Source of the DNA: Actinopolymorpha singaporensis
GTDB taxonomy: Bacteria; Actinomycetota; Actinomycetes; Propionibacteriales; Actinopolymorphaceae
NCBI RefSeq assembly: GCF_900104745.1
Contig: NZ_LT629732.1
Location: 186,001-250,000 of the forward strand
Length of the DNA: 64,000 bases
Reading direction: 5' to 3'
Positions within the stretch are counted from its first letter, which is position 1. Each line of letters starts with the position of its first letter. Of the stretch, positions 1 to 64,000 are shown piece by piece. Below the pieces are notes generated by a model. The model saw nothing but the letters and a program-made list of their open reading frames with translations, was not told the DNA's origin and searched no databases. Both the position numbers and the translations under genes were made by a program.

Positions 1-33
1 TTCCAGCAGGCGAAGGCGAAGATCCTCACCTGA
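1..33 (+). CDS. Possible C-terminal end of an unidentified upstream gene (partial)
   Basis: An open frame enters from the left edge, reads FQQAKAKILT and stops at TGA (31-33). Ten residues are too few to identify a family. The next gene, on the opposite strand, ends at 68, so this would be a convergent tail-to-tail arrangement. This is weak support based only on frame and context; it could be chance. Confidence 0.25.
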   Translation, partial: FQQAKAKILT

Positions 34-67
34 CCCGGGGTGGCCAGGGGCCGGGCGATCGCCGGGA

Positions 68-1630
68 TCAGTCCGGTGAGCTTGTCTGCCGGCCGCCCCC
101 GTGCGCGTACTGGTCCGCGTTGTCGTGGGCGGGATGGGCCCGGCCGGCGGGCCCCGCCGCGAACGCCCTGAGCAGGTTGGCCGTGACAACTTCGACGAAC
201 CGCCAGGTGCGGGCCTCGAAGCGCTTGGAGTGCGACAGGGCCGGAACCCACCGCAAGGTGCCCGTGGCGAAGACTCCGGCCCCCGAGTCGTCGGTGTAGT
301 AGGAGGAGTTGGCCCAGGTACTTCGCGCCGAACCACACTGGACCGCTGAGTTGGAGAGGATCTCGATCGGCCGTGGTGTCGGATAGCTCAGGTCCAGGCG
401 GTCGGACTCCACGCCCACCAGATGGGGAAAACTTGAGCCCTTGCGCACTCCGGTCCTGACGAACAACCAGTTCTTCGGGTTGACCACGACGAAGGCGGCG
501 TCGGCCGGGAAACAGTCGTAGACCAGGCCGGTGAGTTCGCTTTCCGGCCGCGGGTCAGGTGGCAGCCGCCAGTCCTGCGTCGTGTCCGTCGGATCCCGCT
601 TCCGCATCGGGTCCTCCGAGTCGGACTTGAAGCAGACCACCAGCCGGTTCGAACCGTGCGGCGTCCCGGCGAACCGGATGTGCCGGAAAACGGCGTTCGC
701 GCCGAGGAACGCGAGGTTCGTGCCCGCGTCGCGCGCCCGGATCGCGTTGTCCCGCATCGCCTTCGACCAGTACTCGTCGTGGCCCAGACTGATGACCGCC
801 CGCGCGCCGGCGAGGAGTTTCGGCTCCGTCGCGAGTTCCACGTCGGTGATGTAGGCCAGCGGGAGGTTCATCCGCTCCGCGAACACGACCGCGGCACGCT
901 CCCCGGTCATGAACCGCGAGATGCCGGCGTCGTCGTAGGGCCGGTCGAAGCTCACCGCCCGGGACCGGTCCGCGAACCCGGTCGGTCCCTGGTAGAGGTC
1001 GTAGCCACCCCACAGGTTGTACGCCTGCCAGGTGGTGACCGCGTTGACCAGCACCACCTTCCCGCGCGTTTCGGTGGAGCGGACCGTGACCGGGACGTAG
1101 CGCTCGTACCCCGCGGTCGAGATCAGCTTGATCAGGTAGTTGCCCTCCGGCCAGCCTGTCGTCCGGACCGTCATCGACGGTTTCCACGCTGCAGCGGTCA
1201 CGGTGTTGAGCGGCCGCGTCACGACCGGATGCGCCTGCCGGTGCCCTCGCATCGCCGGAGACCGCCACACCTCCCGGCCGCCGGTGCCGCCGTACCATCC
1301 GATCCGGTACGCCACGGCCCGGAAGCCGTCGGCGGTCGTGGAGACGAAGAGCCGGAAGGACTCACCGGGCCGAACCGCGATCCGGTCGGCGTATCCCTCG
1401 ATCGCCGCATTCGGCCCCTTCTTGTCAAGCTTCCATTGCGTCGTCCCGGGCCGGGAGTTCTCGACCTCGGCCGCGGGGCGGGCTGGAGTCGGCTTCGCGG
1501 ACGCGCCACGGCCGGGTGACGGCGAGGACTTCGGGCCGGCCGCACCCGAACACCCCGCCGTCACCAGGACGAGGGCCGCCAGTGCCAGCCAGGCGACCGC
1601 ACCTCCAGTTCGCCGACACCTCGCAGCCAC
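68..1630 (-). CDS. Secreted lipoprotein with N,N-dimethylformamidase beta-subunit-like domain
   Basis: The 520-residue product begins with a lipoprotein signal: basic start, hydrophobic stretch, then the lipobox-like VTAGC with Cys at about residue 27, followed by a Ser/Pro/Ala-rich linker. The rest matches the large C-terminal domain of N,N-dimethylformamidase beta subunit (DMFA2_C type). Recognisable elements are the YRIGWYGGTGG segment near residue 108 and the HDEYWS motif in the middle. Bona fide DMFase hydrolyses dimethylformamide, but secreted actinobacterial members like this one have no proven substrate and lack the small alpha subunit nearby. It is probably anchored outside the membrane. 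It is the last gene of a minus-strand run; a 10-bp tandem repeat separates it from the arabinofuranosidase gene. Confidence 0.8.
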   Translation of the reverse strand: MAARCRRTGGAVAWLALAALVLVTAGCSGAAGPKSSPSPGRGASAKPTPARPAAEVENSRPGTTQWKLDKKGPNAAIEGYADRIAVRPGESFRLFVSTTADGFRAVAYRIGWYGGTGGREVWRSPAMRGHRQAHPVVTRPLNTVTAAAWKPSMTVRTTGWPEGNYLIKLISTAGYERYVPVTVRSTETRGKVVLVNAVTTWQAYNLWGGYDLYQGPTGFADRSRAVSFDRPYDDAGISRFMTGERAAVVFAERMNLPLAYITDVELATEPKLLAGARAVISLGHDEYWSKAMRDNAIRARDAGTNLAFLGANAVFRHIRFAGTPHGSNRLVVCFKSDSEDPMRKRDPTDTTQDWRLPPDPRPESELTGLVYDCFPADAAFVVVNPKNWLFVRTGVRKGSSFPHLVGVESDRLDLSYPTPRPIEILSNSAVQCGSARSTWANSSYYTDDSGAGVFATGTLRWVPALSHSKRFEARTWRFVEVVTANLLRAFAAGPAGRAHPAHDNADQYAHGGGRQTSSPD

Positions 1631-1720
1631 CGACGCCGCCCCCGATCACGAGTCACGATCCAAAGATCACTCATCGCGTCGATACCCATTCGGTGCGGCA
1701 CTCACCCGTCGCCCCGGCCG

Positions 1721-1790
1721 GTCCGGTCAGCCCCGGTCAGGCCCGGTCAGGCCCGACCAGGCCCAGTCAGCTCCTGTCAGGCCCAGTCGG
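1721..1790. repeat. Seven-copy 10-bp tandem repeat (consensus GCCCGGTCAG)
   Basis: Seven consecutive decamers fit the consensus GCCCGGTCAG with one to three mismatches each; five of the seven end in GTCAG. The array lies wholly between the lipoprotein gene and the GH51 gene and ends one base before the GH51 stop codon. Its function is unknown. A slippage-prone array, a protein-binding cluster or mRNA structure are all possible. Confidence 0.85.
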
Positions 1791-3350
1791 TCAGCCGACT
1801 CGTCCGGCGAGCGTGACGAACGAGTGCGGTGGCAACTCGACCGTCAACCCGACACCGAACGCACCGGCCTCCCGATCCGCCACGGTGAAGCCGTCGAACG
1901 ACGCCGGCACCACGGCGTCCGGTTCCCCGGGCCGGTTGTGGCCGTCGATCGCGGCGGCTGTGAGGATCCTGCCGGTGAGGTCGGCGACGACGCCGCCGCG
2001 CAGGTCGAAGTTGACAGTGACGGGCTCGCCGGCGTCGAGGTTCGTCAACGACACCAGCAGGTCGCCGTCCTTGACGCTGGCCGACACCGAGAGCGTCTCG
2101 AGTTCACCCCGCAGCTCGCCCTCGCCGTACGCCCGCGACGTCCCCTCCGTGGACAGGTGCACCGAAAGGTTGTGGGCGTCCTGGTGCCCCTTGTTCATCT
2201 CGAACACGTGGTAGGTCGGGGTCCGGACGAGCTGGTTCCCCTCGGTGAGCAGCATCGCCTGCAACACGTTGACCGTCTGCGCGATGTTGGCCATCACCAC
2301 CCGGCGGGCGTGCTGGTGGAAGATGTCGAACGTCACGCTGGCGACCAGCGCGTCGCGCAGGGTGTTCTGCTGGAACAGGAAGCCCGGGTTCGTTCCCGGC
2401 TCGACGTCCCACCAGGTGCCCCACTCGTCGACCACCAGGCCGACCTGTGCTCCGGAGTCGTAACAGTCCATCACCCGGGAGTGCCCGGCGAGGATCTCGT
2501 CCATCGCCCGGGCAGCGGCCAGTGTGCGGTAGTAGTCGTCCTCGGTGAAGTCGGTGGCGCTTCCCTTGGCGTGCCACGGCCCGGCCAGGGTGTAGTAGTG
2601 GAGCGAGATTCCCTGGTAGTAACCCCGCGGCCGGTTGGTGCAGCCCAGTGGGTTGAGCGCCTTCATCAGCGCCTCGGTCCAGGCGTAGTCGCGGTCGTGG
2701 GCGCCCGCGGCGATCCGGTAGAGCTTGTTGCCGGCCTGGTCGCGGCAGTACGTCGCATACCTACGGGCCAGGTCGGCGTAGTGCTCGGCTCGCATGTTGC
2801 CGCCGCAACCCCAGGCCTCGTTCCCGATTCCCCAGAACGGCACCCGCCAGGGGGCCTCGCGCCCGTTCGCCCTGCGCAGGCGAACCATCGGGTTGTCTCC
2901 GTCGCGGGTGAGGTACTCGACCCACTCGCTCATCTCGCGCACGGTGCCGCTGCCGACGTTGCCGTTGACGTACGGCTCCGCGCCGAGCAGCTCACACAGC
3001 GCCATGAACTCGTGCGTGCCGAAGTGGTTGTTCTCCTCGACGTCGCCCCAGTTGGTGTTGATCATCGTGGGGCGTTCGTCCTTGGGGCCGATGCCGTCCT
3101 TCCAGTGGTACTCGTCGGCGAAACAGCCACCCGGCCACCTCAGGTTGGGGATGTTCAGCGCACGCAGCGCCTCCACCACGTCGAGGCGAATCCCAGCCTC
3201 GTTGGGGATGTCGGAGTCCGGCCCGACGTAGAAGCCGCCGTAGATGCAACGGCCGAGGTGCTCGGCGAAGTGCCCGTACAGGTGTCTGCTGATCTGTGGC
3301 CCGGGCAGGTCGACGTTGACAACGGCGCGGGCTGTGCGTCGCGTAGGCAT
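1791..3350 (-). CDS. abfA: Alpha-L-arabinofuranosidase, GH51
   Basis: This 519-residue protein has the usual GH51 length and layout: an (alpha/beta)8 barrel followed by a C-terminal beta domain. The N-terminal stretch [15 protein letters not shown] and the [16 protein letters not shown] block are typical. The acid/base Glu sits in GNEAWGCGG and the nucleophile Glu in VVDEWGTWW. No signal peptide is visible, so it should act in the cytoplasm on imported arabino-oligosaccharides, releasing L-arabinose from non-reducing ends. No sugar transporter or arabinose catabolic gene is adjacent. The ATG start is supported by the conserved N-terminus; the ribosome-binding site is weak. Confidence 0.93.
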
Positions 3351-3380
3351 GGTGCAGCCTATCGACGGGCCATCCGGCGG

Positions 3381-4417
3381 CTAGCCCTCCGTCGTGGCCG
3401 TGTCCGGCACCGCCGAACCCTCCGGCACCGCAAGGAACTCGATCACCGCCATCGCCAGCGCGACCGCGACGGCGAGCCACCAGACGACCACGGCCGTCGG
3501 CTCGTTCCACAGCACGAAGATCAGGGCGGCCACGACGACGGCGGCGATCCGGGCCACCGTGCGGTAGGCGTACACCCAAGGCCCCACCGGCCCGGTGCGC
3601 AGTCCGATCGACTCCGACTTGCTGCCGCCGGCCAGTCCGAGGCCGGCAGCGACCAGCATCCGGCGATGGCCGCGGGCGAGGAAGACACCGAGTCCGAGGA
3701 ACACCACCGCCAGCACGGGCAACGCGACCCCCAGGCGGTTGAGCAGCGTGTAGCCCCGCTGCGCCTTGACGAGCTGTTTGCTCTGGGCCACCGGGATGCT
3801 CGGGTTGATGTTCGGAAGCTGGTTGACGATGGTCAGTCCACGGCTGGCCAGATCCTTCTTCGCCACGTCGATGAACGGCCCGAGTTGCAGGTTCACCGTG
3901 CTGCCCGACACGACCACCGCCTTCGACTGACCGACAGGACCTTCACCATCTGCTGGTGCGCGGTCGTGTTCACCTGCACCCACACGTGCGCGAACTGGTC
4001 ACTGCGTACGACGTCGTGGAGCCGGGACCGCACGAAACCGTGGATGCCGTCCGTCATCGGACCGACCAGCGCCTTCAGCCGATCGGCGACCAGCGGCGGG
4101 AAACCGGCGCGAGAGGTCAACGCGCTGACCGCCTGACCGATCAGCCGGTCGACCTGGAGCGGGGGGAAGATCGCATCGGTCGCCTTGGTCGCGACCGTGT
4201 TCTGGGCGGCTGGTTCCCTCGCCAGCGGGGCAACGGTCTGGATGTACCTCTGCGTGTCGGTGACCTCGGTCCTGACCCAGGCCCCTGCCACCGCTATCGG
4301 TGCGAGCAGGCTGCCCAGCACCACCAGGACGACGGCCACCGGCCCATCGCAACCTCCGGCCGCCACGGCCACCAGGACAGACGACCGCACGCGCGCTTCC
4401 CCGTCGGCGACTTCCAT
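3381..4417 (-). pseudogene. Conserved actinobacterial membrane protein, split by a frameshift
   Basis: Two overlapping minus-strand frames carry the two halves of one protein. The upstream half (4417 down to about 3940) has a membrane segment (VVLVVLGSLLAPIAVAGAWV), then the TDTQRYIQTVAPLA stretch and ends with TAHQQMVKVL. The downstream half continues in another frame with SKAVVVSGSTVNLQLGPFID and two more membrane helices near the C-terminus. Homologous actinobacterial membrane proteins run through this junction uninterrupted. A one- or two-base indel around 3930-3945 would restore a single product of about 340 residues. It may be a real pseudogene or a sequencing error. Function of the family is not known. 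Confidence 0.7.
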
Positions 4418-4548
4418 CTTCCGCGCCCGACGGCCCGGGTGAGCAGAGCCGAAGGTCCGTCAGCGGGCCGCCGCCCAGCGGGCAGGGTCACGAGGAACGC
4501 CACCACCTCGGCCGGCTGGACCTCGCATACCTCGTCAACCTCGCATTG

Positions 4549-5115
4549 TCAGCGAGCGACGGCGAGCTCGGCGCTGTCGGCCGGTCGGAGCAACTTCGCC
4601 AGCGTCGGCGCCTCGGTGCGCAGCCACTCCTCCACCATGGACGCCGGGTCGGCGAGGACACCCTCCTCGACCGCGAAGGCTCGGGTGGGTGTGCTCGCCC
4701 CCAACTCCACCAACAGCGGCCGCAGGTGGACGTCGGCGACCAGCCGGTGGATCGGGGCACCTGCCACCGTCACCGGCACCGCCGCCACCCCGCTCAGCGC
4801 GCCACCGCCGAGGCGGTCGAGGAACGACTTGAGCAGTCCGGTGTAGCTCGCCTTGTAGACGGGTGTGGCGACCGCCAGCACCGAGGCGGAGGTAACTGTC
4901 GTCAACGCTTCGTCGACCGCCGGGCCGCCGTCGAGGACCGCACCGCCGAACTCCGCCAGGTCGATCACCCCAAGGGCGGCGGCGGGCAGTCCGAGGGAGT
5001 CCACCAGCCGCGAGGCGAGGTACTCGGTCAGCTCGCGAGTACGGGAGTTCCTGCGTGGGTTGCCGACCAGGGCGACCACGGACGCGGCCGTGTCGGCGAC
5101 GGGCGAGGGTGTCAC
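4549..5115 (-). CDS. NAD(P)H-dependent FMN reductase (SsuE/MsuE-like flavodoxin fold)
   Basis: The 188-residue protein starts its fold with VVALVGNPRRNSRTREL, the phosphate-binding loop of the NADPH-dependent FMN reductase family. It later has TPVYKASYTGLLKSFLD, the flavin-contact loop of SsuE-type enzymes. Such proteins supply reduced FMN to two-component monooxygenases. It is transcribed divergently from the SsuA/C/B-monooxygenase operon that starts at 5564 and probably shares its control region, which fits a role in organosulfur cleavage. A second, unrelated flavin reductase ends that operon, so the two may serve different oxygenases or be redundant. The ATG at 5115 is the first in frame. 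Confidence 0.88.
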   Translation of the reverse strand: MTPSPVADTAASVVALVGNPRRNSRTRELTEYLASRLVDSLGLPAAALGVIDLAEFGGAVLDGGPAVDEALTTVTSASVLAVATPVYKASYTGLLKSFLDRLGGGALSGVAAVPVTVAGAPIHRLVADVHLRPLLVELGASTPTRAFAVEEGVLADPASMVEEWLRTEAPTLAKLLRPADSAELAVAR

Positions 5116-5206
5116 GAGTCCTCCATGGGTCTCGGTACGAGAACAGTCGTCTCAGCTTTCGGATACCATAGTAATCCAGTAGGAATTAGTCGCTATGGTG
5201 ATTGTC
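5116..5206. promoter_or_regulatory. AT-rich control region with nested inverted repeats before the sulfur operon
   Basis: Between the divergent FMN reductase gene and the leader peptide lies one of the few AT-rich patches in the window. It holds an inverted repeat, ACCATAG (5165-5171) with CTATGGT (5193-5199), spaced by 21 bases. An inner imperfect pair, TAATCC and GGAATTA, is centred near 5179. The right arm also resembles a -10 box (TATGGT), seven bases before the leader ATG, which suggests a nearly leaderless transcript. A regulator of sulfur assimilation could bind here; that is inference. Confidence 0.5.
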
Positions 5207-5281
5207 ATGTGGGCAGCGCTCCTCCTCACCCAACGGCGTGAGATCGACCTGATGCACGTCGCCAGCGCGACCTGTCGCTGA
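5207..5281 (+). CDS. Cysteine-type leader peptide of the sulfur operon (24 codons)
   Basis: A 24-codon frame reads MWAALLLTQRREIDLMHVAS then ATCR and a stop. It fits the pattern of the short putative leader peptides found before sulfur-assimilation genes in streptomycetes and relatives (an RR-x-IDL-x-x-V-A-S-A core and a Cys near the end). The single Cys codon, second to last, is TGT, a rarely used codon in DNA this rich in GC. The established idea for the class is that ribosome stalling at Cys under sulfur starvation changes expression of the genes behind it. Here these are the SsuA/C/B-like transporter and the monooxygenase. No strong Shine-Dalgarno precedes it, in keeping with leaderless translation. 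Confidence 0.75.
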   Translation: MWAALLLTQRREIDLMHVASATCR

Positions 5282-5290
5282 CGTCCGGAC

Positions 5291-5310
5291 GGGTTCGTTC
5301 GGCGGAACCC
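5291..5310 (+). promoter_or_regulatory. Hairpin in the leader downstream of the leader-peptide stop
   Basis: GGGTTC (5291-5296) pairs with GAACCC (5305-5310) across an eight-base loop, ten bases after the leader stop codon. It could be part of an attenuation or anti-attenuation structure, but no U-run follows. The remaining 250 bases before the first structural gene contain further GC-rich stems that I could not resolve by eye. Confidence 0.4.
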
Positions 5311-5563
5311 CTCTCCCGCACCATCGCGCACCACCTCACCAGTCGTCCGGCGTCCGTCCGCCACCGCGATCTCGGCTGCGGAGGCCGGTCACCCCTGTCC
5401 CGGCTGACCGAACCGGACGGCTCACCCAGCAAGCCACAACCCAGCTGGGCGGAACCGGCTGGGCGAAGCCGGCGCCAGCTCGTTCCATCACCTCGCACCG
5501 ACGGCCGGTCGTGAAGCCATGCCCGCGACCGCGCCGGATCCCCACACCGCAAGGAGTCTCGTG

Positions 5564-6673
5564 ATGTCCACGCCAGTTCCGCGTGCGCGCCGCACATTGC
5601 GCGCAGGTCTTGCCCTGCTCACCGGCCTCGTCCTGCTGACCGGATGCGGGTTGAGCAAGGCCGACTCGAACGGTTCGGAAGGTACGAACGGATCCGGGGG
5701 CGGGGCCGGTGACAGGAAGCTGGCCCTGAACGCCCCGCTGCCGACGACCGTGCCGAAGGGAACGACGCTCACCATCGGCGATCCGGCCACCCAGAAGGCC
5801 CTGGAGCTGTCCGGACAGATCGACAAGCTGCCGTTCAAGGCGAAGTGGGCCAACCTCAGCGGTGGCCCGCAGACCACCGAGGCCTTCCGCGCCGGCGCCC
5901 TCGACATCGGCTCCGTCGCGGACATCCCGCCGATCCACGCGACCTGGACCGGACTGCACGTGCGAATCGTCGCGGCGAAGTTCCGCGTGGACCCCCTTAA
6001 TCACCCGATCTACCAGCTGGGCATCGCTCCCGGGGTGAAGGTGCGGTCGCTGGCAGACCTGCGTGGAAAGCGGATCGCCTACAGCCCCGGACAGGCACAG
6101 GGTGCGCTGGTCCTGCGGGTTCTGCAGAAGGCCGGGCTGAAGAAGTCCGACGTGACCTTGGTGGAGCTGCCGAGTACCGGCGACGTCTACCCCAACGCCC
6201 TCGCCGGCAGGCAGGTCGACGTCGCGCCGATCGGCGGCGTGGCCATCAACCGGTACCTCGGCAAGTACGGCAAGGACGGCGGCAGCACGATCCCGCACGG
6301 CCTGCGCGACGACCCCAGCCACCTCTACACCCAGGTGGCCACCCTGGAGGACCCGGCGAAGGCGGCGGCGATCCGTGCGTACGTGCAGTACTGGGCCCGC
6401 GCCCAGCTCTGGATCGACAGGCATCCGCAGGAGTGGATCGACGGCTACTACGTGAAGGACCAGGGCCTCACCGAGGAGGACGGGCGGTGGCTGGTCAAGG
6501 TGTCAGGCCATCCCGACATCCCCGCCGACTGGTCCGACGCGATCGCCCGCCAGCAACAGACCGTCGATCTGCTCGCCCGCGAGACCGACAAGCCGAAGTT
6601 GACAGCGGCGGACCTCTTCGACCGGCGGTTCGCCCCGGTCGCCGCCGACGCCATCCGGAACGAAGCGCCATGA
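5564..6673 (+). CDS. Sulfonate/organosulfur ABC transporter substrate-binding lipoprotein (SsuA-like)
   Basis: The 369-residue protein has a lipoprotein signal ending in LLTGC (Cys about residue 28) and a Gly/Ser-rich linker. It then has the SsuA/TauA-type periplasmic fold, including LTIGDPA, GALDIGSVADIPPIHA and LADLRGKRIAYSPG. It should capture an alkanesulfonate or related organosulfur compound outside the membrane and pass it to the permease. I chose the ATG at 5564 because AAGGAG lies seven bases upstream (5551-5556) and the signal peptide then starts cleanly; an in-frame ATG at 5519 has no such site. It is the first structural gene of a five-gene operon behind a leader peptide. The true ligand cannot be told from sequence. 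Confidence 0.9.
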   Translation: MSTPVPRARRTLRAGLALLTGLVLLTGCGLSKADSNGSEGTNGSGGGAGDRKLALNAPLPTTVPKGTTLTIGDPATQKALELSGQIDKLPFKAKWANLSGGPQTTEAFRAGALDIGSVADIPPIHATWTGLHVRIVAAKFRVDPLNHPIYQLGIAPGVKVRSLADLRGKRIAYSPGQAQGALVLRVLQKAGLKKSDVTLVELPSTGDVYPNALAGRQVDVAPIGGVAINRYLGKYGKDGGSTIPHGLRDDPSHLYTQVATLEDPAKAAAIRAYVQYWARAQLWIDRHPQEWIDGYYVKDQGLTEEDGRWLVKVSGHPDIPADWSDAIARQQQTVDLLARETDKPKLTAADLFDRRFAPVAADAIRNEAP

Positions 6674-6698
6674 CACTCGTGAGAGGGCTGACCAACCG

Positions 6699-7541
6699 AT
6701 GACCACCACCGCACCGCCCGTCCGGATACCGGCGCGGGCCACCACCACCGCACCGGTCCGGCGTGCCCGCCGGCTGGGTCCGGGACGGCCCATCCGGTTC
6801 GGCTCCGCCATCGGTCCCCTGCTGCTGCTCGCCCTGTGGTCGGCCGGATCGGCGACCGGCCTGATCGATCCGCGGATCCTGTCCGCTCCCTGGACCGTGG
6901 TCGCCACCACCATCGACCTGGTGAACGACGGCCGGCTGCCGGCCAACCTGGCCGTCTCCGCCCAGCGGGCCTTCCTCGGTCTGGCGATCGGAATCGGGGT
7001 CGGCACCGTACTCGCCCTCGCCTCCGGCCTGAACCGGCTGGGCGAGGCACTGATCGACGGACCGATCCAGATCAAGCGCGCGATACCTTCGCTGGCCTTG
7101 CTCCCGCTGCTGATCCTGTGGTTCGGGATCGGGGAGACGATGAAGGTCGTCACCATCACCCTCGGCGTGCTCGTCCCGGTCTACATCCACACCCACAACG
7201 GCCTGCGCACCATCGACAGCAGGTACGTCGAGCTCGCCCAGACCGTCGGTCTTCGCCGCTCGGAGTTCATCCGCCGAGTGGTCCTCCCCGGTGCGCTCCC
7301 GGGCTTCCTGCTCGGGCTGCGCTTCGCCGTGGTCGGGGCCTGGCTGGCCCTCGTGGTCGTGGAGCAGATCAACGCCACCAGCGGAATTGGCTACATGATG
7401 GAGCTGGCCCGCACCTACGGCCAGACCGACATCATCGTCGTCGGCCTGGTGGTCTACGGAATCCTCGGGCTGGCTTCCGACGGCGCCGTCCGACTCGTGC
7501 AGAGGAAGGCGCTGACATGGCGACGTACGCTGGCCGACTGA
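6699..7541 (+). CDS. ABC transporter permease, SsuC/TauC type
   Basis: The 280-residue inner-membrane protein has about six hydrophobic segments and the BPD_transp_1 loop that contacts the ATPase (ELAQTVGLRRSEFIRRVVLPGALPGF, near residues 178-203). An Arg/Ala-rich N-terminus precedes the first helix. It would form the channel for the binding protein encoded just upstream (25-base gap). Its 3' end overlaps the ATPase gene by 25 bases. GAGAGGG at 6681-6687 may be its ribosome-binding site, though the spacing is a little long. Confidence 0.92.
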   Translation: MTTTAPPVRIPARATTTAPVRRARRLGPGRPIRFGSAIGPLLLLALWSAGSATGLIDPRILSAPWTVVATTIDLVNDGRLPANLAVSAQRAFLGLAIGIGVGTVLALASGLNRLGEALIDGPIQIKRAIPSLALLPLLILWFGIGETMKVVTITLGVLVPVYIHTHNGLRTIDSRYVELAQTVGLRRSEFIRRVVLPGALPGFLLGLRFAVVGAWLALVVVEQINATSGIGYMMELARTYGQTDIIVVGLVVYGILGLASDGAVRLVQRKALTWRRTLAD

Positions 7542-8356
7542 CCGATCACGTGACAGCCGAACGGCAACCGAGGACCGTCGGGCCCGCGACGACCGCCGGA
7601 CCCGCGGTGGCCGTCCGCTCCCTCGTCCGGAGGTTCGGGCAGCGGCTCGTCCTCGACCACCTGGACCTGGCGATCGAGCCGGGAGAGTTCGTCGCCCTGC
7701 TGGGTCGCAGCGGCTCGGGCAAGAGCACGCTGCTCCGCGCGCTGGCCGGACTCGACCACGACGTGGAGGGCACCGGACTCGTCGAGGTGCCGCGTAACGT
7801 CTCGGTGGTCTTCCAGGACTCCCGGCTGCTGCCGTGGCAACGCGTGCTTGACAACGTGACGCTCGGCCTGTCCGGAGCGGGAACGACGGACAGGGGCCGG
7901 GAGAGCCTTGCCGAGGTCGGGCTGGCCGGCCGGGAGCAGGCCTGGCCGAACCAGCTGTCCGGCGGCGAACAACAGCGCGTCGCGCTGGCCCGCTCGCTGG
8001 TCCGTGAGCCGGAGCTGCTCCTCGCCGACGAACCGTTCGGCAGCCTGGACGCGCTCACCCGGATCCGCATGCACGGACTGCTCCGCCAGCTGTGCGAGCG
8101 GCACCGTCCGGCGGTGCTGCTGGTCACCCACGACGTCGACGAGGCGATCGCCCTCGCGGACCGGGTGCTGGTGCTCACCGACGGCCGGGTCGACACCGAG
8201 GTCGAGGTGACGATCGACCCGCCGCGCGACCCGTCCGACCCGCGCTTCGCCGCACTCCGTTCCCGGCTCCTCGCCCACCTGGGCATTGTCAACGGTGGCT
8301 TGCAGCCCACCGGACCCGACCTTGTGTCCCGTCGACCCGAAGAGGTCTCCCGATGA
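7517..8356 (+). CDS. ABC transporter ATP-binding protein, SsuB type
   Basis: The 279-residue ATPase shows the Walker A loop GRSGSGKST, a Q-loop in VVFQDSRLLPW, the signature LSGGEQQRVALARSL, Walker B LLLADEPFG and the switch His in LLVTHDVDEA. All are as expected for the SsuB/TauB nitrate-sulfonate family. I chose the ATG at 7517 (MATYAGRLTD) within the end of the permease gene; longer frames upstream are antisense or alternate-frame artefacts. The overlap indicates coupled translation with the permease. Its stop overlaps the next gene start by four bases. Confidence 0.93.
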   Translation: MATYAGRLTDHVTAERQPRTVGPATTAGPAVAVRSLVRRFGQRLVLDHLDLAIEPGEFVALLGRSGSGKSTLLRALAGLDHDVEGTGLVEVPRNVSVVFQDSRLLPWQRVLDNVTLGLSGAGTTDRGRESLAEVGLAGREQAWPNQLSGGEQQRVALARSLVREPELLLADEPFGSLDALTRIRMHGLLRQLCERHRPAVLLVTHDVDEAIALADRVLVLTDGRVDTEVEVTIDPPRDPSDPRFAALRSRLLAHLGIVNGGLQPTGPDLVSRRPEEVSR

Positions 8357-9723
8357 GCACATCCAGCCGCAAACCCCTTCACCTGAACGCGTTCCTCATG
8401 AGTACTGGCCATCACGAGGCGTCGTGGCGACTGCCGGAGAGCAACCCCCACGCCAACACCGACGTCGAGCACTACCGCGAGCTGGCAAGGATCGCCGAGC
8501 GGGGCACCTTCGACTCGGTCTTCTTCGCCGACAGCCCTGCCCTGTTCGGCGACGTGGGCAGGCGGCCTTCGGGCTCGCTGGAACCGACCGTCCTGCTCAC
8601 CGCGATCGCTGCCGCCACCGAACGCATCGGCCTGATCGCCACCGCGTCCACCACCTACAACGACCCGTACAACCTGGCCCGCAGGTTCGCCTCGGTCGAC
8701 CACGTGAGCGGCGGTCGCGCGGGATGGAACGTCGTGACCACCGCCTCGGTGGACGCGGCCCGCAACTTCGGGCTGGAGGAGCTCCCGAGCCACCGCGACC
8801 GATACGCCCGGGCGGCGGAGTTCCTCGAGGTGGCGCGCCGGTTGTGGGACAGCTGGGACGACGACGCGGCCCTTGCCGACAAGGAAGGTGGGGTGTGGGC
8901 GGACGCGTCGCGCGTCCACCGCGTCGACCATGCCGGGGAGTACTTCCGGGTGCAGGGACCACTCAACGTGCCCCGGTCGCCGCAGGGTCATCCCGTCCTC
9001 GTCCAGGCCGGGTCGTCGGAGGACGGGAAGACCCTCGCCTCGGAGTACGCCGAGGCGGTGTTCACCGCGCAGCAGACCCTCGCCGACGCGCAGGCGTTCT
9101 ACGCCGACCTGAAGGCGCGGGTTGCCCGAGCCGGGCGTGATCCCGAAGCCGTGAAGATCCTTCCCGGCATCGTGCCCGTCCTCGGTGCGACCGAGGCCGA
9201 GGCCCGGGCCCGCGAGGAGCAACTGGACCAGCTGATCGTGCCCGAGTACGCCCGGGAGCAGTTGGCCCGCACCCTTCGCGTCGCCCCCGACGACCTGCCG
9301 CTGGACCGGGAACTACCGGCGGACCTTCCGGACGAGGACGAGATCGAGGGGGCCAAGAGCCGCTACACCCTCATCGTCACCCTGGCCCGCCGGGAGCGAC
9401 TGACCGTACGGCAGCTGATCGGCCGGCTCGGTGGCGGCCGCGGGCACCGGACGTTCAGCGGTACGCCCGAACAGGTGGCAGACGCGCTCGCGGAGTGGCA
9501 CGCCAAGGGCGCTGCCGACGGATTCAACGTCATGCCGGCGGTGCTGCCGAGCGGGCTGTCGGAGTTCGTCGACCACGTGGTGCCCATCCTGCGCCGGCGC
9601 GGCCTCTTCCGTACCGAGTACACCGGGACGACGCTGCGCCACCACTACGGCCTGGACCGCCCGGTCAGCTCCTTCGCCCGTGACCACGACCGGACCCACC
9701 AACTCGACCTGCTCGGCGCCTGA
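8353..9723 (+). CDS. FMNH2-dependent monooxygenase, NtaA/SnaA/DszA family
   Basis: The 456-residue luciferase-like enzyme begins LHLNAFLMSTGHHEASWRLP, the signature start of the NtaA/SnaA/DszA class, and has typical internal blocks (SGGRAGWNVVTT, FAEYFRVQGPLNVPRSPQGHP-like region, RTFSGTPEQVAD). These enzymes use reduced FMN and O2 to cleave C-N or C-S bonds in compounds such as nitrilotriacetate or dibenzothiophene sulfone. The ATGA overlap with the sulfonate-type ATPase gene and the upstream leader peptide point to desulfurisation of an imported organosulfur compound. Substrate remains inference. The ATG at 8353 has AGAGG eight bases upstream. Confidence 0.9.
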   Translation: MSTSSRKPLHLNAFLMSTGHHEASWRLPESNPHANTDVEHYRELARIAERGTFDSVFFADSPALFGDVGRRPSGSLEPTVLLTAIAAATERIGLIATASTTYNDPYNLARRFASVDHVSGGRAGWNVVTTASVDAARNFGLEELPSHRDRYARAAEFLEVARRLWDSWDDDAALADKEGGVWADASRVHRVDHAGEYFRVQGPLNVPRSPQGHPVLVQAGSSEDGKTLASEYAEAVFTAQQTLADAQAFYADLKARVARAGRDPEAVKILPGIVPVLGATEAEARAREEQLDQLIVPEYAREQLARTLRVAPDDLPLDRELPADLPDEDEIEGAKSRYTLIVTLARRERLTVRQLIGRLGGGRGHRTFSGTPEQVADALAEWHAKGAADGFNVMPAVLPSGLSEFVDHVVPILRRRGLFRTEYTGTTLRHHYGLDRPVSSFARDHDRTHQLDLLGA

Positions 9724-9745
9724 GCCGGTGTCCATGGAGGACCTG

Positions 9746-10312
9746 ATGACCACGTTTCTCGAAGCACCCTCCGGTATCACCCCGGACCTCTACCGCGCGG
9801 TCTTCCGCCGGTACGCCGCGGGGGTCGTCATCGTCACCGCGGACGCGGGGTTCGGCCCGGTGGGCTTCACCGCGACGTCGCTCGCGTCGATCTCCCTGGA
9901 TCCGCCGCTGGTGTCGTTCGCCCTGTCCACCAACGCCTCGAGCTGGCCCACCATCGCCGCCGCCGAGAGCGTGGTGGTCAACTTCGTCGGGGCGCACGAC
10001 CACACTCTCGCGGCGAGGTTCGCGACCAGCGGTATCGACCGTTTCGCCGGCCCCACCCGGTGGTCGCGGCTGCGCACCGGTGAGCCGGTGCTGGACGACG
10101 CGGCGGGACACCTGCGCGGGCGGATCGACTACCGCTACCCGGTCGGCGACCACCACCTGGTGGTCGCCGAGGTCACCGCCGCCGCCACCAGGCAGCACGC
10201 GCCGCTGGTCTACCACGCCGGAACGTACGCCACGGTAGGGCCGACGCCAACGCACGCTCCGACGTCGGCGCCATCGCCAGTGCCCACACCGGCGCCGGCA
10301 CCGCCCGCCTGA
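9746..10312 (+). CDS. Flavin reductase (DIM6/NTAB-like, FMN-binding split barrel)
   Basis: The 188-residue protein belongs to the flavin reductase family that supplies reduced FMN to two-component monooxygenases. Typical features are the start of the fold at YRAVFRRYAAGVVIVTA, then GFTATSLASISLDPPLVSFAL, the flavin-binding core. GGAGG at 9736-9740 sits five bases before the ATG at 9746. A nearer upstream ATG at 9734 would overlap this site, so the later start is preferred. The last 25 residues are a Pro/Ala/Thr tail outside the conserved fold. It is the last gene of the operon, partner of the monooxygenase just upstream, and is followed by a strong terminator. Confidence 0.9.
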   Translation: MTTFLEAPSGITPDLYRAVFRRYAAGVVIVTADAGFGPVGFTATSLASISLDPPLVSFALSTNASSWPTIAAAESVVVNFVGAHDHTLAARFATSGIDRFAGPTRWSRLRTGEPVLDDAAGHLRGRIDYRYPVGDHHLVVAEVTAAATRQHAPLVYHAGTYATVGPTPTHAPTSAPSPVPTPAPAPPA

Positions 10313-10331
10313 CTCCCCTTTCCGGATGCGA

Positions 10332-10365
10332 GCGCCCCGCCCGTGATTGACCACGGGCGGGGCGC
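10332..10365. terminator. Strong hairpin terminator between the sulfur operon and ku
   Basis: A perfect 14-bp stem, GCGCCCCGCCCGTG (10332-10345) with its complement (10352-10365), closes a six-base loop. It lies between two genes that end toward each other, 19 bases after one stop and 13 before the other, so it probably serves both. There is no T-run, as is common in high-GC actinobacteria. Confidence 0.85.
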
Positions 10366-10378
10366 AGACGTGCGGGTC

Positions 10379-11446
10379 TCAGGACGCCTTCTGAACCGCC
10401 TTCTGCAGTTGGGCTCTGGTCATCTTCGACCGGCCCTCGATGCCGAGCTCGGTGGCGCGGTCGTACAGGTCCTGCTTGCTGAGCTCGGCGACGTCGGCCG
10501 ACCTGGAGCGCCCGCTCGCACCGTCGCCCGCCGCCTTCCGCGTGCCCGCCCCGCCGCCGCCGGACTTCGCGGCCTTCTTCGCACCGGCCGACTTCTTCGC
10601 GGTCTTCTTCGCGGCCTTCTTGGCGCCCGCATCCGAACGCCCTGCACCGCCGCGTCCGGACCGGCTGCTCCTCGCCTCGTCGACGCTGCGGCGCAACGCG
10701 TCCATCAGGTCGACGACGTTGCTCTCCTCCGGCTCGTACTCCTCGACCTCGATCTCCTTGCCCTTGGCCTTGTCCTTCACGATGCCGAGCAGGCGTTCAC
10801 GGTAGGTGTCGTGGTACTGCTCCGGCTTCCACGGCGTGGTGAGCTGCTCGATCAGGTTGACCGCCGCCTTGACCTCACGCGAGTTGCTCCGGGTGGTCGA
10901 GGGCAGGGAGTCGACCACCTCCTCCGGGTCGCGTACCTCGTCGGCGAACAGCAGCGTCTCCAGCACCAGCACGCGCTTCCAGGGCCGGATCACCGCGAGG
11001 TACTCCTTGCCGCGCATCACGAACGAGCCCACCCCGGCCAGGCCGGACTGCTCCATCGCGTCGCGCAGCAGGGCGTAGGCCTCGTGCGCGCTCTCCTCCC
11101 GCGGGGCGAGGTAGTAGCTCTTCTCGTAGTAGACGGGATCGATCTCGGCGAGGTCGACGAAGTCGGTGATCTCCAGCGAGCGGGACCTGCCCAGGCTGGC
11201 CGAGTCGACCTCCTCCTGGGTCAGCGTGACGAACTTGTCGCCGGGTAGTTCGTAGCCCTTCACCACGTCCTTGTACTCGACCTCACGGTCGGTGCCCTCC
11301 GCGACGCGCTTGTAGCGCACCCGGGCGTTGGAACCGGCCTCACGCTGGTGGAAGGACACGTCCTTCTGCTCGGTCGCGCTCAGCAGTCTCACCGGGACGT
11401 TCACCAGCCCGAAGCTCAGCGATCCGTTCCAAATCGGACGTGCCAT
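10379..11446 (-). CDS. ku: Non-homologous end-joining protein Ku
   Basis: The 355-residue protein opens with MARPIWNGSLSFGLVNVPVRL, the near-invariant start of bacterial Ku. The Ku core runs to about residue 255. It continues with a Lys/Ala-rich tail and ends in a SAP-like segment (ELSKQDLYDRATELGIEGRS). Ku binds double-strand DNA ends as a homodimer and recruits ligase D; the basic tail typically aids DNA bridging. I prefer the ATG at 11446, eight bases behind AGAGG, over a GTG three codons earlier. No ligD, polymerase or nuclease gene lies nearby, so the NHEJ partner must be elsewhere. Four TTCGAGG repeats lie just upstream. Confidence 0.95.
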   Translation of the reverse strand: MARPIWNGSLSFGLVNVPVRLLSATEQKDVSFHQREAGSNARVRYKRVAEGTDREVEYKDVVKGYELPGDKFVTLTQEEVDSASLGRSRSLEITDFVDLAEIDPVYYEKSYYLAPREESAHEAYALLRDAMEQSGLAGVGSFVMRGKEYLAVIRPWKRVLVLETLLFADEVRDPEEVVDSLPSTTRSNSREVKAAVNLIEQLTTPWKPEQYHDTYRERLLGIVKDKAKGKEIEVEEYEPEESNVVDLMDALRRSVDEARSSRSGRGGAGRSDAGAKKAAKKTAKKSAGAKKAAKSGGGGAGTRKAAGDGASGRSRSADVAELSKQDLYDRATELGIEGRSKMTRAQLQKAVQKAS

Positions 11447-11479
11447 GTCGTTCACCTCTGCGCTGTGTGGAGTTCGGGG

Positions 11480-11530
11480 TTCGAGGTTTGGGACTTCGAG
11501 GTTTGGCGTTTCGAGGTTGGGGTTCGAGGT
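11480..11530. repeat. Four direct TTCGAGG repeats, about 15-bp spacing, upstream of ku
   Basis: TTCGAGG begins at 11480, 11495, 11510 and 11523, within a larger repeating unit TTCGAGGTTTGGG-C. The array occupies the 125-base gap between the ku start and the end of the divergent-facing oxidoreductase gene. Regular spacing of one to one and a half helical turns is compatible with a regulator-binding array, or it may be simple slippage expansion. Confidence 0.75.
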
Positions 11531-11570
11531 CGGTTGTCTGTGTCAGGTCGTCTACCCCTGAGGGCCCGCG

Positions 11571-12674
11571 CTACCCCCCGGGGGCGGGCGCCCAGGGTTG
11601 GGGTTCGGTGCGGACGGTCTCGCCGGTACGCACGGCCTGGGCGATCATCATGCCGAGATAGTGGTCCTGGCAGGCCTGCGCCAAGCCGTAGAAGCCGGGG
11701 CCGCCCGCCGCGTGCTCGACCATCCGCGCCAGGCAGGTGGCGATGGCGATCTCGTCGTCGTACAACCTGGCCGGCGCGAACGGGTTCTGGTAGACCCACC
11801 GGTCGCCGGCCATGATGCCCTGCAGGAAGTAGCCCTCGGCGTTCTCCCACTCGCCGCGGTTGACCCGGGTGAGCTCGAAGTCCAGCGGAGTGCCGGACGG
11901 CTCCTGGACGCGGACCCGCCGGTCGAAGATCTCACCGCGGTGGCCCCGCACCGACACGTGGTTGGACCTGATCCAGGACCGGTGCTGGTTGGCGGTGAAG
12001 TCGTAGCAGCCGAGCCGATCGCCGAAGTCCAGCCAGGCGAGGTCGCGTTCGGAGGTGACCAGGACGTCCTCGCGCGGAGGGCCTTCGCGGGTCGGCCCGG
12101 CCACCCACGGCGACTCGAACCGCATGCCGCGGATGACCGCGTCGTCGTAGCCCACGCCGAGGAAGAGACGCAACAGGCTGACGGCGTGGTAGAGGTGCGA
12201 GAACGACACGGTGGCCTGGGTGACCGGGCCCAGCCTGCCCTCCCGGATCAGCGCCAGCCGCGCCTGGTTGACCGGGTGCAGGTGGTACTGCTCGGCCACC
12301 TGGACGCGGGCGCCGGTCCCGGCGAGGTCGGCGTACAACCGGTGCAGGCCGGCAAGGTCGGGAGCGGGCGGGGTCTCGGCCAGGACGGGCATCCCGCGCC
12401 CGGCCAGGTCGCGGATGTAGTCGGCGCCGGCCGCCGCGGGCACGGACACCACGACGAAATCGGGGAGGTCCGGACGCGTGCGGGCCAGGAGGTCGTCGAG
12501 GGTACGAAACGTCGGAACGTCCCACCGGCGTTCCATCTCCCGGCCGCGCTCGGCGTCGCGCACCACCAGCCCGGCCACCCGGAACCGCTCCGGCAGCGCC
12601 CGTGCGATCCGCAGGAAGTACTGCGCCCGGAAGCCGGCGCCGCCGACGACCCCGAACGTCGCCACACCGGTCAT
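11571..12674 (-). CDS. Gfo/Idh/MocA-family oxidoreductase-like protein with altered EKP motif
   Basis: The 367-residue protein has the family's N-terminal nucleotide fold (GVVGGAGFRAQYFLRIA) and the following alpha/beta domain with the YHLHPVNQARLALI block. These enzymes usually use NAD(P) to oxidise sugars or cyclitols, with a catalytic Lys in an EKP motif. Here that site reads AETPPAP, so the Lys is replaced by Thr. The protein may therefore be a non-canonical member or a binding/regulatory relative rather than a standard dehydrogenase. The ATG at 12674 has GGGAG upstream. It stands alone, 115 bases from ku. Substrate unknown. Confidence 0.8.
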   Translation of the reverse strand: MTGVATFGVVGGAGFRAQYFLRIARALPERFRVAGLVVRDAERGREMERRWDVPTFRTLDDLLARTRPDLPDFVVVSVPAAAGADYIRDLAGRGMPVLAETPPAPDLAGLHRLYADLAGTGARVQVAEQYHLHPVNQARLALIREGRLGPVTQATVSFSHLYHAVSLLRLFLGVGYDDAVIRGMRFESPWVAGPTREGPPREDVLVTSERDLAWLDFGDRLGCYDFTANQHRSWIRSNHVSVRGHRGEIFDRRVRVQEPSGTPLDFELTRVNRGEWENAEGYFLQGIMAGDRWVYQNPFAPARLYDDEIAIATCLARMVEHAAGGPGFYGLAQACQDHYLGMMIAQAVRTGETVRTEPQPWAPAPGG

Positions 12675-12845
12675 CACCTGCTCCCTTCCAGCCGAGGTGG
12701 CCGGACGTTCCCTCGCCGGGGCAAACCCGGCGAACCCGTCGCGGACCGCCCGTCACGGCGCAGATTACCCGCGTCCCACCGGCGTCGCCGACGCTGCGAC
12801 GCGGAGGCGGCGACGCGGAGGCGCCGTGAGCGGTTTGATGGAGGC

Positions 12846-13613
12846 ATGCGCGCGGAGTCCTTCCTGCAGACACGCCGCACCTGGGTCGGTGCGGTGGCCG
12901 CCGTGCTTCCGCTGGTGGTGTGCGCGGCGCTGGCGCCGTTCCGGGAGAGCGTGGCCAACACCGACGTCGCCCTGGCCCTGGTGCTGCTGATCGTCGCGGC
13001 GGCCTCCACCGGCGTCCGATGGGCCGGGGTCGTCGCCGCGGCCTCCAGCGCGGTGTGGTTCGACTTCTTCCTCACCCGGCCGTACCACCAGCTCACCATC
13101 GCCAACCGGGAGGACGTGGAGACCGCCGTACTCCTGGTCACCGTCGGCGTCGCGGTCTCCGAGATCGCCCACTGGGGACGCCGCCAGCAGGCACGCGCCA
13201 GCCGCCAGGAGGGATACCTGTCCGGGGTTGTCCGTACGTCAGCCGCGGTCGCCGCAGGCCGGGAGTCACCGGACTCCCTCACCTCCCACGTCGCCCACCA
13301 GATCACCGACGTCCTGCGGATCGACGACTGCCGCTTCGACCCTTCCGGCGGGAACGGCGGTGACGGAATGGCGACGATGGACGGCGACGGCCACGTGACC
13401 CGGCACGGGCGCCCGCTGGACGTCGACAGGTACGGACTGCCGACGGACGCCGAGACCTCGCTCGTCGTCCGCAGCGGCGGCGTCGTACACGGCCGGTTCC
13501 TGCTGGTCGCGGCGACCGAGGTGGTGCACCCGACGCTGGAGCAGCGGCAGGTGGCGGCCACTCTCGCCAGCCAGCTCGGCGCGGCGCTGTCCAGGCCGAG
13601 CACCCAATCGTGA
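12846..13613 (+). CDS. DUF4118 membrane protein with GAF-like domain (KdpD-sensor-like, no kinase)
   Basis: The 255-residue protein has about four N-terminal membrane helices (residues 12-95) resembling the DUF4118 region of KdpD, with the diagnostic WFDFFLTRPYHQLTI loop. A short linker with basic residues follows, then a cytoplasmic part (about 120-250) that looks like a GAF domain. No histidine-kinase or response module follows, and no kdp gene is nearby. It may be a stand-alone sensor that works with a partner, or a degenerate KdpD fragment. The ATG at 12846 has poor upstream signals; it fits the start of the hydrophobic segment. Confidence 0.8.
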   Translation: MRAESFLQTRRTWVGAVAAVLPLVVCAALAPFRESVANTDVALALVLLIVAAASTGVRWAGVVAAASSAVWFDFFLTRPYHQLTIANREDVETAVLLVTVGVAVSEIAHWGRRQQARASRQEGYLSGVVRTSAAVAAGRESPDSLTSHVAHQITDVLRIDDCRFDPSGGNGGDGMATMDGDGHVTRHGRPLDVDRYGLPTDAETSLVVRSGGVVHGRFLLVAATEVVHPTLEQRQVAATLASQLGAALSRPSTQS

Positions 13614-13659
13614 CGCCGACGCTCTGGACGCCGCCCGGCGCACCTGTCACCGTGCGGGC

Positions 13660-13896
13660 ATGAACGGAATCGTGGGACTGGTCCTGGTTGTCGCGGCACT
13701 GGTCGTCCTGGGAGTTGCCCTGATCGTGGTCGGGCGGCGACGAGAACGTCGCGGGTCCGCAGGAGACCTCGCCACGCCGCGCGACGACGGTACGACCGGC
13801 AACGACCTTCCCCGCGCTGGCGAGGACAAGGGCCACGCCTGGTTCTCCGGTGGGTGGGGCGGCGGCGACGGCGGCGCCGGAGGCGACGGCAGCTGA
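13660..13896 (+). CDS. Small single-pass membrane protein, unknown
   Basis: The 78-residue frame has one strong membrane helix near the start (residues 4-25, GLVLVVAALVVLGVALIVV), then RRRERR, then an acidic, Gly-rich tail ending GGGDGGAGGDGS. The positive-inside rule puts the tail in the cytoplasm. I do not recognise a family. No clear ribosome-binding site is visible, but it sits in the same direction 46 bases after the DUF4118 gene, so it may be cotranscribed. Confidence 0.5.
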   Translation: MNGIVGLVLVVAALVVLGVALIVVGRRRERRGSAGDLATPRDDGTTGNDLPRAGEDKGHAWFSGGWGGGDGGAGGDGS

Positions 13897-14245
13897 GAGC
13901 CGCGGCCTTTCGTGACAACCGGCCGGGCGCATCAGAGGACCTGTAGAACAATTTCCCTTCGCCGGCATTGTCCGGATCAGGTAGCTGGGGGTCGTCCAGA
14001 CGATCTCTCGACCGTCCGGGCCTCTCAGCCCTCTCGGGCTCCCTCGCTTGCTCCACAGGCCTTGTTACCAAACTCCCACGCCTCGCGGGCGCCGCGTAGG
14101 GCAGAAGGTCCCCACCGGCCCGTACGGCGGACATCCCGGCGGCCGGGACGTCCGGCCGGGCCGTTCGCCCCTGGCTCGGCGGTGGCGCGTCGTCGAGCGT
14201 GGAGGGAAACCATCCGAGTGCCGGCATGTTTCCCCGGAGGCGACG
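13897..14245. other. Intergenic region, no gene seen
   Basis: This 349-base stretch holds no convincing frame or RNA gene. It contains the only short AT-enriched patches here (around 13945-13955 and 14060-14075) and probably carries the promoter of the DUF2267 gene. GGAGG at 14236-14240 is that gene's ribosome-binding site. Confidence 0.5.
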
Positions 14246-14935
14246 ATGACGATCCGCCCACACGCCCTGGCCCGTGCGGAGAACACCACCCACGCCTGGC
14301 TGCACACCGTCGCGCAGGAGCTGGGCAGCGACGACCCGGAGTTCACCTTCCGGGCAGTGCGCACCTGGCTGCACTGCGTCCGGGACCGGCTCACGGTGGA
14401 GAGCGCCGCCCACCTCGCCGCCCAGCTGCCCGAACTCCTGCGCGGCGTCTTCTACGACGGCTGGTCGCCCAGCCGGGTGCCGACGAAGGCGGACGCGGAG
14501 GAGACCGCCGAACGTTTCGCGCACGAGGCGATGATCCCGCTCGGTGAGGTGCACCCCGTGGCCGCCGCGGTGACGGCGGCGATGCGCGAGCAGTTCTCCC
14601 CCGGCCAACTGGACACGACGTTCGCGAATCTGCCGGTACGCCTGCGGGCGTTGTTCGAACCCGATCCCGACCGCGCACCCAGTGGTGACGGACGGACCGG
14701 CGGCCGCGGTGAGCAGACCGCCGAACGCGTTCCCAGTCAGCGCAACCGTGCCGAGGCCGCCGTCAACGAGAGGTTGGCAGACTTCGAACGCCACCTGCAG
14801 GCGCTCACCGAGGCCGTCCGGGTACTCGCCGTCGGGATGGAGGAGGTTCCCGTCGACGAACCGTCCACCCAGCGGGCCGCGCGAGCAGCGCGCCGGGCAC
14901 ACCAGCTGCTGCTCGCCGCCGGCCGGGAGCTGTGA
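14246..14935 (+). CDS. DUF2267-domain protein
   Basis: The 229-residue protein is led by GGAGG five bases before the ATG. The first 130 residues match the DUF2267 pattern: helical, with RAVRTWLHCVRDRLTVESAAHLAAQLPELLRGVFYDGW as the hallmark (residues about 38-75). The C-terminal third is Arg/Ala/Glu-rich and probably helical. DUF2267 proteins are small soluble proteins often linked to stress genes in actinobacteria; biochemical function is unknown. It stands between a small membrane-protein gene and the convergent binding-protein gene. Confidence 0.8.
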   Translation: MTIRPHALARAENTTHAWLHTVAQELGSDDPEFTFRAVRTWLHCVRDRLTVESAAHLAAQLPELLRGVFYDGWSPSRVPTKADAEETAERFAHEAMIPLGEVHPVAAAVTAAMREQFSPGQLDTTFANLPVRLRALFEPDPDRAPSGDGRTGGRGEQTAERVPSQRNRAEAAVNERLADFERHLQALTEAVRVLAVGMEEVPVDEPSTQRAARAARRAHQLLLAAGREL

Positions 14936-15062
14936 CCACACCGTTCCGCTCGTACCGAGTGCGGCTTCGCCCCCGCGCCGCGTAGAAGCCTGCCGGGCCG
15001 GTGTGGACGTTGGCCCGGATCATCTCGAAATGGGGAGTGTCCCCGTAAACGTGCCTCCTGGC

Positions 15063-17012
15063 TCAGCTCGGCTTTATGTAGTACTGGCAGGGATTCGTCG
15101 GGGCGGGCGACATGTAGACCCAGGCGCCCTCGGTGGTGAACTTCGGCCAGTTGCCGATCTTGTTCGCCACCGTGCCGTAGCCGTTGGGCAGCATCGCGAT
15201 CCCGATGGCGTGGAAGCGCTGCTTGGCGATCCGCAGGATCTCCTTCATCAACCGGACCTGTTCGTCCATGTCGGACGTCGCGTTCACCTTGTCGTACAAC
15301 GCCATCTGCTGCCGGACGTCGGCCGGCGGACGCTCGCCGGCCTTGCCCTTCGTGTTGTACCACTCCGCCCACTTCACCCCGAAGAACGAGTACGGGTTGA
15401 GCAACGGCAGGTAGTTGTAGGGGTTCAGCAGCACCACGCCGTCCAGGCCACCCTCTCCCGCCCACACCGAGAAGTCGTGTTTGTTGGCCTGGCCGCGTTC
15501 GACCACGATCTCCGGGCTGCCGGTGTTGACGTGTGCGTCGATGCCGACCTTCTGCCAGAAGTTGACCACCAGTGCCAGCACGTCCGCCCAGGTGGGGACG
15601 ATGGTGGCCACGTCGACGAGGAACGAGATGGGCTTGCCGTCCGGTCCCAGGCGCACTCCCCTGGCGTTCTTCTTCGGGTACTCCTTGTCCAGGATCTCGT
15701 TCGCCTTGGCCACGTCGTACTCGGTGTACTGCGTGGCCATCTCCTTGTCGAGGTAGGTCGACTCCTTGCGAGGCGCCACCTGCCAGGGCTCACCCTGCCG
15801 CTGGAACACGGCCTTGATGATCTCCCGCCGGTTGATCGCGTACGACAACCCGACCCGGAAGTTGCGGTTGTTGAAGATCTCCCGCTTGACCGGGTCCTCG
15901 TGGGTGAGGTTGGGGTAGATGCAGGCGACGTTCATCGCCTCGGGCACGACGTCGAACAGCCGGAAGTTGCCGCGGTCGCGGTACTTCGCCACGACCGGCT
16001 TGTCCTTCAGCTGCGGCGTGGAAACGTCGATCTCGCCGTTGAGCGTCTTGAGCAGAGCGGCCTCGTCGTCGCCCACCACCTGGTAGACGATCCGGTCGAT
16101 GTAGGGCAGCTGGCTGCCCTCCGGGTCGACCTTCCAGTAGTACGGGTTGCGTTCCACCACCACCTGGGACTTCTGGTCGGAGGAGGTGGTGAGGACCCAC
16201 GCGTACAACGTCGGCTTGTGCGGGTTGCGGCCGAAGCTCCAGGTGCCGCCCACGTCCTGCAGGACGGCGATCCCGTCCTTGAAGCCGATCTTCTTGGCCT
16301 CGGTGGCGTGCTGGGGGTTGTACTTCGGGTGGAAGCGTTCGAGGTAGTGGCGGGGGTAGTCGGTCAGTGCCGCGCCGCGCCGGGTGGCGAGGTAGTTGAC
16401 GAACGTCCCGTTGGGCTTTGTGAAGGTGACCTTGACGGTGTGGTCGTCCACCTTGGCGGCCTTCATGTCACCGAACGGCGGGACCGAGGTGATCCGCTTG
16501 TCCATCAGGATGTCCTGGACGGCGAACACCACGTCGTCGGGCCCGAACGGCTTTCCGTCCGACCAGCGCATGCCCTCGCGGAGCACGAAGACGTACTCCG
16601 TGCTGTCGGCGTTGACCTGGTAGCTGGTGGCGATGTCCGGGATGACCTTCTTGAACGTCGGGTCCCAGCGCACGAGGTTCTCGTACCCCGCGAAGGAGTA
16701 GATGGTGGCCGCGTCGCTGTAGGCCTCGCCGGACAGCCGCAGGTGCCAGGCGCCGCCGTACCTCCCGACCTTCTCGTTCGGCTGCACCACCAGCGGTTTG
16801 CTGGGCAACCTGTCCTTGACAGGGGGCAGTTTCCCGGCCTTGACCTGGGCGGCCAGCGCGGGTGGTTCCTTGGTCTTCTTCGCCGTGCCGGCGTCGGAGT
16901 CACTGCCGGTGGGCTTGGTGGACAGGAAGCTGCACGCGCTTCCGGTCACCGCGACCGTCACGGCGACACCACCCACCCGCAGGACGTCCCGTCGGGTCAC
17001 CGCTCCTGTCAT
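15063..17012 (-). CDS. ABC transporter substrate-binding lipoprotein, family 5 (peptide/oligosaccharide type)
   Basis: The 649-residue protein starts with a Tat signal (TRRDVLRVGGVAV) followed by the lipobox GSAC, so it is an exported, lipid-anchored receptor. The body matches SBP_bac_5 proteins: MRWSDGKPFGPDDVVFAVQDI, the repeat of DYPRHYLERFHP, and a C-terminal Trp-rich region. Members bind oligopeptides, nickel complexes, oligosaccharides or opines. I chose the ATG at 17012 because AGGAGG lies five bases upstream and it starts exactly at the Tat motif. It follows a phytanoyl-CoA-dioxygenase-like gene on the same strand by 33 bases. No permease or ATPase gene is adjacent, so it must share a transporter encoded elsewhere. 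Ligand unknown. Confidence 0.9.
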   Translation of the reverse strand: MTGAVTRRDVLRVGGVAVTVAVTGSACSFLSTKPTGSDSDAGTAKKTKEPPALAAQVKAGKLPPVKDRLPSKPLVVQPNEKVGRYGGAWHLRLSGEAYSDAATIYSFAGYENLVRWDPTFKKVIPDIATSYQVNADSTEYVFVLREGMRWSDGKPFGPDDVVFAVQDILMDKRITSVPPFGDMKAAKVDDHTVKVTFTKPNGTFVNYLATRRGAALTDYPRHYLERFHPKYNPQHATEAKKIGFKDGIAVLQDVGGTWSFGRNPHKPTLYAWVLTTSSDQKSQVVVERNPYYWKVDPEGSQLPYIDRIVYQVVGDDEAALLKTLNGEIDVSTPQLKDKPVVAKYRDRGNFRLFDVVPEAMNVACIYPNLTHEDPVKREIFNNRNFRVGLSYAINRREIIKAVFQRQGEPWQVAPRKESTYLDKEMATQYTEYDVAKANEILDKEYPKKNARGVRLGPDGKPISFLVDVATIVPTWADVLALVVNFWQKVGIDAHVNTGSPEIVVERGQANKHDFSVWAGEGGLDGVVLLNPYNYLPLLNPYSFFGVKWAEWYNTKGKAGERPPADVRQQMALYDKVNATSDMDEQVRLMKEILRIAKQRFHAIGIAMLPNGYGTVANKIGNWPKFTTEGAWVYMSPAPTNPCQYYIKPS

Positions 17013-17045
17013 GTCCGCCTCCTGGGCTTGCAGCCGCATCGGGGT

Positions 17046-17867
17046 CTACCAGCGATCCAGGCCCAGCAGGCGCCGGCCCAGTGAGGTCAGCTCGGCCGGC
17101 CGGCCGCGCGCCGCCTCGATCCCCCGGGGGTCGCCGGGGAAGGCACGGTGGTGTGCGGGCGGGCGGTTCTCCTGCCAGGCGGCGATGCGTGCCTGCCGCG
17201 CCTGCTCGTCGTTCTCCCGTGCGGGGTTCATCGAGATGTACTGCGCCAGCCGGGGCCGGTCGGTGTGGTTGTCGCCGTTGCCGTGCGCCAGCAGGCTGGT
17301 CCAGATGACCATGTCGCCGGCGCGCAGCGGCACCTGCACCGGAGTGTGCTCGGTCAGGTCCGCCTGGCGGGACCGGCCGTACTTCTCCAGGTAGGAAGGG
17401 AGGTTCTGGTAGATGCTCGGGACGCACTGGAAGCCACCCATGTCCTCGGTGGTGTCGGCCAGTGCAAGCACGCCCTGCACACCGAACGGGATGTCGGGAT
17501 ACCGCTCGAGATCGGTGTCCCAGTGCAGGAATCCCCGGTGGTGGTAATCGGGGTAGTCGGGAACCGACGGCGGTTTGAGGTTCGTACGGTCGATGCTCAC
17601 CCAGAGCCGTTCGCTGCCGAAGATCTCGGCGAACACCTCGTGCACCCGCTCGTCCTGACGGGTGTCCCACATCGACTGGTAGTGATACATCTCCACCATG
17701 CCGGTGGGTGCGATCCGGTCCGGGGCGTACCACGTCCTCGGGTCGTTCGGGTCGGCGCCGGTGTGGCGCCAGATGTCTGCCACCACGGCGTCCACGTTCT
17801 TTCTCGGGACCACGCCGGGCACCACGACGTAGCCCTGTTCGTCGATGCGGCGACGAAGTTTCGACAT
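17046..17867 (-). CDS. Phytanoyl-CoA dioxygenase (PhyH) family protein
   Basis: The 273-residue enzyme belongs to the non-heme iron, 2-oxoglutarate oxygenases of the PhyH family. The iron-binding HxD is visible in FLHWDTD (residues about 115-121) and the distal His lies in the LAHGNGDNHTDRPRLAQYIS segment, where the Arg should hold 2-oxoglutarate. Bacterial members hydroxylate small molecules or natural-product precursors. The ATG at 17867 has GAGGAG six bases upstream, better than the longer reading. It leads a two-gene operon with a solute-binding lipoprotein, suggesting that the imported compound is its substrate; this is inference. Confidence 0.88.
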   Translation of the reverse strand: MSKLRRRIDEQGYVVVPGVVPRKNVDAVVADIWRHTGADPNDPRTWYAPDRIAPTGMVEMYHYQSMWDTRQDERVHEVFAEIFGSERLWVSIDRTNLKPPSVPDYPDYHHRGFLHWDTDLERYPDIPFGVQGVLALADTTEDMGGFQCVPSIYQNLPSYLEKYGRSRQADLTEHTPVQVPLRAGDMVIWTSLLAHGNGDNHTDRPRLAQYISMNPARENDEQARQARIAAWQENRPPAHHRAFPGDPRGIEAARGRPAELTSLGRRLLGLDRW

Positions 17868-18119
17868 GCGGATCTCCTCGGCCGGAGCCACTGCACGCGG
17901 AATTTCGCCTTCTGCCTAACAGGCGGGATCGGGGCCGTCAAACAACTGGCCGCCCACGGTCAGCAATCAACCGACGCCGGACCCGTTTGGCGGCTGTGTG
18001 CGGGTTGGGAAACCAGCAGTTGGCAGTACGAGAGCCCGCAGGCGCATGCGCACACAGCGGGTTCGCCGCTGCCCCGGCCGGACACAAACCGACGGCCGGA
18101 CAGACCTGAGGGGGTTCGG

Positions 18120-18785
18120 GTGGGTGCGCTGCGATCCGTCGCGGACCTGGTCTGCTCGGCTGTCGCCGTGGCCGGTGGCCTGCTTCTGCTGTGGGCCGGT
18201 CTCGGCCACGCGCGCGAGTTCGGCCGGCTCCGGGCGACTCTTCTGTCACACGGCCTGCTGCCCGGTGGACAGCGCCGCGCCGGCGCGGCCGTGCTCGTGG
18301 CGGCCGAGGTCGGCGTTGGCGGTGCCGTCATCACGGGCGTCCTGTCCTCGTTGCGCGGGTCCTCGGCTCTGCCGAGCAGGCTCGTCCTGCCCGCGATGGT
18401 CGGCGAGGCCCTTGTCTACACAGGATTTCTGGCGTACCTGACGGTGTTGCGCCGCGTCCGTCCGGGAGCGGCCTGCGGTTGCCTGAGTGGCGACGGGCCG
18501 GTCCGGGCACCCGTCCTGGTGCGGGCCGGAGTGTTCGCCGTGGCCGCGGCGGTCACCGCGCCTCTCGCCCGCAATCCCACTCCGTTCCTCGGCAGCCTGA
18601 CCGGGCTGGGTCGGCTCGCGTCGGTGTCCGTACTCGTCCCGGCACTGGTCCTCGCCGTTCTCGCCGCCCTGCTGCCCGGCTCGCTTCGGGTCGCATCGGC
18701 AGCCCAGGCGACCAGCGCCGACGCGCCCGGCGGCCGTCCGCTCGCCCAACCGTCGTCTCGAACCACCTCGCTCCGGAGGCAGTGA
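18120..18785 (+). CDS. MauE/DoxX-family redox-associated membrane protein
   Basis: The 221-residue protein has four to five membrane helices and the Cys-Gly-Cys loop (AACGCLSG, about residues 117-124) characteristic of MauE-like proteins. In methylotrophs MauE, with MauD, is needed to form the disulfides of the methylamine dehydrogenase light chain in the periplasm. Here it heads a tight run of six plus-strand genes that ends with a Tat-exported cysteine-rich protein, the likely client. Translation probably starts at the GTG at 18120, with GAGGGGG about six bases upstream. Its stop overlaps the next start by one base. C-terminal 30 residues are low in complexity. Confidence 0.82.
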   Translation: MGALRSVADLVCSAVAVAGGLLLLWAGLGHAREFGRLRATLLSHGLLPGGQRRAGAAVLVAAEVGVGGAVITGVLSSLRGSSALPSRLVLPAMVGEALVYTGFLAYLTVLRRVRPGAACGCLSGDGPVRAPVLVRAGVFAVAAAVTAPLARNPTPFLGSLTGLGRLASVSVLVPALVLAVLAALLPGSLRVASAAQATSADAPGGRPLAQPSSRTTSLRRQ

Positions 18786-19354
18786 TGGAAGCTCTTGTCG
18801 GCGCGGTCGTCCTCGCCTGGTTGGCGTTGGTGCTCCTCGCCTTCGCGATGGCCGGCATCCTGCGCCAGCTCCGCGACCTGCAGGCCGCAGTCGCCGCGGC
18901 CGGCGTGGTGGGCCTGGCCGCCGCGACGGACGGTGGAGCGGACGGTGTGGGAACGATCCCGGACAAATCCGAGACGCCGCTGTCGGTACGCCCACGAGAC
19001 GATGCGGTGTGCGCCGTCGTCCTGCTCGTGGACGACAGCTGCCCGGTGTGCGCGGAGGTCGCGCCCCACTTCGACGACCTGGCGAACAAGTCCTCGGCGG
19101 CGGTGGACTTCGTGGTGCTCGCCCGGGCGCCGGTGGCGAAGTTCACCGGGCTCACCGGCGCGCGGTTCGTCGCGGACCCGGCCGCCTGCCACCTGCTGGA
19201 CCCCGGCTGGCGGCCGGCGATCGTGGTCCTCGACCGGGCCGGTGCCATGGTGACCCGCGAACCGGCCGGCTCGAAGAAGGTCGTCGAAGCGGTGGTCACC
19301 GACGCCGAGGCGCTGGCCGAGGCCTCCACCTCGGCCCGCACCCGGGACGGCTGA
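18785..19354 (+). CDS. MauD-like thioredoxin-fold membrane protein
   Basis: The 189-residue protein has one N-terminal membrane helix (residues about 4-25) and a thioredoxin-like domain behind a flexible linker. The active-site motif is CPVC in VDDSCPVCAEVAPHFDDL (near residue 85). In Mau systems MauD is the membrane-tethered thiol-disulfide protein acting with MauE. The start codon overlaps the MauE-like stop by one base, implying coupled translation. The redox domain should face outside. It lacks some of the usual thioredoxin length, so assignment rests on topology, motif and neighbour. Confidence 0.8.
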   Translation: MEALVGAVVLAWLALVLLAFAMAGILRQLRDLQAAVAAAGVVGLAAATDGGADGVGTIPDKSETPLSVRPRDDAVCAVVLLVDDSCPVCAEVAPHFDDLANKSSAAVDFVVLARAPVAKFTGLTGARFVADPAACHLLDPGWRPAIVVLDRAGAMVTREPAGSKKVVEAVVTDAEALAEASTSARTRDG

Positions 19355-19361
19355 CGTCGCC

Positions 19362-19634
19362 ATGTCCACCAGGGAAGAGTCCACCAGGGAAGAGTCCACC
19401 AGGGCCGGGTCCACCGGCGGCGGCGCCGTCGGGGCCGGCGCCGCCGGCGGGACCCGCTCCCCCCGCGCGCGCCGGCGCCAGACCCATCCGCTGGTGCCCG
19501 GTGCCGTGCTGGTCCTGGCAGCACTGGCGGTGCCCGCTCTCACCTACTTGTGGGCGTTCGCCACCGCGCCGGTCCTGCTGGCCTGGGTCGTGCTGGCCCT
19601 GGCCGCGGGCTACTCCATCTCGGGTTCGGTATGA
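19362..19634 (+). CDS. Small two-helix membrane protein of the Mau-like module
   Basis: The 90-residue protein has an N-terminal Ser/Thr/Glu/Gly tail that includes a short direct repeat (STREE, from a 15-bp DNA repeat at 19366-19395), a basic RRRQTHP patch, then two hydrophobic segments covering about residues 45-88. It starts eight bases after the MauD-like gene and ends 15 bases before the next, so it belongs to the operon. I recognise no family. It may be a subunit or anchor of the membrane complex. Confidence 0.6.
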   Translation: MSTREESTREESTRAGSTGGGAVGAGAAGGTRSPRARRRQTHPLVPGAVLVLAALAVPALTYLWAFATAPVLLAWVVLALAAGYSISGSV

Positions 19635-19649
19635 AGCCACAACTCGGCG

Positions 19650-20210
19650 ATGCTGGTCTCGTCGGTCTGGCGAGAACGTTCCCGGTGGTGGTTCAGCGCC
19701 GGCCTGCTGGCCGGAGGCCTCACCAGCTCGGTGGTGGCGGTGGCGCTCGGCCTGTTGGTGCGGCCGGTACTGCGCCCGGTCCCGGCCTCGGTGCTGGTCG
19801 CCGCGGTCGCCGTCCTGGTCGGCCTGAACGAACTCGGCGTCCTGCGGCTCCGGCTGCCGCAGAACGGCCGGCAGGTTCCGGAGTCGATCGGGGACGACGG
19901 ACCCCGCTACGGCGCCCTGCACTTCGGCTTCGAGATGGGCACCGGCGTGCGCACGTACATGACCACCGGCCTTCCCCACGTGCTGGTGCTGGCCGTGGCG
20001 CTGTGCGCGACCTGGCCGCAGGGGCTGGCCGCCGGGCTGGCGTTCGGCACAGGGCGGGCCGCCATGGTGCTGGCCCGGCACGCTCATCGCGACGACGGCC
20101 ACTGGGACGCCCAGCTCGCGGCGTACGACCGAACTCTGCGGCTGCTGCTCACCTTCGCCTGCTGTTGCGTCCTGGCCGCGGTCCTGCTGGCCGCCACCCG
20201 AACCGGCTGA
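19650..20210 (+). CDS. Integral membrane protein of the Mau-like module (possible MauF counterpart)
   Basis: The 186-residue protein has four to five membrane helices with a loop containing GALHFGFEMGTGVRTYMTTGLP between them and a CCC cluster in the last helix (FACCCVLAA, about residues 170-178). I cannot place it in a family with certainty. Mau clusters also contain a polytopic protein, MauF, of unknown role, and by position this could be its counterpart. The vicinal cysteines in a membrane helix fit electron or disulfide transfer. Start ATG at 19650 follows the small membrane gene by 15 bases. Confidence 0.6.
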   Translation: MLVSSVWRERSRWWFSAGLLAGGLTSSVVAVALGLLVRPVLRPVPASVLVAAVAVLVGLNELGVLRLRLPQNGRQVPESIGDDGPRYGALHFGFEMGTGVRTYMTTGLPHVLVLAVALCATWPQGLAAGLAFGTGRAAMVLARHAHRDDGHWDAQLAAYDRTLRLLLTFACCCVLAAVLLAATRTG

Positions 20211-20280
20211 CCGGCCTCCCACCCTCCATCGCCCCGACCCGACGCGACTGACCCGCCCTGACCGGCCCTGACCGACCACG

Positions 20281-21081
20281 ATGACGACAGGAGTCACGGT
20301 GCACCACCACCAGTACGCCGCCGAACGAACGCACTTCCGCGCCGCGGACGGCAGCCGGGTGACGCTGTGCGCACCCGGATACGACCTGACCGAGCCGTGG
20401 TCGGCATCGGTCCGCATCACCACCAACCGGCCGTACGCGGGTACGCCGGAAGGTCTCGACCTGCGCCACCTGCACATCGCCAGGGCCGGCAACTACGACC
20501 ACGTCCTCGAGCGCGTCGTCGACGGGCACTGGAGCAACGTCGTCCAGATGCAGGGGGGACAGTGCATGATCGGCCACAGCGACTCGGCCGACCAGGGCCT
20601 CGCGGTGTGGCGGGGACCCTGGCACGAGGCGGCGACCTGGCTGCCCGACCCGAAGATGCCGGGTTCGCACGTACTCCGGTACTTCGCCGGGCTGGGCTTC
20701 CACGACAGTCCGCACGGCCTGCGGGTGATCGCGGCCCGGCCCGCGGTGCACAACGTCGAGGTGCTCGAGGTCAGCAAGCGGGTACCGGAGGTCGGTCACC
20801 TCGACATCCGTCAACCCGCCCTTGCCCACCGGCTGGTGCCGGTGTGGTCGGGCGCACCGGTGCCCACCGGTGAGGTGTGGGCCGAGGAGGTTTCCCCCTG
20901 GTCGGAGAAGTCGCCGGCCGGGTCGGACATGGTCGTCATCCACGCCACCCCGTCCACCGTGACGACCCTCCCCGGCGAAGGCGACCACAAACACCTCTGC
21001 GAGCGACGGGTGGAGTTCCTGCACCGGGTCACCGAAATGTGCTGGGCACGCGAGAGCACCCACAAGGAGAAATGGTCATGA
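20281..21081 (+). CDS. Unrecognised soluble protein in the Mau-like module
   Basis: The 266-residue protein has no signal peptide or membrane helix. It is His-rich and contains four Cys (TLCAPG, GQCMIGH, HLCERR, EMCWAR) and the striking stretches HIARAGNYDHVLERVVDG and WRGPWHEAATWLPDPKMPG. I find no family for it. It overlaps the following Tat-protein gene by four bases (ATGA), so the two are translationally coupled and probably act together. It might be a cytoplasmic chaperone or modifying enzyme for the exported protein, or the catalytic partner. A role as oxygenase or metal enzyme is only a guess from the His content. Confidence 0.75.
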   Translation: MTTGVTVHHHQYAAERTHFRAADGSRVTLCAPGYDLTEPWSASVRITTNRPYAGTPEGLDLRHLHIARAGNYDHVLERVVDGHWSNVVQMQGGQCMIGHSDSADQGLAVWRGPWHEAATWLPDPKMPGSHVLRYFAGLGFHDSPHGLRVIAARPAVHNVEVLEVSKRVPEVGHLDIRQPALAHRLVPVWSGAPVPTGEVWAEEVSPWSEKSPAGSDMVVIHATPSTVTTLPGEGDHKHLCERRVEFLHRVTEMCWARESTHKEKWS

Positions 21082-21647
21082 CCGCTGACATCCCCACGAT
21101 CCCGAGCGCGAGCACGCCGCCCGCGAACGCCACGCCGAGCGCGGTGCGCAAGCTGATCGAACGCGACCACATCAACCGCCGCAGCCTGCTCAAGGGCGTC
21201 CTGACCACGGGCATGGTGCTCGGGCTGAGTGCTCTCGACCTGCTGCCCGGCCGTAGCGAGGCGCAGGCCAGCCGGCACGGCGGTGATCCGTGGGAGTACT
21301 GGAGCAACTGCCGCGACTACAGCAGCGGCTCCCAGCGGACCGACTGGCGGTGGTGCAACCCCGACGCCGCGCGGGTGAGCAGACGCTACTGCAAGCCCGA
21401 CATCAGGCGGCACCGCACGGCCGTCGACGGCACGTGGCGGGACGAGTGTGAATACGAGGACTACCGCATCGACTTCCGGTGCTGGAACCTCGCCGGCACC
21501 GAGGTCGTCAACGCCTGGGTCTGGCGGCGCGGGCAGTCCGGCGGCAACCTGCCGAGCGTGATCTGCTCCGACGGCAAGACCTACGTCCTGAACGACTGCG
21601 GGCCGGACTATCACTACAAGTCCGCGTGCCGGGAGTACCTCGAGTAG
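21078..21647 (+). CDS. Tat-exported cysteine-rich protein, possibly MauA-like light chain
   Basis: The 189-residue precursor has a twin-arginine signal (NRRSLLKGVLTTGMVLGLSALDL, about residues 29-52) and a cleavage region near SEAQA. The mature part of about 130 residues has eight Cys and nine or so Trp. Its C-terminal ICSDGKTYVLNDCG resembles the DGK-Y-x4-DCCG block of methylamine dehydrogenase light chain (MauA), which is also Tat-exported, disulfide-rich and matured by MauE and MauD. It is shorter than MauA and lacks the C-terminal region holding the second Trp of the TTQ cofactor, so it is not a canonical MauA. AAGGAGA lies seven bases before the ATG at 21078. Tat export fits folding, or cofactor insertion, before secretion. 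Confidence 0.8.
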   Translation: MTADIPTIPSASTPPANATPSAVRKLIERDHINRRSLLKGVLTTGMVLGLSALDLLPGRSEAQASRHGGDPWEYWSNCRDYSSGSQRTDWRWCNPDAARVSRRYCKPDIRRHRTAVDGTWRDECEYEDYRIDFRCWNLAGTEVVNAWVWRRGQSGGNLPSVICSDGKTYVLNDCGPDYHYKSACREYLE

Positions 21648-21742
21648 GCCACGGCAGGCCTGCCGCGGTGGCCCGGAGGTCGGCCCGGGCGGGGTTCGCC
21701 CGGACGGGGTTCGCCCGGGCAGGGTCGGGAAACACGCTGGGG

Positions 21743-22204
21743 ATGCAGACGTTCCTGCCGTACGCCGACTTCGCCGCCTCGGCCCGGGTCCTCGACCAAC
21801 GTCGGCTGGGCAAGCAGCGGGTCGAGGCGCTGCAGGTGCTGCGGGGGCTCACCGTTCCCGACTACGGCTGGCGGCACCACCCGGTGGTGCGGATGTGGAC
21901 CGGCTACCCGGAGGCACTGGTGAGGTACGGGCTGGAGGTCTGCCGGGTCTGGACGGGAACCGGACGTCAGGACACCTGCGCCACCAGCCTGCGGGCGGAC
22001 TTCACGCAGTTCACCGGGCGCGAGGAGATCCGCGAGCAGCCCGCCCTCGCCGGCGCCGGTGAGCTGCCGCCGTGGCTGGGGGACCCGGACTTCCACCGCA
22101 GTCACCAGTCCGCGCTGGTCCGCAAGGACGCCGCGACGTACGGCGACCTCTTCCCCGGCGTACCTCCGGATCTGCCCTACGTCTGGCCGAAGTCCGACCG
22201 CTGA
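21743..22204 (+). CDS. MSMEG_6728-family protein (pyrimidine-dimer glycosylase-like)
   Basis: The 153-residue protein starts MQTFLPYADFAASARVLDQR, followed by LGKQRVEALQVLRGL and a C-terminal HRSHQSALVRKD. This pattern belongs to the MSMEG_6728 family, related to the pyrimidine-dimer DNA glycosylase/endonuclease V fold. The conserved HRSHQ segment is where such proteins bind DNA or nucleotide. Activity in actinobacteria is not established to my knowledge. It is 95 bases after the Mau-like module; the gap carries a repeated GGTTCGCCCGG, so it is probably a separate unit. Confidence 0.85.
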   Translation: MQTFLPYADFAASARVLDQRRLGKQRVEALQVLRGLTVPDYGWRHHPVVRMWTGYPEALVRYGLEVCRVWTGTGRQDTCATSLRADFTQFTGREEIREQPALAGAGELPPWLGDPDFHRSHQSALVRKDAATYGDLFPGVPPDLPYVWPKSDR

Positions 22205-22249
22205 GTCGGTGCGGCGACGCGGGTACGCAGGACGCCCGTACGGGCGAGA

Positions 22250-23047
22250 TCAGCTCCGGTCGTTGGCCAGCAGCCGCTCGATGCGGTCCAGCATGTCCTC
22301 CAGGGACAGCTCGAACTCCAGGTCGGTGTGGTCCTGCGACAGGAGCGTCTCCAGCCGCTGGATGTGGGGGTAGCCGTCCAGCGGCATCGGTGAGGGCGGC
22401 GGGGAGTTGGCCACCTCGGTCAGGGAGTCCTCGGCGACGGTGCGGCCACTCATCGTGGACACCTCCAGCAGGAGGTAGCCGAGCAGGTAGCTGGTGAAGG
22501 CGCGGTAGGCCATCACGGCGTTCTCCATGCTGAACCCACGGTCGACGAGGGTGGCGAGGAAGTCCTCGACGACGTCCAGGCTGCGCAGCGGCGGCCGCAG
22601 CCAGGGCGCTGCCGGGTGCCGGGTGGCGATCAGCGGGAACAGCTGCGGATGCTGGCGGGCCAGCCGGCGCACGGCGTGCGCGAGCCACTGGAGGTAGGCC
22701 TGCCAGCCCGGGCCGGCGAGGAGCTCGCGCCGGGCGCTGTCCACGTGCAGGCTGTCCACCATCCGGCGGACGATCTCCTCCAGCAGGTCCTCGCGGCCGT
22801 TCACGTAGCGGTAGAGCGACATCGCCTCCACGCCGAGGTGCTCGCCGAGGCGGCGCATGGTGAGCATCGCCAGGCCGTGCTCGTCGACGTACTCGATCGC
22901 GGCGGAGACGATCAGGTCGCGGTTGAGCGCGCCGCGCCCGGAGGCCTGGTGGTCGTGGGTCCGCGCCGGCCCGGCCGACCGCGTCGACCCGGCCGACCGC
23001 GTCGACCTGTCACCGCCTGGTGCTTGCGGTGTCCCGGGTGGGTTCAT
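22250..23047 (-). CDS. TetR-family regulator (TetR_C_1 type)
   Basis: The 265-residue repressor has a disordered N-terminal tail with repeated TRSAG, then a TetR helix-turn-helix (LTMRRLGEHLGVEAMSLYRYV, about residues 62-82) and a ligand domain of the tetracycline-repressor C-terminal type. AGGAG lies seven bases before the ATG. Two palindromes, at 23140-23152 and 23168-23188, lie 93-141 bases upstream and are good candidates for its own operators. The divergent gene is a WhiB. Its recognition helix (GVEAMSLYRYV) is close to that of the second TetR of this window (DVNPMSLYHHV), whose operators share the core TACACCGTA. Ligand unknown. Confidence 0.9.
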   Translation of the reverse strand: MNPPGTPQAPGGDRSTRSAGSTRSAGPARTHDHQASGRGALNRDLIVSAAIEYVDEHGLAMLTMRRLGEHLGVEAMSLYRYVNGREDLLEEIVRRMVDSLHVDSARRELLAGPGWQAYLQWLAHAVRRLARQHPQLFPLIATRHPAAPWLRPPLRSLDVVEDFLATLVDRGFSMENAVMAYRAFTSYLLGYLLLEVSTMSGRTVAEDSLTEVANSPPPSPMPLDGYPHIQRLETLLSQDHTDLEFELSLEDMLDRIERLLANDRS

Positions 23048-23139
23048 GGGGACGCTCCTGTCTGGCCGTGGCGCCGCCTTGGCGTGTCCACACCCCTGCG
23101 TACCACCTCATCGGCCGATGCGGCGTTTGCGCAAGGCCG

Positions 23140-23188
23140 CTTACAACGTAAGGTTGACCTCGACGGCGTGGCTTACACCGTAAGCCAC
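23140..23188. promoter_or_regulatory. Two palindromic operators between TetR and WhiB genes
   Basis: CTTAC-AAC-GTAAG (23140-23152) and the longer GTGGCTTAC-ACC-GTAAGCCAC (23168-23188) are perfect palindromes around a three-base centre. Their centres lie 32 bases apart, about three helical turns. The place and form fit TetR-type operators controlling the minus-strand TetR and perhaps the plus-strand WhiB. Confidence 0.8.
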
Positions 23189-23308
23189 CTGCGGACCCGT
23201 GTCAGAGGAGGAAGCGGCTCGAGCAGGAGCGCGAGAACGCGGGGGTGAGCGCGGGAACGGGGACGTACCGATGCAACTCGGACCGAAGCAGCGGATTGGG
23301 GTTCTCGC

Positions 23309-23893
23309 ATGGCGCGACGGCGTGCCGCCGTCCCAGGTGGTCGAAGAAAGCCGATGCCCGCCCGGTCGCGGGCGTGGCATCTGGAGGCTGCCTGCGTCCA
23401 CGCACCTGACGGGCTGTTCTACGGGCCGGAGGGCGAGAAGCCCCCGGAGCGGTTGGCCCGCGAGGCCCGCGCACTGGAGTTCTGCGCCGCCTGCCCGGTC
23501 CTCGAACCCTGCCGCACGCACGCCCTCGCACTGCCGGAGACCTACGGCGTGTGGGGTGGGACCACCGAGGCCAACCGGAACGCCGTCCGCCGCGGGCGGA
23601 TCAGTGCGTCCGCCCTGCCGGCTCCCGGGCCGGCCCGGGTGACGGCGCGGGCGTCGTCACTGCCCGCACCCGAGTCTGCGACCGCGACGGTCCAGACGTC
23701 GTCATTGCCCGCACCCGAGTCTGCGACCGCGACGGTCCAGACGTCGTCATTGCCCGCACCCGAGTCTGCGACCGCGACGGTCCAGACGTCGTCATTGCCC
23801 CATCGCGGCGAGCAGCGTGCCGACGTCGACAGTGGCGAAGCCGACCCGGGTGTCGCTTGCGCCGTAGGGCAGCCAGAGCGTCCCGGCGTGTAG
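23309..23893 (+). CDS. WhiB-family iron-sulfur regulator with a repeat-expanded tail
   Basis: The N-terminal 90 residues match WhiB proteins: one Cys in AACVHAP, then CAAC and CPVLEPC, giving the four [4Fe-4S] ligands. The turn motif GVWGGTTEANR and a basic RRGR patch follow. WhiB proteins bind a cluster and regulate transcription with the main sigma factor. The remaining tail consists largely of a 15-residue unit (SSLPAPESATATVQT) repeated three times, encoded by a 45-bp perfect repeat. The last 34 codons run antisense through the end of the GH130 gene. The tail may be the result of a recent expansion and loss of the original stop. The start is uncertain; an ATG at 23354 is also possible. 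Confidence 0.8.
   Translation: MARRRAAVPGGRRKPMPARSRAWHLEAACVHAPDGLFYGPEGEKPPERLAREARALEFCAACPVLEPCRTHALALPETYGVWGGTTEANRNAVRRGRISASALPAPGPARVTARASSLPAPESATATVQTSSLPAPESATATVQTSSLPAPESATATVQTSSLPHRGEQRADVDSGEADPGVACAVGQPERPGV
23661..23795. repeat. Three perfect 45-bp tandem repeats in the whiB tail / GH130 end
   Basis: Units begin at 23661, 23706 and 23751 and each starts TGCCCGCACCCGAGTCTGCG. The period is a multiple of three, so the WhiB-like frame stays open. The GH130 gene of the other strand takes its stop codon (23792-23794) from the last unit. Identity of all copies implies recent expansion. Size, coding context and lack of spacers exclude a CRISPR array. Confidence 0.92.
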
Positions 23894-25264
23894 CACGCCG
23901 CCACACGAGTAGACGACGTTCGGCACGTACCCCTCGCTCTCCTCGTCCTGCGGCGCGAGCAGCACCCCCGGCAACTGGGCGATCACGCGCTCCGGCCGGT
24001 GCAGGTCGAGCAGCAGCGCGCCGATGGCGTACCTCCGCATCGGCCCCACCCCGTGGGTGAGCACCAGCCAGCCCGCCTCGGTCTCCAGCGGTGAGCCGCA
24101 GTTGCCGACCTGGGTGAGCTCCCAGCCGAGTCGCGGCACGTGCAGCGGTACCGGCTGCTGCCAGCGGTTCTGCCGGTCGAGCGCGCTCAGCCCGATGGTC
24201 TCCCCGTCGGAGCGGCACAGGGCAAAGTGACGGCCGCCGACAGTACGCGGGAACAACGCCATCCCCTTGTTGCGCGCGGCCGGCCCGCGCACCGGCGTCA
24301 CCTCGAAGTTGCGCAGGTCGGCCGTGCTCAGCATGCGCACACTGATGTGCCTGCCGTCGTACGTCGTGTAGGTCGCGTGGTAGGCGACCTCGCCGTCGTC
24401 GGCAACGAACCGCACGAATCTCGCGTCCTCCATGCCGTTGCTCTCGGTGGCCGTCAGCGGCCACAGCACCCGCTGGCTCAGCGGCACCTCCTCGGGGAAG
24501 GTGACGGCGTAGCTCGCCGAGGCGGCCCACCGGAGCCGGTCCACCGCGACCGCCTCCTCCTCGTCGGCCAGGAGGTTCGCGGGCAGGTGGGACAGTGCAC
24601 GGTCGAAGTCCTCGTCGTCGAACACCTCCGGCAAGGAGGCGAGGACGGCCGCGGACATCTTGTCGTTCCAGCCGTCCTCCTCCAGCCCGGAGGCGAACAG
24701 GTCCCGGCGGTGCCGGGTGCCCGCTCGCCGACCGGCCAGCAGCGGGCCGCGCCGGTCGGCCACGTCGAGCCGGCCGTGAGCGGGGTCGAGCACGCCGGTG
24801 GCGAACCCGATCGAGGACAGGTGCCCCTCCCCGATCTGGCGCAGGCTGATCGCCACCCGCAGCTGCCCGGCGGAGAGGCCGGACTGGTCGGGGTGGGGCA
24901 CCATCGACGGGTTGCACAGCGCCGCCGCCTCGACGGCGTACTCCTGGCTGCAGTACGCACCGACCAGCAGCCGCGCCGTGGGTGACAGCTCGGCGTGCCG
25001 GTCGATGCGTGGGCGTACGAGGTCGTAGTGGTGCAGGAACGTCATCTCCAGGTCGTGGTGACGTCCCCCGAAGTGCAGCAATGTCTGCTGCAGCAGCCGG
25101 CCGGTCTCCTCGTCGTCGAGGCGGACGACCCGCTCCACCAGCGCGGAGATCCGGGCGCGGACGAGGTCGTCGTCCTCCCCCGGCACGAACGGCCGGATGA
25201 TCACCCGACGGGAGTCCGGGGCCAGCACCAGGTCCAGCCGGGAGGCCAGGCCCGGTGCCGTCAC
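23792..25264 (-). CDS. GH130-family beta-mannoside phosphorylase/hydrolase-like enzyme
   Basis: The 490-residue protein has the five-bladed propeller features of GH130: the catalytic Asp in NGMEDARFVRF, the basic phosphate-region segment MLSTADLRNFE / RNKGMALFPR, and the HG-x-GPMRRYAIGA block near residue 395. The first 150 residues form an added helical domain (LDLVLAPDSRRVIIRPFVPG) found in longer GH130 members. Members phosphorolyse or hydrolyse beta-mannosides. The GTG start at 25264 overlaps the stop of the upstream gene by four bases, in an operon with a GT4 glycosyltransferase and a helical protein. The pairing suggests turnover of a mannoside made by the transferase. Confidence 0.85.
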   Translation of the reverse strand: MTAPGLASRLDLVLAPDSRRVIIRPFVPGEDDDLVRARISALVERVVRLDDEETGRLLQQTLLHFGGRHHDLEMTFLHHYDLVRPRIDRHAELSPTARLLVGAYCSQEYAVEAAALCNPSMVPHPDQSGLSAGQLRVAISLRQIGEGHLSSIGFATGVLDPAHGRLDVADRRGPLLAGRRAGTRHRRDLFASGLEEDGWNDKMSAAVLASLPEVFDDEDFDRALSHLPANLLADEEEAVAVDRLRWAASASYAVTFPEEVPLSQRVLWPLTATESNGMEDARFVRFVADDGEVAYHATYTTYDGRHISVRMLSTADLRNFEVTPVRGPAARNKGMALFPRTVGGRHFALCRSDGETIGLSALDRQNRWQQPVPLHVPRLGWELTQVGNCGSPLETEAGWLVLTHGVGPMRRYAIGALLLDLHRPERVIAQLPGVLLAPQDEESEGYVPNVVYSCGGVLHAGTLWLPYGASDTRVGFATVDVGTLLAAMGQ

Positions 25265-26274
25265 GACAGGCGCCTGGCGTGCTGCAGGGTGGACACGAGC
25301 GCGAGGGTGGACTCCGCGCCCTGGTTGGGGTTGGGGCCGGTCGGTGTCAGGCCGTCGTAGCTGCCGCCGGTGGTGGAGTCCCACATGGGTGTGCCCAGGT
25401 CGTTGTCGCCGAGGAACCACGCCACCGCCTGGCTGATGCCGTCCTCCCACGCGGGATCACCGGTCGCCTCGGCCGCGGTGGCGCAGGCGTCGGCGAAACT
25501 CGCCACCTCGATCGGCTGCTGGTCGTGGCGGTTCCGGGGCCCGTTGCGACGGTATCCGCCGACCGCGATCACCGACAGCCGGTCGCCGGTGCGCTGGACG
25601 TCGTGCAGCCAGCTGAGCATGCGCAGCCCCGACTCGAGCACCTGGTGGTCACCGCCCAGCTTGCCCGCGGCGATGACCACCTCGGCCAGCGAGGCGTTGG
25701 CGTAGGTGAGGTGCTCCTGCGGCCACGGCCAGTCCGGGTGGTCGCCCGGCTCGCCGACGGCCTTGGCGGCATCGGCGAGCAGGGCGGCAGCCCCCTTGTG
25801 GTCGGGGCACGCACGGAGGACCTCGGCCGCACCGAGACCGGCGAACGCCATCGCGCGCACTGCCCAGGACCGCTTGGTCGCCCCGAGCTCAAAGGCGATC
25901 ATGGCCTCCTTGCGGATCCAGGGAGCGGGATTGCGGGCCGCGGCCGTGCCGAGCCCCCACAACGCCCGCCCCCACCAGTCGCCGAGGGCCGGTCGGTCGC
26001 TCCACCGCCGGTCGTGGCCCAGCCGGTTGCGGAACGCGCCGGTGTGGTCCTGGGCGTGGGTGAGGAACGTGAGGTAGATCTCCGCCAGCCGGACCACCTC
26101 CTCCGAAGGGTCCGGCTCGCGGCTGGTGACGACGAGTCCACGGGACACGTCGTCGGTGCAGTAGCCGTGCTCACGTCGCACGATGGCGTTGCGGGAGTGC
26201 TCGAACAGCCCGGTGTCGTCCGACATCCGGATGACGTGGCTGAACGACGGCGCGGGCGCGATCACGGGGGTCAC
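25261..26274 (-). CDS. Helical (alpha/alpha-barrel-like) protein of the GT4-GH130 operon
   Basis: The 337-residue protein consists of repeated helical hairpins rich in Trp and Ala (RALWGLGTAAARNPAPW; MLSWLHDVQR; AVAWFLGDND), as in six-hairpin glycoside-active proteins. It ends with GGSYDGLTPTGPNPNQGAES. No catalytic motif can be named safely. The GTG start at 26274 overlaps the GT4 stop, and its own stop overlaps the GH130 start, both by four bases, so the three proteins are made together. A glycosidase or a scaffold for the neighbouring enzymes is possible; function is unknown. Confidence 0.75.
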   Translation of the reverse strand: MTPVIAPAPSFSHVIRMSDDTGLFEHSRNAIVRREHGYCTDDVSRGLVVTSREPDPSEEVVRLAEIYLTFLTHAQDHTGAFRNRLGHDRRWSDRPALGDWWGRALWGLGTAAARNPAPWIRKEAMIAFELGATKRSWAVRAMAFAGLGAAEVLRACPDHKGAAALLADAAKAVGEPGDHPDWPWPQEHLTYANASLAEVVIAAGKLGGDHQVLESGLRMLSWLHDVQRTGDRLSVIAVGGYRRNGPRNRHDQQPIEVASFADACATAAEATGDPAWEDGISQAVAWFLGDNDLGTPMWDSTTGGSYDGLTPTGPNPNQGAESTLALVSTLQHARRLS

Positions 26275-27404
26275 GACGGCAGCGCCGCCGCGGTGTAGCG
26301 CCGCGCGGCCAGGAGACGGGTGGCGAGGGTGTCGTAGCGGTCGGCCACCGCCGGCCAGCTCAGCGTCGAGGTGGTGCTCGCGCCGACCATCCCGCCGGCC
26401 AGTCCGGGCTCGGTGAGGATCCGCCGGACCGCCGTGGCCAGTGCCACCGGGTCCTGGTGGGGAACCACCAGGCCGGAGCCGTCCGCGAGCAGCTCCACCG
26501 CGTGCGGGAAGCTCGTCGCCACCACGGGGATGCCCGCCGCGACCGCCTCGATGAGCACGCCCGAGGTGACCTGCTCGCGCGAGTCGTACGGCAGCACCAC
26601 CACGTCTGCGGACCGGATCAGCCGGTTCAAGGACTCGGTGTCGCGGTAGATCGCGTCGTACGTCACGGAGTCGGCCACGCCGAGTTCCTCGCCGAGCCGC
26701 TGCAGCCCGTGGCGGTACGCCTCGCCGTCGCGTTCCAGGATCTTCGGGTGAGTGCGGCCCGCCACGGTGTACGTCGGCCGCGGGTCGAGGTCGCGCAGGT
26801 GCGGTAGCGCTCGCAGCGCCCACTCGATGCCCTTGCCGGGCCCGAGAAGCCCCCACGTGAGCAGGTGCGGTGCCGTGCGGGCCTCCGTCGGCCGGGTGAC
26901 GTACTCGGGGGCGCCGTGCGGGATGACCGTCACCTTCGCCGGGTCCACGGCGTACCCGGCCACCAGCCGGTCGCGCGCGGCCTGGGTCATGGTGACCACC
27001 GCGTCGGCCATCGCGCCGATCTGCTCGAGCAGGATCCGCTGCCGGAAGCTCGGGTTGGTCAGGACGCTGTGGAGAACCACGATGCTCGGAAGCCGCAGCC
27101 GTCGCAGCAGCGGCAGGACGTCCTGGCCGTCGGGTCCGGGGTAGATGCCGTACTCGTGCTGGATCACCGCCACGTCGAACTGGTTCAGTGCCGAGGCAGC
27201 GCCCAGCCAACCAGTGGCGTGGGCTGCCGACCAGGTGTGGACGACACCCGGCGCGGAGCGACGGTCGTCACCCTCCGTGAGAACCCGGACGATCCCACCG
27301 CCGACACCACCCGCGGTGAGCTGGGCGGCGAGTGCGCAGTTGAAGGTCGCGAGACCGCACTGTGTCGGGGGGTGAGTACTGAGGAAGCCAAAGCTGGTAG
27401 CCAT
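26271..27404 (-). CDS. Glycosyltransferase, GT4 family
   Basis: The 377-residue protein is a two-domain GT-B enzyme. The acceptor half starts GFLSTHPPTQCGLATFN; the donor half has LLTWGLLGPGKGIEWALRAL and the EX7E-like region near ESLNRLIRSADVVVLPY...SGVLIEAVAAGIPVVATSFP. GT4 enzymes retain the sugar configuration and often use GDP-mannose or UDP-sugars. I use the ATG at 27404, behind AAGG seven bases away, because the N-terminal fold starts there. It heads a three-gene operon with overlapping GTGA junctions. Product unknown. Confidence 0.88.
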   Translation of the reverse strand: MATSFGFLSTHPPTQCGLATFNCALAAQLTAGGVGGGIVRVLTEGDDRRSAPGVVHTWSAAHATGWLGAASALNQFDVAVIQHEYGIYPGPDGQDVLPLLRRLRLPSIVVLHSVLTNPSFRQRILLEQIGAMADAVVTMTQAARDRLVAGYAVDPAKVTVIPHGAPEYVTRPTEARTAPHLLTWGLLGPGKGIEWALRALPHLRDLDPRPTYTVAGRTHPKILERDGEAYRHGLQRLGEELGVADSVTYDAIYRDTESLNRLIRSADVVVLPYDSREQVTSGVLIEAVAAGIPVVATSFPHAVELLADGSGLVVPHQDPVALATAVRRILTEPGLAGGMVGASTTSTLSWPAVADRYDTLATRLLAARRYTAAALPS

Positions 27405-27578
27405 ACCGTGCCTTCTACTCATGCGCCCGGGCGGCAATTACTGCCACACGGGGGAAGGCGCCAGCCGGCCGGGCTTTCCGAGGCCAACAGAAAACGGGTT
27501 CAGCGGGGCGCCTTCCTACGAAATCGGCCTCCGCGAACCTGCACCGGACCCGGTCGGGTCTCTTCGGCGCCTGCGAAT

Positions 27579-28598
27579 TTACCAAGGGCTCAACTCGGTT
27601 GAGGCGATATCGCGATAGACACGCACGTATTCGTCGACCATCCGGTCCACTCCGAAGCGTTCTTCCACGTGTTTGCGGCACGCGGCCCGGTCAAGTGAGC
27701 CGACCACGCGCACCGCCCGGACGGCCTCCTCCACGGTGTGCACCAGAAACCCCGTCACCCCGTCGTCCACGACCTCCGGCATCGAGCCCCGGCGGAACGC
27801 CACCACAGGAGTTCCGCAGGCCATCGCCTCAACGACCGACAGCCCGAACGGTTCGTCGAAGGAGATCGGATGCAGCAACGCGAGGCTGCTTCCGAGGATC
27901 TCCGCCCGGTCCGCAGGACCCACCGAACCGAGGTAGCGCACCCGGTCGCCATCGATGTGCGGGCGCACGCGTTCGATGAAATAACTCTCATCCTGAACAA
28001 TCCCGCAGATCGTCAACGGCAGGTTGGCGCGGCGTGCGATCTCGATCGCCTCGGCGGTTCCCTTGTCCGGATGGATCCGCCCGAACGCCACCAGGCCCGT
28101 GCCGCCCCCGGGTGCGTACGGGAGCTCGGTCAGGTCGATGCCGTGGTGGATGGTGGCGACGTAGTCGAGTCCGGGAGCGCGGTCCGCGTCGGAGATCGAG
28201 ACGTACGACGACCTGGCGCGGGCGTAGGCGGGCAGGATGCCCCGGCCGGAGAAGCCGTGCACCGTGGTCAGCAGCGGCGCCCGGCAGTGCGCGGAGAACG
28301 CCAGCGGCAACCAGTCCAGATGGCTGTGCACGAGGTCGAACTCACCTGAACGTTCGAAGGCGTACGCGATGTGCATCGCCTCCCACACCCGGCCGTCGAG
28401 ACCGGGATCCTCGGCGTATCCGTTCGGGCAGATCCCGTCCAGCGAGGCGCCGGTGCGCGAGTCGAGAGTGGCGAACAACGTGACGTCGAGGCCGCGGGCG
28501 ACCAGCCCTTCGGTGAGCAGGCTGGTGACGAGTTCCCAGGGGCCGTAATGACGTGGTGGGGTTCGCCATGCGACCGGGCCGAGAACGGCGACCTTCAT
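27579..28598 (-). CDS. Glycosyltransferase, GT4 family (second)
   Basis: The 339-residue GT-B enzyme begins MKVAVLGPVAWRTPPRHYGPWE, typical of a subfamily of actinobacterial GT4 proteins. The donor site is recognisable in LVAFGRIHPDKGTAEAIEIA and FDEPFGLSVVEAMACGTPVVAF. It lies 174 bases upstream of the first GT4 gene on the same strand; the two may form one regulon. An ATG at 28631 would add 11 residues; neither start has a good ribosome-binding site, and I prefer 28598 from the conserved N-terminus. Substrates unknown. Confidence 0.87.
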   Translation of the reverse strand: MKVAVLGPVAWRTPPRHYGPWELVTSLLTEGLVARGLDVTLFATLDSRTGASLDGICPNGYAEDPGLDGRVWEAMHIAYAFERSGEFDLVHSHLDWLPLAFSAHCRAPLLTTVHGFSGRGILPAYARARSSYVSISDADRAPGLDYVATIHHGIDLTELPYAPGGGTGLVAFGRIHPDKGTAEAIEIARRANLPLTICGIVQDESYFIERVRPHIDGDRVRYLGSVGPADRAEILGSSLALLHPISFDEPFGLSVVEAMACGTPVVAFRRGSMPEVVDDGVTGFLVHTVEEAVRAVRVVGSLDRAACRKHVEERFGVDRMVDEYVRVYRDIASTELSPW

Positions 28599-29031
28599 CG
28601 GACGATGGTGAAGGGGAGGCTGAAGAGGCATAGCGGACAGGATAGGTTCGCCGCGATCGCCGATCACGGAATTTGGCCTTTGCGTCGGACGGCTTTCCCG
28701 AGCCGACGAGAAGCCGACGACGTTGCCGGCAAGCCGACGAGGAGCCGCCGACAAGCCCGCGACAAGGCGCGCGACGAGCTGTTCACAAGCTTCGACAATC
28801 GCGCGCCGGACAAACTTCACGCGATCTGGAATGAATGTCTTTGACGCCGGGTATGAATACTGGTTCGGACACTCCTCGACCGGCCAGGAGCCGGCGGGCG
28901 TCACTGACGCTCCGTGACGTCGATCTGCGCCCGGGCCCGGGCTCGAGAAACTTCCGAGGCGCCGGCATTGAGGCCAGAAGGTGGCCGGTAGGGCTCCTAC
29001 CTTCGGATCAACCCCTCCGGAAAGGAACACC
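28599..29031. other. Intergenic region between divergent GT4 and DinB-like genes
   Basis: This 433-base region holds no convincing gene. It includes an AGCCGACGA repeat (28701, 28712 and 28732, then degenerate copies to about 28775), an AT-richer patch near 28820-28865 that could hold promoters, and a palindrome GCGTCA-C-TGACGC at 28898-28910. AAAGGAAC before 29032 is the ribosome-binding site of the next gene. Confidence 0.55.
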
Positions 29032-29610
29032 ATGAGCGCCTCGACGACGAACCAGCCCGCGTCCGCCGGCCTGTCCGCCAACCCGTCCCCCGCCGCGTCC
29101 CCGTCCGTGTCCGTGCAGGCCACCGGCGAGCGGGCCGACCTGCTGGCCGCCCTGGCTCAGGCACGGCACTTCCTGCGTTACACCACCCGCGACCTCACCG
29201 ACGAGCAGGCCGCCATGCGCACCACCGCGAGCGAGCTGTGCCTCGGCGGCCTGATCAAGCACGTCGCCAGGTGCGAGGAGAACACCGCCCGGTTCATCGT
29301 CGAGGGGCCTTCGGCGATGGCGCCCGGCGACGTGGCCGGGTGGATGGAGCTGTTCCGGATGCAGCCGGGTGAGACCCTCGCCGGCCTGCTCGAGGCGTAC
29401 GCCGAGGTGGCCCGCCGCACCGACGAACTGGTCGTCTCCCTGCCCGACCTCGACGCCACCCAGCCGCTGCCGGAGGCGCCGTGGTTCGAGCCCGGTGCGC
29501 GGTGGTCGGCCCGCCTCGCCATCCTGCACATCGTCGCCGAGACCACCCAGCACGCCGGGCACGCCGACATCATCCGGGAGTCCCTGGACGGCGCGAAGAC
29601 CATGGGCTGA
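29032..29610 (+). CDS. DinB/DUF664-family protein
   Basis: The 192-residue protein has a Ser/Pro-rich start (about 35 residues) followed by the DinB-like four-helix fold. Its DUF664 features are ERADLLAALAQARHFLRYT, LGGLIKHVARCEEN and the final metal-site-like HIVAETTQHAGHADIIRE. This superfamily uses bacillithiol or mycothiol in thiol-transfer or maleylpyruvate-isomerase-type chemistry and often binds a metal through three His. AAAGGA lies before the ATG at 29032; longer readings include no extra conserved sequence. It is isolated, convergent with the next operon. Specific role unknown. Confidence 0.83.
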   Translation: MSASTTNQPASAGLSANPSPAASPSVSVQATGERADLLAALAQARHFLRYTTRDLTDEQAAMRTTASELCLGGLIKHVARCEENTARFIVEGPSAMAPGDVAGWMELFRMQPGETLAGLLEAYAEVARRTDELVVSLPDLDATQPLPEAPWFEPGARWSARLAILHIVAETTQHAGHADIIRESLDGAKTMG

Positions 29611-29654
29611 CCGAATGCTCGCCGCAAGGCCGGCCTGACAGCCCTGTCGACCGC

Positions 29655-30848
29655 TCAGTCGAACAGGTTTCGCACCAGGCGGTGCAGGTCGGCCTTGCCC
29701 TCGATCCCCACTCCCGGACGGTCGCCGAGCCGGACCCGCCCGCCGGTCACCGGCGCGTCGTCGGCGAACCCGCCGAACGGCTCGAAGACCCGCGGGTACG
29801 ACTCGCACCCGCCGAGGCCGAAGGCCGCCGCCACGGCGAGGTTGTACAGGTGGCCGCCGTGCGGCACGCAGCGCTCCGGCGACCACCCCGCATCGGCCAG
29901 GCAGGTGAGCATCGCGGCGTACTCCGGCACGCCGTAGCTCAGTGACGGGTCCATCTGCAGCACGTCGCGGTCGGCGCGCAGGCCGGCGTGGCGGAGCAGG
30001 TTGCGCACCTCCGGCACCGCGAACAGGTTCTCGCCGGTGGCCAGCGGACCGGGACGGGCCTCGGCGAGCACCGCGTGGCCGAGGTAGTCCAGGGGGTCCA
30101 GCGGCTCCTCGTACCACCTCAGGTCGTACGCCGACAGCGCCTCGGCGTACGAGAGCGCCGTCGGCAGGTCGAACCTCCCGTTGGCGTCGACGGCCAGCCG
30201 GCAGCCGGCGGGCAACAGGTCGAGCACCGCCTCGACTCGTTCGACGTCCTCGGCGAGCGAGGCGCCGCCGACCTTGATCTTGACGTCGCGGTAGCCGAGG
30301 TCGAGGTAGCTTCGGATCTCCTCCCGGAGCGTGCCGACCGTGCCATCGGGGTAGTAGTAGCCGCCGGCGGCGTAGACCCAGACCGAGTCCTCGCGCGGCG
30401 CGGACTCGGGTGCGGACTCGGGCGCGGGCCGGTCGAAGCGGCTCCGCAGCAACCGGTGCAGCGGCTGACCGGCCGCCTTCGCCGCGGCGTCCCACAGCGC
30501 CATGTCCATGATGCCGACGGCGACGGCCCGGTCGCCGTGCCCGCCGGGCTTCTCGTTCGTCCGCATCACCGCGTTCGCGGCCACCGGGTCCAGCAGGCCG
30601 GTGTCCGGGTCGACCAGCCGCTCCGGCGGGCACGCGCGCAGCCGCGGGAGCAGCCGCCCGGTGAGAATGCCGGTCTGGGCGTAGCGGCCGTTGGAGTTGA
30701 AGCCGTAGCCGACCACGCGCTCGCCGTCGACCACGTGGTCGGTCTCCACCGCCACCACCGAGACCGTCATCGCCGAGAAGTCGATGACCGCGTTGGCGAA
30801 CCCCGAACCGATCGGCGCCTCGGCGACGCGGACGTCGATGATCCTCAC
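29655..30848 (-). CDS. tarD: Enolase-superfamily sugar-acid dehydratase, D-tartrate dehydratase-like
   Basis: The 397-residue protein aligns from memory with D-tartrate dehydratase (TarD): VGYGFNSNGRYAQ, MRTNEKPGGHGDRAVAVG, VYAAGGYYYPDG, the KIKVGGA lysine region, metal ligands in VDANGRF, WYEEPLD and GENLF, and the catalytic His in CVPHGGH. TarD dehydrates D-tartrate to oxaloacetate. The specificity here could be another sugar diacid. It ends an operon with a GH42 beta-galactosidase, a 2-hydroxyacid dehydrogenase and an HpcH-type aldolase, forming a plausible sugar-acid route. The GTG start at 30848 overlaps the aldolase stop by four bases. Confidence 0.88.
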   Translation of the reverse strand: MRIIDVRVAEAPIGSGFANAVIDFSAMTVSVVAVETDHVVDGERVVGYGFNSNGRYAQTGILTGRLLPRLRACPPERLVDPDTGLLDPVAANAVMRTNEKPGGHGDRAVAVGIMDMALWDAAAKAAGQPLHRLLRSRFDRPAPESAPESAPREDSVWVYAAGGYYYPDGTVGTLREEIRSYLDLGYRDVKIKVGGASLAEDVERVEAVLDLLPAGCRLAVDANGRFDLPTALSYAEALSAYDLRWYEEPLDPLDYLGHAVLAEARPGPLATGENLFAVPEVRNLLRHAGLRADRDVLQMDPSLSYGVPEYAAMLTCLADAGWSPERCVPHGGHLYNLAVAAAFGLGGCESYPRVFEPFGGFADDAPVTGGRVRLGDRPGVGIEGKADLHRLVRNLFD

Positions 30849-31690
30849 TTCGCCGCCCCGGCTGGCTTTCCGCCGCCGTGAGCCGGTGCCGCAACCTGGG
30901 CTTGCGCCTTCGCACGCACGTCCTCGATGCCGGCCCGGAGCGCGTCCTGGTAGATCCACAGGTCACCGCTGTAGGCGAACATCGTGAAGCCGCGTTCGGC
31001 CAGCATCGCCGCCTCGGCAGCGGTTCCGGCCATGAAGCCGGCCACCTTGCCGTGCGTGCGCGCGGCCGCCGCCACCCGGTCCAGACCGGCGAGGTAGTCC
31101 GGGTGGCCGAACTCGCCCGGGATGCCCATGCTGGTGGTCAGGTCGTACTGCCCGACCCACAGGACGTCCACGCCCTCGACCGCGGCGATCTCCTCCACGG
31201 CGGCCAACCCGGCGGCGGTCTCGATCTGTGTCAACACGAGGTTGTCGGCGTTGGACCGGCGCATGTAGGCGGCACCGTCACCACGTACGTAGTCGTCGTG
31301 CGCGAGGCCGAACGCCGCGCCGCGCACTCCGGCCGGCGGGTATTTCGCCCAGGCCACAATGGCGCTCGCCTGGTCGGCGGACTCCACCATCGGGACCATC
31401 ACCCCGCGGGCGCCGGCGTCCAGCGCACGCGAGATCTCCGAACGGTCGGTAGTTGGAACCCGGACGTAGCTGTCGGCTCCGGTGCCCCGCGTGGTGGCCA
31501 CCAGTGTGCCGATGGTCTCCCACGTCCAGCCGGTGTGCTCGGCGTCGTAGATGACGAACGACGCGCCGGCGCCGGCGGCCAGCCGTCCGATGCCGGCGGT
31601 GGCGAACTCGAACACGAACGTGCCCACGACGAGGTCGCCTGCCCGGATCGCCTGTCGCACGTGGGTCTGCGGGGACTCTGGCTGGTTCAT
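30845..31690 (-). CDS. HpcH/HpaI-family aldolase (2-keto-3-deoxy-acid type)
   Basis: The 281-residue class II aldolase has the metal and substrate residues of the HpcH/HpaI family: YDAEHTGW, SYVRVPT, LTQIETAAGL and VGQYDLTTSMG. Such enzymes split 2-keto-3-deoxy sugar acids or 4-hydroxy-2-oxo acids to pyruvate and an aldehyde. The stop overlaps the tarD-like start and the start overlaps the dehydrogenase stop, so it is translated with both. Its probable role is the cleavage step after dehydration in a sugar-acid pathway. Exact substrate unknown. Confidence 0.88.
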   Translation of the reverse strand: MNQPESPQTHVRQAIRAGDLVVGTFVFEFATAGIGRLAAGAGASFVIYDAEHTGWTWETIGTLVATTRGTGADSYVRVPTTDRSEISRALDAGARGVMVPMVESADQASAIVAWAKYPPAGVRGAAFGLAHDDYVRGDGAAYMRRSNADNLVLTQIETAAGLAAVEEIAAVEGVDVLWVGQYDLTTSMGIPGEFGHPDYLAGLDRVAAAARTHGKVAGFMAGTAAEAAMLAERGFTMFAYSGDLWIYQDALRAGIEDVRAKAQAQVAAPAHGGGKPAGAAK

Positions 31691-32715
31691 CGGCCGGCTC
31701 CTTCAGTCGGGACGGGTGCCGCCCACGCCTGCGGGTTGATCACGTGTCTGGGACGTCGCCCGGCGGCGACGTCGAGGATCGCCTGCACCGCGCTGCGGCC
31801 GTTGCCGAGCGCGAGCTCGTCGGTCCAGGCGATCGCGTGCGGTGCCAACAGGACGTTCTCCAAGGCGAGCAGGGGGTCCTCGGGGGAGGGTGGTTCGGGA
31901 TCGAACACGTCCAGTGCGGCACCGGCGATCCGCCGCTCGGCCAGCACCCGGGTCAGCGCCTGCTGGTCGACGACCGGGCCGCGGGCGACGTTGACCAGGA
32001 ACGCCGACGGCTTCATCCTGGCCAGCCGTTCGGCGTCGATCAGCCCGCGCGTCTGCTCCGTCAGGGCGCAGGTGAGGATGACGAAGTCGGAGTGGGCCAA
32101 CAGGTCGTCGAGGTGGACGAGTTCGACGTCGGCCCGGGCCGCGGCCGAGGTGTCGGCGTACGGGTCGGCGGCAAGCTGGAGCATGGCCAGCGGGGCGCAG
32201 ACCCGGGACACCTCCTGGCCGATGTTGCCCCAGCCGACGACGCCGAGGGTGCGGCCGGTGACGCCGACCCCGAGGTGGTCGAGCTTGTCCTGCCAGCGCC
32301 CGGTGCGCACCAACTGGTCCTTGGCCCGGACGCGATGGGTCAACGCCAGCAGGAGAGTGAGCGCGGAGACGGCCACCGGACGGCGTACTCCGTCTGGCGT
32401 GATGGTGACCACCACGCCGGCGTCGGTACACGCGGCGACGTCCACGTTGTCGAAGCCGACGCCGAACCGCGCCACGATCCGCAGCAGGTCGGCGCGGGCC
32501 AGCGACGCGGCACTCACCCGCGGGGTGAGCACCAGCAGGCCGTCGTACGCGGCGACGGCCTCGGCCGGGAGTTCGTCGAGCTCTTCGGTGCCGGCCGGCA
32601 GGAACTCCCACTCCACGCAGGGCACCTGTTCCAGCGCCGACAGCCCGATGTCACCCCAGCCGATGCTGCCGTCGGCCGCGCGGAAGTCGCGGGTGACTCC
32701 GACCCGGAAGGTCAT
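31687..32715 (-). CDS. D-2-hydroxyacid dehydrogenase (SerA/HPR-like)
   Basis: The 342-residue protein has the NAD motif GVVGWGNIGQEV (about residue 160), the substrate Arg in ARFGVGFDNVDV, the Glu in DVFDPEPPS and the acid/base His in LLAPHAIAWTDE. It therefore keeps the catalytic triad of D-2-hydroxyacid dehydrogenases, which interconvert D-2-hydroxy acids and 2-keto acids with NAD(P)H. Placed between the GH42 and the aldolase gene with a four-base overlap to the latter, it may handle glycerate, tartronate semialdehyde-like or sugar-acid intermediates. Confidence 0.9.
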   Translation of the reverse strand: MTFRVGVTRDFRAADGSIGWGDIGLSALEQVPCVEWEFLPAGTEELDELPAEAVAAYDGLLVLTPRVSAASLARADLLRIVARFGVGFDNVDVAACTDAGVVVTITPDGVRRPVAVSALTLLLALTHRVRAKDQLVRTGRWQDKLDHLGVGVTGRTLGVVGWGNIGQEVSRVCAPLAMLQLAADPYADTSAAARADVELVHLDDLLAHSDFVILTCALTEQTRGLIDAERLARMKPSAFLVNVARGPVVDQQALTRVLAERRIAGAALDVFDPEPPSPEDPLLALENVLLAPHAIAWTDELALGNGRSAVQAILDVAAGRRPRHVINPQAWAAPVPTEGAGR

Positions 32716-32784
32716 CGCTCGTCCCCCTTTCGTCCTCGGGCCGTCGTCGGGCCGTCCTCGGGCGCGAGCGCCCGTGGCGGGCGG

Positions 32785-34839
32785 TCAGCTCGTCGGCTCG
32801 GCCAGGACCAGTACGCCGCGGTGGGGCACCGACGCCTCGCCCTCGTACGTCCGCCCGGTGAGCAGGTCGGTGTGCACGCCCGGCCGGAGCCGGACGCGAC
32901 CCGGCTCCGCACCGTGGTTGAGCAGATAGAGCAGGCCCTCTCCCGACGGGCCGACCCGGCGGGTCACCTCCACCCCGGCGGGAGGCGGTGCGCCGCCGGC
33001 GAGCGGCGAGCCGATGCCGACCTCGGTGCACAGTGCGGTGAGGAGGCGGCGCTGGCCGTCACCGGTGAGCAGCGTGGGCAGGTAGTACGCCTGACCCTGG
33101 CCGTAGGAGTTGCGGGTGAGCGCCGGCTCGCCCGCGTAGAAGTCGCGGGTGTACTCCCCCACCGGCTTCGCGCCCTCCAGGAACAGGCGCTCGCACAGGA
33201 TCCCGGCGGGTAGCTCGGTGCCGGCCGGCAACGTTCCCACATCGACACCGAGCCGGACCGCGTTCGTCCGGTCCGGCGGGAGTGCGTCGGTCTCCTCGAC
33301 GGTCAGCCCGAGCACGTCGCGCAACGGGCCGGGCGCGCCGCCGGGGTGGACGAGGTCGTGCTGGTCGACCAGCCCGGTGAACGCCGTGGCCACCAACGTC
33401 GCTCCGGCCCGAACGCGCTCGGCGATCGCGGTGGCGACCGGCTCCTCGACCATGGTGAGCACCGGCGCCACGATCAGGTCGTACGCCGAGAGGTCGGCGT
33501 CCGGCGCGAGCACGTCGGCCTGCACGCCGAGCTGGTGCAGCGCGGTGTACGCCGAGCGGCACTGCTCGAGGTAGTCCAGGTCGACGCTCGGCCCGCTGGA
33601 GAACCGCAGGCTCCACCAGGTGGGCCAGTCGAACAGGACCGCCGCCTTCGCGGCGACCCGGCCGCCGATGGTGCGGGTGCCGAGGGCCGCCAGCTCGCGG
33701 CCGATCTCGGCCACCTCGCGGAACACCCGGGCGTCGGAGCGGCCGTGGTGCTCCACCACCGCGCCGTGCAGCTTCTCGATGCCACCGCGGGAACGCCGCC
33801 ACTGGAAGTACATCACCGAGTCCGCGCCCTGGGCGACCGCCTGGTAGGACTGCAGCCGGAGCAGGCCCGGCGGCTTGATCCAGTTGTAGGGCTGCCAGTT
33901 CTGCTGGGAGGGGCTCTGCTCCATCAGCAGGAACGGCCGGCCCTCCCGCAGGCCGCGCATCAGCGCATGGTTGAACGCCACCGTCTCAGGCGGGTCGTTC
34001 GGGCGGGGGTAGTTGTCCCACGACACGATGTCGAGCTCGCGCGCCCAGCGGTGGTAGTCGAGCGGGAAGAACGCACCCATCAGGTTCGTGGTCACCGGGA
34101 CGTGCGGGGTCACCTCGCGGATCACCGCCACCTCGGCGCGCAGGCAGTTCAGCAGCGCGTCGGAGGCGAACCGGTGCCAGTCGATGCGCAACGCCTGGAT
34201 GGCGCGTTCGCCCTTGCTGACCGGGGGTTCGACCTGCGCCCAGTCGGTGAACGTGTGACCCCAGAACGCGGTGTTCCAGTTGCGGTTGAGCTGGTCGAGG
34301 CTCCCGTGCCGCTCGCGCAGCCATCGGCGGAACGCTTCGGCGCACAGGTCGCAGTAACACAACGTGCCGTACTCGTTGCCGATGTGCCACAGCTGCAGGG
34401 CCGGGTGGTCGGCGTACCGGGTGGCGATCTTCCGCACGAGGGCGGTGGACAACCGGCGGAAGTTCGGTGAGGACGGGCAGAACGTGTGCCGGTTGCCGTG
34501 CCGGCGGCGGACGCCGTCCTCGTCGACGACCAGCACGTCCGGGTAGCGGCGGGTCACCCAGGCCGGGACCGAGGCGGTCGCGGTGGCGAGGTTGGCCCGG
34601 ACTCCCTGCGCGGCCAGCTTTTCCAGCACGCGGTCCAGCCACTCGAAGGTGAAGGTTTCCTCGTCCGGCTGCAGCGCGGCCCAGCCGAAGACCGGCACGC
34701 TCACCGTGGTGACGTGCGCCGCCCGCATCAGGCGGACGTCCTCGTCCCACACGTCCTCGGGCCACTGCTCGGGGTTGTAGTCGGCGCCGTAGAGGACCTG
34801 GCCGAAGTTCACGTCCGCGTCGCGGTCGTCCTGCGCCAT
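32785..34839 (-). CDS. Beta-galactosidase, GH42
   Basis: The 684-residue enzyme has the GH42 barrel: LYGADYNPEQWPEDVWDEDV at the start, FTFEWLDRVLEKL, the acid/base Glu in LWHIGNEYG, the zinc-type cysteines in LCYCDLCAEAF, and the nucleophile Glu in LLMEQSPSQQNWQ. The trimerisation and C-terminal beta domains follow. It has no signal peptide, so it acts on galactosides already in the cell, releasing galactose or related sugars such as L-arabinopyranose. GGCAGGG precedes the ATG at 34839. It heads a four-gene operon of sugar-acid enzymes. Confidence 0.93.
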   Translation of the reverse strand: MAQDDRDADVNFGQVLYGADYNPEQWPEDVWDEDVRLMRAAHVTTVSVPVFGWAALQPDEETFTFEWLDRVLEKLAAQGVRANLATATASVPAWVTRRYPDVLVVDEDGVRRRHGNRHTFCPSSPNFRRLSTALVRKIATRYADHPALQLWHIGNEYGTLCYCDLCAEAFRRWLRERHGSLDQLNRNWNTAFWGHTFTDWAQVEPPVSKGERAIQALRIDWHRFASDALLNCLRAEVAVIREVTPHVPVTTNLMGAFFPLDYHRWARELDIVSWDNYPRPNDPPETVAFNHALMRGLREGRPFLLMEQSPSQQNWQPYNWIKPPGLLRLQSYQAVAQGADSVMYFQWRRSRGGIEKLHGAVVEHHGRSDARVFREVAEIGRELAALGTRTIGGRVAAKAAVLFDWPTWWSLRFSSGPSVDLDYLEQCRSAYTALHQLGVQADVLAPDADLSAYDLIVAPVLTMVEEPVATAIAERVRAGATLVATAFTGLVDQHDLVHPGGAPGPLRDVLGLTVEETDALPPDRTNAVRLGVDVGTLPAGTELPAGILCERLFLEGAKPVGEYTRDFYAGEPALTRNSYGQGQAYYLPTLLTGDGQRRLLTALCTEVGIGSPLAGGAPPPAGVEVTRRVGPSGEGLLYLLNHGAEPGRVRLRPGVHTDLLTGRTYEGEASVPHRGVLVLAEPTS

Positions 34840-34993
34840 CCCTGCCGTCCCTTCGCCGTGGTTTCGTGCCCGGTCATCCTCCCATCCCGGCCGCGAACGG
34901 CGGGAGGACCGCGACCGGCCGTTGATCGTCAAGTGCCCGTTGCGGCGCTTTCGGAGAGCGACGAAAGCTCAACGTACGCAGGCGAAAGCGGGC

Positions 34994-35710
34994 TCAGCGA
35001 TCGACGATCCTGGGCTGGTGGCCGTCTTCGGACAGCGCTCGGCTCGCCCCACCCTCCGATTCGACCGCCGGCTCGGCCAACGCCTCCACCAGGCGCAGAA
35101 ACCGTCGGACGGCAGGGCTCACGTCCTCGGGAAGATCCACGCCGAGTCCGGCCAGCCGCGAGACGAGCCCGTCCATCCGGTCGGCGAGCAGCCACAGCAC
35201 CCTCACCTGCGAGCGAGGTCTCTCACCTGCCACGGACGCGGGGCGGCCGGTCGCGGTCGCGCACCGGTCAGCGGGTGGCGTGACCCCGGCGAACCGGGTC
35301 ACCCCGTCCAGCGACCGAACGGCGTACGCCAGCAGGGTCTCGCAGCCGTCCGGGTCGTACTCCCCGGGGAAGAATGACGTCAGGAACGCACCGCCGGCCG
35401 GCGCGTTCTGGGGCGCCTCGGTCAGCAGCGTGGGAGTGCCCAGGCGGCTCACGAACCGGCCGCGCGGGGAGGTTCGCACTCGCTCGTACGTTGTGGGCCG
35501 GTCCGGACCTCCGGCGGTCGTGGCCAACGCCCCGTCGGCCACCACGACGGTGACGTCCAGGTCGCTCAGGCCGTCCGCCGCACCACGTCCGACGGAGCCG
35601 TGCAGCCAACCGGCGGACACTCCCGGATCGTCGGCCAGCAGCCGGCCCAGCCGGTCCGCCAGCCGGGCCCGCTCCTGCTCGCGCCGCGCCAGCCCCTTAC
35701 TTACGTTCAC
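34994..35710 (-). CDS. Nucleotidyltransferase-domain protein
   Basis: The 238-residue protein has the polymerase-beta-type nucleotidyltransferase signature in WLHGSVGRGAADGLSDLDVTVV: the Gly-Ser, then the D-x-D metal-binding pair about 12 residues later. The C-terminal half is helical with RVLWLLADRMDGLVSRLAGLG. Such proteins include aminoglycoside adenylyltransferases and MNT-type antitoxins, but no HEPN partner gene is next to it. GGGAGG lies nine bases before the GTG at 35710, which I take as the start with moderate certainty. Target unknown. Confidence 0.8.
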   Translation of the reverse strand: MNVSKGLARREQERARLADRLGRLLADDPGVSAGWLHGSVGRGAADGLSDLDVTVVVADGALATTAGGPDRPTTYERVRTSPRGRFVSRLGTPTLLTEAPQNAPAGGAFLTSFFPGEYDPDGCETLLAYAVRSLDGVTRFAGVTPPADRCATATGRPASVAGERPRSQVRVLWLLADRMDGLVSRLAGLGVDLPEDVSPAVRRFLRLVEALAEPAVESEGGASRALSEDGHQPRIVDR

Positions 35711-35863
35711 GAACGCAAGCCTCCCACCTTCATCACGGGGAGGCTCGCAGGATGTCGGCACCCCCTTCGGGACCAGACCGGCACGGCGACTCGCCTGCAC
35801 CAGAGAGAGATATCGTCCAGCAGAGAAGAGATCCTTGTCGGTGGTCGCCGATAGCATTCGTGC

Positions 35864-37429
35864 ATGAGTTCGACCACCCAGCAACCATTCGGCGGAAGCG
35901 GAGGCACACCGCTGCATCCGTTGCTGGCTGCCTTGGGCATGGTCACCGCCGGCAACGACGTCGTGTTGTCCACGTCGGTGGTGTCGTTGACGGCCGAGCA
36001 GGCCGGGCAGGCGCTGGAGGTACTGGGCCGGGAGATCGCCCGACTGCAGGCGGCCCAGCTGAAGGTCGTCCGCCAGGCCGAGGCCTGTGACGTCGGCAAG
36101 ATCACCGGGGCGCCGAACGCGGCGGTGTATTTGCGGACGGCCCTGCGGATGAGCAGGCACGAGTCCTCGGCTGTGGTGGGGTTGGCCCGCGACCTGGACA
36201 TAGCGGTCCCGTCGACCGGGGAGGCGTTGGCGGCTGGTGCGGTGTCGGTGCGGCAGGCGCAGGTCATCGCCGACGCGGTCAAGAAGCTCCCCGACTACGT
36301 GGGCGCCGACGAACGGGTCGAGGCGGAGGGGTTCCTGATCGGCAAGGCCCGCTTCCACAATCCGGAGGAGCTGCGGGTGCTGGGTACGAAGCTTCTGGAA
36401 CGGATCGCGCCGGAGGAGTACTACCGGCAACTGGGCGAAGAACTGGCCAGGAAGGACCGCACAGCCGAACAGAAACGCTCCCTGCGCTACTCCCCGAACG
36501 GGGTCCCGCAGTCGGAGTCGGTACACATCAGCCTCCCGGCGTGGGAGATGGAACTGCTCCGCAAACTCATCGAACCCCTCGCCGAACCCGTCAAAGGAGC
36601 AGACCCAGACAGGCGGCCCATCGACCAACGCCGCGGCGACGCATTCGCCGAACTCATCGGCATGCTGGCCGCTGCTGCGAAAGCGCCCGTCCGTGGCGGC
36701 AGACCACCACAGGTCGCGGTCACCATCCCACTCGACACCCTCCTGAAGGGCACGGGTGCCGGGACGGTCGACGACACCGCCACCGTGATCCGCCCCAGGC
36801 CGTGCACCTGCCCCTGCACCGACCCCAAGCACGCCAAACAGAGCACCAAGAAGCCCGCCAACACCGAAGAGCCGACATCGAAGGAGACCGAAGGTCAGGC
36901 GGAAGACCAAGTAGGTAAGGAGAAACGGCGATCAACCGAACCCGAGAAGGGTCCGGCGGAGCCGGGCGCTGCCATCGACCCGCACGACGGGTGCCCGACG
37001 TGTGGAGGTGGCGGGTCAGCCCGCTACCTCGGCACCGACGGCAAACCGATCTCGGTCGCCACCGTGCGCCGGCTGGCGTGCGAGGCCGACCTCATCCCCG
37101 TCGTCCTCGGCGGCGACGGGCAAGTCCTCGACCTCGGCCGCTCCGACCGGTTCTTCAAAGAACACCAACGCCGCGCACTCGCCATCCGCGACGGACACCA
37201 CTGCAACTTCCCCGGCTGCCAAATCCCCGAACCACGCTGCATCACCCACCACATCAACCCCTGGAACCACGGCGGCCCGACAGACCTCGCCAACGGCGTA
37301 CTCCTCTGCCGCCACCACCACACCACCATCCACCACAAAGGCTGGCAAGTCCGCATGGGCACCCACGGCCACCCCGAATACACACCCCCGGAATGGTCCG
37401 ATCCGAAGCGACGCGTCCTTCGCTCCTGA
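35864..37429 (+). CDS. DUF222 and HNH endonuclease-domain protein (13E12 repeat family)
   Basis: The 521-residue protein has the DUF222 helical region (about residues 30-330) and a C-terminal HNH domain: RDGHHCNFPGCQIPE, HHINPWNHGGPTDLANGVLLCRHHHTTIH. The paired Cys hold zinc and the His/Asn are catalytic. Between them is a Lys/Glu-rich, low-complexity linker (about 320-370) with a CPCTDPKH motif and another CPTCGGGGSARYL zinc-like loop. These multicopy actinobacterial proteins are of unknown role; mobility or DNA repair has been suggested. It is a single gene here. The ATG at 35864 is the first in frame. Confidence 0.93.
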   Translation: MSSTTQQPFGGSGGTPLHPLLAALGMVTAGNDVVLSTSVVSLTAEQAGQALEVLGREIARLQAAQLKVVRQAEACDVGKITGAPNAAVYLRTALRMSRHESSAVVGLARDLDIAVPSTGEALAAGAVSVRQAQVIADAVKKLPDYVGADERVEAEGFLIGKARFHNPEELRVLGTKLLERIAPEEYYRQLGEELARKDRTAEQKRSLRYSPNGVPQSESVHISLPAWEMELLRKLIEPLAEPVKGADPDRRPIDQRRGDAFAELIGMLAAAAKAPVRGGRPPQVAVTIPLDTLLKGTGAGTVDDTATVIRPRPCTCPCTDPKHAKQSTKKPANTEEPTSKETEGQAEDQVGKEKRRSTEPEKGPAEPGAAIDPHDGCPTCGGGGSARYLGTDGKPISVATVRRLACEADLIPVVLGGDGQVLDLGRSDRFFKEHQRRALAIRDGHHCNFPGCQIPEPRCITHHINPWNHGGPTDLANGVLLCRHHHTTIHHKGWQVRMGTHGHPEYTPPEWSDPKRRVLRS

Positions 37430-37577
37430 CGGCGAGGCGATCGGCCCTTCGGCGGGTCGCGTGGGTCCCGGTCATCTACGTACACGAGCCCTCCTTACGG
37501 CGAAGACTCCCCCATGGCCGGGTTCGGTCAGGTGGGAAGTCGTGCACGCGGGCTCACCGGCTTCGTAGCCTCCGGGG

Positions 37578-38567
37578 ATGGCCGAACCAGCTGAAATCGA
37601 TGACATCAACGTCGCACACTCCGCGCTCCGGGCGTGGGACTCCGTCGTCGGGAACGCACATCCGGAACCCATGCCGCTCGTCCACAACCAGGTCTGGCAG
37701 GTCTTCGCCGAGGACGGCCGGCGCTATGTGCTCAAACGCCTTCCCGAGTTCGCGCCGGGTGCCGGGCCGGTCGACACCTTCCGCGTACTGAGTCATCTGC
37801 AGGCCGCCGGGGTGCCTGTCGTCCTTCCCGTCGTCACCGACCAGGCCACCATCCACACCGTCCAGGCCGACCGGACGTACTCGCTTTCTTCCTTCGTACC
37901 AAGCGATTCCGGCAACCACGAGCTCGGGCCGAGCGCGGGGGAAACGTCCTACGCGGTCGGTGCCGCGATCGCGAAGCTCGACCGTGCACTGGCCGAGTGC
38001 CCATGGCAACCGAAGTCCTACGTCGACGACCCGGTGCCCCAGGCTCTGGGTGAGGCTCTTCCGTCGCTGCCCCCGGAGCTGACCGGACCCGTCGCACCAC
38101 TGGCCAGGCACCTCGGTGCCACCGCGTCCGGGCTCCCTGTCCAGCGCACCCACGGCGACTGCAACACCGGCAACGTGCTGGTCCGCGACCGACAGGTGAG
38201 CGGGTTCATCGACATCGACCATCTCCCGCTGGGACCAAGGGTCCGGGATCTCAGTTACTACCTCGCCAGCCGGCTGCACACCCACGTCAACCACCGGCAG
38301 GATGCCGAACGCCACACGGCCGCGATGCTCGCGGTGCTGGGCGAGTACGTCGCCGGCTACCACGAGACGTACCCACTCTCCGACCGTGAGCTCGCCGCCG
38401 TCGTACCGCTCATGCTGCTGGTCGAGATCGGAAGCGCCTCGTGGGCACTGCACGGGTGGAACCCGGACCTGGCGACCTACCGACGAAGCGCCACCACCAT
38501 CACCTGGATCACTGATCACCTCGACGAGCTCACCGACGCCGCCGCACTGCCGTCAACCGGTGCCTGA
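37578..38567 (+). CDS. Aminoglycoside-phosphotransferase-fold kinase (homoserine-kinase-like)
   Basis: The 329-residue protein has the kinase-like fold of the APH family: the catalytic loop HGDCNTGNVLV (residues about 190-200) and the metal-binding FIDIDHLPLGPRVRDLSYYL. The ATP region is loosely recognisable at VWQVFAEDGRRYVLKRL. It might phosphorylate a small metabolite, such as an amino acid, choline-like alcohol or sugar; closest recall is type-II homoserine kinase/spectinomycin-kinase-like proteins. No thr or antibiotic genes are adjacent. It reads in the same direction as the SDR gene 121 bases downstream. Confidence 0.85.
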   Translation: MAEPAEIDDINVAHSALRAWDSVVGNAHPEPMPLVHNQVWQVFAEDGRRYVLKRLPEFAPGAGPVDTFRVLSHLQAAGVPVVLPVVTDQATIHTVQADRTYSLSSFVPSDSGNHELGPSAGETSYAVGAAIAKLDRALAECPWQPKSYVDDPVPQALGEALPSLPPELTGPVAPLARHLGATASGLPVQRTHGDCNTGNVLVRDRQVSGFIDIDHLPLGPRVRDLSYYLASRLHTHVNHRQDAERHTAAMLAVLGEYVAGYHETYPLSDRELAAVVPLMLLVEIGSASWALHGWNPDLATYRRSATTITWITDHLDELTDAAALPSTGA

Positions 38568-38688
38568 CAAGCGTTCGGGCAGTAGGGCAGCCGAGTCGCG
38601 AGGGCAGGTGACACAGAAGGTGGCCGGCCTCGAACGCGACGTCCGAATGCCGCCGGACTCCGGGCCGGCGCGCGGCCAGGATCGACGC

Positions 38689-39468
38689 ATGTCCTTCCGC
38701 AGCAGTTCCTCGATCCACACAGGCCAGATCGCCCCGCTGACCGGAAAGGTGGCACTCGTCACCGGCGGCAGCCGCGGCATCGGCGCGGCCGTCGCGACCC
38801 GGCTCGCCGCGGACGGCGCCGACGTCGTCCTCACCTACCAGCACCGTGCCGACCGGGCCGCGGACGTCGTGGCCGCCATCAAGTCGGCGGGCCGCCGGGC
38901 ACTGGCCGTCCAGGCCGACAGTGCCGACGCGGATGCGGTCCGCACGTCGGTGGAGGCGGCGGTCGCGGAGTTCGGCCGGCTCGACATCCTGGTGAACAAC
39001 GCAGGTCTCGGCGTACTCGCTCCGCTGGAGAAACTCACCCTCGACGACATCGACCGGAGCTTGGCCGTCAACGTCCGCGGGCCGCTGGTCGCAGCGCAGG
39101 CAGCAGTGCCGCACATGGTCGAGGGTGGGCGCATCATCACCATCGGCAGCTGTGTCGCCGAGCGGGTGGCCTTTCCCGGCTTCGCCGCGTACGCCACGAG
39201 CAAGTCGGCACTGCTCGGGCTGACCAGGGCGCTGGCCCGCGAACTCGGTGGGCGTGGCATCACCGCGACGCTCGTCCACCCGGGTCCGACCGACACCGAC
39301 ATGAACCCCGCCGACGGTCCGGGAGCCGAGGCGCAGAGCGCGCTCACCTCGCTGGGGACGTACGGCGAGGCCGTGGACGTGGCGGCGACCGTCGCTCACC
39401 TGGCCGGTGAGGGAGGCCGCTACGTGACGGGTACGGCCGTCGCGGTGGACGGCGGGTTCGCCGGCTGA
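38689..39468 (+). CDS. Short-chain dehydrogenase/reductase (SDR)
   Basis: The 259-residue oxidoreductase is a classical SDR. It has TGGSRGIG for NAD(P), NNAG in the middle, catalytic Ser in IGSCVAERV and the YATSK active-site Tyr/Lys. It ends VTGTAVAVDGGFAG. It probably reduces a ketone with NADPH. The ATG at 38689 follows a 20-residue untypical N-terminal extension (MSFRSSSSIHTGQ). Its stop lies two bases from the stop of the convergent LuxR gene. Substrate unknown. Confidence 0.92.
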   Translation: MSFRSSSSIHTGQIAPLTGKVALVTGGSRGIGAAVATRLAADGADVVLTYQHRADRAADVVAAIKSAGRRALAVQADSADADAVRTSVEAAVAEFGRLDILVNNAGLGVLAPLEKLTLDDIDRSLAVNVRGPLVAAQAAVPHMVEGGRIITIGSCVAERVAFPGFAAYATSKSALLGLTRALARELGGRGITATLVHPGPTDTDMNPADGPGAEAQSALTSLGTYGEAVDVAATVAHLAGEGGRYVTGTAVAVDGGFAG

Positions 39469-39470
39469 GC

Positions 39471-42236
39471 TCAGCGGAGGGCGCCGGCGACCTCGGTGCG
39501 CGACGTCAACTCCAGCTTGCGCAGGATGTTGGACACGTGGATGGCGGCGGTCTTCGGCGAGATGTACAGCCGGCGGGCGACCTCGGCGTTCGTCAGCCCG
39601 TCGGCGACGAGGAGGGCGACCTCTCGTTCCCGCCGGGTAAGGGTGCCCACACCGGTGACGGCCTCCGGGGCCGCGTCGGCGGCTGCCGCCAGACCGAGCT
39701 GTTCGCGCAGCCGTTCCAGCTGAACCACTCGCCAGCCACTCCACCTGCGCAGCAGGTCGGTGGCCGTCGCGACGTGGCGCAGCACGGCGTCCCGGTCACC
39801 CTCCGAACCGCCGGTACCTGTCGCCAGCAGGCATCGTGCGGCGCCGACGTGGGCGGTGGCCCGGACGTACCCCGGAAGGACGGGCGAGTCGGTCACCGCG
39901 CGGTAGCCGGCCGACGCGGCCGGGAGGTCTCCGCGCGCCTCGGCGACCTGGGCGTCGACCAGCGTCCGACTGTCGTCCCACAGGTCGGCGTCGAGCAGGT
40001 CGTCGACCAGTTTCTCCAGCCGGGCAAGGGGAAGTCCCACCTGCACCGCGGCGGAGACCAGGTCGTGAGCCTGTGATCCACTGCGCCACGCCTGCTCGGC
40101 CAGCGCGGCGTGCACGTCGTCCACGATCTGCTCGGCTGCGGCCAGGTCGCCGCGCCGGCAGGTCAGGTGGAACGTCAGCGCGGGCACCGTCAGCGCACGG
40201 ACACCAGCAGCGGTGCGGAGTTCGGCGATCAGCGCCTCGACCCGGTCCAGCTCGCCCGCCTCGAGGTACAGCCCGGCGAGGAAGACCGCGTGGTACTCCG
40301 CCCGCCGTCCGCGCAGCTCGTACCCGCGTTCGCGCTCACGGCCGTGCTCGAGCGCCGCGATCGCCGCACCGAGCTCGCCGGACCGCAGTGCCAACCGCGC
40401 CTTGCCCTGGTAGTACGCCGCGACCGCGAGCTTCTCGAATCCGGCCCGCTCGGCCGCGGCCCGCATGCGTTCCAGCATCTCGGTGTGCTGGACCGGCCCG
40501 GGTGGAGGCGCCTCCTGGACGAGGTTGTTCAGCGTCCGGGCGGCGAGCACCCACTCGCCGAGCTCCTCGGCCTGGTCGGCCAGGCCGGACAGCAGTAGCC
40601 AGCCTTCGTGGCTGGTGCTCGACCGCTCGGTCAGCGCCATGCCCTTCTCCACCAGGGCGGCCAGCCGGACGCGCGGCAGGTCGAACTCCTCAGCCAGCGC
40701 GGCCGCGCGGTCGGCCCACTTCACGGCGTCGTCGAAGCGGTCCCGCAGCGTGCACGACTGCGCCACCGCGATCATCGCCCGGGCCTGGTCCGCGCCCGGT
40801 TGCAGCCGGCCGATCAGGTGCTTCACCCCGTCGGTGAGCTCCTCCATCTCGGTGGGCTGGTCGATCTCCCAGGCCAGCCGGATCAGCAGATAGTGGGCGT
40901 CGGCGCTCTCCCGCGCGGTGGTGGCGTTGTCGCGCCAGCGGCGGGCGTACTTCAGTGCGTCCTCGACCAGCCCGGCCAGCCAGGCGGCCTGCGCGGCGGC
41001 GGCCAGCAGGGGCACGTCGTCGCAGGCCTCGTCCAGCCCCATCTCGGCCAGCCGCAGCGCCTGGTACGCCGAACCGATGGCGAGGTACGACGCGGCGCCT
41101 CGCCGGGCGGCGTCCAGCATCTCGTCGTACCGCCCGGCCGCCCGGGCGTGGGCGGCGACCATCGCCGGGTCGGAGCCACCGGCCGCGAGCAGCGCCTCCA
41201 GCGCGGCCTCGTGCAGGCGCCGCTGCTGCCGGCCGAGCAGCCGTCCGGCGATCGCCTCGCGCACCAGCGAGTGCCGGAACCGGAACTCGTCCTCGCCGGC
41301 CTCGACCAGGACGCCGCACACGACCAGCTCCCGCAGCGCGGCGATCAGATCGTTCTCGCTGGTTCCGGTGACGGCGGCGAGCAGGTCGAACGGCACTCGC
41401 AGGCCGAGCACGGCCGCGGCCTCGGCGATCGCGACGACGGACGGCTCGAGGTCGTCCACCTGCTGGCGGAGCACCTCGGCGAGGCTCCACGGCAGCGGCT
41501 GGTCGGCGAGGGTGTCCAGGCAGGCGTCCTCGTGGCCGCGCAGGAGCTCCTCGATGAAGAACGGGTTGCCGCCGGTGCGCTGGTGCAGGGCGGCGATCAC
41601 CCGGAACGGCGCGGGCATCCCGATGATCGCGGCGACCAGGGCCGCGGTCTCGGACTCGCTGAGGCGTTCCAGGGAGACGTGGTGGACGGGCCGGCGGCGT
41701 TCCAGCCGGGCCAGCAGGCCGGCCACGGGGTGCCGGCTGGTGACCTCCTCGGGCCGGTAGGTGCCGACGAGCAGCCGGGGGCCGTCCTGGTCGGCGAGGC
41801 GTTCGAACAACGCCGCGCTCTCGGAATCGGCCCAGTGCAGGTCCTCGAACACCAGCACGGCCGGCCGGCCGCCCACCAGGTCGGCGACCAGGGCGAGGCC
41901 GGCATGCAGGCGTTCGACCGGGCTGCGGGTCGGATCGGCGACGACCGCCCGCAGCTTCTCGTCCGCCGGGCGTCCGGACGGCCGGCCGTCCAACGCGTCG
42001 AGGAGCACTTCGTACGGGCGGGACAGGGAGCCGGGGACGGCGTTGCCGACGAGGACCTCGACGTCGGGGCCCAGCGTCGCCAGGAACTCCTGGATCAGGC
42101 GGGTCTTGCCCAGCCCGGGCTCCCCGGCGACGAGGGCTACCTGGGCGTGGTGGGAGGTCGCGAGCTGCGACAGGGTGCGCAGCTCACGATCCCGTCCCAC
42201 CATCACCTGGCTGGCTCCGCCCCGAACTTTGCGCAC
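39471..42236 (-). CDS. Large LuxR-family ATP-binding regulator (LAL)
   Basis: The 921-residue protein has an N-terminal AAA-type ATPase region with Walker A (GEPGLGKTR, about residues 38-46) and Walker B-like [12 protein letters not shown] long helical TPR-like middle follows, and the C-terminal LuxR helix-turn-helix is [43 protein letters not shown] regulators usually activate secondary-metabolite or sugar genes. The GTG at 42236 gives MRKVRGG; an internal ATG 11 codons later is also possible. Its start overlaps the small protein gene upstream by 34 bases. Target unknown; the GH65 operon and ACCTAG cluster lie just upstream. Confidence 0.92.
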
Positions 42237-42475
42237 CCCGCCAAGTTACCCGCAGGCTGCGGCTTGCGTGGGGGGCCGGTGCGTATGCCGGGATGGCCGC
42301 CGGCACCGTCGGCTTCGTCCGGGCCGGACCCCGAGGCGCCGGCCGCGGAACGCCGGCGGGCGAGCGCCCGGCGGTAGCTGCGGGCGAGGGAACGCCGGTG
42401 GTGCCGCTCGGCCTGGCCCAGCAGGTCCTGCTGGTGCTGCCTGGCCAGCTCGAGGACGACGTAGGGGTTGTGCAT
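42203..42475 (-). CDS. Small protein upstream of the LuxR gene
   Basis: A 90-residue frame starts [20 protein letters not shown], behind GGAAGG eight bases away. The N-terminal 40 residues are predicted helical and Arg-rich; small actinobacterial proteins with a similar start and the same role-less annotation are common. Its end overlaps the start of the LuxR gene by 34 bases, so the two are probably cotranscribed. The tail reads as low-complexity Gly/Pro. Possibly a coupling leader; function unknown. Confidence 0.55.
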
Positions 42476-42570
42476 GATGGTGTCCTTCCGAACCTTCCGG
42501 ACCGTCCGGGCCGTTCCGGACCGGTGTGACACCATCCTCGTTCGGTAAGGGCCGCCGGCCATCGGCACCG

Positions 42571-42656
42571 ATTACCTATCTTCGGGCGGCAGGGGTTACC
42601 TAGAGACCGGCCGGACCCACCTAGGTGGGCCACCCGGCCGGCCCGCGGACCTAGGT
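42571..42656. promoter_or_regulatory. Cluster of ACCTA(G/T) motifs with a perfect 14-bp palindrome
   Basis: ACCTAT or ACCTAG occurs four times in the gap between the GH65 stop and the small protein/LuxR genes (about 42574, 42598, 42619 and 42649). The third copy sits in the palindrome CCCACCTAGGTGGG (42616-42629). Recurrence and spacing of 21 to 30 bases suggest a binding site, perhaps for the LuxR regulator itself. A second palindrome, GGTGT-G-ACACC, is near 42522. Confidence 0.5.
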
Positions 42657-42705
42657 ATCCCCGCCCGGGTCCCTACGCCGACCCCGGCGGCGACGCCTGG
42701 AGCAC

Positions 42706-45090
42706 CTACGACCAGGTCTGGCGGCGGCGCACCGGTTCCCGGCCCGGTGGCTGGCGGGGCCGCCGGTGCGAGGGCGGCGGCGGGATCGGCAGGGTGCGGC
42801 GTTCACCCGCCCGCAGTACGAACGGCTCGCCGTGGTGGGAGGTCGCCAGCTCCTGACCCCGCAGCAGCTCGTACGTCACCTCCTCCGAGGTGATCCGTAC
42901 GCCGATCTGGCCGCCGCGCACACACAGCCGGAACGCGATGCCGGTGAGCTCCTCCGGCAGCCGGGGCGCGAAGGTCAGCTGCCCGTCGTGGTCCCGCACC
43001 CCGCCGAAGCCCGCGACCGTCGCGATCCACGCGCCCGCCAGCGACGCGATGTGCAGGCCGTTGTGCACGTTGCCGTGCAGGTCGTGCAGGTCGGCCAGGG
43101 CCGCCTCGGCGAGGTAGTCGTAGGCGAGTTCCAGGTGGCCGCACTCGGCGGCGAGCACCGACTGGGTGCAGGCCGACAGCGAGGAGTCCCGGACGGTCAG
43201 CCGCTCGTAGTAGGCGAAGTTGCGGGCCTTCTCCTCGGGAGTGAACGCGTCACCGCGCAGGTGCAGCGCGAGCACCAGGTCGGCCTGCTTGACCACCTGC
43301 TTGCGGTAGAGATCGAAGTACGGGTAGTGCAGCAGCATCGGGTAGTGGTCGTGCGGAGTGTCGGCGAAGTCCCAGACGGCGTGGTCGGTGAACTCCTCCG
43401 ACTGGGGGTGCACGTCGAGGGACTCGTCGTAGGGAACCACCATCCGGTGCGCGGCGTCGCGCCAGCGCGCGGTCTCCTCCTCGTCGACGTCGAGCGCCCG
43501 GGCGACGTCGGGATGACGCTCGCAGTGCTGGGCGGCCATCCGGAGGTTGCGCTGCGCCATGAGGTTGGTGAAGACGTTGTTGTCCGCGACCGCGCTGTAC
43601 TCGTCCGGGCCGGTCACCCCGTCGATCCGGAAGCCGGCGTGCACGTCGTGGTGGCCGAGCGACATCCACAGCCGGGCCGTCTCCACCAGCAACTCGATGC
43701 CGTACGCGCGTTCGAACTCCTCGTCCCCGGTGACCGCGAGATAGCGCGCGACCGCGTCGGCGATGTCGGCGTTGACGTGGAACGCCGCGGTGCCGGCCGG
43801 CCAGTATCCCGAGCACTCCTGGCCGTCTATGGTCCGCCAGGGGAACGCGGCACCCGCCTGGCCGAGCTGGCGGGCCCGGGCGCACGCCTTGTCCAGCGTG
43901 GAGTGCCGCCAGACCAGCGCGTCGCGCGCGGCGTCCGGCTGGGTGTAGGTGAGGACGGGCAGCACGTACGTCTCGGTGTCCCAGAACGCGTGCCCGTCGT
44001 AACCCGGCCCGGTGAGCCCCTTGGCCGGGATCGCCCGGGTCTCACCGCGGGCCCCGGCCTGCAGCACGTGGAACAACGCGAACCGCACCGCCTGCTGGAG
44101 CTCGGCGTCCCCGTCGAGCTCGACGTCGGCGTGGGACCAGAAGTCGTCGAGGTAGGCACGCTGCTCGTCAAGCAGTCCTTGCCAGCCGGTACGCCGCGCA
44201 CCCGCCAGGGCGGCGTCCACCTGGGCGCGCAGGGCGGGAGTGGACCGCTGGCTGGACCAGCCGTAGGCGACGTACTTGGTCATCCGCAGCACGGTGCCGG
44301 GCAAGATCTGGGTGGCGACCGTCAGCCGGGCGAGGTCCGCCTCGGCCTGGATCTCCCGGCGCAGGTCGCACTCGGTGTCGAACTCGTGCTCCATGGCCGC
44401 GGCCATCCGCAGCTCCGAGCGCCGGGTGTGGTGGGCGAGGACCGCGTGGTCGCCGTCGGCCGAGATGAAGTCGGACACCAGCGGCCGGTCCAGGGCGGCG
44501 GCCACCCGCGGGTCGCCGGAGGGCACCTCGACGGGTTCGTTGGCCAGCAGGTCCGACTGGAGTACGACGTTCAGCGGGCCGTCCAGCGCCTCCACCTCGT
44601 AGTGGATCGCGGCCACCGCGCGCTGGGTGAACGACACCAGCCGCTCGGAGCGGATGCGTACCCGCCGGCCGGTCGGCGAGACCCACTCGGTGACCCGGCG
44701 CAGCGTGCCGGACCGGAAGTCCAGCGTGCGTTCGTGAAAGGGCGCCGCGCCGTAGCGCATGTCCAGCGGCTCGTCCTCGACCAGCAGCCGGATGATCTTG
44801 CCGTCGGTGACGTTGACGACGGTCTGGCCGTCCTCGGGATAGCCGTAGCCGGCTTCGGCGTACGGCAGCGGCCGGCGCTCGTAGAAGCCGTTGAGGTAGG
44901 TGCCGGACAGCCCGTGCGGCTCGCCCTCCTCGAAGGAGCCGCGGATGCCGATGTGCCCGTTGGACAACGCGAACGTCGACTCGGTCCGCTTGAGTGCCTC
45001 GAGGTCCAGGCCGCTCCAGCGCAGCTGCCACGGCGACACCTCGTAGCTGGGCCGCGCCCGCTCGCCGTCGCGGCTGTCGGCGGCGCTCAT
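42706..45090 (-). CDS. GH65 disaccharide phosphorylase (trehalose/kojibiose/maltose type)
   Basis: The 794-residue protein has the GH65 domains in order: N-terminal beta-sandwich, linker, (alpha/alpha)6 barrel and C-terminal sheet. The start YEVSPWQLRWSGLDLEALKRTESTFALSNGHIGIRG, the barrel motif WDTETYVLPVLTYTQPDAAR and the acid Glu in GVTGPDEYSAVADNNVFTNLMAQ are typical. It would phosphorolyse an alpha-glucobiose to beta-glucose 1-phosphate and glucose. The pairing with beta-phosphoglucomutase, whose gene overlaps its start by four bases, is diagnostic of an inverting phosphorylase pathway. Linkage preference cannot be read from sequence. C-terminal tail is Arg/Pro-rich. Confidence 0.92.
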   Translation of the reverse strand: MSAADSRDGERARPSYEVSPWQLRWSGLDLEALKRTESTFALSNGHIGIRGSFEEGEPHGLSGTYLNGFYERRPLPYAEAGYGYPEDGQTVVNVTDGKIIRLLVEDEPLDMRYGAAPFHERTLDFRSGTLRRVTEWVSPTGRRVRIRSERLVSFTQRAVAAIHYEVEALDGPLNVVLQSDLLANEPVEVPSGDPRVAAALDRPLVSDFISADGDHAVLAHHTRRSELRMAAAMEHEFDTECDLRREIQAEADLARLTVATQILPGTVLRMTKYVAYGWSSQRSTPALRAQVDAALAGARRTGWQGLLDEQRAYLDDFWSHADVELDGDAELQQAVRFALFHVLQAGARGETRAIPAKGLTGPGYDGHAFWDTETYVLPVLTYTQPDAARDALVWRHSTLDKACARARQLGQAGAAFPWRTIDGQECSGYWPAGTAAFHVNADIADAVARYLAVTGDEEFERAYGIELLVETARLWMSLGHHDVHAGFRIDGVTGPDEYSAVADNNVFTNLMAQRNLRMAAQHCERHPDVARALDVDEEETARWRDAAHRMVVPYDESLDVHPQSEEFTDHAVWDFADTPHDHYPMLLHYPYFDLYRKQVVKQADLVLALHLRGDAFTPEEKARNFAYYERLTVRDSSLSACTQSVLAAECGHLELAYDYLAEAALADLHDLHGNVHNGLHIASLAGAWIATVAGFGGVRDHDGQLTFAPRLPEELTGIAFRLCVRGGQIGVRITSEEVTYELLRGQELATSHHGEPFVLRAGERRTLPIPPPPSHRRPRQPPGREPVRRRQTWS

Positions 45091-45821
45091 GCGTCCTCCT
45101 CCAGTAGGTCGGCGAGGTCCTTCACCACGACGTCGGCGCCGTGGGCGCGAAGCTCGTCGGTCTGGTCGGCGCGGTCGACCCCGACGACGTGGCCGAAGCC
45201 GCCGGCCCGCCCGGCCTGGACGCCGGCCAGGGCATCCTCGAAGACCGCCGCCTGGCCGGGCCTGGCCCCGAGCGCCTGCGCACCGGCCAGGAACGAGTCC
45301 GGCGCCGGCTTGCCGTTCAGGCCGCGCTCGGCGATCACGTTTCCGTCCACCAGCGCCTGGTAGTAGTCGGTGAGCCCGGCGGCCTCCAGCACCGTCTCGC
45401 CGTTGCGGGAGGAGGTCACCACGGCGACTGCGAGCCCGGCGTCGCGGACGGCCCGGAGATATCGGACCGAGCCGGGAAAGGGCTGCACGCCGCGTTCGGC
45501 GATCACCTGGCCCAGGAACTCGTTCTTGCGGTTGCCGACGCCGTTGACGGTGAGCTCGGTCGGCGCGTCGTCCGGGGTGCCCTCGGGCAGGGTGATGTCA
45601 CGCGAGCGGAGGAACTCGCGAACGCCGTCCGCACGAGGACGGCCATCGACGTACTCCGCGTAGTCGTGCTCGGTGAACGGTGTGAACCCCTCGCCGTCGC
45701 GTGCCCGCAGGAACTCGTCGAACGCCTTCTTCCACGCCTCCATGTGCAGCTCGGCCGTCGTGGTGAGCACGCCGTCCAGGTCGAACAGGCACGCGGTGAT
45801 CGTGTCCGGTAGTCCCAACAT
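45087..45821 (-). CDS. pgmB: Beta-phosphoglucomutase-like HAD phosphatase
   Basis: The 244-residue HAD enzyme has the nucleophile motif FDLDGVLTTTAELH, motif II VVTSSRNGE, the Lys in GKPAPDSFL and the acidic VFEDALAGVQAG. It converts beta-glucose 1-phosphate to glucose 6-phosphate. It precedes the GH65 gene with an ATGA overlap and GGGGGA before the ATG at 45821. The pair makes a complete route from an alpha-glucobiose to glycolysis. Some homologues act as trehalose-6-phosphate phosphatase; the gene pair favours the mutase. Confidence 0.92.
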   Translation of the reverse strand: MLGLPDTITACLFDLDGVLTTTAELHMEAWKKAFDEFLRARDGEGFTPFTEHDYAEYVDGRPRADGVREFLRSRDITLPEGTPDDAPTELTVNGVGNRKNEFLGQVIAERGVQPFPGSVRYLRAVRDAGLAVAVVTSSRNGETVLEAAGLTDYYQALVDGNVIAERGLNGKPAPDSFLAGAQALGARPGQAAVFEDALAGVQAGRAGGFGHVVGVDRADQTDELRAHGADVVVKDLADLLEEDA

Positions 45822-45961
45822 TCCCCCGACGCTACAGGCGAACCGGGGCATCCGGGTGTCAACCGGGCGCTGCCCACGCCCACCGAGGCGACTGCGGCGC
45901 AGCTGTGCGACCCTCGCAGACGCGGGGACCACCTGACACGAGGCCCAGTTGGAGGAAGCGC

Positions 45962-47011
45962 ATGCGAGCTGCCGTCATTCACGGTAAGGGCGACGTCCGG
46001 ATGGAGGACCGCCCCGACCCGGCCGTCCGCAGCGCGTCCGACGCGATCGTCAGGGTGACGGCGAGTTGCGTGTGCGGCTCGGACCTGTGGCCCTACCGGG
46101 GCGTCGTGCCCACCGTCGAGCCGCACCCGATCGGCCACGAGTTCGTCGGCGTTGTGGAGGAGGCCGGCGCCGAGGTCACCTCCGTGCGGCCGGGCGACTT
46201 CGTCATCGCGCCGTTCGTCGCCAGTGACGGCACCTGCCCGGCGTGCCGCGACGGGATCACCACGTCCTGTGACCGGCTCGGCTCGTGGGGCGGCGAGGAC
46301 GCCGACGGCCTGCCGGTGGACGGCGGGCAGGGCGAGTACGTCCGCGTGCCCGAGGCCGACGGCACCCTGGTGGCTCTCCCCGAGGCGCCCGACGAGGCGC
46401 TGCTGCCCGGCCTGCTCACGCTGTCCGACGTGATGAGCACCGGTCACCACGCGGCGCTGGCCGCCCGGGTCGCGCCCGGCCGAACGGTCGTCGTGGTCGG
46501 CGACGGCGCGGTCGGCCTGTGCGGGGTGATCGCGGCCCGCCGGCTCGGCGCGGAGCGCGTGATCGCGATGTCCCGGCACCGGTCCCGGCAGGACCTGGCG
46601 AAGGCGTTCGGGGCCACCGACATCGTGGCCGAACGCGGCGAGGAGGGGGCCGCGAAGGTACGCGAACTGCTCGGCGGGGTGCTCGCCGACTCGGTGCTGG
46701 AGGCCGTCGGCACCAAGGGCTCGATGGAGCAGGCGTTCGCGGTGACCCGGCCCGGCGGCCAGATCGGCTACGTCGGGGTGCCCGCCGGTGGCGCGGAGCT
46801 GCCCATCCGGGCGATGTTCTCCGGCAACCTCAACGTCGCGGGCGGCGTGGCGCCGGCTCGTACGTACATCCCCGACCTCCTCCCCGACGTGCTGTCCGGC
46901 GCGATCGAGCCCGGGCGGGTGTTCGACCTCACGCTGGATCTGGAGAAGACGCCCGAGGCGTACGCCGCGATGGACGAACGCCGAGCTGTCAAGGTGATGT
47001 TGCGCCCCTGA
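45962..47011 (+). CDS. Zinc-dependent alcohol dehydrogenase (MDR family)
   Basis: The 349-residue enzyme has the catalytic zinc Cys in CVCGSDLWPYRG, the HEFVG glutamate block and three or four structural-zinc Cys in DGTCPACRDGITTSCD. NAD(P) binds at VVGDGAVGLCGV. Substrates of the family are alcohols, aldehydes or polyols. GGAGG precedes the ATG at 45962 by six to eight bases. It is a single gene, divergent from the HAD/GH65 operon, and is followed by a long inverted repeat likely to terminate it. Confidence 0.93.
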   Translation: MRAAVIHGKGDVRMEDRPDPAVRSASDAIVRVTASCVCGSDLWPYRGVVPTVEPHPIGHEFVGVVEEAGAEVTSVRPGDFVIAPFVASDGTCPACRDGITTSCDRLGSWGGEDADGLPVDGGQGEYVRVPEADGTLVALPEAPDEALLPGLLTLSDVMSTGHHAALAARVAPGRTVVVVGDGAVGLCGVIAARRLGAERVIAMSRHRSRQDLAKAFGATDIVAERGEEGAAKVRELLGGVLADSVLEAVGTKGSMEQAFAVTRPGGQIGYVGVPAGGAELPIRAMFSGNLNVAGGVAPARTYIPDLLPDVLSGAIEPGRVFDLTLDLEKTPEAYAAMDERRAVKVMLRP

Positions 47012-47033
47012 GACCTCCTACCCGGTAGGGGAA

Positions 47034-47081
47034 CCTCGCCCGCGGGCCCGGATGGGTGCCTGGTGTTGCCCGCGGGCGAGG
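47034..47081. terminator. Inverted repeat, probable terminator
   Basis: CCTCGCCCGCGGGC (47034-47047) has a perfect complement at 47068-47081 across 20 bases. It lies after the alcohol dehydrogenase stop and before the end of the convergent TPR gene, so it may serve both. A smaller CCTAC-CCG-GTAGG stem at 47016-47028 precedes it. Confidence 0.75.
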
Positions 47082-47125
47082 CGAACCGGTCGGTCGGCTG
47101 TCAAGGCGAGTTTGCCCGGGCCTTC

Positions 47126-50100
47126 CTAGCGGCGCCCGTTCGGCCCTTCGTCCTCGCCGAGCCCCTCCTCCATGGCCTCGATGGTTCCCAGGTTGTTGTC
47201 GGTGCCCTCGACGTCGATGTCCGGCCCGGGTTCGCCTGCCCGGGCGCCGAGCGCCGCGGTCTCGCGCACCCGGTCGGCGCCGATCCGGGCCGCCGGGCGG
47301 GCGTTCACCGCACCACCCTGCCCGGCCAGTAACACCCGCAGGTGGCCGGCCGACACCGGTGCGATGTCGACGAACCCCGAGTCGATCGCCAGGTGGAACG
47401 CCGACCGCGCACCGGCCACATCGCCCTGGTCTCGCAGCAGCGTGCCCAGGTTGACCGCGGCCACCGACACCACGTCGGCGTGCCCGGAGTCCACCGCCAG
47501 CTCGTACGCCGACCGCGCGCCGGCCACGTCACCCTGCGCGTCCAGCAGCAGGCCGAGGTTCAGTGCCGCCATCGGCGCGACGTCGGCGTGCCCGGAGTCC
47601 ACCGCCACCTGGTAGGCGGCCCGGGCGTCGTCGACCTCGGCCTCCTCGGTCAGCAGCACACCGAGGTTGTTCGCCGCCATCGGCGCCACGTCGGCGTGCC
47701 CGGACCGCACGGCCAGCTCGTACGCCGCGCGGGCGCCGCCCACGTCGGCCTCCTCGGTCAGCAGCACACCGAGGTTGTTCGCCGCCATCGGCGCGACGTC
47801 GGGGTGGCCGGAGTCGACCGCCCGCTGGAACGCCGTCTCCGCACCCACCAGGTCGCCCTGGTCCTTCAGCAGCGAACCCCGGTAGAGCGCCGCCATCGGC
47901 ACCACGTCCACGTCACCGGAGTCGACGGCCCGCTGGTACGCAGCCTCCGCGCCCTCGGGGTCGCCCTGGTCCTTCAGCAACATGCCGAGGTTCAGCGCGG
48001 CGACCGGCATCACGCCCGGGTGGCCGGAGTCGACCGCCCGCTGGTACGCCGTCCGCGCACCCGCCATGTCGCCCTGCTCACGCAGCAGCGAACCCAGGTT
48101 CAACGCGGCCACCGGCACCACCTCGGCGTGGCCGGAGTCGACCGCCCGCTGGTACGCCGTCCGCGCACCCGCCATGTCGCCCTGCTCACGCAGCAGCGAA
48201 CCCAGGTTCAACGCGGCCACCGGCACCACCTGGGGGTGGCCGGATCCCATCGCCCGTTCGTACGCCGTCTCCGCACCGGCGACGTCGCCCTGGTCCTTCA
48301 GCAACATGCCGAGGTTCAGCGCCGCCGACGGCACCACGTCGGTGTGCCCTGAGTCGACCGCCCGCTGGTACGCCGTCCGCGCACCCGCCACGTCGCCCTG
48401 GCCCCGCAGCAGCGAACCCAGGTCGTTCGCCGCCCGGGGCACCACGTCGGTGTGCCCGGAGTCGATCGCCTTCTGGTACGCACCGCGGGCACCGCTCACG
48501 TCGCCCTGCTGGCGCAGCAGCGCACCCAGGTTGTTCGCCGCCCGCGGCATCACGTCCGGGTGACCGGAGTCGATCGCCTTCTGGAACGCCGCCCGCGCGC
48601 CGGCCACGTCACCGCGCTCGCGCAGCAGCAGGCCGAGGTTGTTCGCCGCCCGCGGCGCCTCCTCGGCATGGTCGAGGTCGAGCACCTTGCGGAACGCGAG
48701 TTCGGCGGCGGACTGGTTGCCGCGCAGGCTCGCGCCGATGCCGATGTTGAACGCGTCATCGGGCGGAACAGCGGCGATGAGCTCCTGCCACATCGCGTCG
48801 AAGACCGGCCTGGCCTCCTGGCCGTGGCGGCCCTCCTCGACCGCGACCACGTAGTCCAGGATCTCCAGGGCACCGTCGGCGCTCTCCGGCGCCGGCTTTC
48901 CTCGCGCACCGATCCCCGCGCCGGCCGCCCCGCCGAACGACGTACCGGCCCCCGCACCGATGCCCGCACCGATCCCCGTGCCGATCCCCGGGATGGCACC
49001 GGGCGCCGCCCCGGCACCGCCACCGACGTAACTCAGCAGCGAGACCTCGGAGGCGACAGGTTCGGTGGCCCATGCCATGCCCTCCTCGAACAACGCGGTG
49101 GTCGGGTCGAGGTCGATGCGCACCCGGCGCAGGTACAGCGGGTAGAGACCGCGGAGTTCGGACTCGGTGAGCGGCCGGTTCAGCCCGGCCCGCCGCGCGT
49201 CCACCGCCGCCTGCACGATCGTGTAGCCGGCGGGTTCCCCGTCCCGGCCGGCGCGGAACTTCGCCACCAGCTGGTCCCCGCCGATCAGCGCCTCGCCGAT
49301 GCTGGCGTTGATCTGCAGCTGCGGGTACAGCTGCTCGGCCTCCGCGCGCTCGCGTACGGTCAGCTCGAAGTCCAGCGGCACCTTCGTCGCCCGGCGCAAC
49401 GCCGCCTTGGCGGTGGCCGCCACGTCGCCGGTGCTGTCCAGCACCTGGTCCCAGCGTTCGTCGGTCATGCTCGCCACGATCATCGCGTGCCGGGCAGCAC
49501 GGTCCAGTGTGTCCGCGGACAGGTGGACCAGGTCGGCCGCGGTGACGTCGTCCAGCCACACCACCCACGGCTGACGGCCGCGGGGTAGCGCCTCCTCCTC
49601 GCGCAGGGCCTCGGCGAGTTCCTCGCCGCTGCCGGGTACGAACACGGCCGGGTCCCGGCCGCCGAGCACCGACCGCACGGCCTCGACCACCGTGCGCGAC
49701 TTGCCGGCCTTCGAAGGACCGACCACGACCACGAACGGGAACGGCGGACCGTCGGAGTTCAGCAGTGCGGCCAGCCGGCCGTCCGCGGCCGGACGGCGTA
49801 CGTACGGCGCCTGGCCGCGGTGGGCGTAGTGCGTCGGCGTCGGTCCCAGCACCGCCTCGGACAGCTCCGACAGCCGGGGGAACGTCCGCTCGGGAACCTG
49901 CGGCGCCTTACGTCCGCGCTCCCGCCGCTGGCCGGGCACTCGGGTGGCCGGCTGGGTCTGGGTGCGGGCACCGGAGCGGGCTCCGGGCGGCTCGCCCTGC
50001 CAGCCGCCGGAACGCTCGGCCGGTGCGCTGGGCTCGCCGCGCTCGCTCCACGGCCCCTCGCCCTCGTTCCAGCCGCCTTCGCCTTCACCGCCCTCCCGGC

Positions 50101-50449
50101 CCTCCTCCTGCCAGGGCCCCTCGGCGTCCTCCCGCCACGGAGCGTCGTCCTCCTGCCAGGGTCCGGTCCGTTCACCGGAGTCCGCCGGCCCGTCCGCGGC
50201 CTGCGCCCGGGCGGCGCGCACGCTCTCCGGCTCGGTCAGCCGCCCCACCCCGGCTATCACGAACGCGGCGACGGCGAGCAGGGCGAGCCCGCCCACCACC
50301 GGACGCTGCGTACCGGCCGTGATCGTCTCGATCAGGGCCGCCAGCACCAGGAAGACCAAACCGATCATTCCCAGCGAGCGGACCCACGTCCGCCCCTGCG
50401 ACTCCTCCGGCTTGCCCGAGTCGCCGTGCTGTCCCTTCTGCGCCGCCAC
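47126..50449 (-). CDS. Membrane-anchored P-loop NTPase with about 12 TPR repeats
   Basis: The 1107-residue protein has two membrane helices (residues 27-45 and 50-68), an acidic Trp/Glu/Gly linker with repeated PWQE-type units (95-150), then a P-loop domain with Walker A GPSKAGKS (244-251) and Walker B VVWLDDV (about 296). A helical region follows. From about residue 610 there are 12 or so 36-residue repeats of the form AxNLGxLLxxQGDxAGARxAYQxAVDSGHxDVVP. The repeats are nearly identical and two are the same at DNA level. The layout resembles STAND-type sensor NTPases with a TPR receptor. The GTG at 50449 is used because it starts the cytoplasmic N-terminus; longer readings are spurious. Role unknown. 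Confidence 0.85.
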   Translation of the reverse strand: MAAQKGQHGDSGKPEESQGRTWVRSLGMIGLVFLVLAALIETITAGTQRPVVGGLALLAVAAFVIAGVGRLTEPESVRAARAQAADGPADSGERTGPWQEDDAPWREDAEGPWQEEGREGGEGEGGWNEGEGPWSERGEPSAPAERSGGWQGEPPGARSGARTQTQPATRVPGQRRERGRKAPQVPERTFPRLSELSEAVLGPTPTHYAHRGQAPYVRRPAADGRLAALLNSDGPPFPFVVVVGPSKAGKSRTVVEAVRSVLGGRDPAVFVPGSGEELAEALREEEALPRGRQPWVVWLDDVTAADLVHLSADTLDRAARHAMIVASMTDERWDQVLDSTGDVAATAKAALRRATKVPLDFELTVRERAEAEQLYPQLQINASIGEALIGGDQLVAKFRAGRDGEPAGYTIVQAAVDARRAGLNRPLTESELRGLYPLYLRRVRIDLDPTTALFEEGMAWATEPVASEVSLLSYVGGGAGAAPGAIPGIGTGIGAGIGAGAGTSFGGAAGAGIGARGKPAPESADGALEILDYVVAVEEGRHGQEARPVFDAMWQELIAAVPPDDAFNIGIGASLRGNQSAAELAFRKVLDLDHAEEAPRAANNLGLLLRERGDVAGARAAFQKAIDSGHPDVMPRAANNLGALLRQQGDVSGARGAYQKAIDSGHTDVVPRAANDLGSLLRGQGDVAGARTAYQRAVDSGHTDVVPSAALNLGMLLKDQGDVAGAETAYERAMGSGHPQVVPVAALNLGSLLREQGDMAGARTAYQRAVDSGHAEVVPVAALNLGSLLREQGDMAGARTAYQRAVDSGHPGVMPVAALNLGMLLKDQGDPEGAEAAYQRAVDSGDVDVVPMAALYRGSLLKDQGDLVGAETAFQRAVDSGHPDVAPMAANNLGVLLTEEADVGGARAAYELAVRSGHADVAPMAANNLGVLLTEEAEVDDARAAYQVAVDSGHADVAPMAALNLGLLLDAQGDVAGARSAYELAVDSGHADVVSVAAVNLGTLLRDQGDVAGARSAFHLAIDSGFVDIAPVSAGHLRVLLAGQGGAVNARPAARIGADRVRETAALGARAGEPGPDIDVEGTDNNLGTIEAMEEGLGEDEGPNGRR
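48021..48236. repeat. Pair of near-identical 108-bp repeats within the TPR region
   Basis: Copies at 48021-48128 and 48129-48236 are identical over at least the first 100 bases, encoding the same 36-residue TPR unit. Neighbouring units are less similar, so this is the most recent duplication in the array. The repeat array as a whole spans about 47340-48650. Confidence 0.85.
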
Positions 50450-50804
50450 AACCTCACCCCCCGACGCTCGGAGCCTTCGGCCCCGCGGTCGGCGTACCGC
50501 CTCTGACCTGCGGAAACGGTTCCGCCCAGAGAAGTCCCTGAGACATTCCTCATCCCAGTGTCCACACAGGCGGGTGGATGAGGGCACAAACGCCGGAGAG
50601 GGCGCCGCCCAACCCGGGCCGAAGCGCATCCGGCCGTGGCGGACCGTCCCGGTCCGGGCGGGCACGGCCGTACATGGGGGCCTTGGAGGACATGGCCCGC
50701 CCGGGCGGATCGTCGCGACGTTGGTGGGCCAGCCAGCCTCGGCGCGGCCTGTACCCCTGTGTCCGGGTACGGGTGGCTGCACGCGGACGACCGGCCACGG
50801 TAGC
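50450..50804. other. Divergent promoter region of the TPR and glyA genes
   Basis: These 355 bases separate the TPR gene start from the riboswitch. No gene is seen. The sequence is GC-rich with one less GC-rich part near 50500-50570, which probably holds a promoter of the TPR gene; I find no repeat or clear -10/-35 pair. Confidence 0.4.
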
Positions 50805-50897
50805 CTCGGTGCAGGCCGTGACTGGCGCGTTGGGATGGGATCGACCATCGGGAAGCGGCCTCGTCGAAGGACGGAGTGCCGTGCGCCTGGGCCCCCT
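50805..50897 (+). promoter_or_regulatory. ZTP (pfl) riboswitch upstream of glyA
   Basis: The stretch contains the conserved elements of the ZMP/ZTP riboswitch in order: GTGACTGGCG (50818-50827), the ATGG...CCAT stem (50835-50848), CGGGAAGCGGC, and the 3' pseudoknot strand GCGCCTGGGC (50883-50892). The class senses ZTP/ZMP, which accumulates when 10-formyltetrahydrofolate is short, and switches on one-carbon genes such as glyA. Just after it, CCTTC (50895-50899) can pair with the GGAGG of glyA (50911-50915), suggesting translational control by hiding the ribosome-binding site. Confidence 0.85.
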
Positions 50898-50920
50898 TCC
50901 GTACGCCACAGGAGGTCCCC

Positions 50921-52432
50921 ATGAGCCCCGCGTCCGCCCCGGACAGCCCGAAGGACAGCCCCCAGAAGAGCCCGGCGAACAGCCCGGCGAACAGCCCGGC
51001 GAACAGCACCGAGTCGACCGCGTTCCGGAGCGCACTGGACGTGATCGCCCGGGTCGAGCCCCGGGTCGCCGCCGCGATCGGCGCCGAACTGCACGACCAG
51101 CGCGAGTCCCTGAAGCTGATCGCGAGTGAGAACTACGCCTCGCCGGCGGTCCTGCTGGCGATGGGCAACTGGCTCAGCGACAAGTACGCCGAGGGCACCA
51201 TCGGGCGCCGCTTCTACGCCGGCTGCCAGAATGTCGACACCGTGGAGGCGCTGGCAGCCGAGCACGCCCGCGAGCTCTTCGGCGCCCCGCACGCCTACGC
51301 CCAGCCGCACTCGGGGATCGACGCCAACCTGGTGGCGTTCTGGGCGGTGCTGGCCAACCGGGTCGAGGCGCCCGCGCTGGAGAAGGCGCAGGTCCGCCAG
51401 GTCAACGACCTGTCCGAGCAGGACTGGTTCGAGCTGCGCCGCGAGCTCGGCAACCAGCGGATGCTCGGCATGTCCCTCGACGCGGGCGGCCACCTCACCC
51501 ACGGGTTCCGGCCGAACATCTCCGGCAAGATGTTCGACCAGAGGAGCTACGGCACCGACCCGCGGACCGGCCTGATCGACTACGACGAGGTGCGCCGGGC
51601 GGCGCAGGAGTTCCGCCCGTTGATCCTGGTCGCCGGCTACTCGGCGTACCCCCGGCTGATCAACTTCGCGACGATGCGCGAGATCGCCGACGAGGTCGGT
51701 GCGACGTTCATGGTCGACATGGCCCACTTCGCCGGCCTGGTCGCGGGCAAGGTGCTCACCGGCGACTACGACCCGGTGCCGCACGCCCACATCACCACCA
51801 CCACGACGCACAAGTCGCTGCGCGGCCCGCGCGGCGGGATGGTCCTGTGCCAGCCCGAGCTCGCCGACCAGGTCGACCGCGGCTGCCCGATGGTGCTCGG
51901 CGGCCCGCTGCCGCACGTGATGGCGGCGAAGGCGGTCGCGCTGGCCGAGGCCCGGCAGCCGGACTTCCGCGACTACGCCCAGCGGATCGTGGACAACGCG
52001 AAGGCGCTGGCCGAGGGGCTCACCAGGCGCGGGGCGAAGCTGGTCACCGGGGGCACCGACAACCACCTCGTCCTGCTGGACGTGTCGTCGTACGGCCTCA
52101 CCGGCCGGCAGGCCGAGGCGGCGCTGCTGGAGTCGGGCATCGTCACCAACCGCAACGCCGTCCCGCAGGACCCCAACGGCGCGTGGTACACCTCCGGCAT
52201 CCGGCTCGGCACCCCCGCGCTCACCACCCGCGGCCTCGGCACCGCCGAACTGGACGAGGTGGCCGGACTGATCGACACGGTGCTCGCCCAGACCAAGCCG
52301 GGCACCACCAAACAGGGTGCCCCGTCGAAGGCCTCGCACGTGCTCGACGAGGCGGTGGCCACCCGGGTCTCCCAGCAGGCCGCCGACCTGCTGTCGAACC
52401 ACCCGCTGTACCCCACGGTCGACCTCGGCTGA
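50921..52432 (+). CDS. glyA: Serine hydroxymethyltransferase
   Basis: The 503-residue PLP enzyme makes glycine and 5,10-methylene-THF from serine. The PLP Lys is in [15 protein letters not shown] and other hallmark blocks are [21 protein letters not shown] and [11 protein letters not shown]. It is longer than the common 420-430-residue type; the added N-terminus includes a repeat [13 protein letters not shown] and there are internal insertions typical of the long actinobacterial form. AGGAGG lies five bases before the ATG at 50921. The ZTP riboswitch upstream ties its expression to folate status. A strong hairpin follows. Confidence 0.95.
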
Positions 52433-52455
52433 GGCGCCGACCTCGGCCGGGGCCC

Positions 52456-52494
52456 GTGGCGGCCCACCCGCGCCCGGCGCGGGTGGGCCGCCAC
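52456..52494 (+). terminator. Strong hairpin terminator after glyA
   Basis: An 18-bp perfect stem, GTGGCGGCCCACCCGCGC (52456-52473) with its complement (52477-52494), closes a three-base loop, 23 bases after the glyA stop and before the helicase gene. No T-run follows. Confidence 0.88.
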
Positions 52495-52522
52495 GCACGG
52501 CGTAGGGCACGATGGAAGCGCC

Positions 52523-55138
52523 ATGTCGCTCACTGATCCGTTGTCCCCGCCGTCCACGTCCGCCCTTCCCACCCCCTCGCTGGCCGCCACGCAGCTGACG
52601 CGGCTGCACCCGCCGGCCGACCCTGCCGACACCGATCCGGACTCCCTCTACGAGGCCTTCGCCAGCTGGGCCGGCGAACGCGGGTTCACCCTCTATCCCC
52701 ACCAGGAAGAGGCGCTGATCGAGATCGTCTCCGGCGCCAACGTGATCCTTGCCACCCCGACCGGGTCCGGCAAGAGCCTGGTCGCCGCCGGTGCCCACTT
52801 CGCCGCGATGGCACAGGGCAGACGGACCTACTACACCGCACCGATCAAGGCGCTGGTGTCGGAGAAGTTCTTCGCGCTGTGCGAGATGTTCGGCGCCGAC
52901 AAGGTCGGCATGCAGACCGGGGACGCAAGCGTCAACGCCGACGCACCGATCATCTGCTGCACGGCGGAGATCCTCGCCAACATCGCGTTGCGCGACGGGC
53001 CGGACGCCGACGTCGGCCAGGTGGTGATGGACGAGTTCCACTTCTACGCCGAGCCCGACCGGGGCTGGGCCTGGCAGGTGCCGCTGATCGAGTTGCCGCA
53101 CGCGCAGTTCGTGCTGATGTCGGCGACGCTGGGCGACGTCAGCAGGTTCGAGGAGGATCTGACCCGGCGGACCGGGCGGCCGACCACCCTGGTGCACGCG
53201 TCCGAGCGCCCGGTGCCGCTGGTGTTCTCCTACGTCACCACTCCCCTGCACGAGACGCTGGAGGACCTCCTCGGCACCCACCAGGCGCCGGTCTACGTCG
53301 TCCACTTCACCCAGGCGGCCGCGCTGGAACGCGCGCAGGCGCTGATGAGCGTCAACATGTGCACCCGGGCGGAGAAGGACGCGATCGCGGCGATGATCGG
53401 TCACTTCCGGTTCACCGCCGGCTTCGGCCGTACGCTGTCCCGGCTGGTCCGGCACGGCATCGGCGTCCACCACGCCGGCATGCTGCCCCGCTACCGCCGG
53501 CTGGTGGAGACGCTCGCCCAGGCCGGGCTGCTGAAGGTGATCTGCGGCACCGACACCCTCGGTGTGGGCATCAACGTGCCGATCCGCACGGTGCTGTTCA
53601 CCGGCCTGTCGAAGTACGACGGGCAGAAGGTGCGGCTGCTCAAGGCGCGGGAGTTCCACCAGATCGCCGGGCGGGCCGGGCGCGCCGGCTACGACACGCT
53701 CGGCACCGTCGTCGTGCAGGCGCCCGAACACGTGGTGGAGAACGAGAAGGCGCTCGCCAAGGCCGGCGACGACCCGAAGAAGCGCCGCAAGGTCGTACGC
53801 AAGAAGCCGCCGGAGGGCACGATCGGCTGGGGCAGGCCGACGTTCGAGCGGCTGGTCGCAGCCGAACCCGAGCCGCTCACGTCCAGCTTCGCGGTCAGCC
53901 ACGCGATGCTGCTGAACGTCATCGGCCGGCCCGGTGACGCGTTCGCGGCGATGCGCCACCTGCTCACCGACAACCACGAGGAGCCGGCCGCGCAACGCCG
54001 GCACATCCGCCGGGCGATCGCGATCTACCGCGCGCTGCTCGCCGGTGGCGTGGTGGAGCAGCTGGACGAACCCGACGAGACCGGACGGCGGGTCCGGCTG
54101 ACCGTCGACCTGCAGTGGGACTTCGCCCTCAACCAGCCGCTGTCGCCGTTCGCGCTGGCCGCGATCGAGCTGCTGGACAAGGAGTCACCGACGTACGCAC
54201 TGGACGTCGTGTCCGTGATCGAGTCCACGCTGGACGACCCGCGGCAGGTGCTGTCCGCCCAGCGCCAGAAGGCTCGGGGTGAGGCGGTCGCGGCGATGAA
54301 GGCGGAGGGCATCGAGTACGACGAGCGCATGGAGCTGCTGGAGGACGTCACCCACCCGCAGCCGCTGGCCGACCTGCTCGACGCGGCGTACGAGATGTAC
54401 CGGCGCGGGCATCCCTGGGTCGCCGACCACGAGCTCTCGCCGAAGTCGGTCGTGCGCGACATGTACGAGCGGGCGATGACGTTCGTGGAGTACGTCGGGC
54501 TGTACGGCCTGACCCGCTCGGAGGGACTGGTGCTGCGCTACCTCGCCGACGCGTACAAGGCGCTGCGGCAGACCGTGCCCGAGGACGCCCGGACCGAGGA
54601 GCTGACCGACCTGATCGAGTGGCTGGGCGAGCTGGTCCGCCAGGTCGACTCCAGCCTGCTGGACGAGTGGGAACGTCTGCGCAACCCGTCCGAGGAGGAG
54701 CTGTCGGCCGGCGCTCCGGGCATCGGCGTCAAGGAGCCGTTGACGGTGACGTCGAACGCCCGGGCGTTCCGGGTGCTCGTCCGCAACGCGCTGTTCCGCC
54801 GGGTCGAGCTGGCGGCCCTGCGCCGCTCCGACGAGCTCGGCGAGCTCGACGCCGAGTCCGGGTGGGACGCCGGCGCGTGGGCCGCGGCCTTGGGGGAGTA
54901 CTTCGCGGAGTACGACTCGATCGGAACCGGTCCGGACGCGCGCGGCCCGGCGTTCCTCGTCGTGGACACCACGACCGAGCCCGGCCGGTGGCTGGTCCGG
55001 CAGATCTTCGACGACCCGAACGGCGACCGCGACTGGGGCATCACCGCGGAGGTCGACCTGGCCGCCTCCGACGAGGCGGGCACGGCCGTGCTCACCGTGA
55101 CCGCCGTCGGTCCCGCCACCGAACCGAACCGCGCCTGA
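52523..55138 (+). CDS. DEAD/DEAH-box helicase with DUF3516 domain
   Basis: The 871-residue superfamily-2 helicase has the Q-region FTLYPHQEEAL, motif I ATPTGSGKSL, motif Ia, motif II as DEFHFY, motif III MSATLGD, and motifs V-VI TDTLGVGIN and QIAGRAGRAGYD. The C-terminal half matches DUF3516, found in a subgroup of Ski2/HelY-type helicases in actinobacteria. Likely substrate is structured RNA or DNA; cellular role is not known. The GTG/ATG start at 52523 follows GGAAG. Standing just after glyA's terminator, it is a separate transcript. Confidence 0.9.
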   Translation: MSLTDPLSPPSTSALPTPSLAATQLTRLHPPADPADTDPDSLYEAFASWAGERGFTLYPHQEEALIEIVSGANVILATPTGSGKSLVAAGAHFAAMAQGRRTYYTAPIKALVSEKFFALCEMFGADKVGMQTGDASVNADAPIICCTAEILANIALRDGPDADVGQVVMDEFHFYAEPDRGWAWQVPLIELPHAQFVLMSATLGDVSRFEEDLTRRTGRPTTLVHASERPVPLVFSYVTTPLHETLEDLLGTHQAPVYVVHFTQAAALERAQALMSVNMCTRAEKDAIAAMIGHFRFTAGFGRTLSRLVRHGIGVHHAGMLPRYRRLVETLAQAGLLKVICGTDTLGVGINVPIRTVLFTGLSKYDGQKVRLLKAREFHQIAGRAGRAGYDTLGTVVVQAPEHVVENEKALAKAGDDPKKRRKVVRKKPPEGTIGWGRPTFERLVAAEPEPLTSSFAVSHAMLLNVIGRPGDAFAAMRHLLTDNHEEPAAQRRHIRRAIAIYRALLAGGVVEQLDEPDETGRRVRLTVDLQWDFALNQPLSPFALAAIELLDKESPTYALDVVSVIESTLDDPRQVLSAQRQKARGEAVAAMKAEGIEYDERMELLEDVTHPQPLADLLDAAYEMYRRGHPWVADHELSPKSVVRDMYERAMTFVEYVGLYGLTRSEGLVLRYLADAYKALRQTVPEDARTEELTDLIEWLGELVRQVDSSLLDEWERLRNPSEEELSAGAPGIGVKEPLTVTSNARAFRVLVRNALFRRVELAALRRSDELGELDAESGWDAGAWAAALGEYFAEYDSIGTGPDARGPAFLVVDTTTEPGRWLVRQIFDDPNGDRDWGITAEVDLAASDEAGTAVLTVTAVGPATEPNRA

Positions 55139-55169
55139 ACCGCGCCCGAACCGCGCCTGACCGCCCGGG

Positions 55170-55949
55170 TCAGCCGACCTGGTCGCGCAACGTCCCGGCC
55201 GACTCCTCGTCGAGGAAGAGCTGCGCGTGGCCGACGGTGCGCAGGATCGACGCCGGGCAGTCGGGCGTGACCGGGCCCTCCAGTGCACTGCGGACGGCGT
55301 CCGCCTTGCGTGCCTCCGGCGTCACCACCAGAACCGTCCGCGGACGGATCAGGGCGGGCACGGTCAGCGACAGCGCCCGCGTCGGCGTCTGCGCCAGCGA
55401 CGGGAAGTGGCCCTCACCGACCTGCTGGCGCCGGCACGCCTCGTCCAGCTCCACCAGGTGGACCAGTTCGGTGGTGCCGAAGTCGGCGGGCGGGTCGTTG
55501 AACGCCAGGTGGCCGTTCTCGCCGATGCCCATCACGCACACGGCCGGGTCGAGGTCGGCGAGCAGCCCGGAATACCGGGCCAGCTCCTCCTCGACCGGCT
55601 CGTGGTCACCGCGGATGCCGTGGAACTCCCGCGGCGTGACGTACGGCAGCAACTGGTCGGCGAACCACCGTCGGAAACTCGCCGAATGGTCCGCGGACAT
55701 ACCGGCGTACTCGTCCATGTGCAACACGACCACCCGCGACCAGTCGATGTCGTCGCGTTCGCGCACGGCGCGCACGAAGCCGAACTGCGAGTTGCCGGTG
55801 GCCAGGATCACCGCCACCGCGTCCCCTGGTTCGACGGTGGCGAGTTCGGCGCGTACGGCCGCCGCGAAGCGTTCAGCAGCGGCGGCTCCGGCCGCCTCCG
55901 CAGTCGGAGCGACTGACACGGTGAGTTCGTCGTAGCGCAGCTGGCGCAT
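55170..55949 (-). CDS. nagB: Glucosamine-6-phosphate deaminase-like protein (NagB family)
   Basis: The 259-residue protein belongs to the NagB/6-phosphogluconolactonase fold. The catalytic HMDEYAGM (Asp) and GIGENGHLAFNDPP (Glu-His) blocks agree with true GlcN6P deaminases, which convert glucosamine 6-phosphate to fructose 6-phosphate and ammonia. The lid KADAVRSALEGPVTPDCPAS is also typical. No nagA or transporter lies near it. The ATG at 55949 begins MRQLRYDELTV, the usual edge of the fold. Confidence 0.9.
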   Translation of the reverse strand: MRQLRYDELTVSVAPTAEAAGAAAAERFAAAVRAELATVEPGDAVAVILATGNSQFGFVRAVRERDDIDWSRVVVLHMDEYAGMSADHSASFRRWFADQLLPYVTPREFHGIRGDHEPVEEELARYSGLLADLDPAVCVMGIGENGHLAFNDPPADFGTTELVHLVELDEACRRQQVGEGHFPSLAQTPTRALSLTVPALIRPRTVLVVTPEARKADAVRSALEGPVTPDCPASILRTVGHAQLFLDEESAGTLRDQVG

Positions 55950-56045
55950 GGTTTCCTTCCGGGCGTGGGGCTGCTCTCCGCGGGACCAAGGGCGCGTTCG
56001 GCACCTCCAAGATCCGCGAACCGGTCGCCCGCCGAGTCTGCCACG

Positions 56046-56564
56046 TCAGTCGGCGACCTTGGGGCCGGTCGTGGTCCGTCCGGCGGCCGGTTGGTGCCGT
56101 CGGTACTCGACGAGCAGCACCACCGCGACCAACGGCTGCAGCACGTCGACCGGAATGGCTCCCACGTTGGCCGTCGCGGTGTTGTCGTGCGCGATCAGCT
56201 GCATGACGTGCCCCACCGCGTCGCCCCAGTACACAACCGTGAGCGCGACGACGGCCGCGGTGAGCCAGCTGTCCCGCTTCCGGACGCAGCCCACGCCGAG
56301 CACACCGACCGCGATGTCGGCCCAGCCCACCCTCCACTGGAAGAAGCTCCGGGCGTACCCGACCGACGCCGCGACCTCGCCGGAGTTGGGACCGAGGTGG
56401 CTGAGTCCGCCGAAGATCGACCACACGCCGCCGCCCACCACGAACCACAGCAGCCACAGCTCGATCACCCGGGGGCGGGTGCGCCGCTGGGGCGAATGGT
56501 CCACCAGGGTGTGTACGAGGGCACCCACCACGATCGCGGCCATGGTGAACGTGAAGTACGCCAT
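56046..56564 (-). CDS. DUF6790-like integral membrane protein
   Basis: The 172-residue protein has about four membrane helices, with WLLWFVVGGGVWSIFGGLSHLG and YARSFFQWRVGWADIAVGVLGV between loops, as in DUF6790-like proteins. It begins MAYFTFTMAAIVVGALVHTLVD. No function is known. It is on the minus strand 97 bases from nagB and convergent with nothing obvious; a separate unit. Confidence 0.7.
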   Translation of the reverse strand: MAYFTFTMAAIVVGALVHTLVDHSPQRRTRPRVIELWLLWFVVGGGVWSIFGGLSHLGPNSGEVAASVGYARSFFQWRVGWADIAVGVLGVGCVRKRDSWLTAAVVALTVVYWGDAVGHVMQLIAHDNTATANVGAIPVDVLQPLVAVVLLVEYRRHQPAAGRTTTGPKVAD

Positions 56565-56671
56565 GCTCCGACCCTAGGAACTGCGCGCCCTGCGGCTGCC
56601 GACGTTCGCGCGTGCCGGGTGTCGGCCGGTCGGCGGTTGCCCGACTTCGCCATCAGGCCGGGCCTGACGTT

Positions 56672-56725
56672 CGGTTCACCAGGTTCGACAGGTTCGACAG
56701 GTTTGACAGGGTCGACGGGTTCGGC
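56672..56725. repeat. Short 9-bp tandem repeat (AGGTTCGAC)
   Basis: About six copies of a nine-base unit, AGGTTCGAC, run from 56672 to 56725 and then decay to about 56751. They lie in the 313-base gap between the DUF6790 gene and the propeller gene. Nothing else is seen in that gap apart from weak AT patches. Confidence 0.75.
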
Positions 56726-56877
56726 AGGTCGGCAAGATCGAGAGGTTCGGCCGTTCCGCCGTCTTTCTGCCGCGCGAGGCGTTACTGTCCGACTGTCCGG
56801 GATCGGACGGTTCACAGGGGTCGGTTTCGCCTCGTTCCGGTGTGGGCGCGGCGGTGTCGGAGAGTCGGTGCGAAGCC

Positions 56878-58686
56878 ATGATGCGTGCGGTACGCGGATC
56901 TCTGCCAGGAGTGGGCGTGCGGGCCCGGGTCGCCGGTACGGCGGCCCTGCTGCTCGCGGGGGCGCTGAGCGTGGCCGCGGCAGGTACGCCCGCCGCGGCC
57001 GCGGGCTCGCCCCCGGCGTCGGCGGGTTCGTCCGTCACGGCGGCGGCGATTCCGCTTCCGTCGGCCGAACGCACCAGCCCGGCGGTCACGTCGAACGGTC
57101 CCGGCCGCACGGACCTGTTCAACACCTCGTCCGGTGGCGACCTACTGCAGCAGATCCGGTATCCGGGTGGCTCGTGGACGCGAACCCTCAATCTCGGCGG
57201 CGACCTCGCATCCCAGCCGGCGGCCGTCTCGTGGGCGCCCGGACGCATGGACGTCTTCGCCCGCGGCACGGACAACGCCCTGTGGCACCGCGCGTACACC
57301 TCCGGCGGCTGGCAGAGCTGGGAACGCCTGGGCGGCATCCTCACCTCGGCGCCTGCCGTCGCGTCCCAGGGTCCCGGCCTGCTGGACGTGTTCGTCCGCA
57401 ACGTCGACAACGGCCTGTCCCACAAGGCGTTCGCGGCCGGCAGGTGGTCGGCGTGGGAACGCCTGGGCGGCGTCATGTCGTCCAGCCCGGCGGCCACCTC
57501 GTGGGGCCCGGGTCGAGTGGACGTGTTCGTCCGCAACGTCGACAACACCCTGTCGCAGAAGTGGTTCGGCGGCGGGCGGTGGCACTCCTGGGTGCGGGTC
57601 GGCGGTACCACCACCCTGCTGAACTCCCAGCCCGCGGCGGCCTCCCCGGGCACGGACCTGCTGGACGTCGCGGCGCGCGGCAGCGGCAACAGCATGCGGC
57701 TGCTGCGGTGGACGGGATCGGCATGGACGTCGTGGACGGCGTTGGGCGGCACGTTCTCCTCCGGTCCGACCGCGACCGACGGGGACGCGGCGGTGCGGGT
57801 CCTCGGATGGTCGCCGAACGGCTTCCAGTACGAGTCGGTACGGCCGAGGCCGACCGGCACCTGGAGCGCGTGGACCTCCGTGGACGCCTACGCCGCGTTC
57901 CGCAGGCTCGGCACCTGGGTGGACACCCTGGACTACGCCACCCTCGATCCGGCGTCGTCGGTGGCCGACATGCGCGCGCGTGACGTACGGACGCTCTACC
58001 TCGGCACCGCGCGGTTCAACAGCGCACGGGACTTCTTCGACGAGACCGAGATGGGCCAGTGGCTGGACGCCGCACACGCGGCCGGCATCCGGGTCGTCGG
58101 GTGGTACGTCCCCGGCTACGGCGACCTCGAACGCGACGTACGCCGCACCGTGGCGATCGGCTCCTACGTCAGCCCGGCCGGGCAGCGGTTCGACGCGGTG
58201 GGCGTCGACATCGAACGGTTCGGCTCCGACGGCGAGGTCACCCACGCCCAGTTCAACCAGCGGCTGGTCACCCACCTGCAGCAGGTGCGTACCCGTACGC
58301 CCGCGGTGATCGGGGCGATCGTGCCCTCGCCCTTCGGCACCGATCCCGGGAACCGCTGGGAGGGTTTCCCCTGGGCATCGATCGGGCCGAACAGCGAGGC
58401 CGTCGTACCCATGGCGCTGTGGTCGTTCAGGTCGAACTTCTCCGCGTCGCAGGTCTACACCTGGGTGAAGGACCAGACGACGAGGACGAGAGCGCTCACC
58501 GGCCGCCGGGTACACGTCGAGGGCGGAGTCATCGGCGAGGGCAGTACGCCGGTGACGCCGGCCCGCGTGCAGGCGTTCGTCGACGCGGTGCGCGACGGCG
58601 GCGCGGTAGGCGGGAGCCAGTACGACTACGCCACCATGACCGGCCACGAGGACCTCTGGCCGATCCTCGACCAGGTGAACGGCTAG
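56878..58686 (+). CDS. Secreted protein with PLL-like beta-propeller and TIM-barrel-like domain
   Basis: The 602-residue protein has a Sec signal ([19 protein letters not shown], ending near residue 36). From about 55 to 330 come repeats of roughly 47 residues with the form SxPAAxSWGPGRxDVFVRxxDNxLxxKxxxGGxWxSW, as in PLL/fucose-lectin-type propellers. The C-terminal 250 residues look like a barrel: [39 protein letters not shown] and [18 protein letters not shown]. It may bind glycans and act on them outside the cell. The ATG at 56878 or 56881 is likely. Confidence 0.8.
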
Positions 58687-58719
58687 TTCTGTCCTCGAGC
58701 CGGTGAGGCGGACTGTTGG

Positions 58720-59361
58720 TTATGTCCCCAGCCGGGTGGCGAGCAACAAGCCCTTGCCGACGGGCACCACCGTCGACTCCAGTTCGGCGGAGCGTTCCAC
58801 CAGCGCACGGAACTCCGCCACCTCCTCGGGGTGGGAGAGCACGTTGTCGACGGCGAGCAGGCCTCCGGGGCGCAGCACCCGCACCGGATGCGGCCACCAG
58901 TGCGGGTACTCCGGGCGCTCGGAGTCGAGGAACAACACGTCGAGGCCCGCGTCGGGTAGCTCGGCCAGGACGGCGCCACCGTCGGCGGTCCTGAGTTCGA
59001 CGGTCGCGGCCAGCCCGGCGGCCTCCAGGTTGGTGCGCGCCTGCGCCTGCACGGAGGCGTCGACGTCCACGCTCAGCAACCGGCCGTTTCGCCGGGCCAG
59101 CGCGGAGGCGAACCAGATCGCGGAGTATCCGTTCGACGTGCCGATCTCCGCCATCGAGGTGGCGCCCATCGACTGGAGCACCACGGACAGCAGGGTGGCT
59201 GCCTCGGGCTCGAGATTGCGGCGGCGGAGCAGTCGGTCCTCCTGCGCGGCGTCGTGGGCGAGCCCGTCCCGGTAGAGGGCGTCGAGCAGTTGCCTGGTGT
59301 CTGTGCCGGCGTCGGTGCCGGCGTTGGTGCCGGCGTGTGTATCCGCGTTGGTGTCCGACAT
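58720..59361 (-). CDS. SAM-dependent O-methyltransferase (CCoAMT-like)
   Basis: The 213-residue class I methyltransferase has the SAM motif AEIGTSNGYSAIW, the acidic VDVDA turn after strand 2 and LFLDSERPEYPHWW / RPGGLLAVDNVL, as in caffeoyl-CoA/catechol O-methyltransferases. The N-terminus of the preferred ATG (59361) contains a low-complexity Thr/Asp/Ala/Gly stretch from a DNA repeat. GAGGAT precedes it. It ends toward the propeller gene. Substrate unknown. Confidence 0.87.
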   Translation of the reverse strand: MSDTNADTHAGTNAGTDAGTDTRQLLDALYRDGLAHDAAQEDRLLRRRNLEPEAATLLSVVLQSMGATSMAEIGTSNGYSAIWFASALARRNGRLLSVDVDASVQAQARTNLEAAGLAATVELRTADGGAVLAELPDAGLDVLFLDSERPEYPHWWPHPVRVLRPGGLLAVDNVLSHPEEVAEFRALVERSAELESTVVPVGKGLLLATRLGT

Positions 59362-59655
59362 CGCGCCATCCTCGATCTCGTCGTTCGGGGCTTTCCGACT
59401 GTCGGTGGCCAGGTCGTCCGCCCGCTTCGACAGTCCTCCGGTCAACAGTCACGTCCGGCAGGTCTCCCGTGACAGTTCGGGAGTGGCCGGGGCAGGACAG
59501 CTGTCATCGGCGGCAGCTCCGCAGCGCCGCGTCCTCCGCCCATAAGGACAGGGATCCGAACGCCGGAAGACCCGACAGTGAGCGGCCGAGGGCGCCGCAT
59601 GACGCAACCGTTCACAGTTGCCACCTCGACGCCTCTCGGCGTGACTCACGTCTAC
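59362..59655. other. Gap between O-methyltransferase and P450 genes
   Basis: These 294 bases lie between the O-methyltransferase start and the P450 gene end. They hold no convincing gene. A promoter for the methyltransferase should be here. No RNA gene or hairpin was recognised. Confidence 0.4.
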
Positions 59656-62600
59656 TCAGGCGAAGACGTCCTGCTGGTAGCGGCCTGCCCGCTCGAGGTC
59701 GGCCAGCCACTCCTCGGCGCCCGCAGCGGCTTCGCCCGTGTTCCGGCAGAAGATCTCCAGCAGCGCCGCACGCACCGCCGGCGCCATCCGCGCTCCGTCG
59801 CCGCACACGTAGAAGTGACCGCCCTCCGCTAGCGCCGCCCACACCGCGTCGCCCTGTGCCAGCAGGGCATCCTGCACGAAGCGGTACGGATGATCGGGCA
59901 CCGCCGAGTACGCCGAGTGGACGGTCACCACACCGGCCCGCTCCCACTCCGCGAACTCCGAGCCGTACAACCAGTCGTGCTCGGGGTGCCGGCAGCCGTA
60001 GAACAGCAACGCCGGGCCGACCAGTTCACCCGCCGCCGCCAAGGCGGCCCGCTCCTCGACGAAGCCGCGCAGCGGCGCGATGCCGGTCCCCGGGCCGACC
60101 AGCACCATCGGCGTGGCCGGATCGGCCGGGGGCTCGAACGCCGGAGCCGGGGTACGCACGTAGCCGTAGATCACGTCGCCGGGCTCCAGCCGCGCGAGGT
60201 ACTGGGAGCACAGCCCGCGGTACTCGCCCGTTCCCGCCCAGGCCGGACCCTCCACCAGACCGACCGTCAACCTGGGCCGGCGCGGGTCGACCGCCGGCGA
60301 GGAGGAGATGGAGTAGAACCGCGGCCGGATCGGGCCTGCCAGCTCCAGAAACGCCGCGAGCGGCAACTCGACCGCGGGAAAGCGTTCCAGCATGCCGAGC
60401 ACCGACACCCGCTTGGCGAGGATCTCGTCGGCGTACCGCTGCTGCGCCTCCGGCTCCTCACCGCACAGCGCCTCGATCTCGCGGGTCGTCCAGGGGCAAC
60501 CGGTGTACCGGAGCAGGGTGCGCAGCTGCGCCCTGGTAGCCACCTCCTGCAGTTCGACGAACTCCGTGAGCAGCAGTTCGGCCGACACCGGTACGTCCAC
60601 CGGCAGGTGCGTGCGCCGGCCATCCTCCTGGGACAGCCGGACCACCTGGTCGTGGCGTAGGCGCAGCTGACGCATCGCCCAGGCCACCAGCTCGGGATCG
60701 TTCTTCGCGAACACCGCCAGGTGGTTTCCGGTCCGGTACGTCATTCCCTCGGGGAGCTCGAGCACCACCGACCGGGCCGCCGGACGCGGCGCCTCCAGGG
60801 CGAAGTCCCACAGGCCGGTCGCGTCGCCGACCAGGTCCTCGCTGCTCACGACCGTGAGTGGGACGGCCTGCTCGGACACCACCGCCGGCCGGATGTCGGC
60901 CTCGGTGAGCACCTCCAGCCGGTAGCGTGGTCCGTCCGCGGCGCTGGCGTCCGCGCCGTACTCCTGTGCCAGCGCAGTCCACAGCTCACCCAGCCAGGCC
61001 TCCGCCATCCCGTCGAAGTCACCGGCCGCGTCGGCCTCACCGCGTGGCACCACCGCGGTCGCACCGGCGGCGAGCAGTCCGGCCTCCACCCGCCTGGGGA
61101 ACGCCTGGTAGGTCGCCCACTGGGTGTTGCCGGCACCCAGGACGGCGAACCTCAACCCGGCAAGGGAATCCGGCGCCAGCACGCCGTCCTCCAGCAGCCG
61201 GTCGAAGCGCTGCGCGTTGTCGGGCGCCTTGCCGTTGTAGCTCGCGGTCACCACCACGAGCAGGCCGTCGGTGGGTATGTCGGCAGCGAGTTCGTCCAGC
61301 GTCGTCAGCGTGGTCTCGAACCCGGACTGGCGGGCCCGCTCGGCCACCAGGTGCGCGAGGTCCTCGGTGCTGCCGAGGTTGGAGCCGTACGCCACCCGCA
61401 GCGAGACGCCCACCGCCCGCACGTCCAGCGCGGACGCGGCAGCCGCAGCACCGGACTCGCGGGAGTCGCCGGCAGTCGCACCCGGCAACGCCCGCTCGTG
61501 CGGTCGGCGCTCCCGTACCCGTACGGTGAAGCCCTCCGGCTTGATTGTCAAGGTCTGCTTGACATGCATGTGATACGAGTGCGGGTCGGACAGCGCGAAC
61601 TTCTGCAGCAGCAGCGCGAGGGCCAGCCGGGCCTCGGTGAGCGCGAACTGCCGGCCGATGCAGGCCCGCTCGCCGTTCCCGAACGGCTTGTACGCGTGCG
61701 GGTGGTGTTCGGCCTTACGTTCGGGCAGCCACCGGTCGATGTCGAACTCGTCCGGTCGCTCCCACGCACCCGGGTGCGTGTGCAGCGGCGCGAGCAGGAC
61801 GCTGATCTTCTGCCCCTTGGCGACCGGATAGCGCCCGCCGAGCACGGTGTCCTCGTACGCCGTGAGCCCGATACTCGGGATCGGCGACCACAGGCGCAGC
61901 GTCTCGTCGAGAACGCGTGGGATGACGTCCAGCCTCATCACCGTCTCGTACGTGGGAACGCTGTCACCCGGCAGCAGCCGGTCGACCTCGGCGTAGGCCT
62001 GGGCAAGCACGTGCGGGTTGCGCAGCAGCAGATACAGCGCGAACGACAACAGCCCGCTGGTGGTCTCGTGACCGGCGATGAGGAATGTCAACACCTGGTT
62101 GCGGATGTTCTCGTCGCTCAGGCGCTCGCCGGTGGTGGGGTCGGAGGCGTCCAGCATCAGGCCGAGCAGGTCGCTGCCGCCGGTCCGTCCCTCCGCGCGG
62201 CGTGCGCGGATGACCTCGTCGACGAGGCTCTGCATGGTCTGGATGTCGTTGCGGTACGCACGCTCCTGCCCCCGGCGCATGCTGGTGACGAACGGCAGTT
62301 GCCGCATTCGCATCATCGCCTCGACCAGCGCGTTGCCCATCGCCTGCAGGAACGGGTGGAGTTCCTCTGCTTCGAAGGAGTTGAAGCGGTGGCCGAAGCC
62401 GGTGAGGGAGATCGTGTCCAGGGTGAGCCGGGTCATGTCCTCGGCCACCTCGAGGTCGGTGCCCTGCCGGTCGTGCCACTTGCCGAGGAGTTGCTGGGCG
62501 ACCTCCAGCATCTGCGGGAAGTACGCCTTCATCGAACGCTGACTGAACGCCGGCATCAGGATCCGGTGCGCCTGACCCCAGGCCGGCTCGTCCGACCGGG

Positions 62601-62874
62601 CGGTGAACAAGCCGTCACCGCCGAAGTCGCGAACGTGGCTGAGCGGCGGGTCGATCGGCTTGTAGAAGCGTGACTCGTCAGACACCTCGGTCACGAGGTC
62701 GGGGTCGTAGACGAAGATCACCTGCCGGCCGGCGAACTCCAGCCGGAAGATCCCCTCGGGGTACTCCCGCGCCAGGTCGGCGAAGTGGGCACTCGGTCCG
62801 TCGGCAGGCACCTGGAGGGTGTTGCCGAGCACCGGGACGCCGCGCGGGCCGGGTATGGGGAGCAGGTCGGCCAT
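59656..62874 (-). CDS. Self-sufficient cytochrome P450-reductase fusion (CYP102/P450 BM3-like)
   Basis: The 1072-residue protein fuses three parts as in P450 BM3. The P450 domain (about 1-460) has AGHETT (267-272), ExxR in ETLR and the heme loop FGNGERACIG with Cys405. A flavodoxin domain begins near residue 490 (AYGSNLGSTEDLA). The FAD/NADPH domain has RFYSISSSP, GPGTGIAPLRGF and YVCGDGARM. BM3-type enzymes hydroxylate fatty acids using NADPH directly. GAGGAAG precedes the ATG at 62874. It faces a TetR gene across two identical palindromes, so it is probably repressed and induced by fatty acids or another ligand, as with BM3 and BM3R1. Confidence 0.95.
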   Translation of the reverse strand: MADLLPIPGPRGVPVLGNTLQVPADGPSAHFADLAREYPEGIFRLEFAGRQVIFVYDPDLVTEVSDESRFYKPIDPPLSHVRDFGGDGLFTARSDEPAWGQAHRILMPAFSQRSMKAYFPQMLEVAQQLLGKWHDRQGTDLEVAEDMTRLTLDTISLTGFGHRFNSFEAEELHPFLQAMGNALVEAMMRMRQLPFVTSMRRGQERAYRNDIQTMQSLVDEVIRARRAEGRTGGSDLLGLMLDASDPTTGERLSDENIRNQVLTFLIAGHETTSGLLSFALYLLLRNPHVLAQAYAEVDRLLPGDSVPTYETVMRLDVIPRVLDETLRLWSPIPSIGLTAYEDTVLGGRYPVAKGQKISVLLAPLHTHPGAWERPDEFDIDRWLPERKAEHHPHAYKPFGNGERACIGRQFALTEARLALALLLQKFALSDPHSYHMHVKQTLTIKPEGFTVRVRERRPHERALPGATAGDSRESGAAAAASALDVRAVGVSLRVAYGSNLGSTEDLAHLVAERARQSGFETTLTTLDELAADIPTDGLLVVVTASYNGKAPDNAQRFDRLLEDGVLAPDSLAGLRFAVLGAGNTQWATYQAFPRRVEAGLLAAGATAVVPRGEADAAGDFDGMAEAWLGELWTALAQEYGADASAADGPRYRLEVLTEADIRPAVVSEQAVPLTVVSSEDLVGDATGLWDFALEAPRPAARSVVLELPEGMTYRTGNHLAVFAKNDPELVAWAMRQLRLRHDQVVRLSQEDGRRTHLPVDVPVSAELLLTEFVELQEVATRAQLRTLLRYTGCPWTTREIEALCGEEPEAQQRYADEILAKRVSVLGMLERFPAVELPLAAFLELAGPIRPRFYSISSSPAVDPRRPRLTVGLVEGPAWAGTGEYRGLCSQYLARLEPGDVIYGYVRTPAPAFEPPADPATPMVLVGPGTGIAPLRGFVEERAALAAAGELVGPALLFYGCRHPEHDWLYGSEFAEWERAGVVTVHSAYSAVPDHPYRFVQDALLAQGDAVWAALAEGGHFYVCGDGARMAPAVRAALLEIFCRNTGEAAAGAEEWLADLERAGRYQQDVFA

Positions 62875-62921
62875 GATCGTCACTTCCTCGTCGGGTCCGG
62901 GCCACCCGAGGTGGGGGCAGC

Positions 62922-62956
62922 CATACACCGTATGACTGGCTACCATACACCGTATG
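62922..62956. promoter_or_regulatory. Tandem identical palindromic operators between CYP102 and TetR genes
   Basis: CATACACCGTATG, a perfect palindrome around ACC, occurs twice, at 62922-62934 and 62944-62956, 22 bases centre to centre, about two helical turns. The place between divergent genes, the exact repetition and the symmetry make them likely TetR operators. The second one overlaps an ATG at 62954. Confidence 0.9.
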
Positions 62957-62974
62957 GCTGATACTGTACGAGCC

Positions 62975-63604
62975 ATGGTCACCAGGTCAGGCCGGACGCG
63001 GCAGGCGCGACCGGCGCGGAAGGAGCGGAAGGAGCCGCCGCATCTCACGCCCGAGCTCATCCACGCCACGGCGCTCGCGATGGTCGATGCAGACGGCATC
63101 GACGGCCTGAGCATGCGCAAGCTCGCCGCGGCCCTGGACGTCAACCCGATGTCGCTGTACCACCACGTGCCCAACAAGGCGGCGCTGCTGCAGGGCATCT
63201 CCCGGCTGGCCGTGGCCGACCTGAGGATCGCCTCCGCCGACGACGACACACCGTGGCCGGAGCAGCTGCGCCAGATCGGGCACAGCTTCCGCACGCTCGC
63301 CCACCAGCACAGCAAGCTGATCGTCTACCTGCTGGCGCACCCCGGGTTCATCCAGCGCGAGGGGCCACTGTGGGGAGCGCTGTGCCACACGTTGCGGCGC
63401 GCCGGTCTCCCCGACGCCGAGGTGGGCCGGATCGGCAACGTGCTGTTGACGTTCGTCTCCGGGTTCGTCCTCGCCGAGATCAACGGCTCACTGGGCGACC
63501 TGCTCGACGCAGCGGACGCGGCGGAGATCGACCGCGACTTCGAGGCCGGCCTGGACATCCTCATCGCCGGGCTGGGGTCCGTCCAGCGGATCAGGGCCGA
63601 GTAG
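62975..63604 (+). CDS. TetR-family regulator of the CYP102 gene
   Basis: The 209-residue regulator has the TetR helix-turn-helix (LSMRKLAAALDVNPMSLYHHV, about residues 47-67) and a TetR_C-type ligand domain. I prefer the ATG at 62975, because the earlier in-frame ATG at 62954 lies inside a likely operator; translation from 62954 would add seven residues. No strong ribosome-binding site is visible. Divergence from the P450 fusion and two palindromes imply that it represses that gene and itself. Inducer unknown. Confidence 0.9.
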   Translation: MVTRSGRTRQARPARKERKEPPHLTPELIHATALAMVDADGIDGLSMRKLAAALDVNPMSLYHHVPNKAALLQGISRLAVADLRIASADDDTPWPEQLRQIGHSFRTLAHQHSKLIVYLLAHPGFIQREGPLWGALCHTLRRAGLPDAEVGRIGNVLLTFVSGFVLAEINGSLGDLLDAADAAEIDRDFEAGLDILIAGLGSVQRIRAE

Positions 63605-63647
63605 AGAGCGAGTCATCCGCGCCCGTCCGGCAGGGCGGAGAAGAAAT

Positions 63648-63668
63648 CGCGTAGCGGTGTCCTACGCG
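63648..63668 (+). terminator. Short hairpin after the TetR gene
   Basis: CGCGTAG (63648-63654) pairs with CTACGCG (63662-63668) across a seven-base loop, 44 bases past the TetR stop. It may be a weak terminator. The rest of the gap to 63805 shows no gene. Confidence 0.45.
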
Positions 63669-63805
63669 CGACGACGACGCGGCCGGGCGGGATGCGGGGG
63701 CACGCGAACCGGCCATGATCCGCTGGACCGCCCCTGACCGTGCGCAGCGCCTCACCCGCGACCTGACTCGAGCCGGTGGGCAAGGCGTCTTTGTCTTCGT
63801 ACGCC

Positions 63806-64000
63806 CTATCCCGCCGCCAGCGCCGCGGCGAGTTCGTCGTCAGACGGGTCCGGCAGCGGCGGCCGGCCGACGCTGCCCAGGATCTCCCGAACCCGGCGTA
63901 CGACCGCCGGATCGGCCAGGACCTCCTCGGCCGGGGTGAGCATGCCGAGCAGCCGGACGTGGGCGCGGAAGAGTTCGGGATCGAAGCCGGCCGCCTGACG
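63806..64000 (-). CDS. C-terminal part of an unidentified gene entering from the right edge (partial)
   Basis: The minus strand has an open frame from the window edge to a TAG at 63806-63808, 64 codons. It reads AAGFDPELFRAHVRLLGMLTPAEEVLADPAVV and ends ELAAALAAG. The composition and helical look are those of a real coding end. It could be the tail of an FAD-dependent oxidoreductase, but that is a weak guess. The gene starts beyond the window. Confidence 0.6.
   Translation of the reverse strand, partial: RQAAGFDPELFRAHVRLLGMLTPAEEVLADPAVVRRVREILGSVGRPPLPDPSDDELAAALAAG

Follow-up and report, generated by a model that had tools for sequence, protein, structure and literature searches.

We analyzed a plus-strand gene cluster at positions 18120-21647 of a 64,000-nucleotide stretch of the Actinopolymorpha singaporensis genome (the whole stretch is called the window below). 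ORF analysis showed the cluster to be real and tight and to hold five genes. Its features are the following:

18120-18785, plus strand: MauE-like membrane protein with a Cys-Gly-Cys loop, 221 aa (Pfam MauE above cut-off; hhalign 97.9%)
18785-19354, plus strand: MauD-like thioredoxin-type protein with an N-terminal membrane anchor and CPVC, 189 aa (NCBIfam MauD below cut-off; hhalign 98.3%)
19362-20210, plus strand: predicted MauF-family membrane selenoprotein, 282 aa (a single reading frame interrupted by TGA; hhalign 97.1%)
19632-19634, plus strand: TGA codon, most likely selenocysteine (Sec), in SGSV-U-SHNSA (TGA in 20/20 copies; TGC in some distant relatives)
19657-19675, plus strand: bacterial SECIS-like hairpin, 8-bp stem, apical GUC in GGUCU, 30 nt after the TGA
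20281-21081, plus strand: P266, unrecognised protein (in 20/20 module copies; AlphaFold2 model)
21078-21647, plus strand: Tat-exported Cys-rich protein, 189 aa, eight Cys, presumed client (NCBIfam Tat signal; in 20/20 copies)

The MauE-like and MauD-like ORFs overlap by 1 nt, the P266 ORF starts 70 nt past the end of the MauF-like frame and the P266 and Tat precursor ORFs overlap by 4 nt; for the Tat ORF, a start at ATG 21078 is more likely than one at 20877. The first-pass annotation had described six packed plus-strand genes, two of them encoding separate membrane proteins. The tight packing stands, but the gene count falls to five: the former membrane ORF pair (19362-19634 and 19650-20210) lies in the same frame with the TGA between, and residues are conserved on either side of it in a single frame, 19362-20210. 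The other gene descriptions held up, with the Cys-Gly-Cys loop and the CPVC motif present in the MauE-like and MauD-like proteins, respectively, and eight Cys in a Tat precursor whose signal scores above the NCBIfam cut-off.

The same frame with its in-frame TGA and conserved flanks on both sides was found in all 20 homologous copies, from 17 genomes; these copies share ancestry, and counts over them are counts of non-independent events. The codon at the Sec place is TGA in 20/20 copies and TAA or TAG in none. Cys forms occur in the wider, more distant family, where TGC occupies the Sec place in L067, L108 and L116-L119; the 20 module copies yielded none. The alternative implied by the first-pass annotation is that two translationally coupled membrane proteins are made and translation simply ends at the TGA; an ATG 15 nt downstream of it in the window would provide the restart. 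We consider this highly improbable and reject it on the conserved in-frame flanks and the TGA in every copy: the S-x-N-S-A between TGA and ATG is conserved in frame, the Met is absent in L028 and in the second copy of L026, a stop would have to be TGA in 20/20 cases and never TAA or TAG, and some of the more distant relatives run continuously with Cys at the Sec place. The TGA at 19632-19634 is thus most likely read as selenocysteine, and from the sequence evidence we infer that Sec would be inserted in vivo.

To score the downstream hairpin we used the bacterial SECIS definition as described in PMC13188914, with its energy limit left off: a loop of 3-9 nt with G at its first two positions and a stem of 4-16 bp, located 16-37 nt downstream of the UGA. 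Such a hairpin is present in 20/20 copies, where synonymous shuffles would predict 1.71, and the background rate in the window is 5 of 507 TGA trinucleotides. The best hairpin has its loop 30 or 33 nt past the TGA in 19 copies, and all 20 have a hairpin at one of the two places. When the wider family was scored for hairpins, the 20 scored TGA members reached 11-15 and the six Cys members at most 10 or nothing.

The genomes carrying the module also carry selenium machinery. The tRNA-Sec was found in all 14 strong carriers of the class sample compared with 101 of 394 genomes overall (hypergeometric 2.6e-9), as well as in the three module-bearing congeners, and SelB scored above the cut-off in each of the seven module genomes tried. 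The genome of the window encodes tRNA-Sec, SelA and SelB, and a formate dehydrogenase gene of this genome contains a TGA in frame, with a GGTCT loop resembling that of the module hairpin. Six loci have selD no more than about 6 kb from the module, and three of the six were checked with the SelD model. For the wider family, the tRNA-Sec comparison leaves out G672, G724 and G217, in which the Sec place was unread (L068 of G217 has no readable Sec place); tRNA-Sec was missing at E 1e-10 from 5 of 28 TGA-bearing genomes and was found in one of six Cys-bearing genomes. One of the five, G597, is a single contig and 97% complete.

The relationships of the membrane proteins identify the system more closely. 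The MauE-like protein passes the Pfam MauE cut-off (E 1.9e-10), and the MauD-like protein matches NCBIfam MauD weakly and far below the cut-off (E 6.5e-6). Against Paracoccus-type profiles of seven rows each, hhalign gave 97.9% for MauE and 98.3% for MauD, bearing out the kinship proposed from the letters alone, and 97.1% for the Sec protein with MauF (E 5.4e-11 over 167 columns), compared with 0.07-0.23% for the Sec protein with five other Mau proteins. In this alignment the Sec column falls on the Cys of the Paracoccus MauF STWSPC motif. No NCBIfam or Pfam model scored above its cut-off on the Sec protein, and its NCBIfam matches were weak and unrelated. Judged by these profile alignments, the TGA-split protein is a MauF relative and, because the two membrane ORFs form this one protein, the predicted MauD/E/F trio is whole. 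The module thus shares relatives of MauF, MauE and MauD with the Mau system of Paracoccus denitrificans (NC_008688) but has Sec where MauF has Cys. It further differs in its gene content: models of MauA, MauB and MauJ gave no match at E 0.1 within 21 fetched stretches, in agreement with the earlier observation that MauB is missing from the module, and a different Tat protein and P266 are found instead.

The company of these genes is conserved across many actinobacteria. MauD, P266 and the Tat protein lie on the same strand within 2.5 kb in 20/20 copies, and MauE lies within 3.5 kb in 17 copies and is absent near three. The first-pass annotation had suggested surveying neighbourhoods and had staked its reading on the Tat and unrecognised proteins being retained at most loci; five of its six ORFs stay together in every copy, these two among them, and MauE in 17/20. 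Three congeners (L012, L013 and L014) have the cluster conserved and syntenic, with 69-94% identity over the six ORFs, whereas in two others, G018 and G026, neither the Tat protein nor P266 found a match. The module is dispensable because G026 has SelB and tRNA-Sec yet lacks a match to either protein. Outside the sample, Nonomuraea gerenzanensis holds two further modules, both with TGA and hairpin, and a third MauF-like gene (L125, near 16167) with a TGA but a negative hairpin test. Among the weak Tat matches, L010 (G159) was dropped, as it sits in a gene read by eye as a transhydrogenase, L022-L024 were left out and L025 turned out to be the module's Tat gene in L082.

The presumed client passes the NCBIfam Tat-signal cut-off, and its sequences are strongly divergent among copies; the AlphaFold2 model of its mature domain was unusable (mean pLDDT 43). 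Invariant positions in the mature alignment are C21, C36, C48, W90, W92, C106, D108 and C127. A MauA identity was rejected, with hhalign giving 0.11% between the mature domain and mature MauA. Another reading, in which the client would act as a secreted redox enzyme or carry a quinone cofactor as an orphan MauA-like light chain, would fit the MauF/E/D kinship, the invariant W-x-W and a 24.6% alignment of the Tat leader with the MauA leader, confined to the leader part. We regard it as quite unlikely given the same mature-domain comparison, the lack of a MauB match in the 21 stretches and the fact that no cytochrome family was recognised among the families common to at least three neighbourhoods.

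P266 shows no signal peptide by eye and has a confident AlphaFold2 model (mean pLDDT 85.9) without a Foldseek match at E 0.001. In the VIA structure comparison, whose matches to PsbP/Mog1-like folds were weak, the best Z was 6.8 with rmsd 8.0, below the tool's caution of Z 8. Its identification as MauJ was ruled out (hhalign 0.07%). Immunity proteins and effector chaperones are among the structural neighbours of P266, all of which fall below Z 8. These neighbours and the divergence of the client sequences would suit a RiPP or bacteriocin cluster, in which MauD/E/F modify the Cys-rich protein, taken as a secreted antimicrobial precursor, and P266 provides immunity or acts as a chaperone. In favour of this reading, decRiPPter, as described in PMC7794033, yielded three candidate families in Streptomyces that contain mauE; one of them also contains mauD, and all three have a predicted precursor with eight Cys or more. 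The client nevertheless bears a Tat signal, its domain of about 100 aa or longer holds invariant Cys, Trp and Asp, and peptidoglycan-binding repeats on 2/20 copies give it a rather wall-associated look, leaving an antimicrobial role improbable. The module resembles the decRiPPter clusters in pairing mauE, and in one family mauD as well, with a neighbouring gene whose product has eight Cys or more, but passages of PMC7794033 on those clusters name no selenoprotein, MauF or Tat export.

We consider it very probable that the module is related to the methylamine-dehydrogenase maturation trio, depends on selenium and forms disulfides in the operon's own Tat-exported Cys-rich protein. The MauF-type membrane protein would carry Sec in place of the STWSPC Cys of Paracoccus MauF, with MauE, through its CGC loop, and MauD, through its CPVC thioredoxin-type domain, as its thiol partners. 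Disulfides in the Tat-exported protein would form through oxidising or isomerising equivalents passed on by the trio. The cytoplasmic P266 would probably bind the precursor of that protein ahead of export, and the secreted client may in some cases bind the wall. Putative parts of this scheme are the Tat protein as client, its disulfide maturation, the direction in which electrons move and the function of P266.

More tentatively, and at somewhat less than even confidence, we propose that Actinomycetota hold a class of selenium-dependent oxidative-folding systems, in which MauD/E and a MauF selenoprotein of at least three types (SGS[VT]-U-[ST]xNS, WSP-U-GxS and P-U-GxSMxET) would each serve their own exported, often wall-attached Cys-rich protein with peptidoglycan-binding or LGFP repeats. 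Seven clients of the WSP type gave hhalign 63% against full-length MauA, the match starting in the leader, and 0.53% against mature MauA. For proteins of the third MauF type, the MauA model matched L137 at 1.8e-7, mostly in the leader, and L136 at 0.007. Two of four scanned wider relatives of the Sec protein, L101 and L120, scored just above the cut-off of Pfam DsbD_2.

TsoB (NF045694), listed in PMC13188914 as a rhodanese/DsbD fusion-like selenoprotein, is the nearest selenoprotein by label only, having the DsbD-type label and Sec in common; unlike that label, the module protein is without a Pfam rhodanese domain and has a single Sec in SGS[VT]-U-[ST]xNS. Among the 119 prokaryotic selenoprotein families catalogued in 2026 (PMC13188914) no MauF type is listed, and our literature searches found no report of a MauF selenoprotein.

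The finding would add a selenoprotein family that ORF finding cuts in two and would place selenocysteine in the membrane step of an actinobacterial extracytoplasmic thiol-disulfide system. The chemistry of MauF is, to our knowledge, unsettled, and the Sec, by marking the reactive residue, makes it testable. Some thirty exported Cys-rich proteins seen here would gain a likely dedicated maturation machine and, if the wider proposal is true, the clients of the three MauF types may be new cell-surface redox or cofactor proteins.

The gene cluster that the first-pass annotation had claimed at 18120–21647 is real, and its genes were located there. The two separate membrane proteins read within it (19362–19634 and 19650–20210) turned out to be a single frame, the sole break being an in-frame TGA, most likely a selenocysteine (Sec) codon. 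The module thus comprises five genes:

18120–18785, plus strand: MauE-like gene
18785–19354, plus strand: MauD-like gene
19362–20210, plus strand: membrane protein gene (Sec gene) with an in-frame TGA at 19632–19634
20281–21081, plus strand: gene for the unrecognised protein P266
21078–21647, plus strand: gene for the Tat-exported Cys-rich protein (Tat protein)

Three congeners (loci L012, L013 and L014) have an identical gene order, with 69–94% identity across the six ORFs of the original count, and two others in our genome sample (G018 and G026) gave neither a Tat protein nor a P266 match. Divergent from the module lies a PhyH-family dioxygenase gene (17046–17891, minus strand), and just downstream come a pyrimidine dimer glycosylase-like gene (Pfam Pyr_excise; 21743–22204, plus strand) and then a TetR gene (22250–23047, minus strand); in the three module-bearing congeners, all three of these genes are likewise found beside the module. 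A WhiB-like protein (Pfam Whib; 23309–23893, plus strand) contains an in-frame tandem repeat, SLPAPESATATVQT, in its C-terminal part.

Scanning eight rows of the Sec protein against NCBIfam and Pfam produced a few weak matches and nothing over the cut-off. Using hhalign, we compared the module with profiles of Paracoccus-type mau proteins (seven rows each) and found the Sec protein to match MauF at 97.1% (E 5.4e-11, 167 columns) and the other five mau proteins at 0.07–0.23%. The proposed MauE-like and MauD-like identities held, at 97.9 and 98.3% against their namesakes, and on the strength of these matches relatives of MauD, MauE and MauF are all present. The Cys of the STWSPC motif in Paracoccus-type MauF aligns with the Sec column of the module protein. 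Pfam DsbD_2 matched just over its cut-off in L101 and L120, out of four wider relatives that were scanned, and Paracoccus MauF gave no match at all.

To survey the Sec family, we searched 394 sampled genomes of the class, reading through stops, and found it in 18. Fourteen of these were strong carriers, with 17 loci at E 5.6e-45 or better, each with exactly one internal TGA; the four weak matches had none inside the aligned part. At the Sec place of the weak matches, TGA was read in L069 and L070 and TGC in L067, and in L068 the place could not be read. With the three congeners added, the strong loci make 20 copies in 17 genomes, and all 20 read SGS[VT]-TGA-[ST]xNS. Among Cys-type columns, the Sec column alone is invariant, in both an 8-row and a 21-row alignment. 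At the level of the phylum, 34 of 246 genomes searched gave a match, the window's genome included, and 24 further loci (L101–L124) had TGA at the Sec place in 19 cases and TGC in five.

A hairpin with a stem of at least 7 bp and a 3-nt apical loop beginning with GG or GU lies 16–37 nt past the TGA in 20 of 20 copies, which, being related, are not 20 independent events. Synonymous shuffles keeping the protein predicted 1.71 of 20 by chance, and 5 of the 507 TGA trinucleotides in the window are followed by such a hairpin. Within the seven-pair stem, both sides changed at pairs 5, 6 and 7 in one, three or more and one copies, respectively, and at pair 3 U–G and C–G alternate. In the window's genome, the formate dehydrogenase gene also contains an in-frame TGA, and the stem after it has an identical GGTCT loop. 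Under a looser score, 20 TGA members of the wider family (L122 left out) reached 11–15, and six Cys members 8, 9, 10 or nothing.

The genomes also carry the machinery for selenocysteine. Of the 394 class genomes, 101 gave the corresponding tRNA (tRNA-Sec), including all 14 strong carriers (hypergeometric 2.6e-9, taking the carrier and tRNA samples as the same genomes, their size and listed handles agreeing), and so did all three module-bearing congeners. The window's genome has SelA and SelB model matches beside its tRNA-Sec. Congener G026 has SelB and tRNA-Sec without the Tat protein or P266; G018 showed no SelB over the cut-off and only a 52-bit tRNA match, of a kind that other genomes show alongside a stronger one. 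In the wider family, 23 of 28 TGA-bearing genomes (seven so classed from the phylum search alone) and one of six Cys-bearing genomes gave a tRNA-Sec. Six genomes (G365, G237, G529, G475, G456 and G447) have the tRNA-Sec gene within about 10 kb of a module; the selD family is within about 6 kb of the module at six loci (three checked with the SelD model), and SelA, checked with its model, neighbours it at one. Two genomes (G447 and G675) have two tRNA-Sec genes each.

The refuting condition set in the first-pass annotation, absence of the P266 and Tat genes from most homologous loci, did not hold: in 20 of 20 copies the genes for MauD, P266 and the Tat protein share the strand of the Sec gene and lie no more than 2.5 kb from it, and in 17 MauE is encoded on that strand within 3.5 kb. 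Two of the three copies without MauE have a small CxxC protein after the Sec gene; it is of YDGACGSC type, without a Pfam name, and directly follows the Sec gene (L026:5831–6165, a second copy, and L028 at about 9956–10300). The reported lack of MauB was confirmed, its model, like those of MauA and MauJ, having no match at E 0.1 in 21 stretches. Besides the module, the recognised families common to at least three neighbourhoods were sel genes, an ECF sigma factor and TetR, several of the shared clusters being off-frame ORFs.

Invariant across 20 rows of the mature Tat protein are five Cys, two Trp (W-x-W) and one Asp; its Cys number ranges from 6 to 13, and peptidoglycan-binding repeats occur in 2 of 20. 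The predicted structure of P266 is confident and its structural matches are weak, including immunity proteins, effector chaperones and PsbP.

Out of sample, a search of plasmid records yielded one record, from Nonomuraea gerenzanensis, with two places where genes for P266, MauD, the Tat protein and the Sec protein stand in this order. Both have the TGA, with an 8-bp hairpin 33 nt beyond it, and one has MauE as well; the record carries no gene table in this region. Between the two modules lies a third MauF-like gene (L125, near 16040–16640), its TGA seemingly at the same place, where the hairpin test found none.

Other MauF types, with Sec or Cys, occur with MauD and an exported Cys-rich protein (L126–L137, L086 and L087). 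Across these 14 loci, MauD and MauF are present in all; one Cys-rich protein family recurs in 12, and so does a small protein whose family is unnamed. All seven of the Cys-rich proteins read have a twin-Arg leader, two of three scanned contain LGFP repeats, and L136 and L137 encode a different Cys-rich protein, likewise with a twin-Arg leader. This analogous layout suggests a general plan of MauD/E/F plus a private exported client.

As the most likely working scheme, we infer that the selenocysteine would sit in a membrane-protein segment, at the Cys position of MauF, and would exchange with the CGC of MauE or the CPVC of MauD faster and more reversibly than a Cys. Once the Cys-rich Tat protein is exported, partners outside the membrane would oxidise or isomerise it; P266 may hold the precursor ahead of Tat export. 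A 2026 review catalogues 119 prokaryotic selenoprotein families (PMC13188914), and its table of these families contains no MauF type; nor did a MauF-type selenoprotein appear among the papers listed by literature searches, one relevant paper lying outside the reading. We call this a new selenoprotein family, within a variant Mau maturation system whose client is undescribed.
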